From positions 124,001 to 188,000 of the forward strand of contig QKIY01000035.1 in NCBI GenBank assembly GCA_003250975.1: 64,000 nucleotides of DNA, given 5' to 3'. A program made the translations under genes and the position numbers. The notes beneath the pieces were generated by a model. It did no database searches. It was not told the DNA's origin and was given only the letters and a program-made list of their open reading frames with translations. Each line of letters begins with the position of its first letter. Positions within the stretch are counted from its first letter, which is position 1. Positions 1 through 64,000 of this stretch are shown here, piece by piece. This DNA comes from Gammaproteobacteria bacterium (lineage in GTDB: Bacteria; Pseudomonadota; Gammaproteobacteria; Eutrophobiales; Eutrophobiaceae).

Positions 1-2157
1 GAATTACTCTCCGATCTGGACAAGGAGACGGTTGATTTCATTCCCAATTACGATGGCGCAGAAAAGGAACCTACCGTATTACCGGCCCGCATACCAAACC
101 TGCTGGTCAACGGATCCAGCGGTATCGCCGTGGGCATGGCGACAAATATACCGCCACATAACCTGACAGAGGTGATCAATGCCTGCATGGCACTGATTGA
201 TAATCCGGCCATTCAGATAGCTGAACTGATTCAGCATATACCGGGGCCCGATTTCCCTACAGCCGGCATCATCAACGGCTCGAAAGGGATTCATGAAGCC
301 TACCTGACGGGCCGTGGGCGTATTTACATGCGCGCCCGTACCGGGATAGAAACTGATGAGGCAAAGGGGCAACACACTATTATCGTCAAGGAACTGCCTT
401 ACCAGGTAAACAAGGCCCGCCTAATGGAAAAGATTGCTGAACTGGTCAAGGACAAAAAGATAACCGGGATCCGCGAACTTCGCGATGAGTCTGACAAGGA
501 CGGTATGCGCATGGTTATTGAACTGCGCCGTGGTGAGGTGCCGGAAGTTATCCTGAATAACCTCTACCAGCATACCCAGATGCAGAATGTCTTCGGCATC
601 AATATCGTCGCCCTCGAGAATGGCCAACCGCGTTTATTAAATCTCAAGGACCTGCTGGAAGCATTCGTCCGCCACCGCCGTGAAGTCGTCTCCCGGCGCA
701 CGATCTTTGAACTGCGCAAGGCGCGTGCCAGGGCCCATGTCCTCGAAGGCCTGGCCGTGGCCCTGGCAAATATTGACCCCGTCATTGCACTAATCAAGGC
801 GTCACCAACACCTGTCGAGGCCAAGCAAAAACTGCTGGAACCCGTATGGCAGTCCGGCGTAGTGACTGAAATGTTGAAGCGCTCGGGCGCCGATGCGTCT
901 CGGCCCGATGGACTGGGTGAACAGTATGGGTTGACCGATGACGGTTACCGCCTGTCAGAAACCCAGGCCCAGGCGATCCTGGACCTGAAACTGCAGCGTC
1001 TGACCGGACTGGAACAGGACAAGATCATCAAGGAATATGGTGACCTACTGGAGACTATCGAGGACCTGATGGATATCCTAGCCCGTCCAGAACGTCTGAT
1101 GCAGGTCATACGGGACGAACTCATTGATATTCGTGAGCGCTACGGTGATGTACGGCATACGGAGATCATCGAAGATCAGCACGACCTGAGCATGGAAGAC
1201 CTGATTACGGAAGAGGACGTGGTTGTCACGTTGTCGCATGCGGGTTATGCCAAATCACAGCCGCTAGATGTCTATCGTGCCCAACGCCGGGGCGGGAGGG
1301 GCAAGTCAGCCACCAATATGAAAGATGAGGACTTCATCGACAAACTCTTTATCGCTAATACCCATGACACGGTGTTATGTTTTTCCAGCAAGGGCAAAGT
1401 CTACTGGCTCAAGGTCTACCAGTTCCCACAGGCCAGCCGGGCAGCACGTGGCAAGCCCATCGTTAACCTGCTGCCCCTGGAAGAAGGTGAACGGATCAAT
1501 GCCGTCCTGCCGATCCGGGAATTCAGTGATAATTATTACGTGTTTATGGCAACGGCTGATGGCACGGTAAAGAAATGCCGGCTGACGGATTTTTCCCGAC
1601 CGAGGCCCAGCGGGATTCGCGCTATTGAACTGCATGGTGATAATCAACTCATCGGGGTTGAAGTGACGGATGGAGCACATGATGTCATGTTGTTTACCGA
1701 TGCCGGCAAGGCCGTGCGTTTCCATGAAAACGAGGTTCGCCCAATGGGAAGAACTGCCAGAGGTGTGCGTGGTATACGGCTCGCTGCAGGACAACGTGTG
1801 ATCTCTCTAATCATTGTCACGGATGAGGAAAGCACCGTGCTTACTGCGACGGCAAACGGTTATGGAAAACGTTCCCCCATAAGTGAGTATGTAGTCAAGG
1901 GGCGTGGAGGCATTGGTGTAATATCCATCCAGACGACCGAGCGAAATGGCAAGGTCGTCGGCGCTGTCGCCGTTAATGAAGATGATGAGATCATGCTGAT
2001 CAGCAATCAGGGTACCTTGATCAGAACGCCGGTATCGGATGTCTCCGTAATGGGACGTAATACCCAAGGTGTCAGGTTGGTAAGCTTGGGTGAGGAAGAA
2101 AATCTTGCCAGCCTTGAGCGAATCGTGGAAGTGGGTGAAAACGGCAATGACGTATAA
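1..2157 (+). CDS. gyrA: DNA gyrase subunit A, 3' part
   Basis: The frame is open from the first base, so the gene starts upstream. The first visible residue aligns with about residue 133 of E. coli GyrA, so the catalytic tyrosine and the quinolone-resistance region are outside the window. The 718 visible residues include the [13 protein letters not shown] and [22 protein letters not shown] motifs of the breakage-reunion domain. The GyrA-box QRRGGRG follows at bases 1282-1302, then the beta-pinwheel C-terminal domain. The GyrA-box separates gyrase from topoisomerase IV ParC. With GyrB the protein introduces negative supercoils using ATP. The stop codon overlaps the start proposed for serC, as in other gammaproteobacterial gyrA-serC-pheA clusters. 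Confidence 0.97.
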
Positions 2158-3268
2158 GAGTCTGCATAAACTGTCAGCTGAACAGGGTGGGGACGTGTAT
2201 AACTTTGGCGCTGGGCCAGCTATGCTCCCCGCGGCGGTTATGCAACGCGCCCGCGATGAATTTATTGACTGGCGGGGGACGGGTGTTTCCGTCATGGAGT
2301 TGGGACATCGCACGAAGGAATTCATCGCAATTGCCGAGCAGGCTGAAGTAGACCTGCGAGATCTGCTGAAAATCCCAACTAATTTTACCGTGTTATTTAT
2401 GCAGGGCGGCGCTACCAGCCAGTTTTCCATGGTGCCGTTAAACCTGACAGCAGCAGGCGATTCGGTCGACTATCTGCATACCGGTCTCTGGTCTGGAAAG
2501 GCAAAGGACGAGGCAGGCCGTTATTGCCAGGTAAATGTTGCCGCATCTTCCGAAGACACCGGCTTTACCCTTATTCCTGCCACTGATAGGTGGCAGCTGG
2601 ACCCGCAGGCCCGGTACGTGTACTTCACCGATAATGAGACGGTCCACGGCGTTGAATTCCAGCTGACACCGGACACGGGTGATGTACCGCTGGTGGCGGA
2701 CATGACTTCCAACATCCTGTCCCGTCCAATAGATTTTTCCCGCTATGGTCTGATCTTTGCCGGCGCCCAGAAGAATCTCGGGCCGGCAGGCCTCACCGTG
2801 GTAATCGTGCGGGAGGACCTGCTGGATCAGGCTAGGGTGGATACCCCTTGCCTGTATAACTATGCATTCAATGCCAAGTCACAATCCATGGCCAATACGC
2901 CGCCGACCTATATCTGGTATATGGCTGGACTGGTATTGCAATGGGTCAAGGCAGAAGGCGGTATTCCGGTAATGGAACAACGTGCCAGGCTACGGTCCGC
3001 CAAATTGTACCGTGCCATAGATGCTTCCGGGTTTTACCATAACCCGGTGGCCCCCGATGCGCGCTCCCGCATGAACATTCCTTTTTCACTTACTGATGAC
3101 AGCCTCAATGAAACCTTTCTCAAAGAGGCCATGGAGCATGGTCTACTGGCGCTTGCCGGGCACCGCAGTGTTGGCGGCATGCGGGCCAGTCTATACAATG
3201 CCATGCCTGAAACAGGCGTCGACAAACTGATAGAATTTTTGACCAGTTTTGAACGGCGTTACGGTTAA
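2147..3268 (+). CDS. serC: Phosphoserine aminotransferase
   Basis: PLP enzyme converting 3-phosphohydroxypyruvate and glutamate to phosphoserine in serine synthesis; it also serves pyridoxine synthesis in proteobacteria. Family signatures are [11 protein letters not shown] near the N-terminus, [14 protein letters not shown] (cofactor phosphate region) and [11 protein letters not shown] with the PLP lysine. The ATG at 2147 overlaps the end of gyrA by 11 bases and gives 373 residues. A GTG at 2195, preceded by a purine-rich AGGGTGGGG, would give 357 residues, nearer the family length of about 360, and begin directly at the conserved YNF. The true start is therefore uncertain. Function is clear. 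Confidence 0.95.
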
Positions 3269-3381
3269 TAACAGGCTATAAATTACCGGCTAGACCGGCA
3301 TAAAATGATCGGGGCTGTTTCCCGCGCGCTGTTTGTCTCGTATGCTGTGCACATAAAAAAAACAGGTACCCGGGGTTCTTC

Positions 3382-4467
3382 ATGTCTGAAAAGACCAAAC
3401 TCGCAGATCTGCGCTCACGTATTGATGAAATCGACGCCAGCCTGCTGGCCTTGATTAGCGAGCGTGCGCGCCTGGCCAGGGAGGTCGGCAGCATCAAGGG
3501 TAAGGACAACAATAACAACGGTTTTTACCGCCCCGAGCGCGAGGCTCAGGTGTTGCGGAATATCATTGAAAAGAACGAGGGTCCGTTATCCGAGGAAGAG
3601 ATGGCGCGGCTATTTCGTGAAATCATGTCGGCCTGTCTGGCCCTGGAGGAAATCCTTAATATTGCCTACCTAGGGCCTGAAGGCACCTTTACCCAGTCCG
3701 CCGCCCTGAAACATTTCGGGCACTCGGTCACCACTACCGCGCTGGACAGCATTGATCAGGTATTCAGAGAAGTCGAGGCTGGTGCCTGCCATTACGGTGT
3801 TGTGCCGGTTGAAAATTCGATCGAGGGTGTGGTCAATCACACGCTTGATATGCTGATTAACTCCAGTCTCCTGATCTGCGGTGAAGTGGAACTGCGTATT
3901 CATCACGACCTGATGTCCAGGGCAAATGATATCAAGCAGATCAAGCAGGTTTATTCTCACCAGCAGTCACTGGCACAATGCCGCAGCTGGCTGGATACCC
4001 ATCTGCCCCATGTCGAGCAAATCGCGGTTAGCAGCAATGCCGAGGCGGCCAGGCGCGTGGCAGACAATCCAGAGGCCGCAGCCATCGCCGGTGAAACGGC
4101 GGCGGAATTCTATGACCTGAATATCCTGCATAAAAATATTGAGGACCATCCCGATAACACCACCAGGTTCCTGGTGCTTGGACGGCATGAGACGCAGCCC
4201 AGCGGCAAGGACAAGACCTCATTGTTGTTCTCGGCGCCGAACAAACCGGGTGCACTGCACGACATGCTGGCCTGTTTTGCCGAAAACAATGTCAGTATGA
4301 CGCGTATCGAATCCCGGCCATCGCGCCAGGGCATGTGGGAATATGTCTTCTTTGTCGATGTTGAGGGCCATGCCAGCGAGCCCAAGGTGGTCGCTGCACT
4401 GGATAAATTGAGAGAGACGGCGTCGATGATGAAGCTCCTGGGCTCGTATCCTGTAGCAGTGTTATAA
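3382..4467 (+). CDS. pheA: Chorismate mutase / prephenate dehydratase (P-protein)
   Basis: Bifunctional cytosolic enzyme for phenylalanine synthesis: chorismate to prephenate to phenylpyruvate. The 361 residues hold an AroQ-type helical chorismate mutase (about 1-90, with LADLRSRIDEID), a prephenate dehydratase domain (about 93-270, starting at IAYLGPEGTFTQSAA and containing DNTTRF) and a C-terminal ACT domain. The ACT domain carries GALH and ESRP motifs, which bind phenylalanine for feedback inhibition in this family. The 113-base gap after serC holds no Phe-rich leader peptide, so classical attenuation is not seen. hisC follows after 3 bases. Confidence 0.97.
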   Translation: MSEKTKLADLRSRIDEIDASLLALISERARLAREVGSIKGKDNNNNGFYRPEREAQVLRNIIEKNEGPLSEEEMARLFREIMSACLALEEILNIAYLGPEGTFTQSAALKHFGHSVTTTALDSIDQVFREVEAGACHYGVVPVENSIEGVVNHTLDMLINSSLLICGEVELRIHHDLMSRANDIKQIKQVYSHQQSLAQCRSWLDTHLPHVEQIAVSSNAEAARRVADNPEAAAIAGETAAEFYDLNILHKNIEDHPDNTTRFLVLGRHETQPSGKDKTSLLFSAPNKPGALHDMLACFAENNVSMTRIESRPSRQGMWEYVFFVDVEGHASEPKVVAALDKLRETASMMKLLGSYPVAVL

Positions 4468-4470
4468 AAA

Positions 4471-5571
4471 ATGAGTTGTGATTTTCTCGAACTTGCAACA
4501 CCGGGTGTGGCGGCCCTGCAACCGTATCAACCGGGCAAGCCAATAGAAGAGCTGCAACGGGAGCTGGGCCTGAAGGAGATTATAAAACTCGCCTCGAACG
4601 AAAATCCGCTGGGGCCGGGACAAAAGGCCATGGCCGTACTGCGTAATCCCAAGGATATTGCACGTTACCCGGACGGCAACGGATTCAGCCTCAAGGCCAG
4701 ATTGGCGGACTATCACCAGGTAGAGAGCAACCAGATCACCCTCGGTAATGGTTCCAATGAGATCCTGGAATTGATTACGCGCGCCATCGTCCTGCCCAAG
4801 CATGAAGTGGTGTTCTCCGAACATGCCTTTGCAGTCTATCCCTTGGTGACCCAGGCCGTCGGTGCACGGGCCGTAGTTGTGCCTGCCAGGAATTGGGGCC
4901 ACGACACGGAGGCAATGGCAGATGCCGTAACCGGGAACACCCGGTTGATTTTCGTGGCCAATCCCAATAACCCGACGGGGACCTGGCTCGAAGAGAAGTC
5001 GATGCGTGGCCTGTTGCAGGCCGTTCCTGAAAATGTGATCGTCGTCGTAGATGAGGCCTATTTTGATTATGTACGGGTAAGCGATTACCCGGATTGCACG
5101 GGCTGGCTGGCCGAGTTTCCAAACCTGCTGGTATCCCGTACCTTTTCCAAGGCCTATGGCCTGGCTGCACTGCGTATCGGTTACAGCGTGTCGCACCCTG
5201 CAATCGCCGATTTGCTGAACAGGGTGCGGCAACCGTTTAACGTAAACAGCCTAGCCCTGGCAGCGGCTGAAGCGGCCCTCTCTGACCGGGCGCATATTGA
5301 AAAGAGCGTCCGCGGCAATGAGGCAGGCATGCAGATGCTGACGACGGAATTCAGTAAGATGGGTCTTAACTACATCCCTTCGGCCGGGAACTTTATCTGT
5401 GTCGATGTCGGGCGGCCGGGCCGTGAGGTGTTTAACCAAATGTTGCATGAAGGTGTCATCGTCCGTCCCGTAGATAATTATGGAATGCCGGACCACATCC
5501 GGGTCACAGTAGGGCAGGAGTCTGAAAACAGGCGGTTCATAACGGCATTGAAAAAAGTCCTTGCCGTGTGA
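4471..5571 (+). CDS. hisC: Histidinol-phosphate / aromatic aminotransferase (HisC family)
   Basis: Class I/II PLP aminotransferase of 366 residues. ASNENPLGP at the N-terminus, ANPNNPTG, DEAYFDY and SRTFSKAYGLAALRIGY (PLP lysine in FSKAYG) are characteristic of HisC. Its place between pheA and tyrA, away from other his genes, is the one occupied by hisC2-type genes in Pseudomonas. There it can act on phenylpyruvate and hydroxyphenylpyruvate as well as imidazole-acetol phosphate. Which substrate dominates here cannot be read from sequence. There is no recognisable Shine-Dalgarno sequence in the 3-base gap after pheA, so translational coupling is likely. Confidence 0.93.
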   Translation: MSCDFLELATPGVAALQPYQPGKPIEELQRELGLKEIIKLASNENPLGPGQKAMAVLRNPKDIARYPDGNGFSLKARLADYHQVESNQITLGNGSNEILELITRAIVLPKHEVVFSEHAFAVYPLVTQAVGARAVVVPARNWGHDTEAMADAVTGNTRLIFVANPNNPTGTWLEEKSMRGLLQAVPENVIVVVDEAYFDYVRVSDYPDCTGWLAEFPNLLVSRTFSKAYGLAALRIGYSVSHPAIADLLNRVRQPFNVNSLALAAAEAALSDRAHIEKSVRGNEAGMQMLTTEFSKMGLNYIPSAGNFICVDVGRPGREVFNQMLHEGVIVRPVDNYGMPDHIRVTVGQESENRRFITALKKVLAV

Positions 5572-5608
5572 TTCGGGGAACAGTCATTAAACTATCAAGG
5601 CGTATGTT

Positions 5609-6499
5609 ATGTTGATTAATCGTGTAGCCGTTATTGGCGTCGGTCTTATAGGTGGATCATTGGCCCGTGCCTTGCGGGCCAGGAAGGCCTGTACTCATAT
5701 AATCGGCTTCGGGCGGAGTCCGGAACATCTCCAGGAGGCCGTCGATCTGGGTGTTATCGATGATTTTAGCCTGACGGTGACCGACGCAGTGAAAGATGCT
5801 GATATGGTGGTTTTGGCAACACCGCTAAAAACATACGGCGCTTTACTCAAGGCCATGCGCCCCTATCTTGGTGATGAGACGGTTATCACCGATGTCGGTA
5901 GTGCAAAGAGCAGCGTAGTGGAGGTGGCGCGTGCCACGCTCGACAAGCTCTTCCCCCATTTCGTTCCCGGTCATCCGATAGCTGGCAAGGAAAAGAGCGG
6001 GGTGGCCGCCTCCGCTGCAGACCTATTCGAGGTGCACCGCGTGATCCTTACACCCTTGCCTGAAACTGATGTTGCCGCCATCGACAAAGTCAAGCAGATG
6101 TGGGAAGTGTGCGGGGCCGAGGTAGTGCATCTGGGTGTTGAACAACATGATGAGATCCTCGCCGCTACAAGTCACCTGCCGCATATGCTGGCCTATGCAC
6201 TGGTCGATTGCCTGTCGGGTATGGAGGAACGGGAAGAAATCTTCAAGTTTGCAGCAGGTGGTTTTTCTGATTTTACCCGTATCGCCTCCAGTGACCCGCA
6301 GATGTGGCACGATATCTGTTTTTCCAACCGGGCGCAGTTACTCAAGGCCATGGAGGCGTTCGATGATTATCTGAACCGTATCCGCTCGGCCATTGAAACG
6401 GATAACAGTGACGAGTTGTTGAAGATATTCTCCCGGGCCAAGGCGACCCGGGATCGTTTCACCCGCTTGCGTGACAAACGTAATGACTCCATAGAATAG
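5609..6499 (+). CDS. tyrA: Prephenate/arogenate dehydrogenase
   Basis: NAD(P)-dependent oxidative decarboxylation of prephenate (or arogenate) in tyrosine synthesis. The 296-residue protein opens with a Rossmann motif GVGLIGG (about residues 10-16). It carries VITDVGSAK, HPIAGKEKSGV and the HLPHMLAYAL helix typical of TyrA. It lacks a fused chorismate mutase, unlike the enteric protein, and is not fused to aroA, unlike the Pseudomonas version, although aroA follows at 16 bases. The ATG at 5609 follows an AAGG element. Cofactor preference is not resolved. Confidence 0.95.
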   Translation: MLINRVAVIGVGLIGGSLARALRARKACTHIIGFGRSPEHLQEAVDLGVIDDFSLTVTDAVKDADMVVLATPLKTYGALLKAMRPYLGDETVITDVGSAKSSVVEVARATLDKLFPHFVPGHPIAGKEKSGVAASAADLFEVHRVILTPLPETDVAAIDKVKQMWEVCGAEVVHLGVEQHDEILAATSHLPHMLAYALVDCLSGMEEREEIFKFAAGGFSDFTRIASSDPQMWHDICFSNRAQLLKAMEAFDDYLNRIRSAIETDNSDELLKIFSRAKATRDRFTRLRDKRNDSIE

Positions 6500-6514
6500 G
6501 CCGGCTGGTTGCTA

Positions 6515-7846
6515 ATGTCTGCCCATTCAACGCTTGATTATCTGATTTCTCCTGGCGGTACACTGCAGGGCCGGATCAGGGTACCGGGTGATAAATCGAT
6601 CTCCCACCGAGCACTGATGCTGGGTGCCATTGCCGAGGGCCAGACCCGAATCGAAGGATTCCTGCAAGGGGAGGATACCCTGGCCACCATGGCGGCGTTC
6701 CATGCCATGGGTGTTGAAATTGATTACCAAGACGAGCGGGTGACAATCAATGGCGTGGGTCTGCACGGTCTAAAAGCACCGAAGATCCCGCTGGACCTAG
6801 GTAATTCCGGCACGGCGACTAGACTGCTGGCCGGACTGCTGGCTGGCCAGTCCTTTGATGCCGAGATTACCGGTGATGCCTCATTGAGGCGCCGGCCCAT
6901 GCGGCGCATCGTTGATCCCCTGCAACAGATGGGGGCTGACATCACTTGCAGTGAACAGGGCACACTGCCGCTTACTATTCACGGCGGCCAGGGCCTGCGT
7001 GCCATTGACTATGCGCTGCCAGTCGCCAGCGCCCAGCTCAAATCATCCCTGCTGCTCGCCGGACTGTATGCCAGCGGTACAACCTGCATTACAGAACCTG
7101 CCGTGACGCGCGATCACACGGAGCGTATGCTCCGTGAATTCGGCTGCGAACTCCAGAGGAAGCGAAACCGCATCTGTATCCGCGGCGGCAGTCAGATCAA
7201 GGCATGTCATGTCCATGTGCCTGCGGATATCTCTTCAGCGGCCTTCTTTCTGGTGGGGGCCAGTATCGCTACGGGGTCGGATCTCATCCTTGAACGGGTC
7301 GGGATTAATCCCACACGAGATGCCATTATCCCCATTCTGCAACAGATGGGCGCAGACATTAGCCTGGCCAACCAGCAGGTGGTATCGGGGGAGCCGGTAG
7401 CCGATATCCGGGTCCGGTCGGCCTCCTTGCATGGCATCGATATTCCGCAGGACAAGGTAGCGATCGCGATTGATGAGTTTCCGGCCATTATGATTGCCGC
7501 CGCATGCGCCCGCGGCAGGACCCGCTTACATGGCGCATCCGAACTTCGGATCAAGGAGAGTGACCGCATCCAGGCGATCGCATCCGGTTTAGAGGTTTTG
7601 GGTATAGATGTGCGAACTCATGAGGACGGCATGGAGGTAAGGGGCGGCGTGGTTTCCGGGGGGACAGTCGACAGTTTTACCGATCACCGGATTGCCATGG
7701 CATTTTCTATGGCCGGCCTGGCAGCGTCAGGCCCCGTGCATATCCTAAATTGCGGAAATGTTGCCACCTCCTTCCCGGGATTTCCCAACCTGGCCTCGGC
7801 AGCTGGATTGCAGATCAGTATCAGTGGTGAGTCGCATGGCGGCTGA
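6515..7846 (+). CDS. aroA: 3-phosphoshikimate 1-carboxyvinyltransferase (EPSP synthase, class II type)
   Basis: Transfers the enolpyruvyl group of PEP to shikimate-3-phosphate, the sixth step to chorismate. The 443-residue product has [50 protein letters not shown] and RIKESDR. GDKS, SAQxK, RxHxE and NxTR together mark the class II group typified by the Agrobacterium CP4 enzyme. At the position of CP4 Ala-100, however, this protein has Gly (NSGT), as class I enzymes do. ATG 6515 is preferred to a TTG six bases upstream. The 3' end overlaps cmk by 11 bases. Confidence 0.96.
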
Positions 7847-8522
7847 GCATATCCCGGTGATCACCATTGACGGTCCCAGCGGGACCGGCAAGGGGACCTT
7901 GTGCCGCCATCTGGCCAACTGGCTGCACTGGCATATCCTGGACAGCGGCGCAATCTACCGTTTGCTGGCCCTGGCGGCAGAGAAACAGGGGGTACCGTTG
8001 GAGGATGCGGCGGCATTGGCGCGACTGGCGGCCACCCTGGATGTCGCGTTTGACTATACATCAGATAACGGAGACAGGGTCTTGCTGGCGGGCCAGGATG
8101 TCAGTACTCAGATCCGGACGGAAGCCTGCGGTAATGCCGCTTCAAGGCTGGCGGCATATCCCGAGGTACGGCAGGCATTGCTGCGGCGCCAGCAGCAATT
8201 GAGGCAGGCCCCGGGCCTGATAGCGGATGGCCGGGACATGGGGACGGTGGTTTTCCCTGATGCGGACCTGAAGATTTACCTTACGGCGGAGGCCAGTGAG
8301 CGCGCCAAAAGGCGACATAAACAGTTGAAGGAAAAAGGATTTGATGTTAACCTCGCCGATCTTTCGGTCGAGATAACCGAGCGGGATGCCAGAGACAGTC
8401 AACGCGCAATTTCACCTTTGAAACCGGCGAAAGATGCCAAGGTTATTGATACCACGAACCTCGATATACAAGATGTAGTTGAGCTTGTGTCAACGATGGT
8501 TCGGGATCAGTTTCCTGTCTGA
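7836..8522 (+). CDS. cmk: Cytidylate kinase
   Basis: Phosphorylates CMP and dCMP with ATP. The N-terminus has the P-loop [12 protein letters not shown] and the family motif [34 protein letters not shown] and the RAKRR lid region follow. The start ATG 7836 lies inside the end of aroA, with GGTGAG upstream, and gives 228 residues, matching the E. coli protein (227). cmk immediately before rpsA is an almost invariant arrangement in proteobacteria. Confidence 0.97.
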
Positions 8523-8621
8523 AGGCTGTCATCTGGTTGTTAACTAACTTTAACCAACATGAGTGTACCGGTACAAGCCCAGGTTTGTACCAACAGGGCC
8601 TTGTAAGAGGAATTTCTTTTA

Positions 8622-10295
8622 ATGAGTGAAAGTTTCGCAGAGCTTTTTGAACAAAGCCAAATCGAGGGCAAGATGCGCCCGGGTACTATCGTCAATGCGA
8701 CGGTAGTGGACGTTAATCAGGATTCAGTTATTGTAAACGCCGGACTGAAATCAGAAGGGATAATTCCGATTGAACAGTTCTATGATGAAAACGGCGAACT
8801 GGAAGTCCACGTCGGAGATACTGTCGATGTTGCACTGGACAGTGTCGAAGACGGATACGGCGAGACCAAACTCTCAAGAGAGAAAGCTAAACGCCTCAAG
8901 GCCTGGAGCAACCTGGAAAAGGCGCATGAGGAAAATGCTACTGTCACCGGAGTGATCGCAGAACGTGTAAAGGGTGGTTTTACAGTTGACGTACAGAATG
9001 TGCGCGCATTCCTCCCCGGTTCCCTGGTGGATGTCCGGCCAGTCAAGGATGCCGGTTACCTCGAAGGCAAACCTCTTGAATTCAAGGTCATCAAGATTGA
9101 TCGTCGCCGCAGCAATGTGGTGGTGTCTCGTCGCGCCGTAGTCGAAACCGAAAATACAGCTGAGCGCGAGGAGTTGTTGGAGAACCTGAAAGAAGGCGCA
9201 GTCGTCAAGGGCGTGGTTAAGAACCTGACCGACTATGGCGCCTTTCTTGATCTGGGCGGTGTCGATGGCCTGTTACATATCACAGATATGGCCTGGAAGC
9301 GTGTCAAGAATCCGGCCGAAATCGTCAGTATTGGTGACGAAATTGAGGTCAAGGTACTCAAGTTTGATCGTGAGCGAAATCGGGTATCACTGGGCCTGAA
9401 ACAGATGGGTGAAGATCCTTGGGCAGACCTTGCCAAGCGCTTTCCAGAAGGCACCAAGATCAGGGGCCGTGTTACCAATATTGCTGATTACGGGTGCTTT
9501 GTGGAGCTTGAGGAGGGTGTTGAAGGCTTGGTCCATGTCTCGGAAATGGACTGGACCAACAAGAATGTCCACCCCTCCAAGCTGGTCAATATCGGTGACG
9601 AGGTTGAGGTTATGATCCTGGATATCGATGCAGAGAGACGCCGTATCTCACTGGGGATGAAGCAGTGCCAGCCCAATCCCTGGGAACACTTTGCTGCGAC
9701 CCACAACAAGGGTGACCGTGTAACCGGCAGCATCAAGTCCATCACCGATTTCGGTATCTTTGTTGGCCTGGAAGGCGGTATTGATGGCCTGATTCACTTG
9801 TCGGATATTACCTGGGCCGAAAATCCGGAAGAGGCCATCCGCAATTTTAGCAAGGGTGACGAGATCGAGACGGTCGTTCTGGCAGTGGATGCTGAACGTG
9901 AACGTATCTCCCTGGGTATCAAACAACTGGAAAAAGATCCTTTCTCAAGTTATGTTGCAGAGTATCCAAAGGGTACGATCGTCAAGGGAATCGCTGAATC
10001 CGTTGATACCAAGGGGGTCATAGTTCGCCTGGCGGAGGGTGTGGAGGGTTACCTGAAGGTCTCTGAAATATCCCTCGACAAGAAGGTGGATGATGCCAGG
10101 ACTATTATCAAGGAAGGTGATGAAGTAGAGGTCAAGATTACTGCCATCGACCGGAAGAAGAGAACAATCAATGTTTCCATCCGGGCCAAGGAAGTAGACG
10201 ATGAAGCGGCGGCCGTAGAAGAATATTCGTCTGATTCAGGTAATGCAGGTACCAAACTGGGTGATTTGTTTAAGGAACACCTGGAAAATAAATAA
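8622..10295 (+). CDS. rpsA: 30S ribosomal protein S1
   Basis: RNA-binding ribosomal protein that captures mRNA leaders on the 30S subunit. The 557 residues (same length as E. coli S1) comprise six S1 OB-fold repeats. The middle ones are very similar to one another, with recurring DYGxFVxLEGGxxGLxHxSDM and RISLGxKQ motifs. A good ribosome-binding site (AAGAGGAAT) precedes ATG 8622. The 99-base leader contains the palindrome GTACCGGTAC around 8563-8572. S1 represses its own translation in E. coli; whether this leader does so is unknown. Confidence 0.98.
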
Positions 10296-10392
10296 TATAG
10301 GGGTGTTTTGCTTGTTCAGGTTTGATAATAATAAGGGGGACATGGTTTAACCTGCGAGGAGCCCTCCCCGCACAACAGCGAGAACAAATGCC

Positions 10393-10689
10393 ATGACAAA
10401 GTCTGAACTTATAGAAGTACTAGCCAAAAGGCAGACACAATTGGGTTACCGTGATGTTGAGCTTGCAGTGAAGACCATACTGGAACATATGGCAGGCACA
10501 CTGGCAAACGGGGAACGTATTGAAATCAGGGGATTTGGTAGTTTTGCCCTGCATTATCGCCCGCCGAGGGTCGGGAGAAACCCCAAATCCGGCGAGCCGG
10601 TGTCATTGCCCGCCAAATATGTCCCTCATTTCAAGCCAGGCAAGGAACTTCGCGAACGCGTTGACCGCAGCTCCGCGCCCATCAGCTAG
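10393..10689 (+). CDS. ihfB: Integration host factor subunit beta
   Basis: Small HU-family DNA-bending protein of 98 residues that pairs with IHF alpha. It has the DNA-binding arm signature [24 protein letters not shown], spread over the central part ([18 protein letters not shown]), and ends [12 protein letters not shown]-like ([13 protein letters not shown]). It follows rpsA as in Pseudomonas and enterics, and precedes the lapAB pair. An E. coli-type beta subunit of about 94 residues is expected, so the length fits. Confidence 0.97.
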
Positions 10690-10701
10690 CCAGTTACCTG
10701 T

Positions 10702-10727
10702 CACAAGGGCATTATGCACGCCTTGTG
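10702..10727 (+). other. Weak hairpin after ihfB
   Basis: CACAAGG and CCTTGTG form a perfect 7-bp stem around a 12-base loop, 12 bases after the ihfB stop. No T-run follows, so it is not a standard intrinsic terminator. It may be an RNA-processing or attenuation structure between ihfB and lapA, or chance. Confidence 0.25.
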
Positions 10728-10808
10728 CAGGTTAACTGCAGGTGTAAACCTCTTCTCCAGATGTTGCTAGACTATGTGCCAGAAACTTAATCGTTAACAG
10801 GGGCACTA

Positions 10809-11114
10809 ATGTCGCAGCTCATAAAAAAAATCCTGTATATAAGCCTGTTTGTTGTGGCGTTATTATTTGGCCTATTATTCTTCGTCAAAAATTACCAGCT
10901 ACTGGAATTCGATTACATAATCGGTGTTATTGAATTGCCTCTCTCTGTTTTGATGCTGATCAGCTTCTTTGCCGGGGTATTGATCGGTATTTCTGCACTG
11001 GTTCCATGGCTTCTCCGCATGAAGCACAGGCAAAGCCGCTTAAACAGGCAGCTAAAATTAAGTGAGAAGGAAATAACAAACCTGAGAGTATTGCCTGCCA
11101 AGGATACTGATTGA
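10809..11114 (+). CDS. lapA: LapA-family inner-membrane protein (DUF1049)
   Basis: A 101-residue protein with two membrane helices (about 7-27 and 43-66) and a basic, coiled-coil-prone tail (KHRQSRLNRQLKLSEKE). This is the DUF1049/LapA topology. Its TGA stop overlaps the ATG of lapB by one base. In E. coli LapA cooperates with LapB in assembling lipopolysaccharide and controlling LpxC turnover. Context (ihfB-lapA-lapB-pyrF) is the conserved gammaproteobacterial order. Confidence 0.9.
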   Translation: MSQLIKKILYISLFVVALLFGLLFFVKNYQLLEFDYIIGVIELPLSVLMLISFFAGVLIGISALVPWLLRMKHRQSRLNRQLKLSEKEITNLRVLPAKDTD

Positions 11115-12286
11115 TGGAAGCAGATAGCGCATTACTGGTCTGGTTAATTCCTCTTGCCGCCATTGTTTCTTGGTGGCTTGGAAGGCGCAGCGTGAAACAG
11201 AACCAGGCCGGCATTCAGCGTATATCACCGGAATATTTCAAGGGGCTTAATTACCTACTGAATGAACAGCCGGACAAGGCCATTGAAGTATTTGTCAAAA
11301 TGATAGAGGTAGACAGTGAAACGGTTGAAACACACCTTGCGCTAGGCAATCTGTTCAGGCGTAGGGGCGAAGTAGACCGTGCGATCCGTATTCATCAGAA
11401 TCTGATTGCCAGGCCTACTTTAAGCCGTGAAGAACGTTCTATCGCCTTGCTTGAACTGGGCATTGACTATATGCGATCAGGCCTGTTCGATCGCGCGGAA
11501 AATCTTTTTAATGAACTGATCGAAAGCGGTATGCATTCAGTGCTGGCCTACAGGGAATTGCTGAACATCTATCAGCAGGAAAAGGAATGGGACAATGCGA
11601 TTGTAACGGCAAGAAGACTGGAGCAATCTTCCGGCCAGAAATGCAATACAATTATCGCCCAGTTTTACTGTGAAAAGGCAGAACAAATGTTACAGGCTGG
11701 TAATATCAAGTCTATGAAAGACAACCTGCAAAAGGCATTGAGCATTGATCCGGACTGTGCTCGTGCCAGTATGATTGAGGCGGATTACCTGTTTAAAAAC
11801 GGTAAATTCAAACAGGCAATCAAATTGTACAAGCGCATTGAAAGGCAGGATTTTGCACTTATGCCGGAGGTCATTCAGCCGTTATTAACTTGTTACAAGG
11901 AAATTGATAAAAAGGAAGAATTTATCAGGTACTTACATGAAGTAGTGAGTAAATATGGCAACATCACCTCGATACTGGTATTGGCTGAGTTGATCGCTGA
12001 AAAGGAAGGGACGGCCGAAGCGGTAAGATTTATAACCCGTGAACTCAAGAAACATCCAACAGTAAAAGGTGTGGATCGACTGATCGAATATGCTCTTGCA
12101 CAGGCGGAAGGCACTACGCGTGATAGCCTTGTATCTATTAAGGAATTGACCGCAAGACTGATCAAGGATCGTTCTATGTATAAATGCAATAATTGCGGAT
12201 TTGATGCCAAGGTGCTGCATTGGCAATGCCCGAGCTGCAAACACTGGAGCACCATCAAACCTGTTTACGGGTTGGAAGGCGAGTAA
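11114..12286 (+). CDS. lapB: Lipopolysaccharide assembly protein B (YciM), TPR and rubredoxin-like
   Basis: The 390-residue protein starts with a single membrane anchor (about 5-22, [18 protein letters not shown]). About eight TPR-like helix pairs fill residues 50-340. A C-terminal rubredoxin-like metal site with two CxxC pairs ([10 protein letters not shown] and WQCPSCKHW) ends the protein. This is the LapB/YciM architecture. In E. coli it recruits the protease FtsH to LpxC and so limits lipid A synthesis. ATG 11114 is preferred over the TTG just before it because it gives the TGATG overlap with lapA. Confidence 0.95.
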
Positions 12287-12288
12287 AC

Positions 12289-13002
12289 GTGTCAGCTGAT
12301 CCCAGGGTCATCGTATCTCTGGATTACCCCGACGCGGGGCAGGCAATGGACTTTGTTTCATACCTGGATCCCGGGCTTTGCCGGCTGAAGATCGGCATGG
12401 AACTGTTTACCCGTGCCGGGCCTGCACTGGTTCGTAAATTCATCGCCGACGGTTTTGATATTTTCTTGGATCTGAAATTTCACGATATCCCTACTACCGT
12501 CGCCAATGCCTGCGCAGCTGCAGCGGATATGGGTGTCTGGATGGTCAATGTCCATGCCTCGGGCGGGAAACTTATGCTGGAAGAAGCACGGGAATCAGTC
12601 ATCAAAATGCCACAACAGCCGTTGCTGGTTGCAGTGACTGTGCTGACTAGTATGGATGAATCGGATTTGCAGCAAACAGGAACCCAGGGAACTGTAAAAG
12701 ATCAGGTCTTGCGGCTGGCGACACTTGCCAGTGATTGCGGTCTGGACGGTGTAGTTTGCTCCGCACAGGAGGCGGGTCTCTTGAAGGAGACATTTGGACC
12801 TTCATTCAGGCTGGTCACGCCGGGAATACGGCCTGGGGGCGCACAACAGGATGACCAACGCCGTATCATGACGCCGGCTAAAGCCATCCTGGCCGGCAGC
12901 CATTACCTAGTGATTGGCCGGCCCATTACCCAGTCAGAGGACCCGCTAGCTGCCTTACTTGCCATAAACAGGGAAATAGAAAACGCAATACAAAGCCAGT
13001 AG
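12289..13002 (+). CDS. pyrF: Orotidine 5'-phosphate decarboxylase
   Basis: Last step of de novo UMP synthesis. The start is GTG 12289, two bases after the lapB stop, with GGAAGGCGAG upstream; no ATG fits the family N-terminus. The 237-residue TIM barrel has the catalytic motif [14 protein letters not shown] (Asp-x-Lys-x-x-Asp), TPGIRPGG and VIGRPITQS phosphate-binding loops. Length matches the E. coli enzyme (245). Confidence 0.97.
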
Positions 13003-13056
13003 TCTTGTGTTTGTCTTGGTATCGATGTTTCAATTTCAGCGTTAATCCATCAGGCC

Positions 13057-16000
13057 ATGTCACAGGAATCCCTCATTAGTCCATTCAAGCCCCGGTTGCC
13101 CGAACAGGCGGGCATGTGTTGTTACTGGGGTAAATTGTACGGCGCCGGCAAGGCTCTGGCGATCTGTGAGGCTGCCCGCGAGAGTAATACCCCCCTGGTT
13201 GTATTGACTACAAATGCCTTGCAGGCAAACCGTCTGATAGAAGAACTGGAATTTTTTCTTTCCGGTGATCCTGATGTGGAAATTCTTACCCTGCCAGACT
13301 GGGAAACGTTGCCCTATGATCAGTTTTCTCCCTACCAAGACATAATTTCAGAACGCCTGACGACACTCTCAAGGTTGCCGGGATTAAAAACAGGTGTGCT
13401 TGTTGCACCTGTTACTACGGTTCTGCACCGTCTGTTACCCCGCGATTTTCTGGGCCGTTACAGCCTTAATTTGAAGCCGGGTGACAAACTGGACGTTGAG
13501 CGGTTTAAAAATGAATTGGTCACGGCAGGTTATTCATTTTCATCGCAGGTCATGGAGCATGGCGAGGCGGCCATCAGGGGTTCACTCATAGACATTTTCC
13601 CTATGGGATCTCATCAGCCATTCAGGATTGATCTGTTTGATGATGAGATAGACAGTATTCGTACCTTTGATCCGGAAACCCAGCGATCTGACGACAAGGT
13701 GGAGAGAATCAATATCCTACCTGCAAAAGAAGTGGCATTAACGGATGAGGGTATAGCTAGGTTCCGCAGTGCCTGGCGGGAGCGATTTCCGGGCAATCCC
13801 GGGCTTTGCCCTGTTTATCGCGATGTAAGCGAGGGTCTTGCCCCTGCCGGCATCGAGTATTATCTGCCATTTTTCTATCAGGAGACAAACAGCCTGTTTG
13901 ATTATTTTGATAACCCGCCTGTTGTATTCCTCGATGAGGATATAAACGATGCTGTAGAAAAATTCCGGCAGGATGTGGAGTACCGTTATGAACAGGGCAG
14001 ACACGATAACGAACGGCCCTTGCTACCACCTGGTGACCTGTATTTCAGTGGACAGGAACTTTTTACAAGGATAAAGCCATACAGGCAGGTACATATCAGC
14101 ACTATGGCATCAACCGGAAAGCAACATACATTCGACTATGCGACGACTTTGCCGACACAAATTCCTGTAGATGCAAGGTTGCCGGAACCACTTGCGCTCC
14201 TTGAACGTTTTCTTGAAAACTTTCATGGAAACGTATTGATTGTTGCCGAGTCTGCCGGCAGGCGTGAAACCTTGCTCGAGATGTTCCGGGGACATGGGAT
14301 GAAACCCGAACTTATTGCTGACTGGTCCGAGTTTACTGCTTCCGGAACACGCTTCGGCCTGACAGTCGCTGCCCTTGAACAGGGTTTGCAAATTGACATT
14401 CCTGCCCTTGCAATCATCAGCGAATCACAGTTATTCGGTGACAGGGTACAACAACGCCGTCTGAGGCGGCGTAGACAACAGGATTCCGAGGCTATAGTAC
14501 GCAACCTTACGGAATTGACCATTGGTGCGCCAGTGGTGCACGAGGATCATGGGGTAGGGCGCTACCTGGGACTGGTAACACTGGAGATTGATGAGATTGT
14601 TTCAGAATTCATTGCCATTGAGTATGCACAGCAGGACAAGCTCTATGTGCCGGTATCATCGCTTGACCTGATCAGCCGTTACACGGGAGCTGATCCGGAA
14701 CATGCCCCCTTGCATCGTCTGGGATCCGGACAATGGGAAAAGGCAAAGCAGAAGGCTGCAAGGAAGGTGCATGATGTAGCGGCCGAATTACTCGACTTGC
14801 AGGCCCGCCGTGCCGCACGGCCGGGTTACAGTTTTAATTTTAATGAACATGAATATACTGCATTTATTCAGGCTTTTCCTTTCGAGGAGACACCTGGACA
14901 ACAAGAGGCCATAGAGGCCGTTATAGAGGATATGAAACAGGACAAGCCTATGGATCGGCTGATCTGTGGCGATGCCGGATTTGGCAAAACAGAAGTTGCG
15001 ATGCGAGCGGCCTTTATCGCCGTTCAGAATGGCAAACAGGTTGCATTGTTGGTTCCCACCACACTGCTGGCGCAGCAACATTACCAGAATTTCAAGGATC
15101 GGTTTGCGGACTGGCCGGTGCGTGTTGAATCATTGTCCAGATTCCGAAGCGTAAAGGACCAGGAAAATGTGCTGAAGGGACTGGAAAATGGCCTGGTGGA
15201 TATCGTGATCGGAACACATAAACTGATTCAGGGGAATGTCAACTTCCTGCGCCTGGGTCTCCTGATCATAGATGAAGAGCATCGTTTCGGCGTCCGGCAG
15301 AAGGAAAAATTTAAGTCATTGCGATCAGAGATCGATATCCTGACCTTGACCGCAACTCCCATTCCCCGCACGCTGAACATGGCCTTGTCGAATATACGTG
15401 ATTTTTCAATCATCGCGACTCCCCCTTCCCGCAGACTCTCGGTGAAAACCTTTGTTCGCGAATGGAACAACAGCCTGATCCAGGAGGGCCTGTTACGTGA
15501 GATCAAGCGGGGCGGACAGGCCTATTTTCTGCATAACAGGACAGAGGATATAGATCAGATTGCCGGACAGGTTGAAACCCTGATGCCCGAGGCCAGGGTG
15601 CGTATTGCCCATGGACAGATGCCGGAAAAGGAACTTGAACAGGTCATGCTAGATTTTTACCACAGGCGGTTTAACGTTCTTGTTTGCACTACAATTATAG
15701 AATCAGGAATAGATGTGCCCAGTGCCAATACGATAGTCATTAACAGGGCTGATAAATTCGGCCTGGCGCAGCTTTACCAGCTTCGTGGTCGTGTCGGCCG
15801 GTCCCATCATCGCGCCTATGCCTACCTGATTGTACCACCCCGCAAGGCCATAACTGCTGATGCAATTAAACGGCTCGAAGCAATAGAATCGTTGGAAGAA
15901 CTCGGTGTCGGATTTACGCTTGCCACACATGATCTCGAGATCAGAGGCGCTGGAGAAATTCTTGGTGAAGAACAAAGTGGGCAGATTCACGAAATCGGTT

Positions 16001-16533
16001 TTGGACTTTACATGGATTTGCTTGAAAGGGCAGTTCAGGCAATGAAAGCGGGAAAACACCCTGAGCTTGACAGGCCGCTGGACCATGGTGCAGAGATCAA
16101 TCTGCACACAGCGGCGCTGATACCTGAAGACTATTTGCCTGATGTGCATATGCGCCTGATCATGTACAAGCGGATCGCCAGTGCGAGAAACAACGATGAA
16201 CTGGATGAACTTCAGGAAGAATTGATTGACAGGTTTGGCTTGCTGCCGGAGCAATTAAAGTACCTGTTCCTGATTACACGCCTGAAACTCAGGGCCAATC
16301 CTATCGGCATTCGCAAGATCGACCTTGGTAAGTCAGGCGGGCGCCTGCAGTTTAACAAGAACACACAAGTTGATACCAGCAAGATCATTAAGCTTATCCA
16401 ATCGGATCCACATACCTATAAACTGGATGGACAGGATAAATTAAGAATCAATAAAGAGTTGCCTGACTTTCAGGAAAGATTCACACTGCTGGATTATTTA
16501 TTGGACGAAATTGCAATACGGGAGGCGGCCTAG
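13057..16533 (+). CDS. mfd: Transcription-repair coupling factor
   Basis: SF2 DNA translocase that removes stalled RNA polymerase and delivers UvrA to lesions. It has 1158 residues (E. coli 1148). The N-terminal UvrB-like region contains DWETLPYDQFSP. The RNA-polymerase interaction domain starts near residue 488 (VVHEDHGVGRYLGL). Walker A GDAGFGKTEVAMRAAF is near 637 and the DEEH box (IIDEEHRFGVRQ) near 737. The translocation motif and QLRGRVGRS follow, then the C-terminal TRCF domain. Complete and uninterrupted. Confidence 0.98.
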   Translation: MSQESLISPFKPRLPEQAGMCCYWGKLYGAGKALAICEAARESNTPLVVLTTNALQANRLIEELEFFLSGDPDVEILTLPDWETLPYDQFSPYQDIISERLTTLSRLPGLKTGVLVAPVTTVLHRLLPRDFLGRYSLNLKPGDKLDVERFKNELVTAGYSFSSQVMEHGEAAIRGSLIDIFPMGSHQPFRIDLFDDEIDSIRTFDPETQRSDDKVERINILPAKEVALTDEGIARFRSAWRERFPGNPGLCPVYRDVSEGLAPAGIEYYLPFFYQETNSLFDYFDNPPVVFLDEDINDAVEKFRQDVEYRYEQGRHDNERPLLPPGDLYFSGQELFTRIKPYRQVHISTMASTGKQHTFDYATTLPTQIPVDARLPEPLALLERFLENFHGNVLIVAESAGRRETLLEMFRGHGMKPELIADWSEFTASGTRFGLTVAALEQGLQIDIPALAIISESQLFGDRVQQRRLRRRRQQDSEAIVRNLTELTIGAPVVHEDHGVGRYLGLVTLEIDEIVSEFIAIEYAQQDKLYVPVSSLDLISRYTGADPEHAPLHRLGSGQWEKAKQKAARKVHDVAAELLDLQARRAARPGYSFNFNEHEYTAFIQAFPFEETPGQQEAIEAVIEDMKQDKPMDRLICGDAGFGKTEVAMRAAFIAVQNGKQVALLVPTTLLAQQHYQNFKDRFADWPVRVESLSRFRSVKDQENVLKGLENGLVDIVIGTHKLIQGNVNFLRLGLLIIDEEHRFGVRQKEKFKSLRSEIDILTLTATPIPRTLNMALSNIRDFSIIATPPSRRLSVKTFVREWNNSLIQEGLLREIKRGGQAYFLHNRTEDIDQIAGQVETLMPEARVRIAHGQMPEKELEQVMLDFYHRRFNVLVCTTIIESGIDVPSANTIVINRADKFGLAQLYQLRGRVGRSHHRAYAYLIVPPRKAITADAIKRLEAIESLEELGVGFTLATHDLEIRGAGEILGEEQSGQIHEIGFGLYMDLLERAVQAMKAGKHPELDRPLDHGAEINLHTAALIPEDYLPDVHMRLIMYKRIASARNNDELDELQEELIDRFGLLPEQLKYLFLITRLKLRANPIGIRKIDLGKSGGRLQFNKNTQVDTSKIIKLIQSDPHTYKLDGQDKLRINKELPDFQERFTLLDYLLDEIAIREAA

Positions 16534-16542
16534 GAAACTGAT

Positions 16543-17235
16543 ATGAAAAAAATCGCAGTCATATTATTTGCTTTGTTGTCAACTACAGTTGTTGAAGCTT
16601 CTGATTATCAAGTTGAGGTCATTATATTTGAGAACGTGAGTGAGAATACTGACAGTGAAATTTGGCAGATTGAAGGTGTCCTGCCGGCCCTGCCCGAGAG
16701 TATTGAGCTGACTGCCAGTGAAAAAAATTCTCCCGAAACTGTCACGGATAAAGCCACTCAGTTTGTCATGGTACCAGTGGGCAACTATAAGCTTACAGAA
16801 CTCTATAATGGTCTTTCGAATTCTAGTAAATACCACCCATTGATGCACCTTGCCTGGGAACAGCCGGCACTGGAACAGGGTGAGGCGGAGTACGTTAGGC
16901 TTACCTTGAAGGACCAGGAGCCTGGTACAGATGGCGCGATATATGATGATCTGATAAGGCTGGACGGTGTTGTCAGGGTTCGCAGTGCGCAGTTTTTGCA
17001 TGTTGACGTACATTTGCTTTACTTGATCAATCCGCTCCCGCTAAACTCAATTAACTATGGCCCGGATAATACGGACCAATCCCAGGAGGCCCTGATAGTC
17101 CCGGAGTATCAGGCCTTATATGCGGAAATGAAAGAAACCAGGCGGCTAAAGCTGAATGAACTATATTATTTTGACCATCCCGGTTTCGGTCTTATTCTGC
17201 GCATCAGCAGGATAGAAGAGGATCCTAATCAGTAA
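16543..17235 (+). CDS. csiV: CsiV-family secreted protein
   Basis: A 230-residue protein with a signal peptide (MKKIAVILFALLSTTVVEA, cut near residue 19). The mature start YQVEVIIFEN is typical of the CsiV/DUF family, as are a YxLxEL..L..SxxYxPLxHxAWxQP stretch and the C-terminal LNELYYFDHPGFGLILRI. In Pseudomonas the csiV gene likewise flanks mfd. Members are described as peptidoglycan-binding proteins affecting cell morphology and siderophore/antibiotic traits. Exact role here is inferred only from family. Confidence 0.8.
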   Translation: MKKIAVILFALLSTTVVEASDYQVEVIIFENVSENTDSEIWQIEGVLPALPESIELTASEKNSPETVTDKATQFVMVPVGNYKLTELYNGLSNSSKYHPLMHLAWEQPALEQGEAEYVRLTLKDQEPGTDGAIYDDLIRLDGVVRVRSAQFLHVDVHLLYLINPLPLNSINYGPDNTDQSQEALIVPEYQALYAEMKETRRLKLNELYYFDHPGFGLILRISRIEEDPNQ

Positions 17236-17241
17236 TTTTTT

Positions 17242-18129
17242 ATGAATAAGAAAATAGAAAATGGGACCAGAAAGGTGATCAATGGCAAGCCCTGTGTCTA
17301 TTATGATGGTTACTGGGTCAGGACTTATGAAATCCGATCAGATGACCTTGCTTCCAAGAAAAGACTGATTGATCAGCTTACCAAACGAGTTTTTCACCAT
17401 GTGGAACCTGGAATTAACACGCCGGGTTACAGGCTGGAGCAGATCCGGGCCATCTATGAACAGGAAACCGACCCGGCAAGGAAACGGGTCAAGGCAGCAA
17501 TGCTGGCAGGGGCCTTGCTGAATCGCGGCTCGGATATTCTTTCTTCCATTGTTGACCTGCAACAAGCCGGCGTCGATATCGAACCGGGCAATGAGCTCTT
17601 GCACCAATGTGGCCAGTGCTTTGCCGAGGCGCTCGAGCTTGGTAAGAATATAAAGCTGGCCAACAGCGAAGAAGGACTGGGTGAGTTATGGGGCGAACCG
17701 TTCAAGGTGTTTTCCCTGCCGATGGAAAAATTTTATGAAAGCCGTTATATCAAGATAGCCCTAACCATGTCTGAAATCGATAAAATTGCAGGTACGCTAT
17801 CAGAGGTATTGAGCAAGGACAGTGAAACAAATCAGGCGGTTTCGATGATTGTCGAGCTGGGGGAGGCATCTAAGCGGGCCTGCGAAACAATGCGGACTGA
17901 TCCGGTGATATTTGATGTCTGGCCAAAATACGTTGCGGCCAAAGAAGCAGTTGAGAATTATTTTCATAAGTATTTGAAAACGCATCCGCTGAGTAGCGGC
18001 AGTTTGCAGGCAAAAATAATCAGCCTGCTTATGGAAGGAGCCAGACTGATAGCACAACTTGCCACGGTCAGGGTGCCAATGCCGGAAAGCACCAAGCAAT
18101 TCCTACTTAAATGCAATACCATTCTGTAA
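17242..18129 (+). CDS. Uncharacterised helical protein
   Basis: I do not recognise this 295-residue family. It starts 6 bases after csiV, so it is probably cotranscribed with mfd-csiV. The N-terminal 30 residues look like a beta hairpin (NGKPCVYYDGYWVRTYE) with no signal peptide. The rest is predicted almost wholly alpha-helical and acidic to neutral, without membrane segments. Residues 132-135 hold a CGQC (HQCGQCFAEALELG), which could be redox-active or metal-binding. It ends close to the convergent mtnP gene. It is a full-length, normally coded gene rather than debris. Confidence 0.75.
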   Translation: MNKKIENGTRKVINGKPCVYYDGYWVRTYEIRSDDLASKKRLIDQLTKRVFHHVEPGINTPGYRLEQIRAIYEQETDPARKRVKAAMLAGALLNRGSDILSSIVDLQQAGVDIEPGNELLHQCGQCFAEALELGKNIKLANSEEGLGELWGEPFKVFSLPMEKFYESRYIKIALTMSEIDKIAGTLSEVLSKDSETNQAVSMIVELGEASKRACETMRTDPVIFDVWPKYVAAKEAVENYFHKYLKTHPLSSGSLQAKIISLLMEGARLIAQLATVRVPMPESTKQFLLKCNTIL

Positions 18130-18140
18130 GTAAAATCTAG

Positions 18141-18884
18141 TTAGCCCTGCGCTTGACCAATAGCGGCGGACAAAAGCCTGCGAACCTTTATCATGCCATC
18201 ACGAAGGTTCTTCTCGATCATATCCATTTTGATGATTTCATCAGTCTTGCCTGCTGCCCAGTTGGCAACGACACAAATACATGCGTAATTCAGCCCAAGC
18301 TCCCTGGCCAGGACAGTCTCCGGCATACCAGTCATTCCGACTAAGTCACAACCGTCATTCTCCATTCTTTTTATCTCGGCGGCGGTTTCCAGTCGTGGTC
18401 CCTGGGTTGCGCCGTAGATCCCGCCGTCTCGGCACTCCAGTCCAATTGACTTGCTCGCATGCAAAATCTGTTGACGTAGTTCAGGCGTGTAGGGGCAAGT
18501 GAAGTCAACATGGACGACTTCGTTGCCATCGCCTTCATAGTAGGTGTGTTGTCTCGACCAGGTGTAATCAATCAATTGCGAGGGTATTACCAGTCTGCCA
18601 GGTGACATTCGGGCTGTTATCCCGCCGACCGCATTGACTGCAATGATATCCTCAACGCCATTTTCGCGCAGTGCCCAGATATTGGCCCGGTAATTGATCC
18701 TGTGTGGCGGAATCGCATGCGGATTACCATGTCTTGGCAAAAAGATGATATCTCTGTTATTTAACAGTCCGAAGGTGAGAGGGCCTGAGGGTTCACCGTA
18801 AGGGGTTTTTTGCATTTGCTGGCGCTGGATCTCCAGACCTTCCAGAGCGGTCAGACCTGAACCACCTATAATAGCAATACTCAT
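18141..18884 (-). CDS. mtnP: S-methyl-5'-thioinosine phosphorylase (MTAP family)
   Basis: Family 2 purine nucleoside phosphorylase of 247 residues. GGSGLTALEG, LPRHGNPHAIPPHRINYRAN, QGPRLETAAEI and GMTGMPETVLARELG are the MTAP/PNP motifs. At the purine-binding loop, methyladenosine-specific enzymes have an Asp (TDYDCW in human MTAP); this protein has ANWAAGK. That is the form found in Pseudomonas methylthioinosine phosphorylase and favours a 6-oxopurine. The product would be hypoxanthine plus methylthioribose-1-phosphate. The start overlaps the end of hpt by 4 bases. The specificity call is an inference from that loop. Confidence 0.88.
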   Translation of the reverse strand: MSIAIIGGSGLTALEGLEIQRQQMQKTPYGEPSGPLTFGLLNNRDIIFLPRHGNPHAIPPHRINYRANIWALRENGVEDIIAVNAVGGITARMSPGRLVIPSQLIDYTWSRQHTYYEGDGNEVVHVDFTCPYTPELRQQILHASKSIGLECRDGGIYGATQGPRLETAAEIKRMENDGCDLVGMTGMPETVLARELGLNYACICVVANWAAGKTDEIIKMDMIEKNLRDGMIKVRRLLSAAIGQAQG

Positions 18885-19435
18885 GGTTCCTTTACCGCAA
18901 AAATACCGGGGCTATTACGTAAGTAGCCCTTGTAATCCATACCATAACCGAAAACGTAACGATCCGGGATTCGCAGACCGGTGATATCTGCCTTTTCAAA
19001 TGCGCGTGGCCGGTTGAGTTGTTTATCTATAAGGACACATGTCAGGACTTCTCTGGCAAGGCGTTTTTTACATTCCTCAAAAACTGCTTTCAGGGTATAC
19101 CCTTCATCCAGAATATCATCCACCAGTAATACGCTACGCCCCTGTAAATCAGTTTCAGGATATTTTATCCATTTAATGCCTTTGCCGGTGGTATTTCCAA
19201 GGTAACGTGTGGCATGCACATAATCCACTTCGAGTGGAAACTGAAGCTTAGGCAATAATATACCAAGCGGGACGAGCGCGCCTGTCATAAGGCATATTAC
19301 CACCGGATTTTTTTTGCTTAATGAATCTGTAATTTTTGCTGCCATCTGATTGATAGCCTGCTCGACTTCAACAGATGAATATAACCGATCTGCCGCAGCA
19401 AATACCTTGTCGAGTTCATCCTTCGTCAGTTTCAT
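18881..19435 (-). CDS. hpt: Hypoxanthine(-guanine) phosphoribosyltransferase
   Basis: The 184-residue type I PRTase has the PRPP signature VLLVDDILDEGYTL and a C-terminal hood (RYVFGYGMDYKGYLRN). It is related to the hypoxanthine PRTases of other gammaproteobacteria that sit beside MTI phosphorylase. It would turn the hypoxanthine made by the next gene into IMP. Both ends overlap their neighbours by 4 bases (ATGA type), so the three genes 20307 to 18141 form a tightly coupled operon. Confidence 0.93.
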   Translation of the reverse strand: MKLTKDELDKVFAAADRLYSSVEVEQAINQMAAKITDSLSKKNPVVICLMTGALVPLGILLPKLQFPLEVDYVHATRYLGNTTGKGIKWIKYPETDLQGRSVLLVDDILDEGYTLKAVFEECKKRLAREVLTCVLIDKQLNRPRAFEKADITGLRIPDRYVFGYGMDYKGYLRNSPGIFAVKEP

Positions 19436-20307
19436 GGAGTTTCCTTTAATAACTGTCTGCCCGTCCAGTCTTTAGCAAACTGGTGGGCTGAGCGGCCACT
19501 GCGTGAACCGTGTTCCAGTGCCCATTTCAGGGCAGCCTTGTGAATGATTTCCATATCGGGCATCGGTGCATTAAGTCTTGCAAGCCAGTAGTCAACTATA
19601 GAGAGATACTCGTTCTGACTAAACGGGTGGAAGGCCAGCCACAGTCCGAAGCGTTCTGATAACGAGATCTTTTCTTCCACTGTTTCACTAAGATGCAATT
19701 CTGTATCAACCAGTTTGCTGTTCTCGTTATCACTCATGTATTCGGGCATCAAATGCCTGCGGTTGGAAGTGGCATAAATAAGGATATTATCAGGTGTACC
19801 GGCAACCGAACCGTCGATTACCACCTTCATTGCCTTGTAACTGGGATCATCTGCTTCAAAAGAAAGGTCGTCACAGAAAATGATGAAACTTGCTTTCTGG
19901 CTACCAAGGGTCTGGACTATTTCAGGTAGATCGATGAGGTGTTGTTTTTCCACCTCAATCAGTTTGAGGTTCTCATTGCTAAACTCGTTCAACAGGGCCT
20001 TGATAAGCGATGACTTGCCCGTGCCACGTGGACCCCAGAGCAGCACGTGGTTTGCCGGCAGGCCTCTGATAAATTGACGGGTATTACGTTCAATCGCAAT
20101 TTTTTGTCTGTCGATGCATTTCAGGTCAGACAATCTTACGAGCGAGGGAGACTCGACAGGGATTATTGAACGTCCGAGTCCCTGATGCTGCCAGCGGAAG
20201 GCCCGGTAGCCATCCAGGTTTGGCAAGGGCCGGGTACCGGGAAGCAGAACATCGATTTTATCCAGCAGGGCAATAGCCCGTTTAAAGAATTCGTCGGTAG
20301 AAGTCAT
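19432..20307 (-). CDS. DUF815-family AAA ATPase
   Basis: A 291-residue protein with Walker A GPRGTGKSS (92-100), Walker B IIFCDDLSFE (about 142-151), a sensor-1 region ILIYATSNRRHLMPEYM and an arginine-finger-like RFGLWLAF segment. HxSRSGRSAHQFAKDW near the C-terminus completes the DUF815 pattern. The family is widespread in proteobacteria but its substrate is unknown; it is a single-copy AAA+ protein without a protease partner. It is the first gene of the purine-salvage operon, which is a contextual hint only. Confidence 0.88.
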   Translation of the reverse strand: MTSTDEFFKRAIALLDKIDVLLPGTRPLPNLDGYRAFRWQHQGLGRSIIPVESPSLVRLSDLKCIDRQKIAIERNTRQFIRGLPANHVLLWGPRGTGKSSLIKALLNEFSNENLKLIEVEKQHLIDLPEIVQTLGSQKASFIIFCDDLSFEADDPSYKAMKVVIDGSVAGTPDNILIYATSNRRHLMPEYMSDNENSKLVDTELHLSETVEEKISLSERFGLWLAFHPFSQNEYLSIVDYWLARLNAPMPDMEIIHKAALKWALEHGSRSGRSAHQFAKDWTGRQLLKETP

Positions 20308-20631
20308 ACCTGAAATTGGAGTACGTTAGTTTTCGACAGCACCTGGGAGAGTCTATAAAATAATATATATAAATCAATAACATATATATAACACTCGTGG
20401 CCGGCGAAGACACATTATAGCTGTTGTGAAAAATTTTGATATCTTGCCTGCGCTATCATTCAAAACCAGCAGCGGCCAGGTCTTCGCCGATGCAATACAC
20501 TATCGAATTTGTTACCATAGCAGGGCTGAGTGGATCAATTTCATTTCCTAAGAAATAGCAATTTTATGCTGTGTTCAGAAGAATCTGGGGATCCGGGCCT
20601 ATAAAATAAAAGCTAGAATGAGGGACAGATA
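20308..20631 (+). other. Divergent intergenic region between the DUF815 operon and glyA
   Basis: No gene is visible in these 324 bases. The left part (20355-20393) is a run of alternating A/T (ATATATATAAAT, ATATATATAAC). This would supply TATA-like -10 elements for the reverse operon, but no clean -35/-10 pair stands out. Near glyA, CCTATAAAATAAAAG (about 20598-20612) is a plausible -10 region. A GAGGGACAG ribosome-binding site sits just before ATG 20632. A spaced inverted repeat lies in the middle and is listed separately. No riboswitch fold for glycine or SAM was recognised. Confidence 0.5.
20402..20489. repeat. Spaced 10-bp inverted repeat
   Basis: CGGCGAAGAC at 20402-20411 is repeated in perfect inverse complement (GTCTTCGCCG) at 20480-20489, 68 bases apart. 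It lies between the divergent promoters of the purine-salvage operon and glyA. Arms this far apart suggest two copies of a protein-binding half-site (looping) or the ends of a small degraded element. A chance match of this length in a region this size is possible at a few percent. Confidence 0.4.
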
Positions 20632-21894
20632 ATGTATAGCAAAGATATGACAGTTAAGGAGTTTGATGATGAACTCTGGAAAGCGATAGAAGGCGAGCGT
20701 ATACGCCAGGAAGAGCATATTGAATTAATCGCTTCTGAAAACATGACCAGTCCTCGTGTCCTGGAATGTCAGGGTTCCGTGTTAACCAACAAATATGCAG
20801 AAGGTTATCCGGGTAAACGTTATTACGGTGGTTGTGAATATGTTGATATTGCTGAACAGCTGGCCATTGATCGCGCCAAGAAGCTGTTTGGTGCTGACTG
20901 GGCGAATGTGCAGCCACACTCCGGCTCCCAGGCAAATGGTGCTGTTTATCATGCCCTGCTTGAACCGGGTGATACCATTATGGGCATGAGCCTTGCACAT
21001 GGTGGTCACCTGACGCACGGCGCATCCGTAAACGTCTCCGGACGGATCTATCATGCTGTCCAGTATGGTTTGAATACCGATACCGGCTTAATTGATTATG
21101 ATGAAGTTGAACGGCTGGCACTCGAACACAAACCGAAACTCATTATTTCAGGTTTTTCAGCCTATTCCCGTGTAGTTGATTGGCAGCGTTTCCGTGATAT
21201 CGCCGATAAGGTGGGCGCACTTATGGTTTCGGACATTGCCCACGTTGCCGGCCTGATAGCTGTAGGAGAATATCCAAGCCCGGTGCAAATAGCTGATGTA
21301 ACGACTACTACCACACACAAGACGCTGCGTGGCCCGCGCTCCGGCCTGATCATGGGCAAGGCTAATGAAGAAATCGAGAAGAAGGTCAACTTTATGGTAT
21401 TCCCTGCCTATCAGGGTGGTCCGTTAATGCATACCATTGCTGCAAAGGCAGTGGCCTTCAAGGAAGCCATGCAACCAGATTTCAAGACCTACATCAAACA
21501 GGTCAAGAAGAATGCCAGCATTATGGCAGACACGTTTATCGAACGTGGTTTGAAGATCGTGTCAGGAGGTACGGATAATCATCTGTTCCTGGTGGATATG
21601 GTAGAGAAAGGTCTTACCGGCAAGGAAGTGGACGCAGCCCTTGGACGTGCCAATATTACTGTTAACAAGAATGCCGTACCCAATGATCCACAATCACCGT
21701 TTGTTACCAGTGGTATTCGAATCGGGACCCCGTCGGTTACTACACGCGGTTTTGACGAGAGTGATTGTAAACAGGTGGCAAGCTGGATTTGTGACATCAT
21801 GGATAACTTGGGTGATGAAAGTGTTATCAAAAAAGTCAAAGGACAGGTGCTGGAACTCTGCAAGAGTAGACCACTGTACGAATTCAATCAGTAG
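20632..21894 (+). CDS. glyA: Serine hydroxymethyltransferase
   Basis: PLP enzyme interconverting serine and glycine with transfer of a one-carbon unit to tetrahydrofolate. The 420-residue protein has [44 protein letters not shown] and [14 protein letters not shown] with the PLP lysine near 230. These are all invariant SHMT features. It stands as the first gene before nrdR and rib genes but is followed by a strong terminator, so it is probably its own unit. Confidence 0.98.
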
Positions 21895-21924
21895 TCTCTG
21901 GAGCTTCAGCTAGGATTGACATCC

Positions 21925-21953
21925 CAGGGAGCCCGGAGGCTCCCTGATTTTTT
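21925..21953 (+). terminator. Rho-independent terminator of glyA
   Basis: CAGGGAGCC and GGCTCCCTG form a perfect 9-bp GC-rich stem with a CGGA loop, followed by A and six T residues. It begins 30 bases after the glyA stop and separates glyA from nrdR. Confidence 0.92.
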
Positions 21954-21983
21954 AATCTGCGTAATAAAACGAGGGTTTGAAGC

Positions 21984-22496
21984 ATGCGTTGTCCATTTTG
22001 TTCAGATATGGATACGCGAGTCATTGATTCTCGCCTGGTGGGTGAAGGTGATCAGATTCGGCGCCGTCGTGAATGTACAAAATGCAAGGAACGCTTTACT
22101 ACCTATGAACTCGCTGAGTTAAACTATCCTCGCATTATCAAGTCCGATGGACGCCGTGAACCGTTCAGCGAGGAGAAATTACGTGGAGGGATCCTGCGTG
22201 CCATTGAAAAACGACCTGTTGAAATGGAACGTGTCGATATTGCTATCGAGCAGATTAAACATAAGCTCCGCGCGCTGGGAGAGCGCGAGGTAAAATCCCG
22301 CAAGATAGGTAACTGGGTTATGGAACAGTTACGTGCACTCGACCAGGTGGCCTATGTACGGTTTGCCTCGGTCTATCGCAGTTTTGAAGATGTCAGGGCA
22401 TTCCTTGATGAAATTGAGCGGCTGGAAAATGAGCTGCCCCCCGAGTTAAAAGAAAGCCAGCTGGACTTGTTGCCTTCAGATGGTGACAAGAATTGA
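21984..22496 (+). CDS. nrdR: Transcriptional repressor NrdR
   Basis: The 170-residue regulator starts with a zinc ribbon (Cys3, Cys6, Cys31, Cys34; MRCPFC and CTKC) and continues into an ATP-cone domain (about 49-139, [17 protein letters not shown]). NrdR senses ATP/dATP and represses ribonucleotide reductase genes by binding NrdR boxes. No nrd gene lies in this window. nrdR directly before ribD is a conserved proteobacterial arrangement. Confidence 0.97.
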
Positions 22497-23599
22497 AGTG
22501 GAGCGGATCTGATTTCTATTTCATGTCCCGTGCCCTGCAGCTAGCCAGCAAGGGCCGGTATACCACCCATCCCAATCCTCGTGTCGGTTGTGTCCTGGTC
22601 AGGGACAATCATATTGTTGGTGAAGGCTGGCATCAACGGGCCGGCGGGCCTCATGCGGAAATCAATGCCCTGGCCCAGGCCGGTACGTTGGCAAGGGGAG
22701 CGGATTGCTATATTTCACTGGAACCTTGCTCGCATATCGGAAAGACATCTCCGTGTACTGATGCATTGCTGAAGGCCGGGATCAGGCGTGTAATTGTGTC
22801 AAGGATTGATCCCAACCCGCTGGTCGCAGGCAAGGGAATTGAGCAACTCAGGGCGGCCGGCATTATTGTAGAAAGCGGATTGCTGGAGAGCCAGGCAAGC
22901 CAAATAAATCGTGGTTTTGAAAAACGCATGACCAGGAACCTGCCACTGGTACGATGCAAGTTGGCCATGAGCTTGGATGCGCGTACTGCTCTGGCGGACG
23001 GAACCAGCCAGTGGATTACAGACGCTGCGGCCAGAATGGATGTACAAAGGTTACGTGCAGAAAGCTCCGCGGTAATGACAGGAATTGATACCGTGCTGCA
23101 TGATGATCCCAGGCTTGGTGTGCGTGATATTGATTGTCAGGGTTGCCAACCGATCAGGGTGGTACTCGATCGGCAGTTAAGGACACCGTCGGAGGCACGC
23201 ATACTCTCTGAGCCGGGCGAAGTGATCATTTTTACCTTGCAGGAAAAAAATACTAAGGGGCAGTTTTCCGAATTTGAACGTGTGGATGTTGTCCAGTTGT
23301 CTTCGGCCGACGATTTTTTACCGCAGGCCCTGCATTACCTGGCCTGCGAGAAGGAGGTGAATGAGATCTTGCTGGAATCTGGTGCAACATTGGCTGGTGC
23401 GATGATGGCTGCCGGGCTTATTGATGAACTGGTTATCTATATGGCGCCAACACTGCTCGGTCATGAGTCCCAGCACCTGTTGAATCTGCCCGGGATCAGC
23501 CGCATGACGGATCGCATTGAGCTTGAATACCGGGACATACGAATGGTAGGGAAAGACTGTCGTATTATACTTGTCATAAAGGAACGGGCAGGCAGATAA
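22493..23599 (+). CDS. ribD: Bifunctional riboflavin deaminase/reductase
   Basis: Riboflavin pathway steps 2 and 3: deamination and reduction of the pyrimidine intermediate. The N-terminal deaminase has the zinc motif HAEINAL and [11 protein letters not shown]. The C-terminal reductase domain begins near residue 150 ([16 protein letters not shown]). A TTG at 22493 overlapping the nrdR stop gives a normal N-terminus (368 residues). The first in-frame ATG (22523) starts at MSRAL and would trim residues usually present before that helix, so TTG is preferred but not certain. Confidence 0.94.
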
Positions 23600-23602
23600 T
23601 CC

Positions 23603-24196
23603 ATGTTTACAGGTATAATTGAGTCAAAGGGAACAATCAGGTCAATCGAGGATCTCAATGGCGACAGGCGCATTACCATTGATACCGATGATCTGGATAC
23701 TGATGATATAAGTATTGGTGACAGTATTGCTGTCAACGGTGTTTGTATCACCGTGGTTAAACTGGAGGATAATGCCTTCAGCGCTGATTTGTCTTCCGAG
23801 ACCCTGTCCTGCACCAGTTTTTCGAACCTGAAGGCTGGGAGAAGAGTCAACCTCGAGAAGGCTATGCAACTCGGAGACAGATTGCACGGGCATATCGTAT
23901 CAGGTCATGTTGATGCGGTAGGCAGGATTAAATCACGCGAAGAGGAGGCGCGTTCTGTCCGTTTCACCATCGAATTGCCGGTAAGCCTGCTCAGGTATGT
24001 CAGCAGAAAGGGATCGGTGTGTATTGACGGCGTCAGCCTTACCGTGAATGAGAAGTATAGTCATGGGTTCATGGTTAATATTATTCCCCATACACTGGAG
24101 CAGACAATATTCCCTGACTATGTGCCGGGAGACAGTGTGAATATTGAAGTTGACCTGATAGCCAGATATCTTGAGTCGCTGCTCGAAAAAGACTGA
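23603..24196 (+). CDS. ribE: Riboflavin synthase alpha chain
   Basis: Dismutates two 6,7-dimethyl-8-ribityllumazine molecules to riboflavin. The 197-residue protein begins MFTGIIESKG and consists of two similar lumazine-binding beta-barrel repeats (about 1-95 and 96-190). The motifs are NGVCITVV and the second-repeat DGVSLTVNE with GHVDAVG. It starts 3 bases after ribD. E. coli literature uses both ribC and ribE for this enzyme. Confidence 0.96.
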   Translation: MFTGIIESKGTIRSIEDLNGDRRITIDTDDLDTDDISIGDSIAVNGVCITVVKLEDNAFSADLSSETLSCTSFSNLKAGRRVNLEKAMQLGDRLHGHIVSGHVDAVGRIKSREEEARSVRFTIELPVSLLRYVSRKGSVCIDGVSLTVNEKYSHGFMVNIIPHTLEQTIFPDYVPGDSVNIEVDLIARYLESLLEKD

Positions 24197-24213
24197 CGAA
24201 ATTGACAATGACA

Positions 24214-25317
24214 ATGGCGCTGAATACAACGCAAGAGCTGATCGAGGATATCAGGAACGGCAAGATCGTTATCCTGATGGATGACGAGGATCGTGAAAAC
24301 GAGGGTGACCTCGTCATTGCGGCGGATTGCGTACGTCCCGAGGATGTGAATTTCATGGCGCGTTTCGGGCGGGGTCTCATCTGCCTTACTTTGACACGTG
24401 AACATTGCAAACGCCTTAACCTGCCGTTGATGGCCAGTAATTCCTATTCCAGTGAAACCACCAATTTTACGGTGTCCATTGAAGCCGCAGAGGGTGTCAC
24501 TACAGGGATATCCGCGGCGGACCGTGCACATACTGTCAAAACTGCTGTTGCCCGTGATGCCAAACCCTCGGACCTGGTTTTGCCCGGACATGTCTTTCCC
24601 CTGATGGCGCATCCAGGCGGGGTGTTATCCCGCGCGGGCCATACTGAGGCGGGTTGTGATCTTGCAAGACTCGCAGGACTGACACCCGCAGCTGTCATTG
24701 TTGAAATTCTCAAGGACGACGGTACCATGGCCCGTCGCCCGGACCTTGAGCAATTTGCCGGGGAACATCAACTCAAGATTGGCACCATTGCCGACCTGAT
24801 ACATTACCGGATTGAAAATGAGAAGACCGTGGAGCGAGTTCATGAGAGCCGCCTGCCTACGGAATACGGTGAGTTCGGGTTGATTGCCTACAAGGACGGT
24901 CTTGAGGATAAGCTGCACTTTGCCATGGTGAAGGGTGAAATAGACCCTGAAAAACCGGTCATGGTGCGTGTACATCTTGCAAATCCTATCTGCGATCTGA
25001 CGGGTAGCCTCCGTGAAAACTGTGGCTGGCCTGTCCGCGATGCCCTGCAAAGGATTGCAGGGGAAGAATCAGGTGTGGTTGTCATCCTCTGTGATCAGGT
25101 TGGGCCTGAGGAGTTGATGCTGCAGTTGGAGATGATAGGGACAGAAAAGGGGAGAAAGAAACATCCCGGAAAGAAAAGCAAGGACCTGCGCACGATAGGG
25201 CTGGGGGCGCAAATACTTGCGGACGTCGGTGTTAGAAAGATGCGTGTGCTCAGCGCACCGAAAAAGATACATGCCATTTCAGGGTTTGGACTGGAAGTGG
25301 TCGAATATGTCAGTTGA
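24214..25317 (+). CDS. ribB: 3,4-dihydroxy-2-butanone 4-phosphate synthase with degenerate GTP cyclohydrolase II-like domain
   Basis: The N-terminal half (about 1-200) is a complete DHBP synthase: ILMDDEDRENEGDLVIAAD, RFGRGLICL, HVFPLMAHPGGVLSRAGHTEA. It makes the four-carbon precursor from ribulose-5-phosphate. The C-terminal half aligns with GTP cyclohydrolase II (RibA) but has lost key residues. The zinc-binding CxC before GW reads RENCGW instead of RCDCGW, and the RQEGRGIGL catalytic stretch is absent (CDQVGPEELMLQ). It is therefore predicted to be RibB-only, as in Pseudomonas ribB, so ribA should lie elsewhere. ATG 24214 fits the family start best; ATG 24208 and TTG 24202 are in frame. 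Confidence 0.93.
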   Translation: MALNTTQELIEDIRNGKIVILMDDEDRENEGDLVIAADCVRPEDVNFMARFGRGLICLTLTREHCKRLNLPLMASNSYSSETTNFTVSIEAAEGVTTGISAADRAHTVKTAVARDAKPSDLVLPGHVFPLMAHPGGVLSRAGHTEAGCDLARLAGLTPAAVIVEILKDDGTMARRPDLEQFAGEHQLKIGTIADLIHYRIENEKTVERVHESRLPTEYGEFGLIAYKDGLEDKLHFAMVKGEIDPEKPVMVRVHLANPICDLTGSLRENCGWPVRDALQRIAGEESGVVVILCDQVGPEELMLQLEMIGTEKGRKKHPGKKSKDLRTIGLGAQILADVGVRKMRVLSAPKKIHAISGFGLEVVEYVS

Positions 25318-25339
25318 TTGTTAATGTAAGCGTGAACCC

Positions 25340-25813
25340 ATGACCGGCTATCAATTAATTGAAGGTGGTACTACCGTTGAAAACGCAAGGATCGCTATTG
25401 TAGCAAGCCGTTTTAACAGTTTTGTAGTGGACCGGCTCCTGTCGGCTTGCCTGGCAACATTGAGTAATGCCGGGTTGGGAAAGGAGCAGTTACAGGTGAT
25501 ACGCGTTCCCGGTGCGTTTGAGATCCCGCTCGCGGTAAAGGAGGTGGCGCAAAGGGACGATTGTGATGCGGTGATTGCCCTAGGTGCCGTTATCCGTGGG
25601 GAGACCCCTCATTTTGAATATATCTGCCGAGAGTGTTCACATGGTCTGTCGCGTATCGCAATCGATCTAGACAAACCGGTGATCTTCGGTGTGCTTACTG
25701 TCGACACCGCTGAACAGGCACTCGACCGCGCCGGTGACGAGGAAAGTAACAAGGGTGCGGAGGCGGCACTTGCAGCTGTCGAGATGATCAATGTCCTGCG
25801 GAAGTTGAAATAA
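25340..25813 (+). CDS. ribH: 6,7-dimethyl-8-ribityllumazine synthase
   Basis: The 157-residue lumazine synthase condenses the RibB and RibD products. Motifs are IAIVASRFNSFVVD, RVPGAFEIPLAV, GAVIRGETPHFEYI (catalytic His) and GVLTVDTAEQALDRAG. It forms the family's large capsid-like assemblies in other species. The stop codon overlaps the ATG of nusB by one base (TAATG), the usual ribH-nusB coupling. Confidence 0.97.
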   Translation: MTGYQLIEGGTTVENARIAIVASRFNSFVVDRLLSACLATLSNAGLGKEQLQVIRVPGAFEIPLAVKEVAQRDDCDAVIALGAVIRGETPHFEYICRECSHGLSRIAIDLDKPVIFGVLTVDTAEQALDRAGDEESNKGAEAALAAVEMINVLRKLK

Positions 25814-26274
25814 TGTCCGATCTCGCAGGCAACTATTCCTTTTCCAGGCATGCCCGGGTCCGGGCAAGGCGTTCCGCTGTGCAGGCCCTGTATCAATGGG
25901 AAATGACCCACTCGGATATTCGGGAAATTATTTCCGAATTTATGAACGAGCGTAATGAAATTAAGAAGGCCGATGCCGAATACTTCCGCGAGTTGCTAAT
26001 GGGGGTATCGGCAAAAAGTGATGAACTCAATGCACAGGTCATCCCTTTTCTGGATCGGCCACTGGAGAAACTGGATCCGGTCGAGCGGGCGATCCTGCTC
26101 GTGGGGCTTTATGAATTAATGTACCGTCCTGAATTACCCTGGCGTGTTGTTGTTAATGAGTCGGTCGAACTGGCTAAGATGTTCGGTGCCGAACAGTCAC
26201 ATAAATTTATTAATGGTGTGATGGACAAGGTGGCCCGCAAGATACGCTCAGTTGAAATCAGCAACGCGGGCTGA
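25813..26274 (+). CDS. nusB: Transcription antitermination factor NusB
   Basis: A 153-residue all-helical protein. ARVRARRSAVQALYQWEMT at the start, ERAILLVGLYELMYRPELPWRVVVNE and HKFINGVMDKVARK near the C-terminus identify NusB. With NusE it binds boxA RNA in ribosomal operons. It sits between ribH and thiL, the standard gammaproteobacterial order. Confidence 0.97.
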   Translation: MSDLAGNYSFSRHARVRARRSAVQALYQWEMTHSDIREIISEFMNERNEIKKADAEYFRELLMGVSAKSDELNAQVIPFLDRPLEKLDPVERAILLVGLYELMYRPELPWRVVVNESVELAKMFGAEQSHKFINGVMDKVARKIRSVEISNAG

Positions 26275-26279
26275 GCTCA

Positions 26280-27242
26280 ATGCCCCTTTCCGAATTTGAT
26301 GTCATAAGGAAGTATTTCAAACCTGCAGACAGACAAACCGCAGATGTCCGTTGTGGCATAGGGGACGATGCGGCGATCGTTCGTCTTCCCGAAGGTATGG
26401 AACTGGCTATTGCAATGGATACCCTCGTAGCTGGCGTGCATTTCCCTCTGGATACAGCACCGGAAGATATCGGTTTCAAGTTGCTGGCCGTTAACCTCAG
26501 TGACATGGCGGCTATGGGGGCCAAGCCTGCATGGGCCACCCTGGCCCTAACATTACCGGAGGCTGATTCCGACTGGCTGGCCGGTTTCATGCAGGGTTTC
26601 AATGATCTTGCCGGACAATACAGTGTATCCCTGATCGGAGGAGACCTGAGTCGTGGCCCCCTGACAATATCGTTGCAGATACATGGATATCTCCCGCAAA
26701 ACAAGGGGATGTTACGCAGCGGCGCAAGGGAAGGTGACCTGATCTATGTGTCGGGCACTCTGGGGGATGCCGGCCTGGCCCTGAAGGTGCTGAACCGGGA
26801 GCTTGAGGTTGACCCAAAATATAAACCGTTGCTTTTTCAAAGGCTGAACAGGCCTGAACCCCGTATTGAACTGGGAGAGACATTTCGTGATATTGCGCAT
26901 AGTGCCATCGATATATCAGACGGCCTGCTGGCCGATCTGGGTCATATCATTGAGGACAGTCACGTCGGCGCGGTCGTCAATACTGACCTCATCCCTCTGT
27001 CAGAGGCTCTTGCAGAACTGGACACGGCGGAAGCCCTGCAACTAGCATTGACTGCGGGTGATGATTACGAACTTTGTTTGACAGTAGCTGAAGACATGCA
27101 GGCGTCTGTTGACCAGACTGCAACAGAACAGTGCCCGTTAACCTGTATCGGAAAGATTACGAGTCCGGGCAAAGGGATCCAGCTGGAAGATGCCGATGGC
27201 CGCGCCGTGAGGATCAGTGGAGTAGGTTACCGACACTTTTAA
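26280..27242 (+). CDS. thiL: Thiamine-monophosphate kinase
   Basis: Makes thiamine diphosphate from thiamine monophosphate and ATP. The 320 residues show the AIR-synthase-related fold motifs FDVIRKYF, GIGDDAAIVRLP, DTLVAGVHFPLDTAPEDIGFK, NLSDMAAMGAKP, SLIGGDLSRGP and AIDISDGLLADLGH. It starts 5 bases after nusB and ends 6 bases before a convergent gene. Confidence 0.97.
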   Translation: MPLSEFDVIRKYFKPADRQTADVRCGIGDDAAIVRLPEGMELAIAMDTLVAGVHFPLDTAPEDIGFKLLAVNLSDMAAMGAKPAWATLALTLPEADSDWLAGFMQGFNDLAGQYSVSLIGGDLSRGPLTISLQIHGYLPQNKGMLRSGAREGDLIYVSGTLGDAGLALKVLNRELEVDPKYKPLLFQRLNRPEPRIELGETFRDIAHSAIDISDGLLADLGHIIEDSHVGAVVNTDLIPLSEALAELDTAEALQLALTAGDDYELCLTVAEDMQASVDQTATEQCPLTCIGKITSPGKGIQLEDADGRAVRISGVGYRHF

Positions 27243-27248
27243 TAATAG

Positions 27249-27761
27249 TCAGGCTTCTGTTACGTCCTTGTTGTAGTCCTCGATACCTGCTGTGATCTCC
27301 TTGTTCCTACGCGCTATCTCCTCTCTCATTTTCTTGCGCATCAGGGCTGCTTCGTAGAGTTTACGCTCAAATTCTGTTTCCAGTTCAAGAGGAGGTGCCT
27401 TGATGGATTTACCGTCTTCACCCATAGCCACCATCGTGAAATAACAGGAATTGGTATGGCGCTTTTTCTTGGTGCGCAGGTCTTCTGCGAAGACCTTGAC
27501 CCCTACCTCCAAGGATGATGATCCTACATAATTCACGTTGGCGCGGAACGAGACCAATTCACCCACATTAATCGGATTTTTGAAAATCACCTGATCCAGT
27601 GACAGGGTGACAACATAGCTTTTGCAATAGCGGGCAGCACAGGCAAATGCAACCTGATCCAGTAGTTTCAACAGTGCGCCACCATGGACTTTACCTGAAA
27701 AATTAGCCATGTCCGGGGTCATTAATATTGTCATGTATAGAGATTTTTCCTGATCGCTCAT
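27249..27761 (-). CDS. Acyl-CoA thioesterase, hot-dog fold
   Basis: A 170-residue hot-dog thioesterase. The core (about 5-125) has the family's NFSGKVHGGALLKLLDQVAFACAARY helix with HGG and the VTLSLDQVIFKNPINVGELV strand. This is the YciA/acyl-CoA hydrolase group, which cleaves acyl-CoA to free acid and CoA. An additional C-terminal helix of about 45 residues is highly charged (RKKMREEIARRNKE), probably a multimerisation or regulatory tail. The preferred acyl chain cannot be told. It probably forms an operon with the upstream DsrE-like lipoprotein (32-base gap). Confidence 0.88.
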   Translation of the reverse strand: MSDQEKSLYMTILMTPDMANFSGKVHGGALLKLLDQVAFACAARYCKSYVVTLSLDQVIFKNPINVGELVSFRANVNYVGSSSLEVGVKVFAEDLRTKKKRHTNSCYFTMVAMGEDGKSIKAPPLELETEFERKLYEAALMRKKMREEIARRNKEITAGIEDYNKDVTEA

Positions 27762-27793
27762 TGATTTTCCCTTTTTCTGATTATTTTTCAGGT

Positions 27794-28327
27794 TTAAAGA
27801 TTGATATAGCCTTCATCTGTAAGTCGCTTTAATTCATCCGGCGCATAGGGTACGGGTTCTATGAATGGAGGAAGTTCCTCCTGTCTGACGCCAAGGGTGT
27901 CCATTGCCACTTCACAAACCTTCATATCGATGACCGCATAGGAATCCAGGCGTGCTGCCAGATCAATCAACTGCCGGTTCTGCTCATAATTTTCCTGACG
28001 GAACCATTCGATATCCGGCCCGTGCAGGATCATGACAATCTCCAGGTCCTCATGTCCGATCATATCTGACCGGCTGATCTCATCCACCCTCTGCAGCAAT
28101 GCCTGCAGTTCCTCCAGACTATGATTGGAGACATCGAAGAGATAATTGGTATTCCCGATATTGAACTGCCGGCTGGCCGGTATGCGATTCACCTCTGCCG
28201 AATTGACGGTGACCGTCACCGGTTCTGCAATCGGGGCAGTGACAGAGGTCTCGGGCTGGTCACAGGCGGCAAGCAGACTGGCCAATACAATTCCCCAACC
28301 CTGCCCTAAAAAAACTCCTGCTTTCAT
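27794..28327 (-). CDS. DsrE-family lipoprotein
   Basis: Starting at the ATG at 28327, the protein has 177 residues. A lipoprotein signal (MKAGVFLGQGWGIVLASLLAAC) has lipobox LAAC at about 19-22. The mature part has the DsrE/F-like alpha/beta core (NYLFDVSNHSLEELQALLQR, DLEIVMILHGPDIEW). A conserved Cys follows in VIDMKVCEVAMDTLG, then the end LKRLTDEGYINL. DsrE proteins are sulfur-carrier folds; the secreted and lipidated members are uncharacterised. Here the single core Cys could bind sulfur in the periplasm, which is an inference. An upstream in-frame ATG (28348) would spoil the signal peptide and is rejected. Confidence 0.75.
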   Translation of the reverse strand: MKAGVFLGQGWGIVLASLLAACDQPETSVTAPIAEPVTVTVNSAEVNRIPASRQFNIGNTNYLFDVSNHSLEELQALLQRVDEISRSDMIGHEDLEIVMILHGPDIEWFRQENYEQNRQLIDLAARLDSYAVIDMKVCEVAMDTLGVRQEELPPFIEPVPYAPDELKRLTDEGYINL

Positions 28328-28443
28328 AGTACAGATCATTATCATCAATCCCGGTCAGGGCAGCAAGGGCTGGTAACCCGGCTGGGAACCCCGCCGGTGT
28401 GCAGGTAAAATGGCTGTTTTCAGGGTAAATAAGAACAGACATT

Positions 28444-29214
28444 ATGTGTGAATTACTGGGTCTCAGTGCCAATGTCCCGACAGATATCTGCTTCAGTTTC
28501 ACTGGCCTTGTGCAACGCGGCGGCAGAACCGGGCCACACCGGGACGGATGGGGGATCAGCCTTTATGAGGGCCGTGGCAGCCGATCGTTTCACGACCCGC
28601 GGCCCAGTGTAGCCTCCGAAATTGCCGGGCTTATCCAGCGTTATGCGATAAAGAGCCGGATTATTATCAGTCACATCCGCCTGGCTAATCGGGGTCGGGT
28701 CTGTCTGGAAAATACCCACCCCTTTACGCGGGAACTCTGGGGTTGCAGCTGGACCTTTGCCCACAACGGCCAGTTGCACGGGATTAAAAAGAAACGCCTG
28801 AAATTCTACAAGCCGATCGGTACTACCGACAGTGAATATGCCTTTTGCTGGATGCTGGACAGGATACGCGCGAAATATCCTAGGCGGCCTGCCAGCCACA
28901 AGGTGCTCTGGCAGCATATTCATGAACTGGCCAGGGAAATCAACAAGCTGGGTGTCTTTAGTTTCCTTTTGAGTGATTCGTACTATCTCTATGCCTATTG
29001 CACCAACAACATGTGCTGGCTTACTCGCAAGGCGCCGTTTGGCAAGGCGAGACTGATTGATACGGGCGAAGTGGTCGATTTCAGCAAGCTGACCACTCCC
29101 AGGGATATCGTGACGGTTATCACCTCCCGTCCCCTGACTGATAATGAAACCTGGCAACAGATGAAAAAAGGGGAATTCATCATATTTGAGAATGGCAGGA
29201 GGCGACGGTATTAA
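28444..29214 (+). CDS. Class II glutamine amidotransferase (YafJ type)
   Basis: A 256-residue N-terminal-nucleophile amidotransferase. It begins MCELLGLSANVP, so Cys2 becomes the catalytic N-terminus after Met removal. QRGGRTGPHRDGWGISLYE, ISHIRLANRGRVCLENTHPF and WTFAHNGQL are the conserved glutaminase-site motifs. YafJ-like proteins lack a fused synthase domain, and their acceptor substrate is not established. It probably shares a transcript with the small NTF2-like gene that follows after 4 bases. Confidence 0.9.
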   Translation: MCELLGLSANVPTDICFSFTGLVQRGGRTGPHRDGWGISLYEGRGSRSFHDPRPSVASEIAGLIQRYAIKSRIIISHIRLANRGRVCLENTHPFTRELWGCSWTFAHNGQLHGIKKKRLKFYKPIGTTDSEYAFCWMLDRIRAKYPRRPASHKVLWQHIHELAREINKLGVFSFLLSDSYYLYAYCTNNMCWLTRKAPFGKARLIDTGEVVDFSKLTTPRDIVTVITSRPLTDNETWQQMKKGEFIIFENGRRRRY

Positions 29215-29218
29215 ACAG

Positions 29219-29611
29219 ATGCCCGTGGAAGATGAAATTCTGAATGCCAATCAGGCCTTCTATGATGCCTTTGCCCGGGGAGACTTTGTAGCAATCGATG
29301 CACTCTGGTCCAGGAAGCATCCAGTGTCTGTTGTGCACCCGGGCTGGGGATGCTTGCATGGCCGTGAGGCCGTGATGGATAGCTGGCGACGTATCCTGGA
29401 AGGTGGCCGGCAAAATTCCATACGTTGCGAACAACCCGTGGTCTATCAGTTCGACAGACTGGCCTATGTACTGTGCCGGGAGGTCTTTCCCGAGGGAGAA
29501 CTGATTGCAACGAATATCCTGGCGCTGGAAGAAGGCCAGTGGTGCATGGTGCACCATCAGGCCGGGCCACTACAACGGCCGTCCAGCGTTAATGATCAAG
29601 CCCTGCATTAG
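29219..29611 (+). CDS. NTF2/SnoaL-like protein
   Basis: A 130-residue cone-shaped alpha+beta fold protein. ILNANQAFYDAFARGDFVAIDALWS, VSVVHPGWGCLHGREAVMDSW and the C-terminal strand GQWCMVHHQAGP are typical of SnoaL/ketosteroid-isomerase-like small proteins. ATG 29219 avoids overlap with the preceding gene; ATG 29192 would overlap it by 23 bases. These proteins bind small ligands or catalyse simple isomerisations; the ligand is unknown. Confidence 0.8.
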   Translation: MPVEDEILNANQAFYDAFARGDFVAIDALWSRKHPVSVVHPGWGCLHGREAVMDSWRRILEGGRQNSIRCEQPVVYQFDRLAYVLCREVFPEGELIATNILALEEGQWCMVHHQAGPLQRPSSVNDQALH

Positions 29612-29645
29612 AAAGCGATGATCCGGTTTTTCCTGAAGATATTGC

Positions 29646-31163
29646 TCAGGCTGATTTTCGTTCCAGGATGATTTTCTGCCACACGGCCGGGCCGGTCTGG
29701 TGAACCGCATTGCCGTTGCAATCTACCGCTACGGTCACGGGCATGTCCTTGACCTCGAACTCATGGATAGCCTCCATCCCCAAGTCCTCGAAGGCGACCA
29801 CCCTGGCTGCAGTAATTGCCTTGGAGACCAGGTAGGCGGCACCACCCACGGCCATTAAATAAACGGCCTTGTGTTTTTTTATGGAGTCGATCGCTACCGG
29901 TCCGCGCTCAGCCTTGCCGACCATCCCAAGTAGGCCGGTCTTTTCCAGCATCATGTCGGTAAACTTGTCCATGCGGGTTGCCGTCGTCGGCCCTGCGGGC
30001 CCCACAATTTCATCACGCACGGCATCCACTGGTCCCACGTAATATATAAACCGGTTTTTGAAATCCACGCCTTCTGGGAGGGACTCGCCTTTACTGAATA
30101 TGTCCTGGATGCGTTTATGCGCGGCATCGCGGCCGGTCAACATCTTGCCCGAGAGTAGTAGGGTCTCGCCTGGTTGCCATTGTTCAATCTCTTTCTGCGT
30201 GACCATATCTAGATTTACTCGCCGTGCCGAGGGCCCGACGTCCCAAGTGATATCGGGCCAGTCATCGAGACTGGGAGGTGTCTGTAATGAAGGACCCGAA
30301 CCGTCCAGTACAAAATGGGCGTGACGGGTAGCGGCGCAGTTCGGAATCATGGCTACCGGTTTGTTGGCCGCGTGGGTGGGGTAGTCCCTTATCTTGACAT
30401 CCAGTACCGTAGTCAGGCCGCCAAGACCCTGTGCACCGATTCCCAGCTCGTTTACCTTTTCAAACAATTCAAGGCGCAATTTTTCAACGGCATTTTGTGG
30501 GCCGCGAGCCTTGAGTTCATGGATGTCGATAGGATCCATGAGGGACTCCTTGGCCATGACCATGGCCTTCTCGGCAGTGCCGCCAATACCGATCCCCAGC
30601 ATGCCGGGAGGGCACCAGCCGGCGCCCATGGTCGGGACAGTCATTAATACCCAATCGACGATGCTGTCGGACGGATTTAACATCACGAATTTGGATTTTG
30701 CCTCCGAACCACCTCCCTTGGCGGCGACATCCACGTGTACCTTGTCACCCGGGACGATCTCCATATTAATAACCGCTGGTGTGTTGTCACCGGTATTCTT
30801 CCGGGCGCCTGCGGGGTCTGACAGGATCGAGACTCGCAGTTTATTATCCGGATTATTATAGGCACGCCGCACCCCTTCATTGATCATATTAGTGATGCTC
30901 ATATCGGTATCCCATTGCACGTCCATGCCAACCTTGATGAAGACGGTAACGATTCCGGTATCCTGACAGATAGGGCGGTGACCCTCGGCGCACATGCGGG
31001 AGTTGATCAATATCTGTGCCATGGCATCCTTAGCGGCCCGGGATTCCTCCTTTACATAGGCCTCATGGACTGCCTTGATAAAATCAACGGGGTGATAATA
31101 GGAAATAAACTGCAGGGCATCTGCGACACTGTCGATGAGGTCGTTTTTTTTGATTATTGTCAT
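29646..31163 (-). CDS. Class I (iron-sulfur) fumarate hydratase
   Basis: A 505-residue fused alpha-beta class I fumarase of the TCA cycle (fumarate to malate). Three cysteines in conserved contexts, PICQDTG (Cys66), GWCPPG (Cys184) and PNCAATRH (Cys276), fit the site-differentiated [4Fe-4S] cluster. The C-terminal half (about 330-505) has the KMLTGRDAAHKRI and GPAGPTTATRMD motifs of the beta domain. It is oxygen- and superoxide-sensitive in this family. It is divergent from fumC, which encodes the cluster-free isoenzyme. Confidence 0.94.
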   Translation of the reverse strand: MTIIKKNDLIDSVADALQFISYYHPVDFIKAVHEAYVKEESRAAKDAMAQILINSRMCAEGHRPICQDTGIVTVFIKVGMDVQWDTDMSITNMINEGVRRAYNNPDNKLRVSILSDPAGARKNTGDNTPAVINMEIVPGDKVHVDVAAKGGGSEAKSKFVMLNPSDSIVDWVLMTVPTMGAGWCPPGMLGIGIGGTAEKAMVMAKESLMDPIDIHELKARGPQNAVEKLRLELFEKVNELGIGAQGLGGLTTVLDVKIRDYPTHAANKPVAMIPNCAATRHAHFVLDGSGPSLQTPPSLDDWPDITWDVGPSARRVNLDMVTQKEIEQWQPGETLLLSGKMLTGRDAAHKRIQDIFSKGESLPEGVDFKNRFIYYVGPVDAVRDEIVGPAGPTTATRMDKFTDMMLEKTGLLGMVGKAERGPVAIDSIKKHKAVYLMAVGGAAYLVSKAITAARVVAFEDLGMEAIHEFEVKDMPVTVAVDCNGNAVHQTGPAVWQKIILERKSA

Positions 31164-31204
31164 GATTAGACCGTGAGTTGCTTATAGATGCATTAAATCG
31201 CGCA

Positions 31205-31259
31205 ATTATACTTTGTTTTTAACGGGATGTGTTGACTTCAATAACAGGTCTTATACTGT
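31205..31259. promoter_or_regulatory. Divergent fumarase promoters
   Basis: On the forward strand TTGACT (31232-31237) is followed at 16 bases by TACTGT (31254-31259), or at 14 bases by TATACT, reading toward fumC. On the reverse strand a perfect TATAAT lies at 31210-31205 toward the class I fumarase gene, with only a weak -35. The two promoters are back to back in 123 bases, so one regulator bound here could control both. No SoxR, FNR or Fur box was convincing. Confidence 0.45.
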
Positions 31260-31286
31260 GAGAAGATATCAGAGGGAAACAAGCCA

Positions 31287-32675
31287 ATGTCCAAAAATCA
31301 AAAATACCGCATAGAAAAAGACAGCATGGGCGATGTCCGGGTCCCGGTAGCTGCCCGTTACGGGGCGCAGACACAGCGTGCAATAGATAATTTTCCCGTG
31401 AGTGGCCTGACCATGCCGCGTACCATTATTCGCGCCCTGGGTCTGATCAAGGCGGCTGCGGCCCGGGTCAACGGCGAACTCGGCTTGCTGGAGTCGGACA
31501 TGGCTGAGGCAATAGAGTCGGCTGCCAATGAGGTGGCCAAGGGCAATATGGATGGGCAATTCCCCGTAGATATCTTCCAGACCGGCTCCGGCACCAGTAC
31601 CAATATGAATGCCAACGAGGTAATCGCCAGCCTTGCCGGTGAACGCCTGGGTCGAAAGGTCCATCCGAATGACCATGTGAATCTGGGTCAGAGCAGCAAT
31701 GATGTGATTCCCACTTCTATCCTGATCAGCGCCGGACTGCAGCTCACTGAAGAATTGTTGCCCGCGCTGCAAACCCTGGCGGATTGCATCAGTGATCGGA
31801 AACACGGGCTGGAAGATGTAGTCAAGACTGGACGCACGCACTTGATGGATGCCATGCCGGTCACTCTGGCTCAGGAACTCAGTGGTTGGGAGAGACAGGT
31901 CCGGGATGGTGAGGCGCGCCTCGTATCGACTCTGCCGCGTATCACCGCCCTGCCGATTGGCGGGACGGCCGTAGGTACCGGCATTAATTCCCATCCGGAT
32001 TTTGCAAGACGAGTAATTTCCCGACTGGATGATATTACTGGCATTAAATTTGTGCCGGGGAATACCTATGCCGGTATTGGTACGCAGGACGCTGCGGTAG
32101 AACTCAGTAGCCAGTTAAAGACACTGGCCGTTGGTCTGATGAAGATTGCCAATGATCTGCGCTGGATGAATAGCGGTCCTCTGGCCGGACTGGCAGAGAT
32201 AGAATTACCAGCCTTGCAACCGGGCAGCAGTATCATGCCAGGAAAGGTCAACCCGGTCATTCCGGAGGCAGTATGCATGGTGTGTGCCCAGGTGATTGGT
32301 AACGACAGCACGATAACAATCGCCGGTCAGTCCGGAAATTTCCAGTTGAACGTAATGTTGCCGGTGGTCGCCTACAATCTTTCACAAAGCATCGAGATTC
32401 TGGCCAATGCATCAAACCTGCTGGCGGCAAGGGCCATTGCCGGTTTCGGTGTCAAGCGGCCGAAACTGGAGGCCGCGCTTGAGAAAAATCCGATCCTGGT
32501 GACTGCTCTGAATCCCGTGATCGGTTATGAAAAAGCGGCCGAGATTGCCAAGAGAGCCTATGCAGAGGGGAGAGCCATCAAGGAGGTCGCCAGGGAAATG
32601 ACAGATCTTTCCGAGTCTGAACTGGATCGCCTGCTGGACCCTTGGGCCCTGACGACGGGTGGGATAAAAAAATAA
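31287..32675 (+). CDS. fumC: Class II fumarate hydratase
   Basis: A 462-residue cluster-free fumarase of the aspartase/fumarase superfamily. GSGTSTNMNANEV, HPNDHVNLGQSSNDV and the signature GSSIMPGKVNPV are diagnostic for FumC. It catalyses the same reaction as the neighbouring class I enzyme but tolerates oxygen and iron limitation. The ribosome-binding site AGAGGG lies 10 bases before ATG 31287. Confidence 0.96.
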   Translation: MSKNQKYRIEKDSMGDVRVPVAARYGAQTQRAIDNFPVSGLTMPRTIIRALGLIKAAAARVNGELGLLESDMAEAIESAANEVAKGNMDGQFPVDIFQTGSGTSTNMNANEVIASLAGERLGRKVHPNDHVNLGQSSNDVIPTSILISAGLQLTEELLPALQTLADCISDRKHGLEDVVKTGRTHLMDAMPVTLAQELSGWERQVRDGEARLVSTLPRITALPIGGTAVGTGINSHPDFARRVISRLDDITGIKFVPGNTYAGIGTQDAAVELSSQLKTLAVGLMKIANDLRWMNSGPLAGLAEIELPALQPGSSIMPGKVNPVIPEAVCMVCAQVIGNDSTITIAGQSGNFQLNVMLPVVAYNLSQSIEILANASNLLAARAIAGFGVKRPKLEAALEKNPILVTALNPVIGYEKAAEIAKRAYAEGRAIKEVAREMTDLSESELDRLLDPWALTTGGIKK

Positions 32676-32712
32676 GCAAAATCTTTTTTATTTGTAAGTG
32701 GAGGGACTCGTA

Positions 32713-33267
32713 ATGAAGGACATTCTGGGCAGATTGCATCAGGATCATATCCATATTGCAAAATTGCTGGATCTGTATGAGAAGCAACTGGACAAACTCA
32801 GAGAAGGCAGTGATCCAAACTATATTGTTATGCGGGATATTATGAAATACATGCGAAGCTATCCAGACGTAGTCCATCATCCGCTGGAAGAAATACTATT
32901 CGAGATACTGGAGGAAAAAGACAAGACTCTGGCGGAAAAAGTCCGTCAACTTTACGGTGAGCATAAGGAAATAGATGATATCGGTAACAGCCTCGCGGAG
33001 ATACTTTTAACAATAGCCGCTGGTGTAATAACATCTCTGACCGAATTTCGTGAGGAATCGGAAAAATACCTTCAATTAATGCGATCCCATATGAATCTGG
33101 AAGAAGACAAGGTATTTCCTGGGATCAGGGAAAAATTTACGGAAAAAGACTGGGAAAATATTGATCTTGCTCTTGTCAAACAGGCTGATCCACTGTTTGG
33201 AAAAGACATAGAAGAAGAATATCAATTTCTTTACGAAAGCGTGCTATCGGAAAGCAACGAGCAGTAA
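32713..33267 (+). CDS. Hemerythrin-domain protein
   Basis: A 184-residue four-helix protein with the HHE-type iron-ligand pattern. The ligands are His12/His14 (HQDHIH), His55-His56 and Glu59-Glu60 (HHPLEE), His84 (YGEHKE), and His126 with Glu130-Glu131 (HMNLEED). This is the YtfE/DUF438-related cation-binding set, which can form a di-iron site for O2 or NO sensing, storage or Fe-S repair. GGAGGGA 8 bases upstream supports ATG 32713 over the GTG at 32698. It follows fumC by 37 bases without a terminator, so read-through is possible. Confidence 0.88.
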   Translation: MKDILGRLHQDHIHIAKLLDLYEKQLDKLREGSDPNYIVMRDIMKYMRSYPDVVHHPLEEILFEILEEKDKTLAEKVRQLYGEHKEIDDIGNSLAEILLTIAAGVITSLTEFREESEKYLQLMRSHMNLEEDKVFPGIREKFTEKDWENIDLALVKQADPLFGKDIEEEYQFLYESVLSESNEQ

Positions 33268-33334
33268 AGACAGGAAGTGTTCGGCCGACTTGCAAGCTAA
33301 TGAAGGCTACAGTTTACCTGCCCGATAAAAATCA

Positions 33335-34771
33335 ATGTCTACTGTAATTGCCGTATTTATTATTTACCTTGCTATCCTTGTAGGCATCACGCTGTGGAGT
33401 CGTACAGCGACACACACCATTAAGGGTTACTTCATTGCAGATAAAAAATTGCCGTCCTGGGTAGTTGCATTTAGCACCAATGCCACCGGCGAAAGCGGCT
33501 GGTTGTTACTGGGTCTCACCGGCATGGCTTATACGGTTGGCGCACAGGCATTCTGGGTTGTTGCCGGCGAGGTTACCGGCATCACGCTTTCCTGGCTGTT
33601 GTTATCCAGACGGCTCAAGCGGTTTTCAGATGCAAGCGATTCGATTACGGTGCCGGATGTGCTGGCAGCAAGGTTCGTTGACCGTAAACATGTTCTCAGG
33701 CGGCTGTGCGTGTTGATCATAGTTATCATGGTCACGGCCTACGTTGCTGCACAGATGGTCGCAACCGGCAAGGCCTTCGATGGCTTTACTGACCTGGATT
33801 ACCCATCCGCTGTCGTTGTCGGTGCTACGGTAATTATTTTGTATACGATGTTCGGGGGTTACAAGGCGGTGGCCTGGACAGACCTGATTCAGGGAATCAT
33901 GATGTTGCTGGGCCTGGTTATCCTGCCTCTGGTGGCTATTCACGCCGCAGATGGCTGGAATGCGGTGCTGTCTAACCTGCGTGAACAGGACCCCGGTTTG
34001 CTGTCGCCCTGGGGCCCGGAGGGTAAGAATTCGGCGGCACTCGTCGGGATATTCAGTTTTCTGGCGATCGGCGTGCCGTTTATCGGTGTTCCACAATTAA
34101 TGGTTCGCTTTATATCGGCCCGCTCGGAAGAGAGCCTGCTCCCTGCGATGATCATATCGGTCATTGTGCTCTTCTTTTTCGGTACCGGTGCCGTTTTGAC
34201 CGGTATGGCAGGGCGTGCCCTGTTCCCCGGCCTGCAGGACCCTGAAAGCATCCTGCCGATGATATCCACTACACTGCTGCCGCCCTTACTGAGTGGCGTA
34301 ATGTTGGTTGTCGTGCTGGCCGCTATCATGTCGACGGTAGACAGTCTTTTGATTCTTGCCTCCTCTGCGCTGGTGCGTGATTACTGGCAGAAAATACATT
34401 CATCTTCGCTGGGTGAAGAGGCGCTTGCAAACCGCGGCAAACTGGCCACATTGCTCATTGGGTTTATCGGCATTGCCTTTGCACTCCACCAGACACCATT
34501 AATCTTTTGGTTTGTACTTTTCGCTTGGTCCGGGCTTGGCGCTGCTTTTGGTCCGGTACTGTTATGCGCCCTCTGGTACCCGAAGACAAACCTGTCAGGT
34601 GCGATTGCCGGCATGCTGGGCGGTTTTGTTACAACGGTTGTCTGGGTGCTATGGCTGAAACCCTTTTTCCATGACTTACTGGAGATCATCCCGGGGTTCA
34701 CTGTAGGTCTGATCCTGACCATCGTAGTAAGTAATCTGACCTCAGGCGAATATTCAGAAAACAGGCCATAA
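33335..34771 (+). CDS. Sodium:solute symporter (SSS family, PutP-like)
   Basis: A 478-residue inner-membrane protein with about 13 hydrophobic segments. GYFIADKKLPSWVVAFSTNATGESGW at the first periplasmic loop and TMFGGYKAVAWTDLIQG are SSS family markers. FIGVPQLMVRFISARSE and AAIMSTVDSLLILASSALVRDYW (TM8 sodium-site region) complete the match. The closest described relatives are sodium/proline symporters. The substrate cannot be fixed from sequence; proline or another small organic solute is likely. Confidence 0.88.
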   Translation: MSTVIAVFIIYLAILVGITLWSRTATHTIKGYFIADKKLPSWVVAFSTNATGESGWLLLGLTGMAYTVGAQAFWVVAGEVTGITLSWLLLSRRLKRFSDASDSITVPDVLAARFVDRKHVLRRLCVLIIVIMVTAYVAAQMVATGKAFDGFTDLDYPSAVVVGATVIILYTMFGGYKAVAWTDLIQGIMMLLGLVILPLVAIHAADGWNAVLSNLREQDPGLLSPWGPEGKNSAALVGIFSFLAIGVPFIGVPQLMVRFISARSEESLLPAMIISVIVLFFFGTGAVLTGMAGRALFPGLQDPESILPMISTTLLPPLLSGVMLVVVLAAIMSTVDSLLILASSALVRDYWQKIHSSSLGEEALANRGKLATLLIGFIGIAFALHQTPLIFWFVLFAWSGLGAAFGPVLLCALWYPKTNLSGAIAGMLGGFVTTVVWVLWLKPFFHDLLEIIPGFTVGLILTIVVSNLTSGEYSENRP

Positions 34772-34837
34772 AACCCATCTATACTTTATGGGAATTCATT
34801 GATACCGGCCTGAACCAAAGGCAAGGGGGGGTGGCTT

Positions 34838-35092
34838 ATGACGTTGTCCATCAAGGGTATTACATTGGCGTGCGCCATTATATGGGGATTGGTAATGCTA
34901 ATGGTTAGTATCGCCAATATGGTTTGCCCCACTTATGGCGTTGATTTCCTGTTCCTGATGAGTTCCGTTTATCCCGGCTATGAATATGGCCAGGGCATAA
35001 AAAGCGTTATCGTCGGCACTCTTTATGGCATTGTCGATGGCGGTATCGCGGGAGCTATCTTCGCCTGGCTTTACAATCTTTTTGCTGAATAA
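34838..35092 (+). CDS. Small two-helix membrane protein (annotated holin-like in relatives)
   Basis: An 84-residue protein with two membrane helices (about 6-28 and 54-81), separated by an external loop with PGYEYGQG, ending AGAIFAWLYNLFAE. Similar proteins are often labelled bacteriophage holin, but no lysin or phage gene is near, so lytic function is doubtful. A purine-rich AAGGCAAGGGGGGG upstream provides the ribosome-binding site for ATG 34838. Confidence 0.72.
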   Translation: MTLSIKGITLACAIIWGLVMLMVSIANMVCPTYGVDFLFLMSSVYPGYEYGQGIKSVIVGTLYGIVDGGIAGAIFAWLYNLFAE

Positions 35093-35110
35093 TTAACTGA
35101 AGCTTTTATT

Positions 35111-35836
35111 TTAGTTATCAAGTTCAGGATAATGGCGGAAGATGCCATTATCGTTGAAGGCTAGCCGCCGATCGGATGCAAGATAAGCAGCTATATTAGG
35201 ACGGGCCGCTACTTTATCATGCAGGGTTGCCAGTCGTGAATATTTTGAACCCAGTTTCTTCATCCTCTTCGGAAAAGCATAGTTTAACCCGGCGATTGTC
35301 TGGAACATTGACAGGTCAACATAGCTGAAAGCCCGCCCCAGCATCCAGGGGCCGGCCTTTGAATTGCTGACAAGCACGTTTTCAAAATAATCCAGGAATT
35401 TCGGGATCCGTTCCTTTATGAAATGACCGGCACGGCGTTTTGCCTCGAGTTTTTGATCGCGATAGTAAAGGCTGCCCGCAATCGGGTGATGCACATCGTG
35501 GATCTCAGTTACGAAGTCAGCAATGGTCAATTGCAATTGATGCACCCAGATTTGTTTCGGCTCGGCGCGGGGCGACAGGCCAATCCGTGGGCCCAGGTAC
35601 AGTAGGATGTTCGCGGTCTGGCCAATCACTCGTTTGCCAGCTCTTAGGAAAGGGGGAGCAAAGGGGGGGCATGCGGATTTTTTGTTTTGCATCAAGCGCA
35701 TCATTTTCTTTATCCCCGTTTCAGGGTTTCCTTGCCGGGCCACGTCCAGGTAATCTGCACCTGCCTCTTCCAGTGCGAGCCGCACAAATTCGCCCCTGCC
35801 CTGAATGCCGGGCCAGTAGTAGAGTTCATAGCGCAT
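35111..35836 (-). CDS. Glutathione S-transferase family protein
   Basis: A 241-residue protein. The N-terminal thioredoxin-like domain (YELYYWPGIQGRGEFVRLALEEAG, with the probable glutathione-activating Tyr at residue 6 or 7) is followed by the all-helical C-terminal domain (about 90-235). Conserved GPWMLGRAFSYVDLSMFQTIAGL contains the N-capping box region. The cis-proline strand (about 55-75) contains APPFLRAGKRVIGQTANILLYLG. The Sigma/Alpha-like GST layout suggests a detoxifying conjugase; the substrate is unknown. Confidence 0.88.
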   Translation of the reverse strand: MRYELYYWPGIQGRGEFVRLALEEAGADYLDVARQGNPETGIKKMMRLMQNKKSACPPFAPPFLRAGKRVIGQTANILLYLGPRIGLSPRAEPKQIWVHQLQLTIADFVTEIHDVHHPIAGSLYYRDQKLEAKRRAGHFIKERIPKFLDYFENVLVSNSKAGPWMLGRAFSYVDLSMFQTIAGLNYAFPKRMKKLGSKYSRLATLHDKVAARPNIAAYLASDRRLAFNDNGIFRHYPELDN

Positions 35837-35987
35837 AATTGAAACCCCCTAAGCAAGTTAATAATTTTAAAGAAATAGAAATAAGAAACATGTATACAGT
35901 AATTAATAGCTAATGTTTTGCTAAAATGTTACCAATGATTACGAAAAAAAGGACAATCCATTCTGCCTTGATAATATTTCCAACACC

Positions 35988-36485
35988 ATGAAAGACGATC
36001 TCCCTTTTCTCTTTCGGCAGTTGACACATGGTGTCTATGTCATTGGTGTCTCCGGCGGGGGAAAAGATAATGCCTTTACGGCCGCCTGGGTCATGCAGGT
36101 TTCGTTTTCCCCCCCCATGATTGCACTCAGCATCAATCCGGGCCATTCCTCCTACAGGATGCTGGTTGAAAGCAGGGCGTTTTCCATCAATGTACTCCCT
36201 GCAAACAGGAAAGATCTGGCGAAGCATTTTGGTCTCCCGGCAGAGACTGACAAGCTGGCTGGCGTTGCCTGGCGGCGGGGCGAGACAGGTGTACCTCTTC
36301 TGAATGAGGCTATGGCCGTGTTTGAGTGTGAATACAGCCATGAATGCGAGGCGGGAGATCACCGCCTGGTGATTGGCCGCGTGGTTGCCGGTAGCGTTTT
36401 GAATCCCGATGAGTTTCCCATGAATTACCGCGAGACCGGTGACATGGATGCGAGCAGCGGCCTGTATCCGGATGGTTTTACTTGA
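35988..36485 (+). CDS. Flavin reductase-like protein
   Basis: A 165-residue protein with the FMN-binding split-barrel of the flavin reductase/HpaC group. TAAWVMQVSFSPPMIALSINPGHSSYRMLVESRAFSINVL is the characteristic flavin-binding segment, followed by GDHRLVIGRVVAG. Members reduce flavin with NAD(P)H for partner monooxygenases or act as FMN-binding redox proteins. No monooxygenase partner is adjacent. The preceding 150 bases are AT-rich and hold no other gene. Confidence 0.86.
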   Translation: MKDDLPFLFRQLTHGVYVIGVSGGGKDNAFTAAWVMQVSFSPPMIALSINPGHSSYRMLVESRAFSINVLPANRKDLAKHFGLPAETDKLAGVAWRRGETGVPLLNEAMAVFECEYSHECEAGDHRLVIGRVVAGSVLNPDEFPMNYRETGDMDASSGLYPDGFT

Positions 36486-36525
36486 GGTTAACAGGGTATT
36501 GGGCCGTAAGCAGCATATTCAAAGA

Positions 36526-36556
36526 GCCCAGTCTATTCAGCAGCATCCCACTGGGC
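36526..36556. repeat. Inverted repeat between convergent genes
   Basis: GCCCAGT and ACTGGGC form a perfect 7-bp inverted repeat around a 17-base loop in the gap between the flavin reductase gene and the convergent DUF2459 gene. No T-run follows on either strand. It may help termination for both genes, but that is weak. Confidence 0.3.
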
Positions 36557-36626
36557 ATGGATGTGTTAAGCCATCACATTCCGTCGTGACGTCCCTGCCT
36601 GATTAACTAATAGTCTAGCAAATCTG

Positions 36627-37328
36627 TTACTCAGACTGGTAACAGGCCATATCAGCGGCATTCTCGAGTTGTGACATTACATCATCAGCCGTGATGGCAT
36701 TGCCTTTGATAGGGAAGCCTGTACTGGCAATGCCCTTGCTCACCCAGGTATTACAGGTATTGAAGGCATGGAAGTTTCCTTTTGCCATGTAAAACCGGCT
36801 GTTTCCATAAAGACCCGTGCCAAGTTTTATAATGTTATTATCTGAGTTCCGCAAAAAAGTGTCTGATATATAGGTTAATAATTTTTCATACCCGGGTTCC
36901 GGGACAGACAGCTTTATGATTTTGCTTGCTGGGAAAAAATAGCGGGGTTCATTATTTATATCAACGACGTGCAGGACCGTGGCTGTTGGCAATAGTATTG
37001 CGCGCATGGCAAGACCAGTGGTAATTTCCCTCGCCTGGTAAAATTGCTCATCACCCCAGCCAACTTCGAGATAATCCCCGTCTCCAAGATCGTCATTCAG
37101 GGAAGGAACCCTGTTTATCAAGTCTTTTTTGTTTACCGCAATACCCGTATGCCAGCCGTGACTAATGACATAAAACGTTCGCGGTGTGTCGCATTTTGAA
37201 GGTGCGTAGATCCGTGAATCTGCTAGCGCACAGCTGAAGAAAAAAAATATCAGCAGTAAACAGGCTCTAACAGGGATGCAATTTAAATAATACAGATTTG
37301 TCGATTGCGTATTATTTGCCCCAGCCAC
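36627..37328 (-). CDS. DUF2459 (TIGR02117-like) secreted protein
   Basis: A 233-residue protein with a hydrophobic export segment (about 17-36, CIPVRACLLLIFFFFSCALA). The family core is YVISHGWHTGIAVNKKDL, LEVGWGDEQFYQA and NTCNTWVSKGIASTG near the C-terminus. HGWHTG and the late Cys/Asn/Trp cluster suggest a papain-like fold hydrolase, but the family has no proven activity. It was first noted near urease genes in other species; none are here. The start is GTG 37328, overlapping the end of the cytochrome gene by 17 bases, with no better start in frame. Confidence 0.82.
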   Translation of the reverse strand: MAGANNTQSTNLYYLNCIPVRACLLLIFFFFSCALADSRIYAPSKCDTPRTFYVISHGWHTGIAVNKKDLINRVPSLNDDLGDGDYLEVGWGDEQFYQAREITTGLAMRAILLPTATVLHVVDINNEPRYFFPASKIIKLSVPEPGYEKLLTYISDTFLRNSDNNIIKLGTGLYGNSRFYMAKGNFHAFNTCNTWVSKGIASTGFPIKGNAITADDVMSQLENAADMACYQSE

Positions 37329-37638
37329 CGCTACGGCTGATTATGTAGTCAACTGCGGCCTTCACTTCTTCATCGGTCAAGGTCGCAATACCACCTCGCG
37401 GAGGCATGCCTCTCAGGCCGTTGATGGCATTGGAATAGACTGTTTCCTTGCCTTGGTTTACACGCTTAATCCACAAGGCCTTGTTGCCGAACTTGGGCGC
37501 GGCATTAAGGCCGGATTTATGGCATACTGCACAATAGGTATTGTAGATCTCGCCACCATCAACTGCATAAACTGAGGGGCTCATTGCCCAGATAATCAGG
37601 GCCAGCGTGGCCATTCTTTTAGTTTTTGGGTAATTCAT
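37312..37638 (-). CDS. Cytochrome c5-like protein
   Basis: A 108-residue periplasmic monohaem cytochrome. A signal peptide (residues 1-25, ending SVYA) precedes the mature chain. CAVCH at 36-40 binds haem, and GMPPRGG near 78 supplies the axial Met. AVDYIISRSGGWGK closes the fold. ATG 37638 has GGAG 9 bases upstream; a longer in-frame start would add 20 residues before the signal. It resembles small class I c5 electron carriers. The 3' end overlaps the DUF2459 gene. Confidence 0.9.
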   Translation of the reverse strand: MNYPKTKRMATLALIIWAMSPSVYAVDGGEIYNTYCAVCHKSGLNAAPKFGNKALWIKRVNQGKETVYSNAINGLRGMPPRGGIATLTDEEVKAAVDYIISRSGGWGK

Positions 37639-37726
37639 GTATTTAAACTCCGTACAGTGATTTTGATTTTCAGGTTTGTATAATACGGGATAGTCCAAAG
37701 TTATTGTACCCCTGAAACGCGTACTA

Positions 37727-38119
37727 CTATCTAGAAAGCTTGATGGTAGCGGCGGTGACCAAGCCCCAGATCCAGTTCACGAATATTACATAGACAGGTG
37801 TGAGCATTCCAAGTTCAATACCACCGATGCCGTAATCCAGTTTGTAAGGAAACACGATAAAGATCTGCGCGGCGGAGGGCAGCAGGCTCAACACACTGCC
37901 CTTGAGAAATAGCCGGGAATTCATAAAGGAAAACGCAAAACAAAGACCCCACAAGCCACCCCACACGATGGCCGGGTAGAGCCAGTCGGGCGTCATGGCG
38001 GGCGCAACCGCAATATCAAGGGACTGCGGTATGCCGGCTTCGCCAAATAGCCATAAGACAAGGCGGTTGGCAAACCCTCCAACACATCCGGCGGCAAAAT
38101 AAATCAGGTAGTTTTTCAT
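37727..38119 (-). CDS. Small integral membrane protein, unknown function
   Basis: A 130-residue hydrophobic protein with about four membrane segments (NYLIYFAAGCVGGFANRLVLWLF, DWLYPAIVWGGLWGLCFAFSF, LKGSVLSLLPSAAQIFIVF, LTPVYVIFVNWIWGLVTAA). I know no functional assignment. It lies 16 bases downstream of the CHASE2 kinase stop on the same strand, so it is likely in that transcript. Confidence 0.72.
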   Translation of the reverse strand: MKNYLIYFAAGCVGGFANRLVLWLFGEAGIPQSLDIAVAPAMTPDWLYPAIVWGGLWGLCFAFSFMNSRLFLKGSVLSLLPSAAQIFIVFPYKLDYGIGGIELGMLTPVYVIFVNWIWGLVTAATIKLSR

Positions 38120-38135
38120 GACTATAGGGACGGAA

Positions 38136-40808
38136 TCAGATGAAGGACTTCATGCAATTGCGGATGTCGGCCGCCATCTCCTCGCCTTTCTGGTAACGCT
38201 CTTCCGGTTTCTTCTTCAGTCCCCTGTCTATGATCGCCACAATACAGGGATTGAGGTCAGGCCTGAGTGATAGGATATCCGGATGTTTCTCATTGGCGAT
38301 GTTGAACATGAGCGTAGCCATTGAATCGCCCTTGAAGGGTAACTGGCCTGTCAGCAATTGATACAACATGACCGTCAACGAAAAGAGATCAGAACGGCCG
38401 TCGATCTTTTTGCCCCCCAGCTGTTCAGGCGACATGAAAGACGGTGTGCCGAGGATTACACCGGTCTTGGTTCGGCTTGAGTCGGTGATCCGGGCAATCC
38501 CGAAATCAGTAATCTTGAGCTTGTCCGTTTCCGAGTCATACATGATGTTGGCCGGCTTGATATCGCGGTGAACCACATTCTGGCTATGAGCATAGGCGAG
38601 AGCATCGGCACTTTGTGCGATCATGTCCATAACCTTGGCGGGCGGCAATAGTTTATGCGCCTTGGAATATTCAGTCAGGTCTTTTCCTTTCAGGAATTCC
38701 ATGGCGATGTACGCAAGGTCCAGCTCTTCGCCTGCGTCATAGATCGTCACGATATTGGGGTGCGTGAGGCGGCCCGCCGTCTCGGCCTCGCGGAAAAAAC
38801 GGGCCTTCACCTCATCAAGTTCATCGGCCTCGAATTCCTCTGACAGTGCCATGGTCTTGATAGCGACCACGCGGTTGATCTTCGGGTCACGACCCTGATA
38901 GACAATCCCCATGGCACCCTTACCGAGTTCCTTTTCCACCTCGTAACGGCCGAGCATGGGTTTCTGAATACCTTCGCCATCCAGTACCATAGTCGCTGCA
39001 GTTGCCGCAGAGGCACTGCCCCCTAGCACGATCGTATCCTGCATGGCTCGGCTGCGTTTGATGCGGTCCTTAAGATCACGGAAGTTTGCATCGTGGGTCG
39101 ACATGTATTCATAAACCGAGGCCGCCTTGTTGAACTGGCGTTTACGTTCAAAATCCAGCGCCAGGTTATAAAGCGGTTCCATGATGTCATCTTCCAGGGG
39201 ACACTGGCGGAATTTTTCCAGGGCCATATCCAGTTGTCCCTGTTGCTGGAATTGGATACCAAGCATGCGGTTACTCTCGGCGGATTTTTCCTCGGAGCGT
39301 ATCATGCCACGCTCGGTAACGAGGAAACGCTTGGTGATTAATAACAGATAGCCAGCTACAAGCAGGGCGGAGGGTAACATCATTTCCACCCACATGCCTT
39401 CTGTGATCAGGAGGTATTGATTTGCGCCGATGAGGGCAGCAAGCAGGATCAGGCTGAGGGTGGCCGCGATGCCAGCGCTGAGTCGTGGCAGGATCAGAAT
39501 CAGGTATAACGCAATGAGTAAAAAGGCACCGAGTTTTGCATTCTGTGCCCAGTCGGGAATAACAAAGAAATCCTGATTGAGAATACTGGCAACGGTATGT
39601 GCGAGGACCAGTACCGGTGACATCCCTTCGGAAACCGGAGTCGGGAAGCTGGTGCCTACGCCAAACGCGGTTGCGCCGATAAGGACAATCCGGTCCTTGT
39701 AGTTACTGACAGGAACCTTGCCGGTATAGACATCAAAAAACGAATCGACGGGAAAGGCATCGCGCTGGCTGCTACCTTGGTAAAAAAGCGGGTACATGCG
39801 TGAAATCGGATCGGTGAGTATGCTGAGTTTTCCAAGGTGCACAGCACGGCCTGGTTCCAGCCGGATATCGGCCGACGTGAGATTAAGACCCCTGGCGGCG
39901 ATCATCAGAGCCAGTGAGGGATAGACTTCACCGTAGTAATCCACGGCCAGTAATTCAGTACGCACCCCACCGTCCGGATCACGCAGGTTAATTAGATGGC
40001 CGATACCCGCGGTTTGCTCTCCCAGCAGGGCGAGCGGTGGAGTAGCCGTATCTACGGCGAGCGGTGAACCGCCAGTGGTTGAGGCGGTGATGTTTTCTAT
40101 ACGGTTCAGGCGTACGAAATCCGGTAAAGGCTTGTCCGGCTTACCGATGGCAATGCCTTTTTTGTTGATATTGAATTGCATCCCCATGACCACATTGCCC
40201 GCGTGTGACATGCTGTCAGCCAGCTTGCTGTCGGTATCCAGACTGTCACGTGCCTCGAACAGGCGTTCCTGGAGCGTTGCCAGGTCCTGGCCGCTGGTAT
40301 GAAGTCCCGAAGAAATGTAATAGCCAACGATCTCATTCAGTTGAGCCATTGCGGCGCTGTCTATCTCTGTTGGCGGCTCAGGTTCCGGGAGCGGCGTCAG
40401 GAGTTTTTCCTCGAATGTCCTGAGGTTTTCACTGTCGCCACCAAGACCGGACGTTTCAAAATAATCGATGATTTCATTTAATTGTTTCAGGCCAGGATCT
40501 ATCTGCGGCTCTGAAAGAAGAATGGTGTTGCCAATAACACTTGCGCCACCCTCAGCCAGCCGGTTGATCATCTCTGCCAGAATATCTCGCGGCCAGGGCC
40601 AGCGGCCGAGATTAGTGATGCTTTCATCATCGATTGCAATGACGGCTATGCGCTTGCCGGCTTCGTGGCTGGAGGCCCGCAACCCGGCGTCATAGGCAAA
40701 TCGTTCCAAACCGGCGATCCAGCTGCTACCCGCCATGAACAAAAAGGCAATTGAGATGATGAACCCGACCAGCCAATCTCGTCGCCAGAATCCTTTTTTC
40801 TTCGCCAT
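38136..40808 (-). CDS. CHASE2-domain receptor serine/threonine protein kinase
   Basis: An 890-residue transmembrane kinase. One N-terminal membrane helix (about 13-33) is followed by a periplasmic CHASE2 sensor (about 35-400). Three membrane helices (about 415-490) and a short TPR-like linker (about 505-595) come next. A complete C-terminal Hanks-type kinase (about 617-885) ends the protein: glycine loop GKGAMGIVYQG, VAIK, HRDIKPAN near 745, DFG near 768, and GTPSFMSPEQ. All catalytic residues are present. The sensor contains two similar 31-residue segments (about 107-137 and 154-184). ATG 40808 with GAGCAAGG upstream is preferred over a TTG 42 bases earlier. The signal and targets are unknown. 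Confidence 0.92.
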   Translation of the reverse strand: MAKKKGFWRRDWLVGFIISIAFLFMAGSSWIAGLERFAYDAGLRASSHEAGKRIAVIAIDDESITNLGRWPWPRDILAEMINRLAEGGASVIGNTILLSEPQIDPGLKQLNEIIDYFETSGLGGDSENLRTFEEKLLTPLPEPEPPTEIDSAAMAQLNEIVGYYISSGLHTSGQDLATLQERLFEARDSLDTDSKLADSMSHAGNVVMGMQFNINKKGIAIGKPDKPLPDFVRLNRIENITASTTGGSPLAVDTATPPLALLGEQTAGIGHLINLRDPDGGVRTELLAVDYYGEVYPSLALMIAARGLNLTSADIRLEPGRAVHLGKLSILTDPISRMYPLFYQGSSQRDAFPVDSFFDVYTGKVPVSNYKDRIVLIGATAFGVGTSFPTPVSEGMSPVLVLAHTVASILNQDFFVIPDWAQNAKLGAFLLIALYLILILPRLSAGIAATLSLILLAALIGANQYLLITEGMWVEMMLPSALLVAGYLLLITKRFLVTERGMIRSEEKSAESNRMLGIQFQQQGQLDMALEKFRQCPLEDDIMEPLYNLALDFERKRQFNKAASVYEYMSTHDANFRDLKDRIKRSRAMQDTIVLGGSASAATAATMVLDGEGIQKPMLGRYEVEKELGKGAMGIVYQGRDPKINRVVAIKTMALSEEFEADELDEVKARFFREAETAGRLTHPNIVTIYDAGEELDLAYIAMEFLKGKDLTEYSKAHKLLPPAKVMDMIAQSADALAYAHSQNVVHRDIKPANIMYDSETDKLKITDFGIARITDSSRTKTGVILGTPSFMSPEQLGGKKIDGRSDLFSLTVMLYQLLTGQLPFKGDSMATLMFNIANEKHPDILSLRPDLNPCIVAIIDRGLKKKPEERYQKGEEMAADIRNCMKSFI

Positions 40809-40915
40809 TGCCTTGCTCTTTGTTATTGGTAAATGACTGTTGAACAGCAACAGTTATTAATATTAGCGTGCCAGGCGTGTGAATAAAACATATAAAGGCC
40901 CATTACTGCGCACAA

Positions 40916-42043
40916 TTAACCGTATAATTGTTGCATAATATTCTCATAGATACCTGACAGGGTATCGAGGTCTTCAACCTTGACGCATTCATCCACTTTG
41001 TGGATGGTGGTATTCAGCGGCCCCAGTTCCACCACTTGGGCACCGGTGGGAGCAATAAATCGTCCATCCGAGGTACCACCGCTGGTATTTACCTCGGGCG
41101 TGATTCCGGTGGCATCCTGGATTGATTTAATAACCGCATCGAGCAGTTCCCCTTTCTTTGTTACAAAGGGGTTGCCCGACAGTTTCCACTCAATGTCGTA
41201 ATCCAGTTGATGCCGGTTTAATATCTCTTCTACCCTTTGTTGCAGTTCCTGCTGCGTGACCTCCGTGCTGAAACGGAAATTGAACATGACATCGGTGTGT
41301 CCTGGGATAACATTATCCGCACCCGTGCCGGAATGGATATTGGATACTTGGAAAGAGGTGGGTGGATAAAATTCATTACCTTGGTCCCAGGTGATTGCTG
41401 TCAATTCTGCCAGGGCCGGCGCAAACAGGTGAATCGGGTTGTTGGCGAGGTGCGGATAAGCCACATGCCCCTGTATGCCATGAATAGTGAGGTTTGCACC
41501 CAGTGAACCGCGCCTGCCATTTTTTACCACATCGCCCAGTGTTTCCCTGCTGGACGGTTCCCCGACTAGGCACCAGTCTATCCTGGTCCCGCGTTCTTCA
41601 AGGTATTCCACGACCTTGCGTGTACCATTGACGGATGGACCTTCTTCGTCACTGGTGATCAGCATGCCGATGGTGCCAGGATGATCGGCATGGGCCGCTA
41701 TAAACCGTTCCATGGCAGTGACCATGCAGGCGATGCTGCCTTTCATATCGGCCGCGCCGCGACCATAGAGATAACCGTCACGTATCTCTGGCATAAAGGG
41801 GTTCGAGGTCCATTTTTCCAGTGGCCCGGTCGGGACGACGTCGGTATGGCCGACGAAGATAAAACAGGGCGCGCCTTCTCCATGGGTAATCCAGAGATTA
41901 TCCACGTCATCAAAGCGCAGGTGGGTGGCCTTGAAACCGAGCTTTTCCAGTCGCCCGGCGATCAATTGCTGGCAACCGGCGTCCTCAGGCGTGACCGAGG
42001 CCAGGCTGATCAGGTCTTTTGCGAGTATTAGCGTGTCACTCAT
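40916..42043 (-). CDS. dapE: Succinyl-diaminopimelate desuccinylase
   Basis: Zinc-dependent M20 hydrolase in lysine and diaminopimelate synthesis. The 375-residue protein has [16 protein letters not shown] (metal His/Asp), [22 protein letters not shown] (metal/catalytic Glu pair), SGGTSDGRF and [14 protein letters not shown], all standard for DapE. It is the last gene of the run yciB-yciI-bolA-dam-dapE. Confidence 0.97.
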
Positions 42044-42056
42044 ATAAATGAAATAT

Positions 42057-42866
42057 CTAGGGCTGAAAGACAGCGAGTAATTCGCCTACTTTAACACGAT
42101 TGTCTGCCCGGCAGCTTATCGTGCGCCTGATCCTGAATTGATCCATGTCGGCGCCACGTTGTTGATAGAGATCCGCAATTGACTGGATATCATGGTTGGA
42201 GATTACGACCTGGATCCCTCTCCGTGATAGTCTGAATGCCCATTCCGCGAGTTCAACCTGTTGTTGCCAGTTAAACCCGCCGGCTGAATAATCCGTGAAG
42301 CGTGCCGTCGCGTTCAGTGGTGCATAAGGGGGGTCGCAATAGACAACATCGCCTTTACGTACCTGCCGCATGGTGTCATGAAAACCGGCATGAATAAATT
42401 TCGCCTTAGTCGCCTTTTCATGGAAAAAAAGCATTTCCTTCTCCGGAAAGTAGGGACGTTCGAAACGGCCGAAAGGAACATTGAACCCGCCTTTCAGGTT
42501 ATAGCGGCAGAGCCCGTTATAACCGTGCCGGTTCAAGTAGAGAAACAGTGCTGACTTCAGGCGTATATTATTGCTTTTATTAAAGCGGTCGCGCAGGTCA
42601 TAGTACGCATCAGGATGATTGTATCTCCCGGAAAAAAAACGTCTGCAATATTCAATAAACTCTTTACCCTCTTGTTGTAACAACCAGTAGAGATTTATGA
42701 GATCGGGATTACTGTCCGCCAACAGGTATTGTTGGTAGTGCGTATTGAGAAAAACCGCGCCCGAACCCACAAAAGGTTCGACCAAGCGTGAACCTCCATT
42801 GAGTTGTCTGCTGATGCGCCCTACCTGGCGATATTTACCACCCGGCCATTTCAGAAAGGGTTTCAT
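42057..42866 (-). CDS. dam: DNA adenine methylase (GATC-type)
   Basis: A class alpha N6-adenine methyltransferase of 269 residues (E. coli Dam 278). [13 protein letters not shown] opens the protein. The SAM motif PFVGSGAVF is at 31-39, the catalytic DPPY at 178-181, and [15 protein letters not shown] is the family target-recognition neighbour region. These match Dam-type solitary methyltransferases rather than a restriction pair, and no endonuclease gene is adjacent. ATG 42866 is preferred to a TTG 15 bases upstream. Confidence 0.93.
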
Positions 42867-42877
42867 GGTAATAACTC

Positions 42878-43144
42878 TCAAGCTTCCTCAGGTGTCAGCG
42901 CCCTGATGCTGAGTGCATGTATTTCTGCCGGCATCATGTCTTCTACCGCCAGATAGACCGCCCTGTGTCGCTGCACCATATTCTTGCCGTTGAATTTATC
43001 GGACACGATCGTAACCGCGAAATGGCCGCCGCCTGACGCCGCACCTGCGTGGCCAGCATGCATGGCGGAATCATCGCGGATCTCCAACCTGGCAGGCGAG
43101 AGTGCCGTTTCAAGCCGCTCGCGGATCGCTTCGACGCGGTTCAT
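42878..43144 (-). CDS. BolA-family protein
   Basis: An 88-residue BolA fold protein. RLETALSPARLEIRDDSAMHAGH, GGHFAVTIVSDKFNGKNMVQRHRAVY and EIHALSIRALTP are the conserved elements. The C-terminal His and a glutaredoxin-type Cys can share an iron-sulfur cluster in this family. The start overlaps the yciI stop by one base, so it is translationally coupled. It pairs with yciI and yciB as in many gammaproteobacteria. Confidence 0.93.
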   Translation of the reverse strand: MNRVEAIRERLETALSPARLEIRDDSAMHAGHAGAASGGGHFAVTIVSDKFNGKNMVQRHRAVYLAVEDMMPAEIHALSIRALTPEEA

Positions 43145-43449
43145 CAGGCGGACGGAAAGACCTTCTTGAAGGGTTTGACGATGACCTTTTCATAGACACC
43201 CGCGGCGATGTATGGATCGTCATCGGCCCAGGCCTGTGCATCTTCCAGGGAATCGAACTCGGCCACGATCAGGCTGCCGGTGAAACCGGCAGGACCCGGA
43301 TCTTCACTGTCGATCTTCGGGTGTGGACCGGCGATCAGCATGCGGCCTTCATCCTGAAGTTCCTGCAGGCGCTTGATATGATCAGGGCGCACACTCATAC
43401 GCTTTTCCAGGCTATCATCCACGTCCTGGCTGATAATGGCATACCACAT
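43144..43449 (-). CDS. yciI: YciI-like protein
   Basis: A 101-residue protein of the YciI/dimeric alpha-beta barrel family: [66 protein letters not shown]. The His in RPDHIKRL and the Asp in DDPY are the conserved polar pocket. YciI-like proteins are proposed dehydrochlorinases or scaffold proteins; the native reaction is unknown. Operon with yciB and bolA. Confidence 0.94.
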
Positions 43450-43452
43450 AAT

Positions 43453-44013
43453 CTACTCCTTCTCTTCGTTGATATTGCTGAGGAAACGTGACATATAAAC
43501 TGACTGGCCAATGGCAAACAATACGGTACAACCCAGGATGCCGAACATCTTGAAGTTTACCCAGATATGTTCGGCAAAGTTATACGCCACATACAGGTTA
43601 AGCATGCCCATGAAGATAAAGAACGCGATCCAGCTAAGATTGAGATTAGACCAGGCATGGCCGGGCAGGGTTAATGCGTGATCCATCATGCGTTGTACCA
43701 TGGTCTTTTTACCGATGAAATGGCTGCCCAGAAATACGAGGGCAAACAGCCAGTTCACCGCGGTCGGTTTCCACATGAAATAACGTTTATCCTGCAGCAG
43801 TAATGTTGCACCACCCAGAATCAGGATGATCACCAGAGTAATCACATGCATCTTTTCAAAGCGTCGCTTGATGACCCAGAACAGGGTCACTTGTATGATA
43901 GCCGCTACGATGGCTACACCAGTTGCAAGAAACAGGCCTTCGGAACGATCCTCGGGAATATAATAGGCGATAAAAAAGGCCAGTACCGGGAAAAAATCAA
44001 AGAGAAATTTCAT
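43453..44013 (-). CDS. yciB: Inner membrane septation protein YciB
   Basis: A 186-residue, five-helix membrane protein. FFPVLAFFIAYY at the start, KPTAVNWLFALVFLGSHFIGKK and MDHALTLPGHAWSNLNLSWIAFFIFMGMLNLYVAYN are the YciB/IspZ signatures. In E. coli and Shigella loss affects septation and cell length; the biochemical role is still unclear. It is the first gene of the reverse-strand operon. Confidence 0.94.
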   Translation of the reverse strand: MKFLFDFFPVLAFFIAYYIPEDRSEGLFLATGVAIVAAIIQVTLFWVIKRRFEKMHVITLVIILILGGATLLLQDKRYFMWKPTAVNWLFALVFLGSHFIGKKTMVQRMMDHALTLPGHAWSNLNLSWIAFFIFMGMLNLYVAYNFAEHIWVNFKMFGILGCTVLFAIGQSVYMSRFLSNINEEKE

Positions 44014-44071
44014 AATTTGTAATAATGCTGAATTTATCTAATCATAACGAAAAAGCCTGCACTGCTCTATA

Positions 44072-44695
44072 ATGGCCCAGTATTTTCGCATCCATCCAGA
44101 AAACCCCGAGCATCGGCTGATCGCCCAGGCTGCAAAGATTGTGCATGATGGCGGCGTGGTGGTCTATCCTACGGATTCCTGTTACGCCATCGGTTGCCAT
44201 ATTGGTGACAAGTCCGCCCTGGAGCGCATACGCCGTATCCGGCAGTTGGATGAAAATCATAACCTGACGCTGTTATGCAAGGACCTCTCCGAAATAGCGA
44301 CCTATGCAAAGGTGAGCAATTCAGCATTTCGCCTGATGAAGGCGTTGACCCCAGGGCCCTATACTTTTTTGTTACTGGCGACACGCGACGTCCCCCGCAG
44401 GCTGCAGCACCCGAAACGTAAGACCATTGGATTGCGGGTTCCTGACAACGCCATTGCCCTGGCCCTGCTCGAAGAGCTCGGTCAGCCCATGATATCCACC
44501 AGTCTGATCCTGCCGGGTGAGGACCAGCCGTTGTCGGATCCCGAAATGATTTATAACCGTATTTGCAGACAGGTGGACCTGGTGATCGATGGTGGCAGTT
44601 GCGGACCGGAGTCCACGACAGTGGTAGATCTCATAGAAGAATATCCGGTAGTCGTGCGTATCGGGAAAGGTGATACTTCATTAATAGGGAGTTAG
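44072..44695 (+). CDS. YciO-type Sua5/YrdC-domain protein
   Basis: A 207-residue YrdC-fold protein. GGVVVYPTDSCYAIGCHIGDKSALERIRRIRQL, TPGPYTFLLLATRDVPRRL and TIGLRVPDNAIALALLEELGQPMISTSL are the domain motifs. The overall length and the absence of a C-terminal Sua5 extension point to the YciO subgroup, a relative of TsaC that makes threonylcarbamoyl-AMP for t6A. Whether YciO itself performs that reaction in vivo is not settled. Confidence 0.9.
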   Translation: MAQYFRIHPENPEHRLIAQAAKIVHDGGVVVYPTDSCYAIGCHIGDKSALERIRRIRQLDENHNLTLLCKDLSEIATYAKVSNSAFRLMKALTPGPYTFLLLATRDVPRRLQHPKRKTIGLRVPDNAIALALLEELGQPMISTSLILPGEDQPLSDPEMIYNRICRQVDLVIDGGSCGPESTTVVDLIEEYPVVVRIGKGDTSLIGS

Positions 44696-44707
44696 GGTTA
44701 TCTGGGT

Positions 44708-44757
44708 TATAATCCCCGCCATTCAGACAGCAATGCTCCTCCAGGAGGTACTTTTTG
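44708..44757 (+). promoter_or_regulatory. trpS -10 box and partly hidden ribosome-binding site
   Basis: A TATAAT at 44708-44713 is a perfect -10, although no good -35 is spaced from it. The Shine-Dalgarno AGGAGGT at 44743-44749 sits 5 bases before a TTG start. The preceding CTCC can pair with GGAG across a TCCA loop, so the ribosome-binding site may be partly masked. The combination decides the TTG start of trpS. Confidence 0.5.
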
Positions 44758-45966
44758 AGTAGTAGCGCAAACCGGCGTGTCTTGTCCGGCATGCGACCAA
44801 CCGGTCAACTTCATCTGGGCCACTATCACGGCGTACTTAAAAACTGGCTCGATCTGCAAAATGAATATGAATGTTTCTTTTTTGTAGCGGATTGGCATGC
44901 ACTGACCACGGAATACGAGGCCCCACAGATCATAGGCGAGAGCGTCTTTGATATGGTGGTGGATTGGCTGGCCGCCGGGATAAACCCTGGCGCTGCAAAG
45001 ATATTCATCCAGTCGCAGGTGCCTGAACATGCTGAGTTGCACCTGTTGCTCTCCATGTGTACACCTCTCAGCTGGCTTGAGCGGGTGCCCAGTTATAAAG
45101 ACCAGCAGGAAAAGCTCAGTAATAAGGATCTGACCACCTATGGTTTCCTGGGTTATCCCCTGTTACAGTCGGCTGATATCCTCATCTACAAGGCCGGGAA
45201 TGTCCCTGTGGGGGAAGATCAGGTCGCGCATGTAGAACTCGCACGTGAGGTAGCCCGCCGGTTCAACTACCTCTATGGCCGCGAGCCAGGTTTTGAAGAG
45301 AAAGCCGAGGCGGCAGCGAAAAAACTCGGCAAGAAGAACAACCGCCTCTATCACGAATTGCGCCGCAGCTATCAGGAACAGGGTGATGCCATGGCCCTGG
45401 ATAAGGCCCGTGCCCTTCTGGAATCACAACAGAACATCTCTATAGGTGATCGTGAGCGCCTGTACGGTTACCTGGAAGGGGGCGGCAAGATGATCTTTCC
45501 GGAGCCCCAGGCATTACTGACACCGGCCTCCAAGATGCCGGGCCTGGACGGCCAGAAGATGTCGAAATCCTACGGTAATACCATCAGCCTGCGGGATACC
45601 GCACCCATGATCGAGGAAAAGATCAGGACCATGCCTACTGACCCGGCGAGGGTCAGGCGAACCGACCCGGGCGATCCCGAAAAATGCCCAGTCTGGGGGC
45701 TGCACCAGGTCTATGCGGATGATGAACTGAAGGACTGGGTCAAGAAGGGTTGCACGACGGCCGGAATCGGCTGTCTTGAATGCAAAAAACCCCTGATCGA
45801 CTCCGTTATCAAGGAACAGGCGCCAATCCGTGAACGGGCCAAGGAGTACGAGGAGGACCCGGAGACCGTGAAGGGGATTATCAGTGATGGCTGTGACGCG
45901 GCCCGGGATATTGCCCGCGAGACCATGGAAGAGGCCCGGGAGGCCATAGGACTGGTTTATCGGTGA
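44755..45966 (+). CDS. trpS: Tryptophanyl-tRNA synthetase (long form)
   Basis: The class I aminoacyl-tRNA synthetase of 403 residues has the HIGH variant HLGHYHG near residue 21 and KMSKS in GQKMSKSYGN near 265. It is about 70 residues longer than E. coli TrpS because of an insertion (about 185-245) containing a charged helix pair (EKAEAAAKKLGKKNN). The start is TTG 44755, five bases after a perfect AGGAGGT; no ATG fits the N-terminus. It precedes scpAB as in many gammaproteobacteria. Confidence 0.95.
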   Translation: MSSSANRRVLSGMRPTGQLHLGHYHGVLKNWLDLQNEYECFFFVADWHALTTEYEAPQIIGESVFDMVVDWLAAGINPGAAKIFIQSQVPEHAELHLLLSMCTPLSWLERVPSYKDQQEKLSNKDLTTYGFLGYPLLQSADILIYKAGNVPVGEDQVAHVELAREVARRFNYLYGREPGFEEKAEAAAKKLGKKNNRLYHELRRSYQEQGDAMALDKARALLESQQNISIGDRERLYGYLEGGGKMIFPEPQALLTPASKMPGLDGQKMSKSYGNTISLRDTAPMIEEKIRTMPTDPARVRRTDPGDPEKCPVWGLHQVYADDELKDWVKKGCTTAGIGCLECKKPLIDSVIKEQAPIRERAKEYEEDPETVKGIISDGCDAARDIARETMEEAREAIGLVYR

Positions 45967-46019
45967 TGATGTTTTTACTGTACCGGGTTAAGATCCGCTT
46001 ATAAAAGCTCTGTGCTGCT

Positions 46020-46832
46020 ATGAACCAGAATGAGATAACAGAGGCAGGATCCGTCAGCCAGGCGGAGATGCCATTTGCCATCATCCAGGGAGAACCGATG
46101 TCCGAGTTCCCCAGTGATCTTTACATCCCGCCAGATGCCCTGGAGGTGTTTCTGGAGGCCTTTGAGGGCCCCCTTGACCTCCTGTTGTATCTAATCAAGC
46201 GTCAGAATCTGGACATCCTGGATATCCCAATAGCCGAGATCACGGCCCAGTACATGAAATACATCGATTTGATGGAGAATCTCCAGATGGAGTTGGCTGG
46301 AGAATACCTGGTGATGGCGGCCATGCTGGCCGAGATCAAGTCCCGGATGCTGCTGCCCAAGCCGGTGCAAGACGAAGAAGAGGAGGACCCACGGGCCGAA
46401 CTGATCCGGCGCCTGCTGGAATACGAGCGCTATAAGCAGGCCTCGGATAACCTGAATGCCCTGCCACGCTACGAGCGTGATGTATTCGGCACGATCGCCG
46501 AGTTCAGCCAGCGGCGGGTGATGCATGAACCACCCCAGGTCTCGTTGGAAAACCTGCTGCAGGTCTTCGCCGAGGTCCTGAACCGTGCCGAACTGTTTTC
46601 CCATCATCACATCGCCCGTGAACCGCTTTCGATGCGTGAGCGCATGAGCCGGATCCTGGAGATGGTCAATGCGGAGGACTTTATCCAGTTTGGTACCCTG
46701 TTTACGGTAGAAGAAGGGAGGGCCGGCGTTATCGTGTCTCTGCTTGCAATACTAGAGTTACTCAGGAACTCGCTCATCGAGATGGTCCAGAACGAGATCA
46801 ACGGGCCTATCTATGTCAAGGCGGCAGCATGA
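46020..46832 (+). CDS. scpA: Segregation and condensation protein A
   Basis: Kleisin-like subunit of the SMC-ScpAB condensin. The N-terminal SMC-neck helices (VFLEAFEGPLDLLLYLIKRQNLDILDIPIAEIT) and the C-terminal winged helix (about 205-265) are both visible. ATG 46020 gives 270 residues. ATG 46098, with GGGAG just before it, gives 244 and is a credible alternative, but the extra N-terminal PFAIIQGEP segment resembles that of relatives. The stop overlaps the scpB start. Confidence 0.95.
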   Translation: MNQNEITEAGSVSQAEMPFAIIQGEPMSEFPSDLYIPPDALEVFLEAFEGPLDLLLYLIKRQNLDILDIPIAEITAQYMKYIDLMENLQMELAGEYLVMAAMLAEIKSRMLLPKPVQDEEEEDPRAELIRRLLEYERYKQASDNLNALPRYERDVFGTIAEFSQRRVMHEPPQVSLENLLQVFAEVLNRAELFSHHHIAREPLSMRERMSRILEMVNAEDFIQFGTLFTVEEGRAGVIVSLLAILELLRNSLIEMVQNEINGPIYVKAAA

Positions 46833-47551
46833 ACCAGGAAAAGATTAAAAATATTATTGAAGCAGCACTCATGGTCTCGGACAAACCGCTCAGCCTGGGT
46901 CGCATCGCAGGCCTGTTTGAAAAGGACATGGAAGAGATCGATCGCGAGGTAATCAAGATCGCCCTTGAGCAGCTGAGCCAGGATTATGAGGCGCGCGGTA
47001 TTGAACTGGCACAGGTGGCCAGTGGTTACCGGATCCAGACCCGGGCGGAATATGCCGACTGGGTCAACCGCCTGTTTGATGAAAAACCGCCCCGATACTC
47101 ACGGGCACTGCTGGAGACGCTGGCTATCATTGCCTACCGCCAGCCGCTCACCCGTGCCGAGATTGAAGAAATCCGTGGAGTGAGCGTTAGTTCCTACATT
47201 ATCAAGACCCTGCAGGAACGTGAATGGATCCGTGTTGTGGGCCATAAAGACCTCCCGGGCAGGCCCGAGTTGCTTGCTACAACAAAAGAATTTCTCGATT
47301 ATTTTAATCTGAAAAATCTGTCCGAGTTGCCGACACTGGCCGAACTAAAGGAACTCAATCAGTTGAATCCAGATTTATTTGATGCCCTGGAAGACAGCGA
47401 GGCCAACAAGACAACCGTTACCGCGGCAGACGACTTGGAAATTGTGGAGCAGATCGAGGCCGCTGAAGCCTCGGCTAGCTCTGATCCGGAAGAAGGCGAG
47501 GGAACACAATACATCGAAGGGGATAAAGTCATACCCTTTTCCAACGCCTGA
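46829..47551 (+). CDS. scpB: Segregation and condensation protein B
   Basis: Partner of ScpA. The 240 residues contain two winged-helix domains (about 5-85 and 90-165): ALMVSDKPLS, YRIQTRAEYADWVNRLFDEKPPRYSRALLETLAIIAYRQPLTRAEIEEIRGV and GRPELLATTKEFLDYFNLKNLSELP. The last 55 residues are acidic and low-complexity (EANKTTVTAADDLEIVEQ, PEEGEGTQY), longer than minimal ScpB. It starts 4 bases inside scpA. Confidence 0.95.
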   Translation: MNQEKIKNIIEAALMVSDKPLSLGRIAGLFEKDMEEIDREVIKIALEQLSQDYEARGIELAQVASGYRIQTRAEYADWVNRLFDEKPPRYSRALLETLAIIAYRQPLTRAEIEEIRGVSVSSYIIKTLQEREWIRVVGHKDLPGRPELLATTKEFLDYFNLKNLSELPTLAELKELNQLNPDLFDALEDSEANKTTVTAADDLEIVEQIEAAEASASSDPEEGEGTQYIEGDKVIPFSNA

Positions 47552-47589
47552 GTGGTCTGGCACATTCGTTTCCCGCAACGGCTAATCCC

Positions 47590-48336
47590 ATGTTAGTTCA
47601 TCATCCTGAGAGGATTCAAAAGGTCCTGGCGCAGGCCGGTGTGGCCTCGCGCCGTGAAGTGGAGACCTGGATCAAGGCCGGCCGGATTTCAGTCAATGGC
47701 AAACAGGCCCGTTTGGGCGACAGGATTACTCCAGCTGACAAGGTTCGCCTGGATGGTGAACTGCTGCGTTTCGGTCAGACTAAGCCCCGAAAGGTACGCC
47801 TGCTGGCCTACCATAAACCTATTGGTGAGGTCTGTACGCGCAAGGATGAAAAGGGCAGGGAAACTGTGTTTGCTGCGTTACCTCCCTTGAATCAGGGCCG
47901 CTGGATCAATATCGGGCGTCTCGATATTAATACATCAGGCCTGTTGTTGTTTACCAATGATGGTGACCTGGCAAACAAGCTGATGCATCCCTCCGGCGAA
48001 TTTACCCGTGAATATGCGGTCCGGGTTCTGGGTGAGGTCAGCAAGGAGGCGCTGAAAAAACTTCTGGAGGGTGTCACACTGGAAGATGGCCGCGCCCGGT
48101 TTGACAGTATTCATGATGGCGGTGGCCGTGGTGCCAACCACTGGTATCATGTCACCCTACATGAGGGCCGCAACCGCGAGGTTAGGAGGTTGTGGGAATC
48201 CCAGGGGGTGACCATCAGCCGGCTCATCCGGGTGCGTTTCGGGCCCTGTACCCTGCCCAGGGATCTGCGGCCGGGCCATTACAGGGAACTCGATCGCACA
48301 GAAATCAATCAGCTCCTCAATACGGTCGAGCATTGA
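47590..48336 (+). CDS. rluB: 23S rRNA pseudouridine(2605) synthase
   Basis: A 248-residue protein with an N-terminal S4 RNA-binding domain (about 8-70, RIQKVLAQAGVASRREVETWI) and a RluB/E/F-type synthase domain. The catalytic Asp lies in GRLDINTSGLLLFTNDG near residue 117, and EGRNREVRRLWESQG follows. The position after scpAB supports RluB, which modifies U2605. E. coli RluB has a longer basic tail; this version ends soon after the catalytic domain. Confidence 0.94.
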   Translation: MLVHHPERIQKVLAQAGVASRREVETWIKAGRISVNGKQARLGDRITPADKVRLDGELLRFGQTKPRKVRLLAYHKPIGEVCTRKDEKGRETVFAALPPLNQGRWINIGRLDINTSGLLLFTNDGDLANKLMHPSGEFTREYAVRVLGEVSKEALKKLLEGVTLEDGRARFDSIHDGGGRGANHWYHVTLHEGRNREVRRLWESQGVTISRLIRVRFGPCTLPRDLRPGHYRELDRTEINQLLNTVEH

Positions 48337-48343
48337 CCCACCA

Positions 48344-49003
48344 ATGCGGCGGATTCTCGAAACGGTTTATTCGCGCCTGCTCAAGGCCTATGGTCCGCAA
48401 AACTGGTGGCCTGCCGAAGAGCCTTTTGAGGTCATGGTCGGTGCCGTGCTCACACAAAATACGGCCTGGTTAAATGTTGAAAAGGCCATTAGTAATCTGA
48501 AGCAGATGCATGAACTGGACGCAGCAGAGCTCCTGGACCTTGGGGATGATGAACTGGCGGAGCTGATTCGCCCCTCCGGTTATTTCAATGTAAAGACGCG
48601 GCGCCTGAAGAACCTGTGCCAATGGATTATAGAGGCGGGCGGCCTGGCTGCACTGTCTGGGACAGATACCGCTACCCTGCGTGAATCGCTGCTATCAATC
48701 AACGGCATCGGACCGGAGACAGCGGACGATATCCTCCTGTATGCCTTTGAGCGGCCTGTCTTTGTAATTGATGTCTACACCCGGCGGTTATTTTCGAGGT
48801 TGGGCCTTATCCGTGGCGACGAAGACTATGAGACATTGAGACATCTCTTCGAATCAGCCTTGCCAGATAATGTGCCATTATATAATGAGTATCATGCCCT
48901 GATCGTCCGGCACGCTAAGGAGAAATGCAGCCAGGCCAGGAATTGCCGTCATTGCCAAGTTGAATCCATTACAGTCCAGCACAGGCCCTTTAATGCAGGG
49001 TAA
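48344..49003 (+). CDS. Endonuclease III-fold DNA glycosylase (MagIII-like)
   Basis: A 219-residue HhH-GPD protein. MVGAVLTQNTAW and the helix-hairpin-helix INGIGPETADDILLYAF are clear, followed by the catalytic Asp in VIDVYTRRLF. The lyase lysine of endonuclease III (GxGRKTA) is replaced by Glu, so a monofunctional glycosylase like the 3-methyladenine glycosylase MagIII is likely. The C-terminal CSQARNCRHC has three Cys and lacks the fourth ligand of the Nth [4Fe-4S] cluster. Nth itself is presumably elsewhere. Confidence 0.85.
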   Translation: MRRILETVYSRLLKAYGPQNWWPAEEPFEVMVGAVLTQNTAWLNVEKAISNLKQMHELDAAELLDLGDDELAELIRPSGYFNVKTRRLKNLCQWIIEAGGLAALSGTDTATLRESLLSINGIGPETADDILLYAFERPVFVIDVYTRRLFSRLGLIRGDEDYETLRHLFESALPDNVPLYNEYHALIVRHAKEKCSQARNCRHCQVESITVQHRPFNAG

Positions 49004-49077
49004 TGTACGGAATTATTTGAATAAACGCGGTGTCAACGGTATGCTTTGCAGCCCTCGGAGCTTCGGAGACTGACTGG

Positions 49078-49836
49078 ATGACAAACCGCCAGCCCCTCGT
49101 GGCAGCAAACTGGAAGATGAATGGCAGTCTCGCATCCATTCGGCTTTTACTGGATGGCATTTTGAAGGGAATTCAGTCAGAGACAAAACCTGAGGTAGTC
49201 GTCTGCCCCCCATATATCTACATCGATGAGGTGGCCCGTAATCTGGATAACACCCAGGTATTACTGGGGGCCCAGAATGTATCGCAACATGAGGCCGGTG
49301 CCTATACGGGCGAGATTGCGGCCGGGATGCTAAAGGACTACAAATGTGTATACGTGATCGTCGGCCATTCCGAGCGGCGCGCGCTCTATTGTGAGACCGA
49401 TGCCATGGTGGCTGACAAGTTTGCCAGAGTAGTGGAGTCTGGCCTTAAGCCGATTCTCTGCGTTGGCGAGACCCTGAACGAGCGCGAGGCAGATGAAACC
49501 GAGGAAGTTATTGCCCGGCAACTGGATGCCGTTATTGAGCGGGCCGGAGTGCAGGGCTTTGCAAATGCGGTAATAGCTTATGAACCTGTCTGGGCCATTG
49601 GCACGGGTCGGACAGCAACGCCGGAGCAAGCACAGGAGGTGCATGCCTTTATTCGCCTGCGTTTGGCGCGGCATGATGAAGCCATTGCTGACGGCCTTCG
49701 GATTTTGTATGGCGGCAGTGTCAAGGCCGATAATGCAAATGAATTATTTAATATGGCAGATATTGATGGTGGATTGATCGGTGGTGCATCCCTGAATGCC
49801 GATGATTTTCTTTCGATCTGCCGGGCAGCAATATAG
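49078..49836 (+). CDS. tpiA: Triosephosphate isomerase
   Basis: Glycolytic isomerase, 252 residues. Lys13 (AANWKMNG), the His of VGHSERR near 97 and the Glu of AYEPVWAIGTG near 169 are the active-site residues. YGGSVKADNANELF and LIGGASL bind phosphate. ATG 49078 matches the family N-terminus, with GGAG about 9 bases upstream. It starts the tpiA-secG-tRNA-Leu unit. Confidence 0.97.
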   Translation: MTNRQPLVAANWKMNGSLASIRLLLDGILKGIQSETKPEVVVCPPYIYIDEVARNLDNTQVLLGAQNVSQHEAGAYTGEIAAGMLKDYKCVYVIVGHSERRALYCETDAMVADKFARVVESGLKPILCVGETLNEREADETEEVIARQLDAVIERAGVQGFANAVIAYEPVWAIGTGRTATPEQAQEVHAFIRLRLARHDEAIADGLRILYGGSVKADNANELFNMADIDGGLIGGASLNADDFLSICRAAI

Positions 49837-49844
49837 GAAAGACT

Positions 49845-50213
49845 ATGGAAACTATTAATACACTTCTTCTCGTGTTACAGGTAATCGTCGCGGTCACCCT
49901 GATCGGTTTTGTATTGATCCAGCATGGCAAGGGTGCCGATGCCGGGGCCGCCTTTGGCAGCGGGGCTTCTTCTACCGTGTTTGGCAGCAGCGGGTCCGGC
50001 GGATTCCTTTCCAAGGCGACCGCCTTCCTGGCGGTATTATTCCTCGCGAACAGCCTCGTGCTTGCCTATCTGGCTCATGACCGGGTGAAGGCCCCCGAGA
50101 GCCTGTTGGAAAATGAACCGGTGGTCATCGAAGAGACCGTGCCGCTACCGGCAGAAGAACCCGCCTCCGAGGCTGCGCCTTCAGATCTGGATGTGCCGGT
50201 AGTTCCCGAATAA
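49845..50213 (+). CDS. secG: Protein-export membrane protein SecG
   Basis: Small SecYEG translocon subunit of 122 residues with two membrane helices (about 5-23 and 60-80), separated by the conserved HGKGADAGAAFGSGASSTVFG loop. The C-terminal 40 residues are acidic and proline-rich (PVVIEETVPLPAEEPASEA), a variable tail in this family. tpiA lies 8 bases upstream and tRNA-Leu 42 bases downstream. Confidence 0.96.
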   Translation: METINTLLLVLQVIVAVTLIGFVLIQHGKGADAGAAFGSGASSTVFGSSGSGGFLSKATAFLAVLFLANSLVLAYLAHDRVKAPESLLENEPVVIEETVPLPAEEPASEAAPSDLDVPVVPE

Positions 50214-50255
50214 TAAAAACCTCGTGCAGTCGTAATCCGTTATGACTGTTTCAAT

Positions 50256-50340
50256 GCCGATGTGGTGGAATTGGTAGACACGCTATCTTGAGGGGGTAGT
50301 GCCGCAAGGCGTGACGGTTCGAATCCGTCCATCGGCACCA
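50256..50340 (+). tRNA. tRNA-Leu (anticodon GAG)
   Basis: An 85-base tRNA including an encoded CCA. Acceptor stem GCCGATG pairs with CATCGGC (50330-50336), and the discriminator A is at 50337. The anticodon stem is CTATC/GGTAG with loop TTGAGGG, placing GAG at 50290-50292. A class II variable arm (TGCCGCAAGGCGT) and the T-arm GGTTCGAATCC are present. It is nearly the same as E. coli tRNA-Leu(GAG) and decodes CUU/CUC. Confidence 0.97.
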
Positions 50341-50401
50341 ATTATCTGTATTTGCACAAATCAGTAATCGTCATTTGTATCAACGACCTTCATTCAGAAT
50401 T

Positions 50402-50451
50402 ATTAATGTCAACATTAATTAATGTATTCTTGAAATTGACAAGGTTATAAT
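50402..50451 (+). promoter_or_regulatory. Palindromic operator-like array and -10 box before yiaW
   Basis: ATTAATGT (50402-50409), ACATTAAT (50412-50419) and ATTAATGT again (50418-50425) form two overlapping palindromes in one 24-base block. A perfect TATAAT follows at 50446-50451, so the block covers the place where a -35 should be (no good -35 is seen). This is what an activator or repressor site for a weak promoter looks like. The downstream genes are yiaW and yiaV; AAGGAGAGGG provides their ribosome-binding site. Confidence 0.55.
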
Positions 50452-50498
50452 TTAACGGGTAATTTCAATAACCTATTTACAAGGAGAGGGCAGGGGGT

Positions 50499-50885
50499 AT
50501 GTTCCTAGATTACTTTGCACTTGGTCTTTTGTTTTTTGTGATGATCGTGCTCTTCTACGGCATTATTGCCATCCATGACATCCCCTATGAAATTGCCAAA
50601 CACCGCAATCACCCTCACCAGGATGCTATTCACGTTGCAGGCTGGGTCAGCCTGTTTACATTGCATGTAATCTGGCCATTTCTTTGGATATGGGCAACAC
50701 TGTATCGATCAGATCGGGGCTGGGGGTTTTCTGACAACCGCTCTGTTCAGGATCATGTCAGTCAATTAGAAAGTGAGGTCGCCAATTTGACGGAGCGATT
50801 GAATGCCTATGAAGATGTAATCCAGCAAAATACGGATAACCTAGCTAAAACCTTGCCTCATACCTTTGATGGGGAAAACAAATAA
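50499..50885 (+). CDS. yiaW: DUF3302 inner-membrane protein, YiaW homologue
   Basis: A 128-residue protein strongly resembling E. coli YiaW: MFLDYFALG, HDIPYEIAKHRNHPHQDAIH and AGWVSLFTLHVIWPFLWIWA. Two membrane helices (about 5-27 and 48-67) are followed by a C-terminal coiled-coil (LESEVANLTERLNAYEDV). It is always found beside a YiaV-like membrane-fusion protein and is presumed to be its membrane partner; neither has a proven substrate. The stop overlaps the next ATG by one base. Confidence 0.92.
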   Translation: MFLDYFALGLLFFVMIVLFYGIIAIHDIPYEIAKHRNHPHQDAIHVAGWVSLFTLHVIWPFLWIWATLYRSDRGWGFSDNRSVQDHVSQLESEVANLTERLNAYEDVIQQNTDNLAKTLPHTFDGENK

Positions 50886-52027
50886 TGGATCTGCTGCTTA
50901 TTCTGACCTATATAGCTATCTGCGTAGCTGTCTTCAAGATATTCAAAATCCCACTTAACAAGTGGACAGTCCCGACTGCGGCACTGGGCGGCGTATTCTT
51001 AATCGGTTCACTCATTTTATTAATGAATTACAACCATCCTTATTCAGAAATCAGCCGGGTCTATTTTGTTACCATCCCCATCGTCCCTGAAGTCAGCGGG
51101 AGGGTCATAGAAGTTCCAGTCAAGGGGAATACCAGGGTTAACAAAGGAGAAGTTCTGTTTCAAATCGATCCAACCCCTTATGAGGCAATTGTGGAGCAAA
51201 AAAAGGCTCAACTCGCAGAAGCAAGCCAGTCATCTGTTCCACAGCTCAAGGCAAATCTTGATGTTGCCGAGGCGGCAGTAGCACGTGCTGAGGCGGAAGT
51301 CCTGCAGGCTAAAAAAGAGCTTGATCGCAGAAAGGAACTGGTAAAAACACATGTGATAGCACAACGTGAGGTTGATCGCTGGCAGAAGGAGTATGATGCG
51401 CGGAGTGCGATCCTGCGCGAGGCCCAGGCTACCAGAAAACAGGCACTCACGGAATTCGAATCAGAAATTGGCGGGGAGAATCCCATCGTAGCCCAAATAT
51501 ATGCCGAACTGGACAGGGCGCAATATGACCTGGAGCAAACCACTGTGCGGGCACCGGCCGATGGATTTGTCACCCAACTGACATTGCGGCCTGGTGTCAG
51601 GGCGGTGTCAATACCACTAAGGCCTGCAATGATATTTGTTAATGATGAGGCAAACTACTATGTTGCCTGGTTCCGCCAAAACAGTTTGTTACGCCTGACT
51701 ATAGGAGCAGAGGCGGAAGTTGCATTTGATGGTATTCCCGGTAAAGTCTTTTCAGGTGAAGTGGAAGATGTGTTACCTGTTATGTCTGAAGGTCAGGTAC
51801 AGCCCAGCGGTGACATGATTAATTTTACCCGCGCACCTTATCCGGGCCGTATCCCTGTACTGATTCACATTACTGATCCTGACTATGTACAATATCTGGA
51901 TAAGGTTCCAGGTGGGGCCTTTGCGCAAACGGCTATTTACACTGAGCATATGCATCATGTGGCAATAATGCGAAAGGTCTTGCTAAGAATGGCTGCCTGG
52001 ATGAATTACATTTTTCCTTTTCATTAA
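50885..52027 (+). CDS. yiaV: HlyD/EmrA-type membrane fusion protein, YiaV homologue
   Basis: A 380-residue periplasmic adaptor anchored by N-terminal hydrophobic segments (about 1-20 and 28-48). The barrel-sandwich (PIVPEVSGRVIEVPVKGNTRVNKGEVLFQID) is split by a long coiled-coil hairpin (about 95-200). DLEQTTVRAPADGFVTQL is the second half-motif. The C-terminal HHVAIMRKVLLRMAAWMNYI matches the E. coli YiaV end. No outer-membrane channel or MFS pump is adjacent, as in E. coli, where the pair lies near aldB. The exported substrate is unknown. Confidence 0.92.
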   Translation: MDLLLILTYIAICVAVFKIFKIPLNKWTVPTAALGGVFLIGSLILLMNYNHPYSEISRVYFVTIPIVPEVSGRVIEVPVKGNTRVNKGEVLFQIDPTPYEAIVEQKKAQLAEASQSSVPQLKANLDVAEAAVARAEAEVLQAKKELDRRKELVKTHVIAQREVDRWQKEYDARSAILREAQATRKQALTEFESEIGGENPIVAQIYAELDRAQYDLEQTTVRAPADGFVTQLTLRPGVRAVSIPLRPAMIFVNDEANYYVAWFRQNSLLRLTIGAEAEVAFDGIPGKVFSGEVEDVLPVMSEGQVQPSGDMINFTRAPYPGRIPVLIHITDPDYVQYLDKVPGGAFAQTAIYTEHMHHVAIMRKVLLRMAAWMNYIFPFH

Positions 52028-52044
52028 TTCAAAACTATTGAAGG

Positions 52045-52515
52045 TTATTCCTTCATTATCTCAGGTTTACCAGGTCCGATTGCACCGGTAGAACGGGCTT
52101 TCAGATAGCGGTATACATATTCAATATGATCAGCCACGATAGGATTATGTTTCCATTCTGGCATGGGCATCCCTGTTTCTTCTCCTAATTCGTGTTTTTG
52201 AATCTCTTTTAGAAAGGCATCCCGTACGATTGCCCGGCTTTCTGCCCTGGACTCTTCAACTGGGACCTCAAGCAGGTAACGGTTCAGTACCTTTAACTCA
52301 AACTCTTTCTCGCTCAGTCGTTGTACGCTTTCGGTAAGGTCCGGAGCGAGATCTGAGCCTACACCGCCAACGCCGTGACAGGTTACACAGGTATCATGAT
52401 AAAGGCGCCAACCGACGAATGTCTCAGAATCAACCTGATCTGCCCCTGAGACCGGGACAGTATAAAGCAGACACAGGGAAAGAGATGCCAGTAATGTATT
52501 ACGATGATTGATCAC
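52045..52515 (-). CDS. Secreted monohaem cytochrome c resembling PQQ-alcohol-dehydrogenase partners
   Basis: A 156-residue periplasmic cytochrome with a signal peptide (1-25, ending VSGA), haem motif CVTCH at 43-47 and axial Met in GMPMPEW (116 or 118). The segment after the haem, GSDLAPDLTESVQRLS, and the C-terminal YRYLKARSTGAIGPGKP (about 135-151) resemble cytochromes c550 that accept electrons from PQQ alcohol dehydrogenases. Compared with them it has extra residues around 80-112. The start is GTG 52515 with GAGGAG 8 bases upstream. No dehydrogenase gene is nearby. The partner assignment is inference. Confidence 0.85.
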   Translation of the reverse strand: MINHRNTLLASLSLCLLYTVPVSGADQVDSETFVGWRLYHDTCVTCHGVGGVGSDLAPDLTESVQRLSEKEFELKVLNRYLLEVPVEESRAESRAIVRDAFLKEIQKHELGEETGMPMPEWKHNPIVADHIEYVYRYLKARSTGAIGPGKPEIMKE

Positions 52516-52596
52516 TCCATATTCTCCTCATATTGGATTCTCTCTATTAGAGAGCAAATGTTTCTAATTGTTCAATCTATATGCAAATTTCCATAA

Positions 52597-52626
52597 TCAG
52601 GAAATCGAGTTCCTGATCTGGATCAG
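52597..52626. promoter_or_regulatory. Palindrome and FNR/DNR-like box upstream of the cytochrome gene
   Basis: TCAGGAA-ATCGAG-TTCCTGA (52597-52616) is a perfect 7+7 inverted repeat. Overlapping it, CTGAT-CTGG-ATCAG (52613-52626) is a perfect palindrome matching the FNR/ANR/DNR consensus TTGAT-N4-ATCAA in 8 of 10 positions (only the outer base of each half differs). The box is centred about 104 bases before the cytochrome c start codon and is the only such match I noticed. It suggests oxygen- or NO-dependent control of the cytochrome. Confidence 0.45.
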
Positions 52627-52719
52627 CACGCATTTATTTTTTTACTGAATACGGCTGAATTTTAATCCAAATCAGACGGTTGGAAATAAATAGGTTACCA
52701 GATATGGTTATGCGCGAGC

Positions 52720-55700
52720 TTATAGCTCGTGCATTAGTTCGTCGTATAATGCCATGGTCTCGGCAGACGGTTCTGATTTTAATACCGATGTGAATATTTT
52801 CTTGCAGCGTAAATAAACTTCAATAGCATCCTCATTACGTTTCAGCTTACGATAACAATGCATTAGTCTTCTATAGAAACTTTCAGTCAGCCTCTCGACT
52901 TCCAGTACTCTTTCATAGCAATCAATAGCTTTTTCCCAGTTGCCTTTATCTTCCCAGTAACGGGCTATTTTGCTCATGCAGCGTAAATATTTGTTCTTGA
53001 TTTCTTCGCGTGGATCTTCATACCATGGTTTGTCAGGCTCATCGGCCATGAAGTGACCTCGATATAAATGTTTTAATCTCTCTGTTGATTTCAGCAGGAT
53101 ATCAGTATCAATACTTGTTTCGGATACAAAAATCTGGTCAATTTCGGAAATTGTGTTATCGAATGCCCATAGATCAACCCAGAAATATTGCTGATTCAGG
53201 CTCAGTTTGCTGTCCTGGACAATAATGGCCCTGTCTTCCCCCAGTATCTTGCGCAATCTATGAATGGTCGTTGTGAGTGAACGGTAGGAATATTCGCTAT
53301 CGACGCCGGGCCAGAGTGAAGTGGCAAGTATTTCCTCATTGACATTCGTTCCGCCATGAGCAATCAGTGCCTTTAACAGTTCAACTGGTTTGCGTTGAAG
53401 TTTTTTTACCAGGCTGAAGCTTTGTTCGTTTTTCAAAATTCTGCATTGGCCGAGGGTATATATTTTGAATAACCATGGCCATTCTTCCACAGCTACCGAT
53501 GAAGGAAGAGGAACCAGTTGCCGTTCAGAAATTAAATTTCGAACATACACGGTTTCAATATCGGACTGCAATGCGAACTCACATAGTCTCGACATGATGT
53601 CAGGTTGCCACCAGAGGGCGTGCTTGTAACCATATTCCCTGCCCACTTGCATTGCATATTGCAATGTACTCAGAGCGGAGCGCTTCCTGCCATGCTCCAT
53701 GGCAATATAAGAATACGACAGGAAAGATAAATATCCTAGGGAATGATTTTTAATATTACGCCCCATCTCATGAGCAATCTTGAGATATATAGTACCTTTA
53801 CGTTCATCACCATGCTCAAAAAGAAGTTGTGCCATTGCTATCCTGCAGATTATTTCAAAGAAAGGGTTGCCGATTTCAATGGATAGCCGAAGTGCTTTTT
53901 TCTGGTGTTGAAATGCTTCCAGTTTATCTCCGCTTAACATCGAGAACCATGCGTAGAAATAATAATAGAGACATTGCTCTTGGCGCCGACCTTTCAGTTC
54001 CCCTAATTGAATCTGGCTGATTATCTGTTCCGCGGTATCCAGATCACCATTGCCAAGTGCTGCCCCCAGTCCATTAACCAGCAATTGATAGTTCCAGAAC
54101 AATACACCGGAATTATGAGCAATTTCCAGGCCTTCATTCATTGCCTTTAGGCTGCGATCGCGATCGGCGATCAACATATAAAACATTGACTCGAAGTTTT
54201 TCAGCGTTATCCACTCGAGTGGAGACATTTCAGTTGTTGATGCCAGCTTGTATAATGATTCGATAATTTCATGTGCTTTTGAAAAATATCCATCCCACAT
54301 GTAGGCAACGGCAACCAGGGGTTCAACTGCCTGTCGTATTCTTGGATTTGCAGATTCATGTGATGCCGTATGTGCGCGTTCCACCCAGTTTTCGATATCA
54401 GGATCATCTGGTTGCCGTAAAAGCATTGCCATGAACAGCGATGTTATTACTCGCGCTTCCGTATCCCCTGTAATTACTTCATGTTTCTTCTGCAGAAGTT
54501 GCTTGAGTATATCTACCCATGGATCCAGCAAGGCAAGGTCATCCAGTTCGTAAAGTATTGCATCAATTACGCCCGCACATGCAAGATGTAATCCTTTAAC
54601 ATCCCTTGATTCCAGTTTCATGAACAGCTTGTAAGCCTGTTCATAAAGACGACGGCACTCTCTGAGGGCGAACGGGAAACGGCATGAAGCGAGCCAATAG
54701 ACCAGCCATGGATTATTTTCCATTTTTTCTTTTGGAAGATCCTCCAGCCATTGTGATAAAGTTTCTCTCCTTCCGCTTTCAATCATAACCAGGGCATGAT
54801 TCTGAATAATTTCTTCAACAAGGTCGTAGTCTCTGATGTTTAATAACAGTTCTACTGCATCTTCAGTTTGATCATTTGATTCAAGCAACAATGCAGCAAT
54901 TCTCAATCGTTCAACATTCTCTTTATGCTTTTGCGCCTGCTTGCTTATGGTTAAAAGAAAATCGCGGAAAAGAGGATGGTATTGATAAATAATTTTCTCC
55001 GGAGTCTGTTTTGCGGTTACAAAATAATGATGCCGGTTCAGCTCATTCAGAATATCTGCTGAGGTCTTCTTCCCGGAGATCTCTTCAGCCATTGCAATGG
55101 TCATTTTAGGTAAGCAGGCTGTACTTAATAAAAATTCCTTGGTTTCCTTATCAAATTTCTGGAATATTTCACCAGCCAGGTAATCAAATATAATATGTGG
55201 TGTAAATGTCTCAGGGGTTTCTGATACGAATCCTTCAGTCCTGAAATATTCAAGCATGAGTACAACTCCTGCTGCCCATCCCTGGGTCTTGTCATATAAC
55301 TGGGTAAGGGTTTCTTTGGACAGGTTCAGGCCTATAGATTTGACTATTCCATCGGTTTCCGGCCGTGTCAGGCGCAAATCATCCCAGGATATTATCTGCA
55401 TGTTCTGGCTTGCCCTGTAAATTGCCATGGCTGCAGGTGGTTCACTTCGGCTGATAAAGATTACACAACCATTTATCGGTACTTCAGACAAGGCATACCG
55501 TATAACCTCGTGAAATTCGGAGTGGGCAGGTACAGTGTCATAATTATCAAATACCACTACGAAAGGTGTATTCAGCTTGATGAACAGTTCCCGAAAGTAA
55601 CTCTTGGTGAATGTTTCAAGATCACCGAAATATTCTGGTAAAAATCTTGGAAGTGCCTTTTGGAGTTTTTTGTCGGATTTATCAGCGCCGGGTAAATTGT

Positions 55701-56088
55701 TGCTGACCTGCCCAGCCAGTGTTTCAAATTTTCTAAGAAGGTTTTGAATATAATATGTAGCGTGCTGGGAAATGGTTTCCCCGAACTCGAGTGAGGGATG
55801 AGTTGAGCCGGTTTTCGTTGCATCCTTTAATGCAGCCAGCCCCGTGTAGTAAAAAAAGGTTGCAATATCGGTATCACCCTGATCTACCTGATACCATAAA
55901 TAATCAACATTTCGGTTATCCAAATAATTGGAAAGAAGAGTAGTTTTACCGGAACCCGGGGGCCCCGTTATCCACATAACGGAATTTTCACGGCCTTTAT
56001 CCAGCAGTGAAAATAGCCTTTCTCTGGGATAGATACCCGTCAAGCTGGGCCGGGTGATCTTCGCCAGAGAAGCAATATTCCTTTTCAT
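52720..56088 (-). CDS. STAND-type regulator with C-terminal SARP-like DNA-binding head (BTAD)
   Basis: A 1122-residue predicted transcription activator. The N-terminus resembles MalT (ITRPSLTGIYPRERLFSLLD), with Walker A GPPGSGKTT at 42-50 and VVFDNYDTVP as Walker B. A winged-helix and long superhelical TPR-like region (about 400-860) follow. From about 868 comes an OmpR-type winged helix (KIYTLGQCRILKN, SLWPGVDSEYSYRSLTTTIHRLRKIL), then a bacterial transcriptional activator (BTAD) domain with TPRs (about 970-1120). No LuxR-type helix-turn-helix is present. This is AfsR/SARP content in reverse order. G+C is low. A hairpin (GCGCGAGC/GCTCGTGC) spans the stop codon. Confidence 0.88.
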   Translation of the reverse strand: MKRNIASLAKITRPSLTGIYPRERLFSLLDKGRENSVMWITGPPGSGKTTLLSNYLDNRNVDYLWYQVDQGDTDIATFFYYTGLAALKDATKTGSTHPSLEFGETISQHATYYIQNLLRKFETLAGQVSNNLPGADKSDKKLQKALPRFLPEYFGDLETFTKSYFRELFIKLNTPFVVVFDNYDTVPAHSEFHEVIRYALSEVPINGCVIFISRSEPPAAMAIYRASQNMQIISWDDLRLTRPETDGIVKSIGLNLSKETLTQLYDKTQGWAAGVVLMLEYFRTEGFVSETPETFTPHIIFDYLAGEIFQKFDKETKEFLLSTACLPKMTIAMAEEISGKKTSADILNELNRHHYFVTAKQTPEKIIYQYHPLFRDFLLTISKQAQKHKENVERLRIAALLLESNDQTEDAVELLLNIRDYDLVEEIIQNHALVMIESGRRETLSQWLEDLPKEKMENNPWLVYWLASCRFPFALRECRRLYEQAYKLFMKLESRDVKGLHLACAGVIDAILYELDDLALLDPWVDILKQLLQKKHEVITGDTEARVITSLFMAMLLRQPDDPDIENWVERAHTASHESANPRIRQAVEPLVAVAYMWDGYFSKAHEIIESLYKLASTTEMSPLEWITLKNFESMFYMLIADRDRSLKAMNEGLEIAHNSGVLFWNYQLLVNGLGAALGNGDLDTAEQIISQIQLGELKGRRQEQCLYYYFYAWFSMLSGDKLEAFQHQKKALRLSIEIGNPFFEIICRIAMAQLLFEHGDERKGTIYLKIAHEMGRNIKNHSLGYLSFLSYSYIAMEHGRKRSALSTLQYAMQVGREYGYKHALWWQPDIMSRLCEFALQSDIETVYVRNLISERQLVPLPSSVAVEEWPWLFKIYTLGQCRILKNEQSFSLVKKLQRKPVELLKALIAHGGTNVNEEILATSLWPGVDSEYSYRSLTTTIHRLRKILGEDRAIIVQDSKLSLNQQYFWVDLWAFDNTISEIDQIFVSETSIDTDILLKSTERLKHLYRGHFMADEPDKPWYEDPREEIKNKYLRCMSKIARYWEDKGNWEKAIDCYERVLEVERLTESFYRRLMHCYRKLKRNEDAIEVYLRCKKIFTSVLKSEPSAETMALYDELMHEL

Positions 56089-56333
56089 GTCAAATGATCC
56101 TGCTATTCAATAACTTCGCTGCTGCTGATAAAAAACTGCAGTGATTTCTCCACAATGCCATAGTTCTTTATTACTATTAACTATCTGGGCCGGGTCAACC
56201 TCATATATGTTTGTACTAGCATAATTTGGGTAATATTGCGCGTTTTTTAGGCAATTTGTATGCCGGTTAGCTCAATCTGGCCGGTGTATGTGAAGACCAT
56301 AATCCGGTATTGTCACCTAAAGGAGCCAGATAC

Positions 56334-56630
56334 GTGTTAAGACCTTGTTTCAGGATTTCGAAAGGTGGATTCGTAGCGTCAGGGGTCTTTCTGTCCCTCG
56401 CAGTAGCGGTATTCCTGTGGGTCTTTTTTATAGCCTCAAGGAATCCCGCCGATTCGGGTGAATCGGGGTTACTGCTCTTACCTTTTGCCCTGCCATGGAT
56501 AATGCTGGTCCCTGTTCAATGGTTGGGGCCTATTTCCGGTATAGGCATGATATTTTTCAATGCGTTGATTCTCTATCTTGTCTTTGGCGGTATGCGATTC
56601 GAGAGAGGGCTGGGGGATGATGATAGGTGA
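56334..56630 (+). CDS. Small membrane protein, unknown function
   Basis: A 98-residue protein with three hydrophobic segments (about 10-32, 45-63, 68-88) and a charged C-terminus (MRFERGLGDDDR). GTG 56334 is chosen because AAAGGAG lies 8 bases upstream; a TTG 24 bases earlier would place that site inside the gene. It is divergent from the STAND regulator. I recognise no family. Its coding status is probable but not certain. Confidence 0.55.
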   Translation: MLRPCFRISKGGFVASGVFLSLAVAVFLWVFFIASRNPADSGESGLLLLPFALPWIMLVPVQWLGPISGIGMIFFNALILYLVFGGMRFERGLGDDDR

Positions 56631-56793
56631 CTAGCCGGGGGCCTTTTCATGCTGATTGGCCATACGGGGGGGGTGGTTTCGAGGGACTTGGCCTGGGGTG
56701 TCACACGTTTTTTCAATATGGTTTCCGCGGCTAAAGGCTGTAACAGAGTGAGGCAGAGTGCAACAGTAAAAAATTTGTATTTTTAATCAGGCT

Positions 56794-56816
56794 ATTCAAG
56801 GTTTTTTCCCTTGAAT
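56794..56816. repeat. Perfect 8-bp hairpin in the nuo upstream region
   Basis: ATTCAAGG and CCTTGAAT enclose a 7-base loop of six T and one C, followed by TATTATTTG. It could terminate transcription leaving the 98-residue membrane gene, or be a binding site. The stem is AT-rich, so terminator strength would be low. Confidence 0.4.
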
Positions 56817-56990
56817 TATTATTTGAAATATACAGAAAAAATCCTCGTAGCCTGTGCAAATGTGTCATATATTGGAAACACACTATTTCTCCTGAGTGGG
56901 TATCAAATATAGGCCCGGATTTCAACTTCTGCACGTGTGAATCTGCCAGGAAACCCATAAGATTTAAGTGCCTGACTGCTGCTATCAGGG

Positions 56991-56996
56991 TATAAT
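56991..56996 (+). promoter_or_regulatory. Putative nuo operon -10 box
   Basis: TATAAT lies 75 bases before nuoA. The -35 region at 17 bases is poor (GTGCCT), so an activator would be expected if this is the true promoter. No other good promoter appears between the hairpin at 56794 and nuoA. Confidence 0.35.
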
Positions 56997-57070
56997 TAGC
57001 GGTTGAAAAGCCGTGCTGATATACTCTTCTGGCCGTATAAAATCTCTGGGGTACACCAGACAAACAAACT

Positions 57071-57439
57071 ATGTTGGAAAACTATTTCCCGGTTCTGATT
57101 TTTCTTGCAATGGGTGCAGTGATAGGCATCGTTCTGATCGCTTTGGGGCTTTTACTGGGGCATATCCTGGGGCATGCGCGACCCGACACTGAAAAACAGT
57201 CTCCTTATGAATGCGGGTTTGAGGCATTTGAAGACGCACGGATGAAGTTTGATGTCCGTTATTATCTCGTGGCCATCCTGTTTATCATATTCGACCTGGA
57301 AATCGCCTTCCTTTTTCCTTGGGCGGTTGTTCTGGATAAAATCGGTATGGCGGGTTTCTGGGCCATGATGATTTTCCTTGGTGTGCTTGTTATTGGGTTT
57401 ATATATGAATGGCGTAAAGGTGCACTGGAATGGGAGTAG
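57071..57439 (+). CDS. nuoA: NADH-quinone oxidoreductase subunit A
   Basis: Membrane subunit of complex I. The 122 residues have three helices (about 9-31, 66-87, 95-114) and the conserved acidic loop [41 protein letters not shown]. The gene overlaps nuoB by 10 bases. Confidence 0.97.
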
Positions 57440-57912
57440 AAGAAAAGATCCACGAACAGGGTATTGTTACAACGACAGTTGATAACGTGATCAACTGGGC
57501 CCGGACCGGATCCTTGTGGCCCATGACATTTGGCTTGGCGTGTTGTGCGGTGGAAATGATGCATGCTGGGGCATCACGTTATGACCTGGATCGTTTTGGG
57601 GTGATATTTCGTCCCAGCCCGCGCCAGTCTGACGTCATGATTGTGGCCGGTACACTGGTCAACAAGATGGCTCCGGCATTGCGCAAGGTATATGACCAGA
57701 TGGCTGAACCTCGTTGGGTTATCTCCATGGGTTCCTGTGCCAATGGCGGGGGCTATTATCATTATTCTTATTCTGTAGTGCGAGGTTGTGATCGAATTGT
57801 TCCTGTCGATATATATGTGCCCGGCTGCCCTCCAACTGCCGAGGCATTGTTATACGGGATAATCCAACTGCAAAATAAAATTAGAAACACCAATTCAATA
57901 GTAAGGAAGTAG
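57430..57912 (+). CDS. nuoB: NADH-quinone oxidoreductase subunit B
   Basis: A 160-residue peripheral subunit carrying cluster N2, the last iron-sulfur centre before quinone. Its ligands Cys38, Cys39, Cys103 and Cys133 are all present ([52 protein letters not shown]). It is not fused to nuoC/D. Confidence 0.97.
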
Positions 57913-57930
57913 AGGACAGCCGTTTCCCAG

Positions 57931-58623
57931 ATGACAATCGCATCATTGCAGACATTAGTTGATCGCCTGCAAGCGCGTTTTGCAGGCAAGATTTCCGGTT
58001 CCTGGATAGCTCATGGTGAGGCCACTATCGAAGTGGCGCCGGAACAACTGGTTGAAACCTGTCTGGCATTACGTGACGAGGACGACTTCAGCTTCGAGCA
58101 GCTGTCAGATCTTTGCGGTGTTGATTATTCCGCTTATGGCAGGGCCGACTGGGAAACACAGGAGACCACCAGTACCGGATTCAGTCGTGGTGTCAGCAAG
58201 GATGTGTTTCAGAAGCGCGACCCAAACGAGAAACATCAACTGGCCGTTGTTTATCATCTGCTTTCATTAAAACATAACCGCCGGCTCCGCCTGCGGTGCC
58301 TGCTTGAAAACAATCCGCCAGTCATACCTTCCGTGATTGATATCTGGTCCTCTGCGAACTGGTATGAGCGCGAAGCCTTCGACCTTTTCGGGATTCTGTT
58401 TGAGGGGCATCCGGACCTGCGCCGTATCCTTACTGACTACGGTTTTGTCGGTCACCCCTTCCGCAAGGATTTCCCGCTGGAAGGGAACGTGGAAGTGCGT
58501 TACGACCCAGAAAAGCAACGGGTTATCTATCAGCCGGTAACCATCACCAACCGGGTGCTGGTACCAAAGGTGATTCGAGAAGACAACCGTTACACAGACG
58601 ATGTGGAAACCGGGGATTCATAG
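57931..58623 (+). CDS. nuoC: NADH-quinone oxidoreductase subunit C
   Basis: A 230-residue hydrophilic arm subunit (30-kDa type). [19 protein letters not shown] and the signature [40 protein letters not shown] identify it. It is separate from nuoD, unlike the fused nuoCD of enterics, matching the 14-gene nuo operon of many gammaproteobacteria. Confidence 0.96.
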
Positions 58624-58648
58624 CAATTAGTCAATGTGCTGAGACAAA

Positions 58649-59902
58649 ATGCCAGAAATTCGTAACATGACAATGAATTTTGGCCCGCAGCATCCTGCGG
58701 CACACGGAGTTTTACGCCTCGTGCTGGAAATGGATGGCGAAGTTATCGAGCGGGCGGACCCCCATGTCGGCTTGTTACACCGTGCTACGGAAAAACTGGC
58801 CGAGAGCAAGCCCTATAACCAGAGCATCGGTTACATGGACCGGCTCGATTACGTCTCCATGATGTGTAATGAGCACGCCTATGTGCGCGCAATTGAAAAA
58901 TTACTGGGTGTCACACCACCACTGCGGGCCCAGTATATCCGTGTCATGTATTCCGAGATTACCCGGATACTCAATCATCTACTATGGCTGGGTTCACATG
59001 GTCTCGATATAGGAGCTATGACGGTCTTTCTTTACTGTTTTCGTGAAAGGGAAGACCTCATGGATTGTTATGAAGCCGTCTCCGGAACACGTATGCATGC
59101 CACTTATTTCAGACCGGGTGGTGTCTATCGTGATCTGCCTATGTTTATGCCCCAGTACCAGCCTTCTAAATGGCATAACGAGGAGGAAGTTAGGAAGCTG
59201 AATGAAAATCGCCAGGGCTCATTACTGGATTTCATTGAGTCATTCACCGAGCGCTTCCCTTCCTGTGTCGATGAATATGAGACTCTGTTGACTGATAATC
59301 GTATCTGGAAACAACGCACCGTCGACATCGGCGTGGTTTCGCCCGAACGGGCCCTGCAGCTTGGCTTCACCGGGCCTATGTTAAGGGGTTCCGGTATTGC
59401 CTGGGACCTTAGGAAAAAGCAGCCCTACGAAGTCTATGATCAAATGGATTTCGATATCCCGGTCGGTACGAACGGCGATTGCTATGATCGCTATCTTGTC
59501 CGGATTGAGGAGATGCGCCAGTCCAATCGCATTATCAAGCAATGCGTCGATTGGTTGCGTAATAATCCAGGCCCCGTGATTATTGATGATCACAAACTGG
59601 TGCCGCCACGTCGTGAAGAGATGAAAGAAGACATGGAGTCATTAATTCATCACTTCAAGCTGTTTACGGAAGGTTATTGTGTACCGGCAGGGGAGGTGTA
59701 TTCAGCCATTGAACATCCCAAGGGAGAATTCGGGATCTATCTCATTTCCGATGGAGCCAACAAACCCTACCGCGTAAAAATCCGCGCCGCGGGATTTGCC
59801 CACCTCTCGGCTATGAACGAGATGGTGCAGGGGCATATGCTGGCGGACGTCGTTGCGGTTATAGGTACGCAAGACATCGTATTTGGCGAGATCGACAGAT
59901 GA
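58649..59902 (+). CDS. nuoD: NADH-quinone oxidoreductase subunit D
   Basis: A 417-residue (49-kDa type) subunit forming the quinone pocket with NuoB. It has [51 protein letters not shown] and the conserved HxxxHxG-like [10 protein letters not shown] element. It overlaps nuoE by 4 bases. Confidence 0.97.
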
Positions 59903-60393
59903 TTGCAAAAAAAACAGAATTGTCACAACACGCCCGCGAGGAAATCGATCGGTGGATTGAAAAATACCCCCCGGACCATAAGCAGTCTGCGGTCCTCGCT
60001 GCATTACGTGAGGTCCAGCACGAGAACGGCGGTTACCTGACCACGGCGCTGATAGATGCCGTGGCGGACTATCTCGAGATGCCGCGAATCGCCGTCTATG
60101 AGGTTGCATCATTCTATTCCATGCTGGAGACCAGGCCCTGCGGTAGACATAGCATTTCTGTCTGTACCAATATTTCCTGCATGCTTAGAGGCGCCGATAC
60201 GATTGTTCATCATATTGAAAAGAAGCTGGGCATAAAAACCGGTGAATCAACGGCCGACGGGCGGTGTTACCTCAAGCAGGAGGAAGAATGCCTGGCAGCC
60301 TGCTGCGGGGCGCCGATGATGATGGTGGATCACGTTTATTACGAGAATCTCACACCGGAGATGGTGGATGAGATTCTAGATGGACTGGAGTAG
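59899..60393 (+). CDS. nuoE: NADH-quinone oxidoreductase subunit E
   Basis: The 164-residue 24-kDa-type subunit binds one [2Fe-2S] cluster through four cysteines, in [14 protein letters not shown] and [16 protein letters not shown]. It helps pass electrons from NuoF. The helical N-terminus ([19 protein letters not shown]) is typical. Confidence 0.96.
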
Positions 60394-60400
60394 GCACCAA

Positions 60401-61696
60401 ATGGATATTAATCAGGTTTGTTACGCCACATTGCAGTTCGATGAGCCCTGGACACTGGAAAACTACCGCAAGGTGGGTGGCTACGAGGCGTGGCAACGTG
60501 TCCTTTCGGAGAAGATGCCGCCCGAGAAAGTCATTGAAGAGGTCAAGATTTCCGGCCTGCGCGGCCGTGGTGGTGCGGGTTTCCCCACGGGACTGAAGTG
60601 GAGCTTTATGCCAAAGCAGAATGATATTCCCAAGTATGTGGTATGTAATTCCGATGAGAGCGAACCGGGTACCTGTAAGGATCGTGATATCCTCCGGTTT
60701 AATCCCCATTCAGTAGTTGAGGGCCTTGCCATCGCCTGCTATGCCATGAATACCAAGGTGGCATACAACTATTTGCGTGGTGAATTCATGGATGAGCCCT
60801 GGAAACGCTTTAATGCCGCTCTGGAGGAGGCCTATGCCGCGGGTTACCTGGGCAAGAATGTGTTGGGTTCCGGTGTGGATGTCGATATCCATGGTTCGCT
60901 GGGTGCCGGGGCCTATATCTGTGGTGAAGAGACGGCCCTGCTGGAGTCGCTGGAAGGCAAGAAAGGTCAACCCCGGTTCAAACCGCCGTTCCCGGCCACT
61001 TTCGGTTTATATGGACGCCCCACTACCGTCAATAACACGGAATCATTCGCCTCTGTCCCCACGATCATACGTAAGGGCGGCAAGTGGTTTGCCGAGGTCG
61101 GGGTACATAACAGTGGCGGTACCAAGTGTTTCTCAGTCAGCGGCCATGTCAACCGGCCGGGGAATTATGAACTCCCGATGGGTATACCATTTGCGGAATT
61201 GCTGGAAATGGCAGGTGGTGTGCGCGACGGCCGGCAGTTGAAAGCCGTAATCCCGGGCGGGTCCTCCGTCCCCGTGGTCCGTGGTGAAATCATGCTGGAA
61301 ACCAATATGGATTACGAATCCATCCAGAAGGCCGGCTCCGCACTGGGTTCGGGTGCGGTGATTGTGATGGACGATACAACCTGCATGGTGCGCGCGCTGG
61401 AGCGCATTTCCCGATTTTATTATTCAGAATCCTGCGGCCAATGCACGCCATGCCGCGAAGGGACCGGCTGGCTGTATCGCGTGATCAGCCGCATTGAGCA
61501 TGGGCAGGGGAGGCCGGAAGATCTCGACAAGCTGGACAGTGTAGCCAGCAAGATCGAAGGCCATACCATATGTGCGCTGGGTGATGCCGCAGCCTGGCCG
61601 GTGCGTAGTTTCATCAAGCAGTTCCGCGATGAATTCGAATATCACATACAACATAAAAGCTGCATGGTGGGCAACACCAGGAATCAGGCTGCATAA
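60401..61696 (+). CDS. nuoF: NADH-quinone oxidoreductase subunit F
   Basis: The 431-residue 51-kDa-type subunit is the NADH entry site. [16 protein letters not shown] binds FMN, and [17 protein letters not shown] and [19 protein letters not shown] bind [17 protein letters not shown] and a later Cys hold the N3 [4Fe-4S] cluster. ATG 60401 gives the usual N-terminus; ATG 60380 inside nuoE is in frame but adds seven unneeded residues. Confidence 0.96.
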
Positions 61697-61707
61697 AAAA
61701 TCTGGCG

Positions 61708-64000
61708 ATGAATGAAGAACTGATAACAATCGAAGTCGATGGCAAGACCCTGCAGGCGCGCAAGGGCCAGATGCTCATCGAGGTGACGGACAGCAACAAT
61801 ATCTATATCCCCCGTTTCTGCTATCACCGGAAACTGTCTGTCGCGGCGAACTGCCGAATGTGCCTGGTGGATGTTGAGAAAGCACCGAAGCCATTGCCCG
61901 CCTGTGCAACGCCGGTAATGGACGGAATGAAAGTCGCCACCCGTTCCAAACTTGCACTGGAGTCACAGAAGGCAGTAATGGAATTTCTCTTGATTAACCA
62001 CCCGCTCGATTGTCCCATCTGTGACCAGGGCGGTGAATGCGAATTGCAGGACCTGGCAATGGGTTATGGCCGAGATGTTTCCCGTTACCAGGAAAACAAA
62101 CGGGTGGTCAAGGACAAAAACATCGGTCCCCTTGTACAGACGGACATGACGCGATGTATTCACTGCACCCGATGCGTACGCTTTGGTGAAGAGATTGCGG
62201 GATTGAGGGAACTTGGTGCCACAGGCCGGGGTGAACACATGGAGATCGGCACTTATATTGAAAAAAGCATGGTCTCCGAGATGTCTGGCAATGTTATAGA
62301 TCTTTGCCCGGTGGGTGCTCTGACATCAAAACCCTTCAGGTTTTCAGCCCGTGCCTGGGAGATGCAACAGTACCCCGGCATTGCCCCGCATGACTCGGTT
62401 GGTTCCAACATCCATTTCCATATCAAGGGTAACCGCGTGAAGCGGGTTGTTCCGGCAGAAAATGAGGCAATCAATGAGGTCTGGATCTCGGACAGGGACC
62501 GATTCAGTTACGAAGGCTTGTATCACCCGGACAGACTGGCCACGCCGATGATCAGGAATGGCGGCACCTGGCAGGAAGTTGGCTGGGAGACCGCCTTGGC
62601 ATTTGCCCGTGACGGTCTGCAAAAAATATTGCACCATCATTCACCTGACCATATCGGTGCACTGGCATCTCCCTCGTCCAGCGTCGAGGAGTTCTACCTG
62701 TTGCAGAAACTCATGCGGGGGCTTGGAAGTTCCAATATCGATCACCGCCTGCGCCAGTCTGATTTTTCTGATCAAGCCCTGGCGCCTTTGTTTCCCTGGC
62801 TGGGCATTCCCATCGCTGATATTGAAAACCGGAATGCGGTGCTATTGGTAGGCAGTTATGTGCGCAAGGAACAACCGATCATTAATCATCGCTTGCGCAA
62901 GGCCGCGCTGCATGGTTGTCATATGCTGGTCATCAACCATCTGGATTACGATTTTAATTTTAATGTCTCTGCAAAGCTTGTTGCTTCCCCTTCTTCCATG
63001 GTGAATAACGTGGCCGGCGTATTAAAGGCAATGGCCGAACGTGCAGGGGTCACCATCGAGCCTGAGCTCAGTACTGCACTGAATCCTGTCAGCGTGACAG
63101 AATTACACCGTGATATGGCGGCGAAACTGCTGGATGCAAACAAGGGCCTGGTCCTCCTAGGCAATGCCGCAACGGCACATCCCCAATTCAGTGCCTTGCG
63201 CGCGTTGGCTACTGCCATTGCCAGGGCGTCCGGGTGTGACATTGGGTTCCTCACTGACGCGGCCAATTCGGCAGGGGCCTGGCTGGCAGGGGCCATACCG
63301 CATCGCCAGCCCGCTGGTGAGAAGGCCACCGGGTCGGGCCTCGATGCCCGTTCAATGTTGACCGAAGGTTTAAGTGCCTACCTGCTCCTGGGGCTTGAAC
63401 CAGATCTGGATTGCTGGGACGGCAGGCAGGCTGTAGCGGCACTCAATGAGGCCGATTTCGTGATTTCCCTGTCCGCCTATCAGAGCGGGGTACTTCGGTC
63501 CTGTGCTGATGTGCTTTTACCCATCTCGCTGTTTGCCGAGACCTCGGGCACCTTTATTAATAATGAAGGCACATGGCAAAGCTTTAACGGCGTTGTCGCA
63601 CCGGCCGGTGAGGCGCGTCCGGCATGGAAGGTATTACGCGTGCTGGGCAACCTGTTCAAGCTTCCCGGCTTTGATTACAGCTCGAGCTTTGAAGTACGGG
63701 ATGAGCTGCGTGTTCTGCTGGGTAACAAGACAGCCTGTAATGATGTGAACTGGCCGACGCCTGTGCTAACGCAGATCGCCATTAATGGTCTGGAGCGCAT
63801 CACGGACATTCCCATGAATGCCGCTGATTCCCTGGTTCGGCGCGCCGCAGCCTTGCAAGAGACAGCGGATGTTGCAGACGGGAAGCTGCATATCCATCCA
63901 CAATTGGCTGCTGAAAAGGGTCTCAATGCTGATAGCAAGGCGCGCGTTGAACAGGAGGAAGAAATAATTGAATTGCAGGTTGCTCTCGATGAACACGTTC
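61708..64000 (+). CDS. nuoG: NADH-quinone oxidoreductase subunit G, 5' part
   Basis: The gene runs past the window end; 764 residues are visible and the frame is uninterrupted. The N-terminal [2Fe-2S] ligands are Cys38, Cys49, Cys52 and Cys66. DCPICDQGGECELQD and MTRCIHCTRCVRFGEE follow with further cluster ligands. The remainder is the large molybdopterin-oxidoreductase-like domain. ATG 61708 follows nuoF by 11 bases. Confidence 0.96.
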   Translation, partial: MNEELITIEVDGKTLQARKGQMLIEVTDSNNIYIPRFCYHRKLSVAANCRMCLVDVEKAPKPLPACATPVMDGMKVATRSKLALESQKAVMEFLLINHPLDCPICDQGGECELQDLAMGYGRDVSRYQENKRVVKDKNIGPLVQTDMTRCIHCTRCVRFGEEIAGLRELGATGRGEHMEIGTYIEKSMVSEMSGNVIDLCPVGALTSKPFRFSARAWEMQQYPGIAPHDSVGSNIHFHIKGNRVKRVVPAENEAINEVWISDRDRFSYEGLYHPDRLATPMIRNGGTWQEVGWETALAFARDGLQKILHHHSPDHIGALASPSSSVEEFYLLQKLMRGLGSSNIDHRLRQSDFSDQALAPLFPWLGIPIADIENRNAVLLVGSYVRKEQPIINHRLRKAALHGCHMLVINHLDYDFNFNVSAKLVASPSSMVNNVAGVLKAMAERAGVTIEPELSTALNPVSVTELHRDMAAKLLDANKGLVLLGNAATAHPQFSALRALATAIARASGCDIGFLTDAANSAGAWLAGAIPHRQPAGEKATGSGLDARSMLTEGLSAYLLLGLEPDLDCWDGRQAVAALNEADFVISLSAYQSGVLRSCADVLLPISLFAETSGTFINNEGTWQSFNGVVAPAGEARPAWKVLRVLGNLFKLPGFDYSSSFEVRDELRVLLGNKTACNDVNWPTPVLTQIAINGLERITDIPMNAADSLVRRAAALQETADVADGKLHIHPQLAAEKGLNADSKARVEQEEEIIELQVALDEHV

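Follow-up and report, generated by a model that had tools for sequence, protein, structure and literature searches.

Results

Gene content of the interval between tRNA-Leu(GAG) and nuoA

The window, a 64-kb stretch of DNA from a gammaproteobacterial MAG of 2.3 Mb (G000), contains one tRNA gene only, a tRNA-Leu(GAG) at 50256..50340 on the plus strand, as detected by both ARAGORN and Rfam RF00005. This tRNA is the left border of a 6730-bp interval that extends to the start of nuoA at 57071. The nuoA gene (57071..57439, plus strand) is the first gene of the complex I operon and forms the right flank. A sequence-only reading of this DNA had listed a yiaW-yiaV pair, a cytochrome c, a large regulator and a small membrane gene in the interval, and the ORFs and their families agree with that list.

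The first two genes lie on the plus strand. The yiaW gene (50499..50885) encodes a DUF3302 membrane protein of 128 aa (PF11742, E 4.6e-42) and overlaps the start of yiaV (50885..52027), whose 380-aa product is an HlyD/EmrA-MdtN-like periplasmic adaptor, as judged from NCBIfam MdtN/EmrA subfamily matches below cut-off and from EmrA structures. Two genes on the minus strand follow. One encodes a secreted single-haem cytochrome c with a CVTCH motif (52045..52515; PF13442), which is XoxG-like. The other (52720..56088) encodes a regulator of 1122 aa with a MalT-type ATPase, a TPR region and a winged helix plus BTAD, as indicated by profile matches and by an ortholog in the congener G030. Performing a self-BLAST of the intergenic region between regulator and cytochrome, we find a 22-bp palindrome (52596..52617, no strand assigned). 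It was ruled out as a terminator because it has no T-run, and it is possibly an operator, which we annotate as putative. The last ORF (56310..56630, plus strand) would give a membrane protein of 106 aa from a TTG start. It is an orphan with no Pfam, NCBIfam or PHROG match and no relative in the 52 other family genomes, and it may not be a gene.

Immediately upstream of nuoA, a block at 56991..57054 (plus strand) shows 64% identity over 64 bp to the sequence preceding nuoA in G030. Since this nuo upstream block is conserved between the two genomes, the right border of the variable segment lies to the left of it. Searching for integrase and transposase families, we obtained no match in the five ORFs, nor in an antisense ORF adjoining nuoA. 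The last 30 nt of the tRNA share no stretch of at least 11 nt with the interval, so that no direct repeat is present at the far border in G000. Both results are as the sequence-only reading had reported them.

The site is a variable slot in the family

We located nuoA in 53 genomes of the family, most of which are fragmented MAGs, fetched the upstream region for a subset of them and scanned it for tRNA-Leu(GAG). The tRNA and nuoA were shown to lie on one contig in 11 of the 53 genomes. A tpiA-secG-tRNA-Leu(GAG)-X-nuoA frame recurs in the family, with the tRNA at the equivalent place in 10 relatives and with X ranging from 295 bp to 11 kb. The distances between tRNA and nuoA in the 11 genomes are 295, 700, 877, 2871, 4452, 6730, 7563, 8580, 8603, 10467 and 11126 bp. 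The slot is nearly empty in G022 (295 bp), G040 (700 bp) and G025 (877 bp). Together with the measured 6730 bp, these near-empty relatives bear out the claim that a 6.7 kb accessory insert splits a secG-tRNA-Leu-nuoA frame.

The cargo at the equivalent place differs in G001, G030, G037, G038, G048 and others. The slot of G001, from a closely related genus, holds a PQQ-dependent dehydrogenase, that of G038 an AcnD-PrpF-like pair (identified by inspection of the sequence), and that of G037 11 kb of other genes. In G048, a tyrosine integrase (PF00589, PHROG integrase) is located 155 bp past the tRNA-Leu, followed by IS3-like genes (assigned by eye) and then by the same AcnD-PrpF-like pair as in G038. 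We saw an integrase at this tRNA in G048 only; G000 and G030 have none there, and no att repeat is left in either of them.

G030 is the only congener that we found. Its slot contains a 139-aa ORF, the regulator and an outer-membrane/adaptor/RND (OMF-MFP-RND) pump set. The regulator shows 66% identity to that of G000, occupies the same place in the same orientation and is the sole slot gene common to both genomes. We find in G030 neither a yiaV at the threshold used nor the small ORF, and a weakly similar cytochrome is located elsewhere in its genome. The RND pump of the G030 slot, in turn, is absent from G000. In summary, the frame stays constant, and what it encloses differs entirely from one genus to another and for the most part even between the two congeners. 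The comparison of the secG-nuoA interval in relatives therefore upholds an accessory insert in a conserved frame, but not a single system, as the contents differ; the proposal of an undescribed system falls with the recurrence of the slot with unrelated cargo.

These results make it quite probable that genes have been inserted repeatedly between tRNA-Leu(GAG) and the nuo operon in this gammaproteobacterial family, and that the segment is what this slot contains in G000. The regulator would have been gained on the genus stem and the rest added or exchanged later. A tRNA-linked slot with cargo turnover is a known kind of thing. The site resembles tRNA-associated genomic islands and integration hotspots in its variable accessory genes directly 3' of an intact tRNA, its near-empty relatives and the integrase in one relative. 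It differs from them in that G000 has no integrase or flanking direct repeat and in that the cargo is short (6.7 kb). Our claim is limited to a variable slot and does not extend to an integrative element that is still intact. Gene turnover in this uncultured gammaproteobacterial family, which is probably methylotrophic, can be read from the slot.

The base composition of the insert is mostly that of the regulator

The G+C content of the insert is 43.6%, compared with a genome mean of 49.2% (sd 3.4% in equal-sized windows; baseline of 377 kb of non-N bases sampled from G000). A difference in composition had been noted before, and we find the contrast real yet modest: the anomaly is about 1.6 sd, and 4.1% of equal-sized genomic windows are as low as the insert or lower. 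When G+C was computed per gene, the regulator was the lowest of the five (42.5%), followed by yiaW (44%), the cytochrome (47%), yiaV (48%) and the small ORF as the highest (49%). Thus, the dip comes mostly from the regulator, because the values of the other slot genes are higher and those of yiaV, the cytochrome and the small ORF lie near the 46% of nuoA. In both congeners, the regulator has a low G+C content (42.5% in G000 and 42.7% in G030, versus about 49%). Its relatives in family f12 have the G+C of their surroundings and are not AT-rich.

The five genes are not kept together

The sequence-only reading had taken the five genes for a regulated export/oxidation module, and had itself held that genes never occurring together elsewhere would speak against this. 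The regulator, yiaV and the cytochrome served as queries against both the family and the class genomes, and the small ORF against the family genomes. The five genes are never together elsewhere: the block has no second instance among 53 family and 274 class genomes. G004 holds relatives of the regulator, yiaV and the cytochrome, each on a different contig.

We consider it quite improbable that the five genes form one functional module, in which the regulator would sense a compound and turn on export through YiaWV and oxidation through the cytochrome c. Their adjacency is in line with such a module, as is the co-orientation of the regulator with the cytochrome, which lies 205 bp downstream. The regulator also stands beside an exporter more than once, being divergent from the RND pump in G030, while a homologous regulator in G220 adjoins an RND pump. 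However, the block has no counterpart in the other genomes searched, and in the congener the regulator is the one gene of the five that is present in the slot. The yiaWV pair is convergent with the regulator and cytochrome genes, and its neighbours differ at every other site where we saw it. Relatives carry the cytochrome as a single gene, and neither yiaWV nor the cytochrome lies near the regulator in G279, G063 and G215, which have closer orthologs of it. As cargo of an insertion slot, the genes would then probably work separately. A convincing-looking gene cluster can consist of unrelated passengers in such a slot, and comparison with relatives reveals this.

Within the family, relatives of yiaV were obtained at E 1e-20 in two other genomes only, G004 (51% identity) and G027 (distant); in the class, two genomes have one at E 1e-60. 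The DUF3302-HlyD pair is kept in the same order in G004, G265, G269, Sinorhizobium, Rhizobium and Pseudoalteromonas, and its neighbours vary: DUF3300/DUF2950, SulP and ppk2 in the rhizobia, DnaJ in Pseudoalteromonas and an outer-membrane factor in G265. A plasmid search placed yiaV relatives on large, mostly non-mobilizable replicons. The closest known counterpart is the yiaW-yiaV pair of E. coli. The two families, their order and their adjoining or overlapping ends are the same, and the two pairs do not differ in any important respect. The literature searched contains nothing on the function of yiaWV, and the segment has no cognate transporter gene for YiaV. YiaV would be an inner-membrane-anchored adaptor that acts together with YiaW and depends on a transporter whose gene lies outside the segment.

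The cytochrome c does not follow XoxF

The cytochrome scored 63.2 bits against TIGR03874 ('methanol metabolism-related'), below the cut-off of 161.75, and its best solved relative is XoxG (6onq, E 2e-11), which it matches over residues 26-72 only. It is similar to the XoxG and TIGR03874 cytochromes in the stretch round the haem site. Unlike them, it falls below the family cut-off and is not located beside xoxF. Relatives with 40-53% identity are present in 11 other family genomes as singletons amid unrelated genes. The class sample gave one relative besides the window's own, from the same family, and the plasmid search gave none at the threshold used. XoxF is present in 9 of the 12 family genomes that hold the cytochrome versus 28 of the 41 that do not. 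The presence of the cytochrome thus does not track XoxF in the family, which speaks against pairing it, as a XoxG, with the XoxF of G000.

The same counts bear on another explanation, that the regulator and the XoxG-like cytochrome are the remnant of a PQQ-linked alcohol oxidation module, with the PQQ dehydrogenase in the slot of G001 as the ancestral content. The PQQ dehydrogenase in the slot of G001, whose genus is closely related, and the XoxG kinship of the cytochrome are consistent with it. Relatives of the regulator adjoin a quinoprotein-relay hydrolase (TIGR04559) in G063 and G215 and pqqE in G187, and G000 has two PQQ dehydrogenases, one of them XoxF-like with cupredoxin and MoxJ-like genes. 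We nevertheless regard this explanation as very improbable: apart from the missing link to XoxF, the homologs of the G001 enzyme in G000 and G030 (48-50% identity) are located elsewhere, and most relatives of the regulator have no PQQ genes nearby. As an independent passenger, the cytochrome would receive electrons from a periplasmic dehydrogenase encoded elsewhere in the genome, for which the two PQQ dehydrogenases are candidates.

Architecture of the regulator

The C-terminus of the regulator matches PF00486 at residues 896-953 and PF03704 at 1007-1118, that is, a winged helix and then a BTAD. The MalT model (NF003420) aligns at its positions 108-419 with residues 160-467 (E 7e-55, below cut-off), and the ATPase matches PDB 8bob at E 7e-25. 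The protein is like MalT in having an N-terminal ATPase followed by a TPR-type sensor region, whereas the C-terminal LuxR-type HTH of MalT is replaced by an OmpR-type winged helix plus BTAD. With the large SARP and SARP-LAL proteins of Streptomyces (AfsR, PimR), it shares the winged helix plus BTAD, a nucleotide-binding domain, TPRs and a length of about 1000 residues. Large SARPs are described with an N-terminal SARP module (PMC10972967); in comparison, the domain order of the regulator is reversed, with a C-terminal SARP module and a MalT-like ATPase. The literature searched, with incomplete coverage, contains nothing on SARPs with a C-terminal module. This reverse-order architecture is the most interesting residue of the segment.

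Judged from MalT and the SARPs, the regulator should be an ATP-dependent, ligand-gated activator. It would be driven by ATP in the manner of MalT and would contact DNA through the SARP-type winged helix plus BTAD. Its likeliest direct targets would be its own promoter and the co-oriented cytochrome gene 205 bp downstream.

The regulator was probably gained on the genus stem

Relatives of the regulator were found at E 1e-80 in 34 of the 274 class genomes, and also in Nitrospirota and Geobacter. Their neighbours are diverse. No plasmid relative was found at the threshold used. A quick maximum-likelihood tree of 39 members places the regulators of G000 and G030 as sisters with a support of 100; the nearest to them is that of G279 (f112), followed by the f12 pair. 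The DNA-binding domain of the G000 regulator shows 78% identity to that of G030, 67% to that of G279 and 62-64% to those of f12. The other regulators of the own family (f1) fall in two places: those of G002 and G004 branch with an f88 member at the base of the larger group that also includes G000 and G030, and those of G005, G019 and G021 are found outside this group.

As G000 and G030 are sisters in this tree, the regulator is older than the split of the two congeners. The tree suggests acquisition on the genus stem as the best explanation for its presence there; with two genomes of the genus compared, differential loss of an ancestral regulator is a less probable alternative. Vertical inheritance of the segment with lineage-specific loss elsewhere, no insertion, and the low G+C as local variation, is very improbable. 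The G+C anomaly of only about 1.6 sd and the vertical descent of the regulator within the genus would suit it. However, the ancestral interval would have to have been very large to account for the differing contents in almost every relative. In addition, G048 has an integrase at the same tRNA, and the regulator tree departs from the family. In the insertion history that we favour, the regulator would have arrived in the stem lineage of the genus, probably through site-specific integration at this tRNA gene by machinery that has since been lost; we infer this mode of entry from G048, because no att repeat or integrase is left in G000 or G030. The yiaWV pair, the cytochrome and the small ORF would have been added or exchanged after the regulator.

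An 11-bp-period repeat upstream of f12 regulators

Comparing the intergenic regions of G000 and G030 for a shared operator, we recovered just the nuo promoter block and short matches. Upstream of the f12 orthologs in G063 and G215, a hexamer is repeated three times with an exact 11-bp period; it is CTTACA in G063. The triple repeat is at the same place in both genomes (18/18 matches; 0/200 shuffles). An 11-bp period is the known spacing of SARP operators (PMC5930380). We found no repeat of this kind in the window or in the regulator's intergenic regions, and no motif in G000 points to targets of the regulator.

It is conceivable, though on balance we think it unlikely, that the regulator stands for a widespread class of reverse-order SARPs, apparently undescribed, whose members occur in Pseudomonadota, Nitrospirota and Geobacter. 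Such proteins would bind operators of 11-bp period, and in this genus the regulator would be the fixed part of the slot, around which export cargo is exchanged. The sharp three-copy repeat of the f12 orthologs makes the DNA recognition of the regulator family directly testable.

Probable insertion at tRNA-Leu(GAG)

In G048, a relative from the same family, a tyrosine integrase gene lies immediately 3′ of tRNA-Leu(GAG) (L099:7029-8243) and is followed by IS3-like genes. We regard this arrangement as a direct sign that integration in the family targets tRNA-Leu(GAG) as an attachment site. Between the two congeners (L062 vs L061), this tRNA diverges strongly in its variable loop and T-arm; past integrations could have replaced its 3′ half, or ordinary drift could account for the divergence.

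PQQ-linked genes and the regulator

In the related genus, G001 carries a lone PQQ-dependent dehydrogenase in the same tRNA-nuoA slot (L091:1567-3375). Its homologs in our genome and the congener G030 (48-50% identity) are located elsewhere, not in the slot. Our genome encodes an XoxF-like PQQ methanol/ethanol dehydrogenase with a pseudoazurin-like cupredoxin and a MoxJ-like gene (L225:4039-7689, G000:C39), adjoined by formate dehydrogenase. G030 has such an XoxF-like set (L228, G030:C84), likewise adjoined by formate dehydrogenase and also by formylmethanofuran dehydrogenase subunit C. As most of the family has XoxF relatives, gene content suggests methylotrophy.

In G063/G215 the regulator relatives have a TIGR04559 quinoprotein-relay zinc hydrolase as neighbor, and in G187 the relative adjoins pqqE (L157:11644-12672, L162:7223-8344). 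These neighbors may hint that part of the regulator family has a PQQ-related role. In MAG D96SM.bin.23, a regulator relative is split into several short ORFs (L011:10001-11638) and looks like a decaying pseudogene.

Candidate operators

Upstream of regulator orthologs in two species of another family, we find a direct repeat in three perfect copies with an 11-bp period (L157:8053-8080; L158:11339-11366; unit CTTACA-N5 in G063), which resembles a SARP operator. In the window, palindromes in the tRNA-yiaW (50402-50425) and regulator-cytochrome (52540-52554, 52596-52617) intergenic regions are possible operators.
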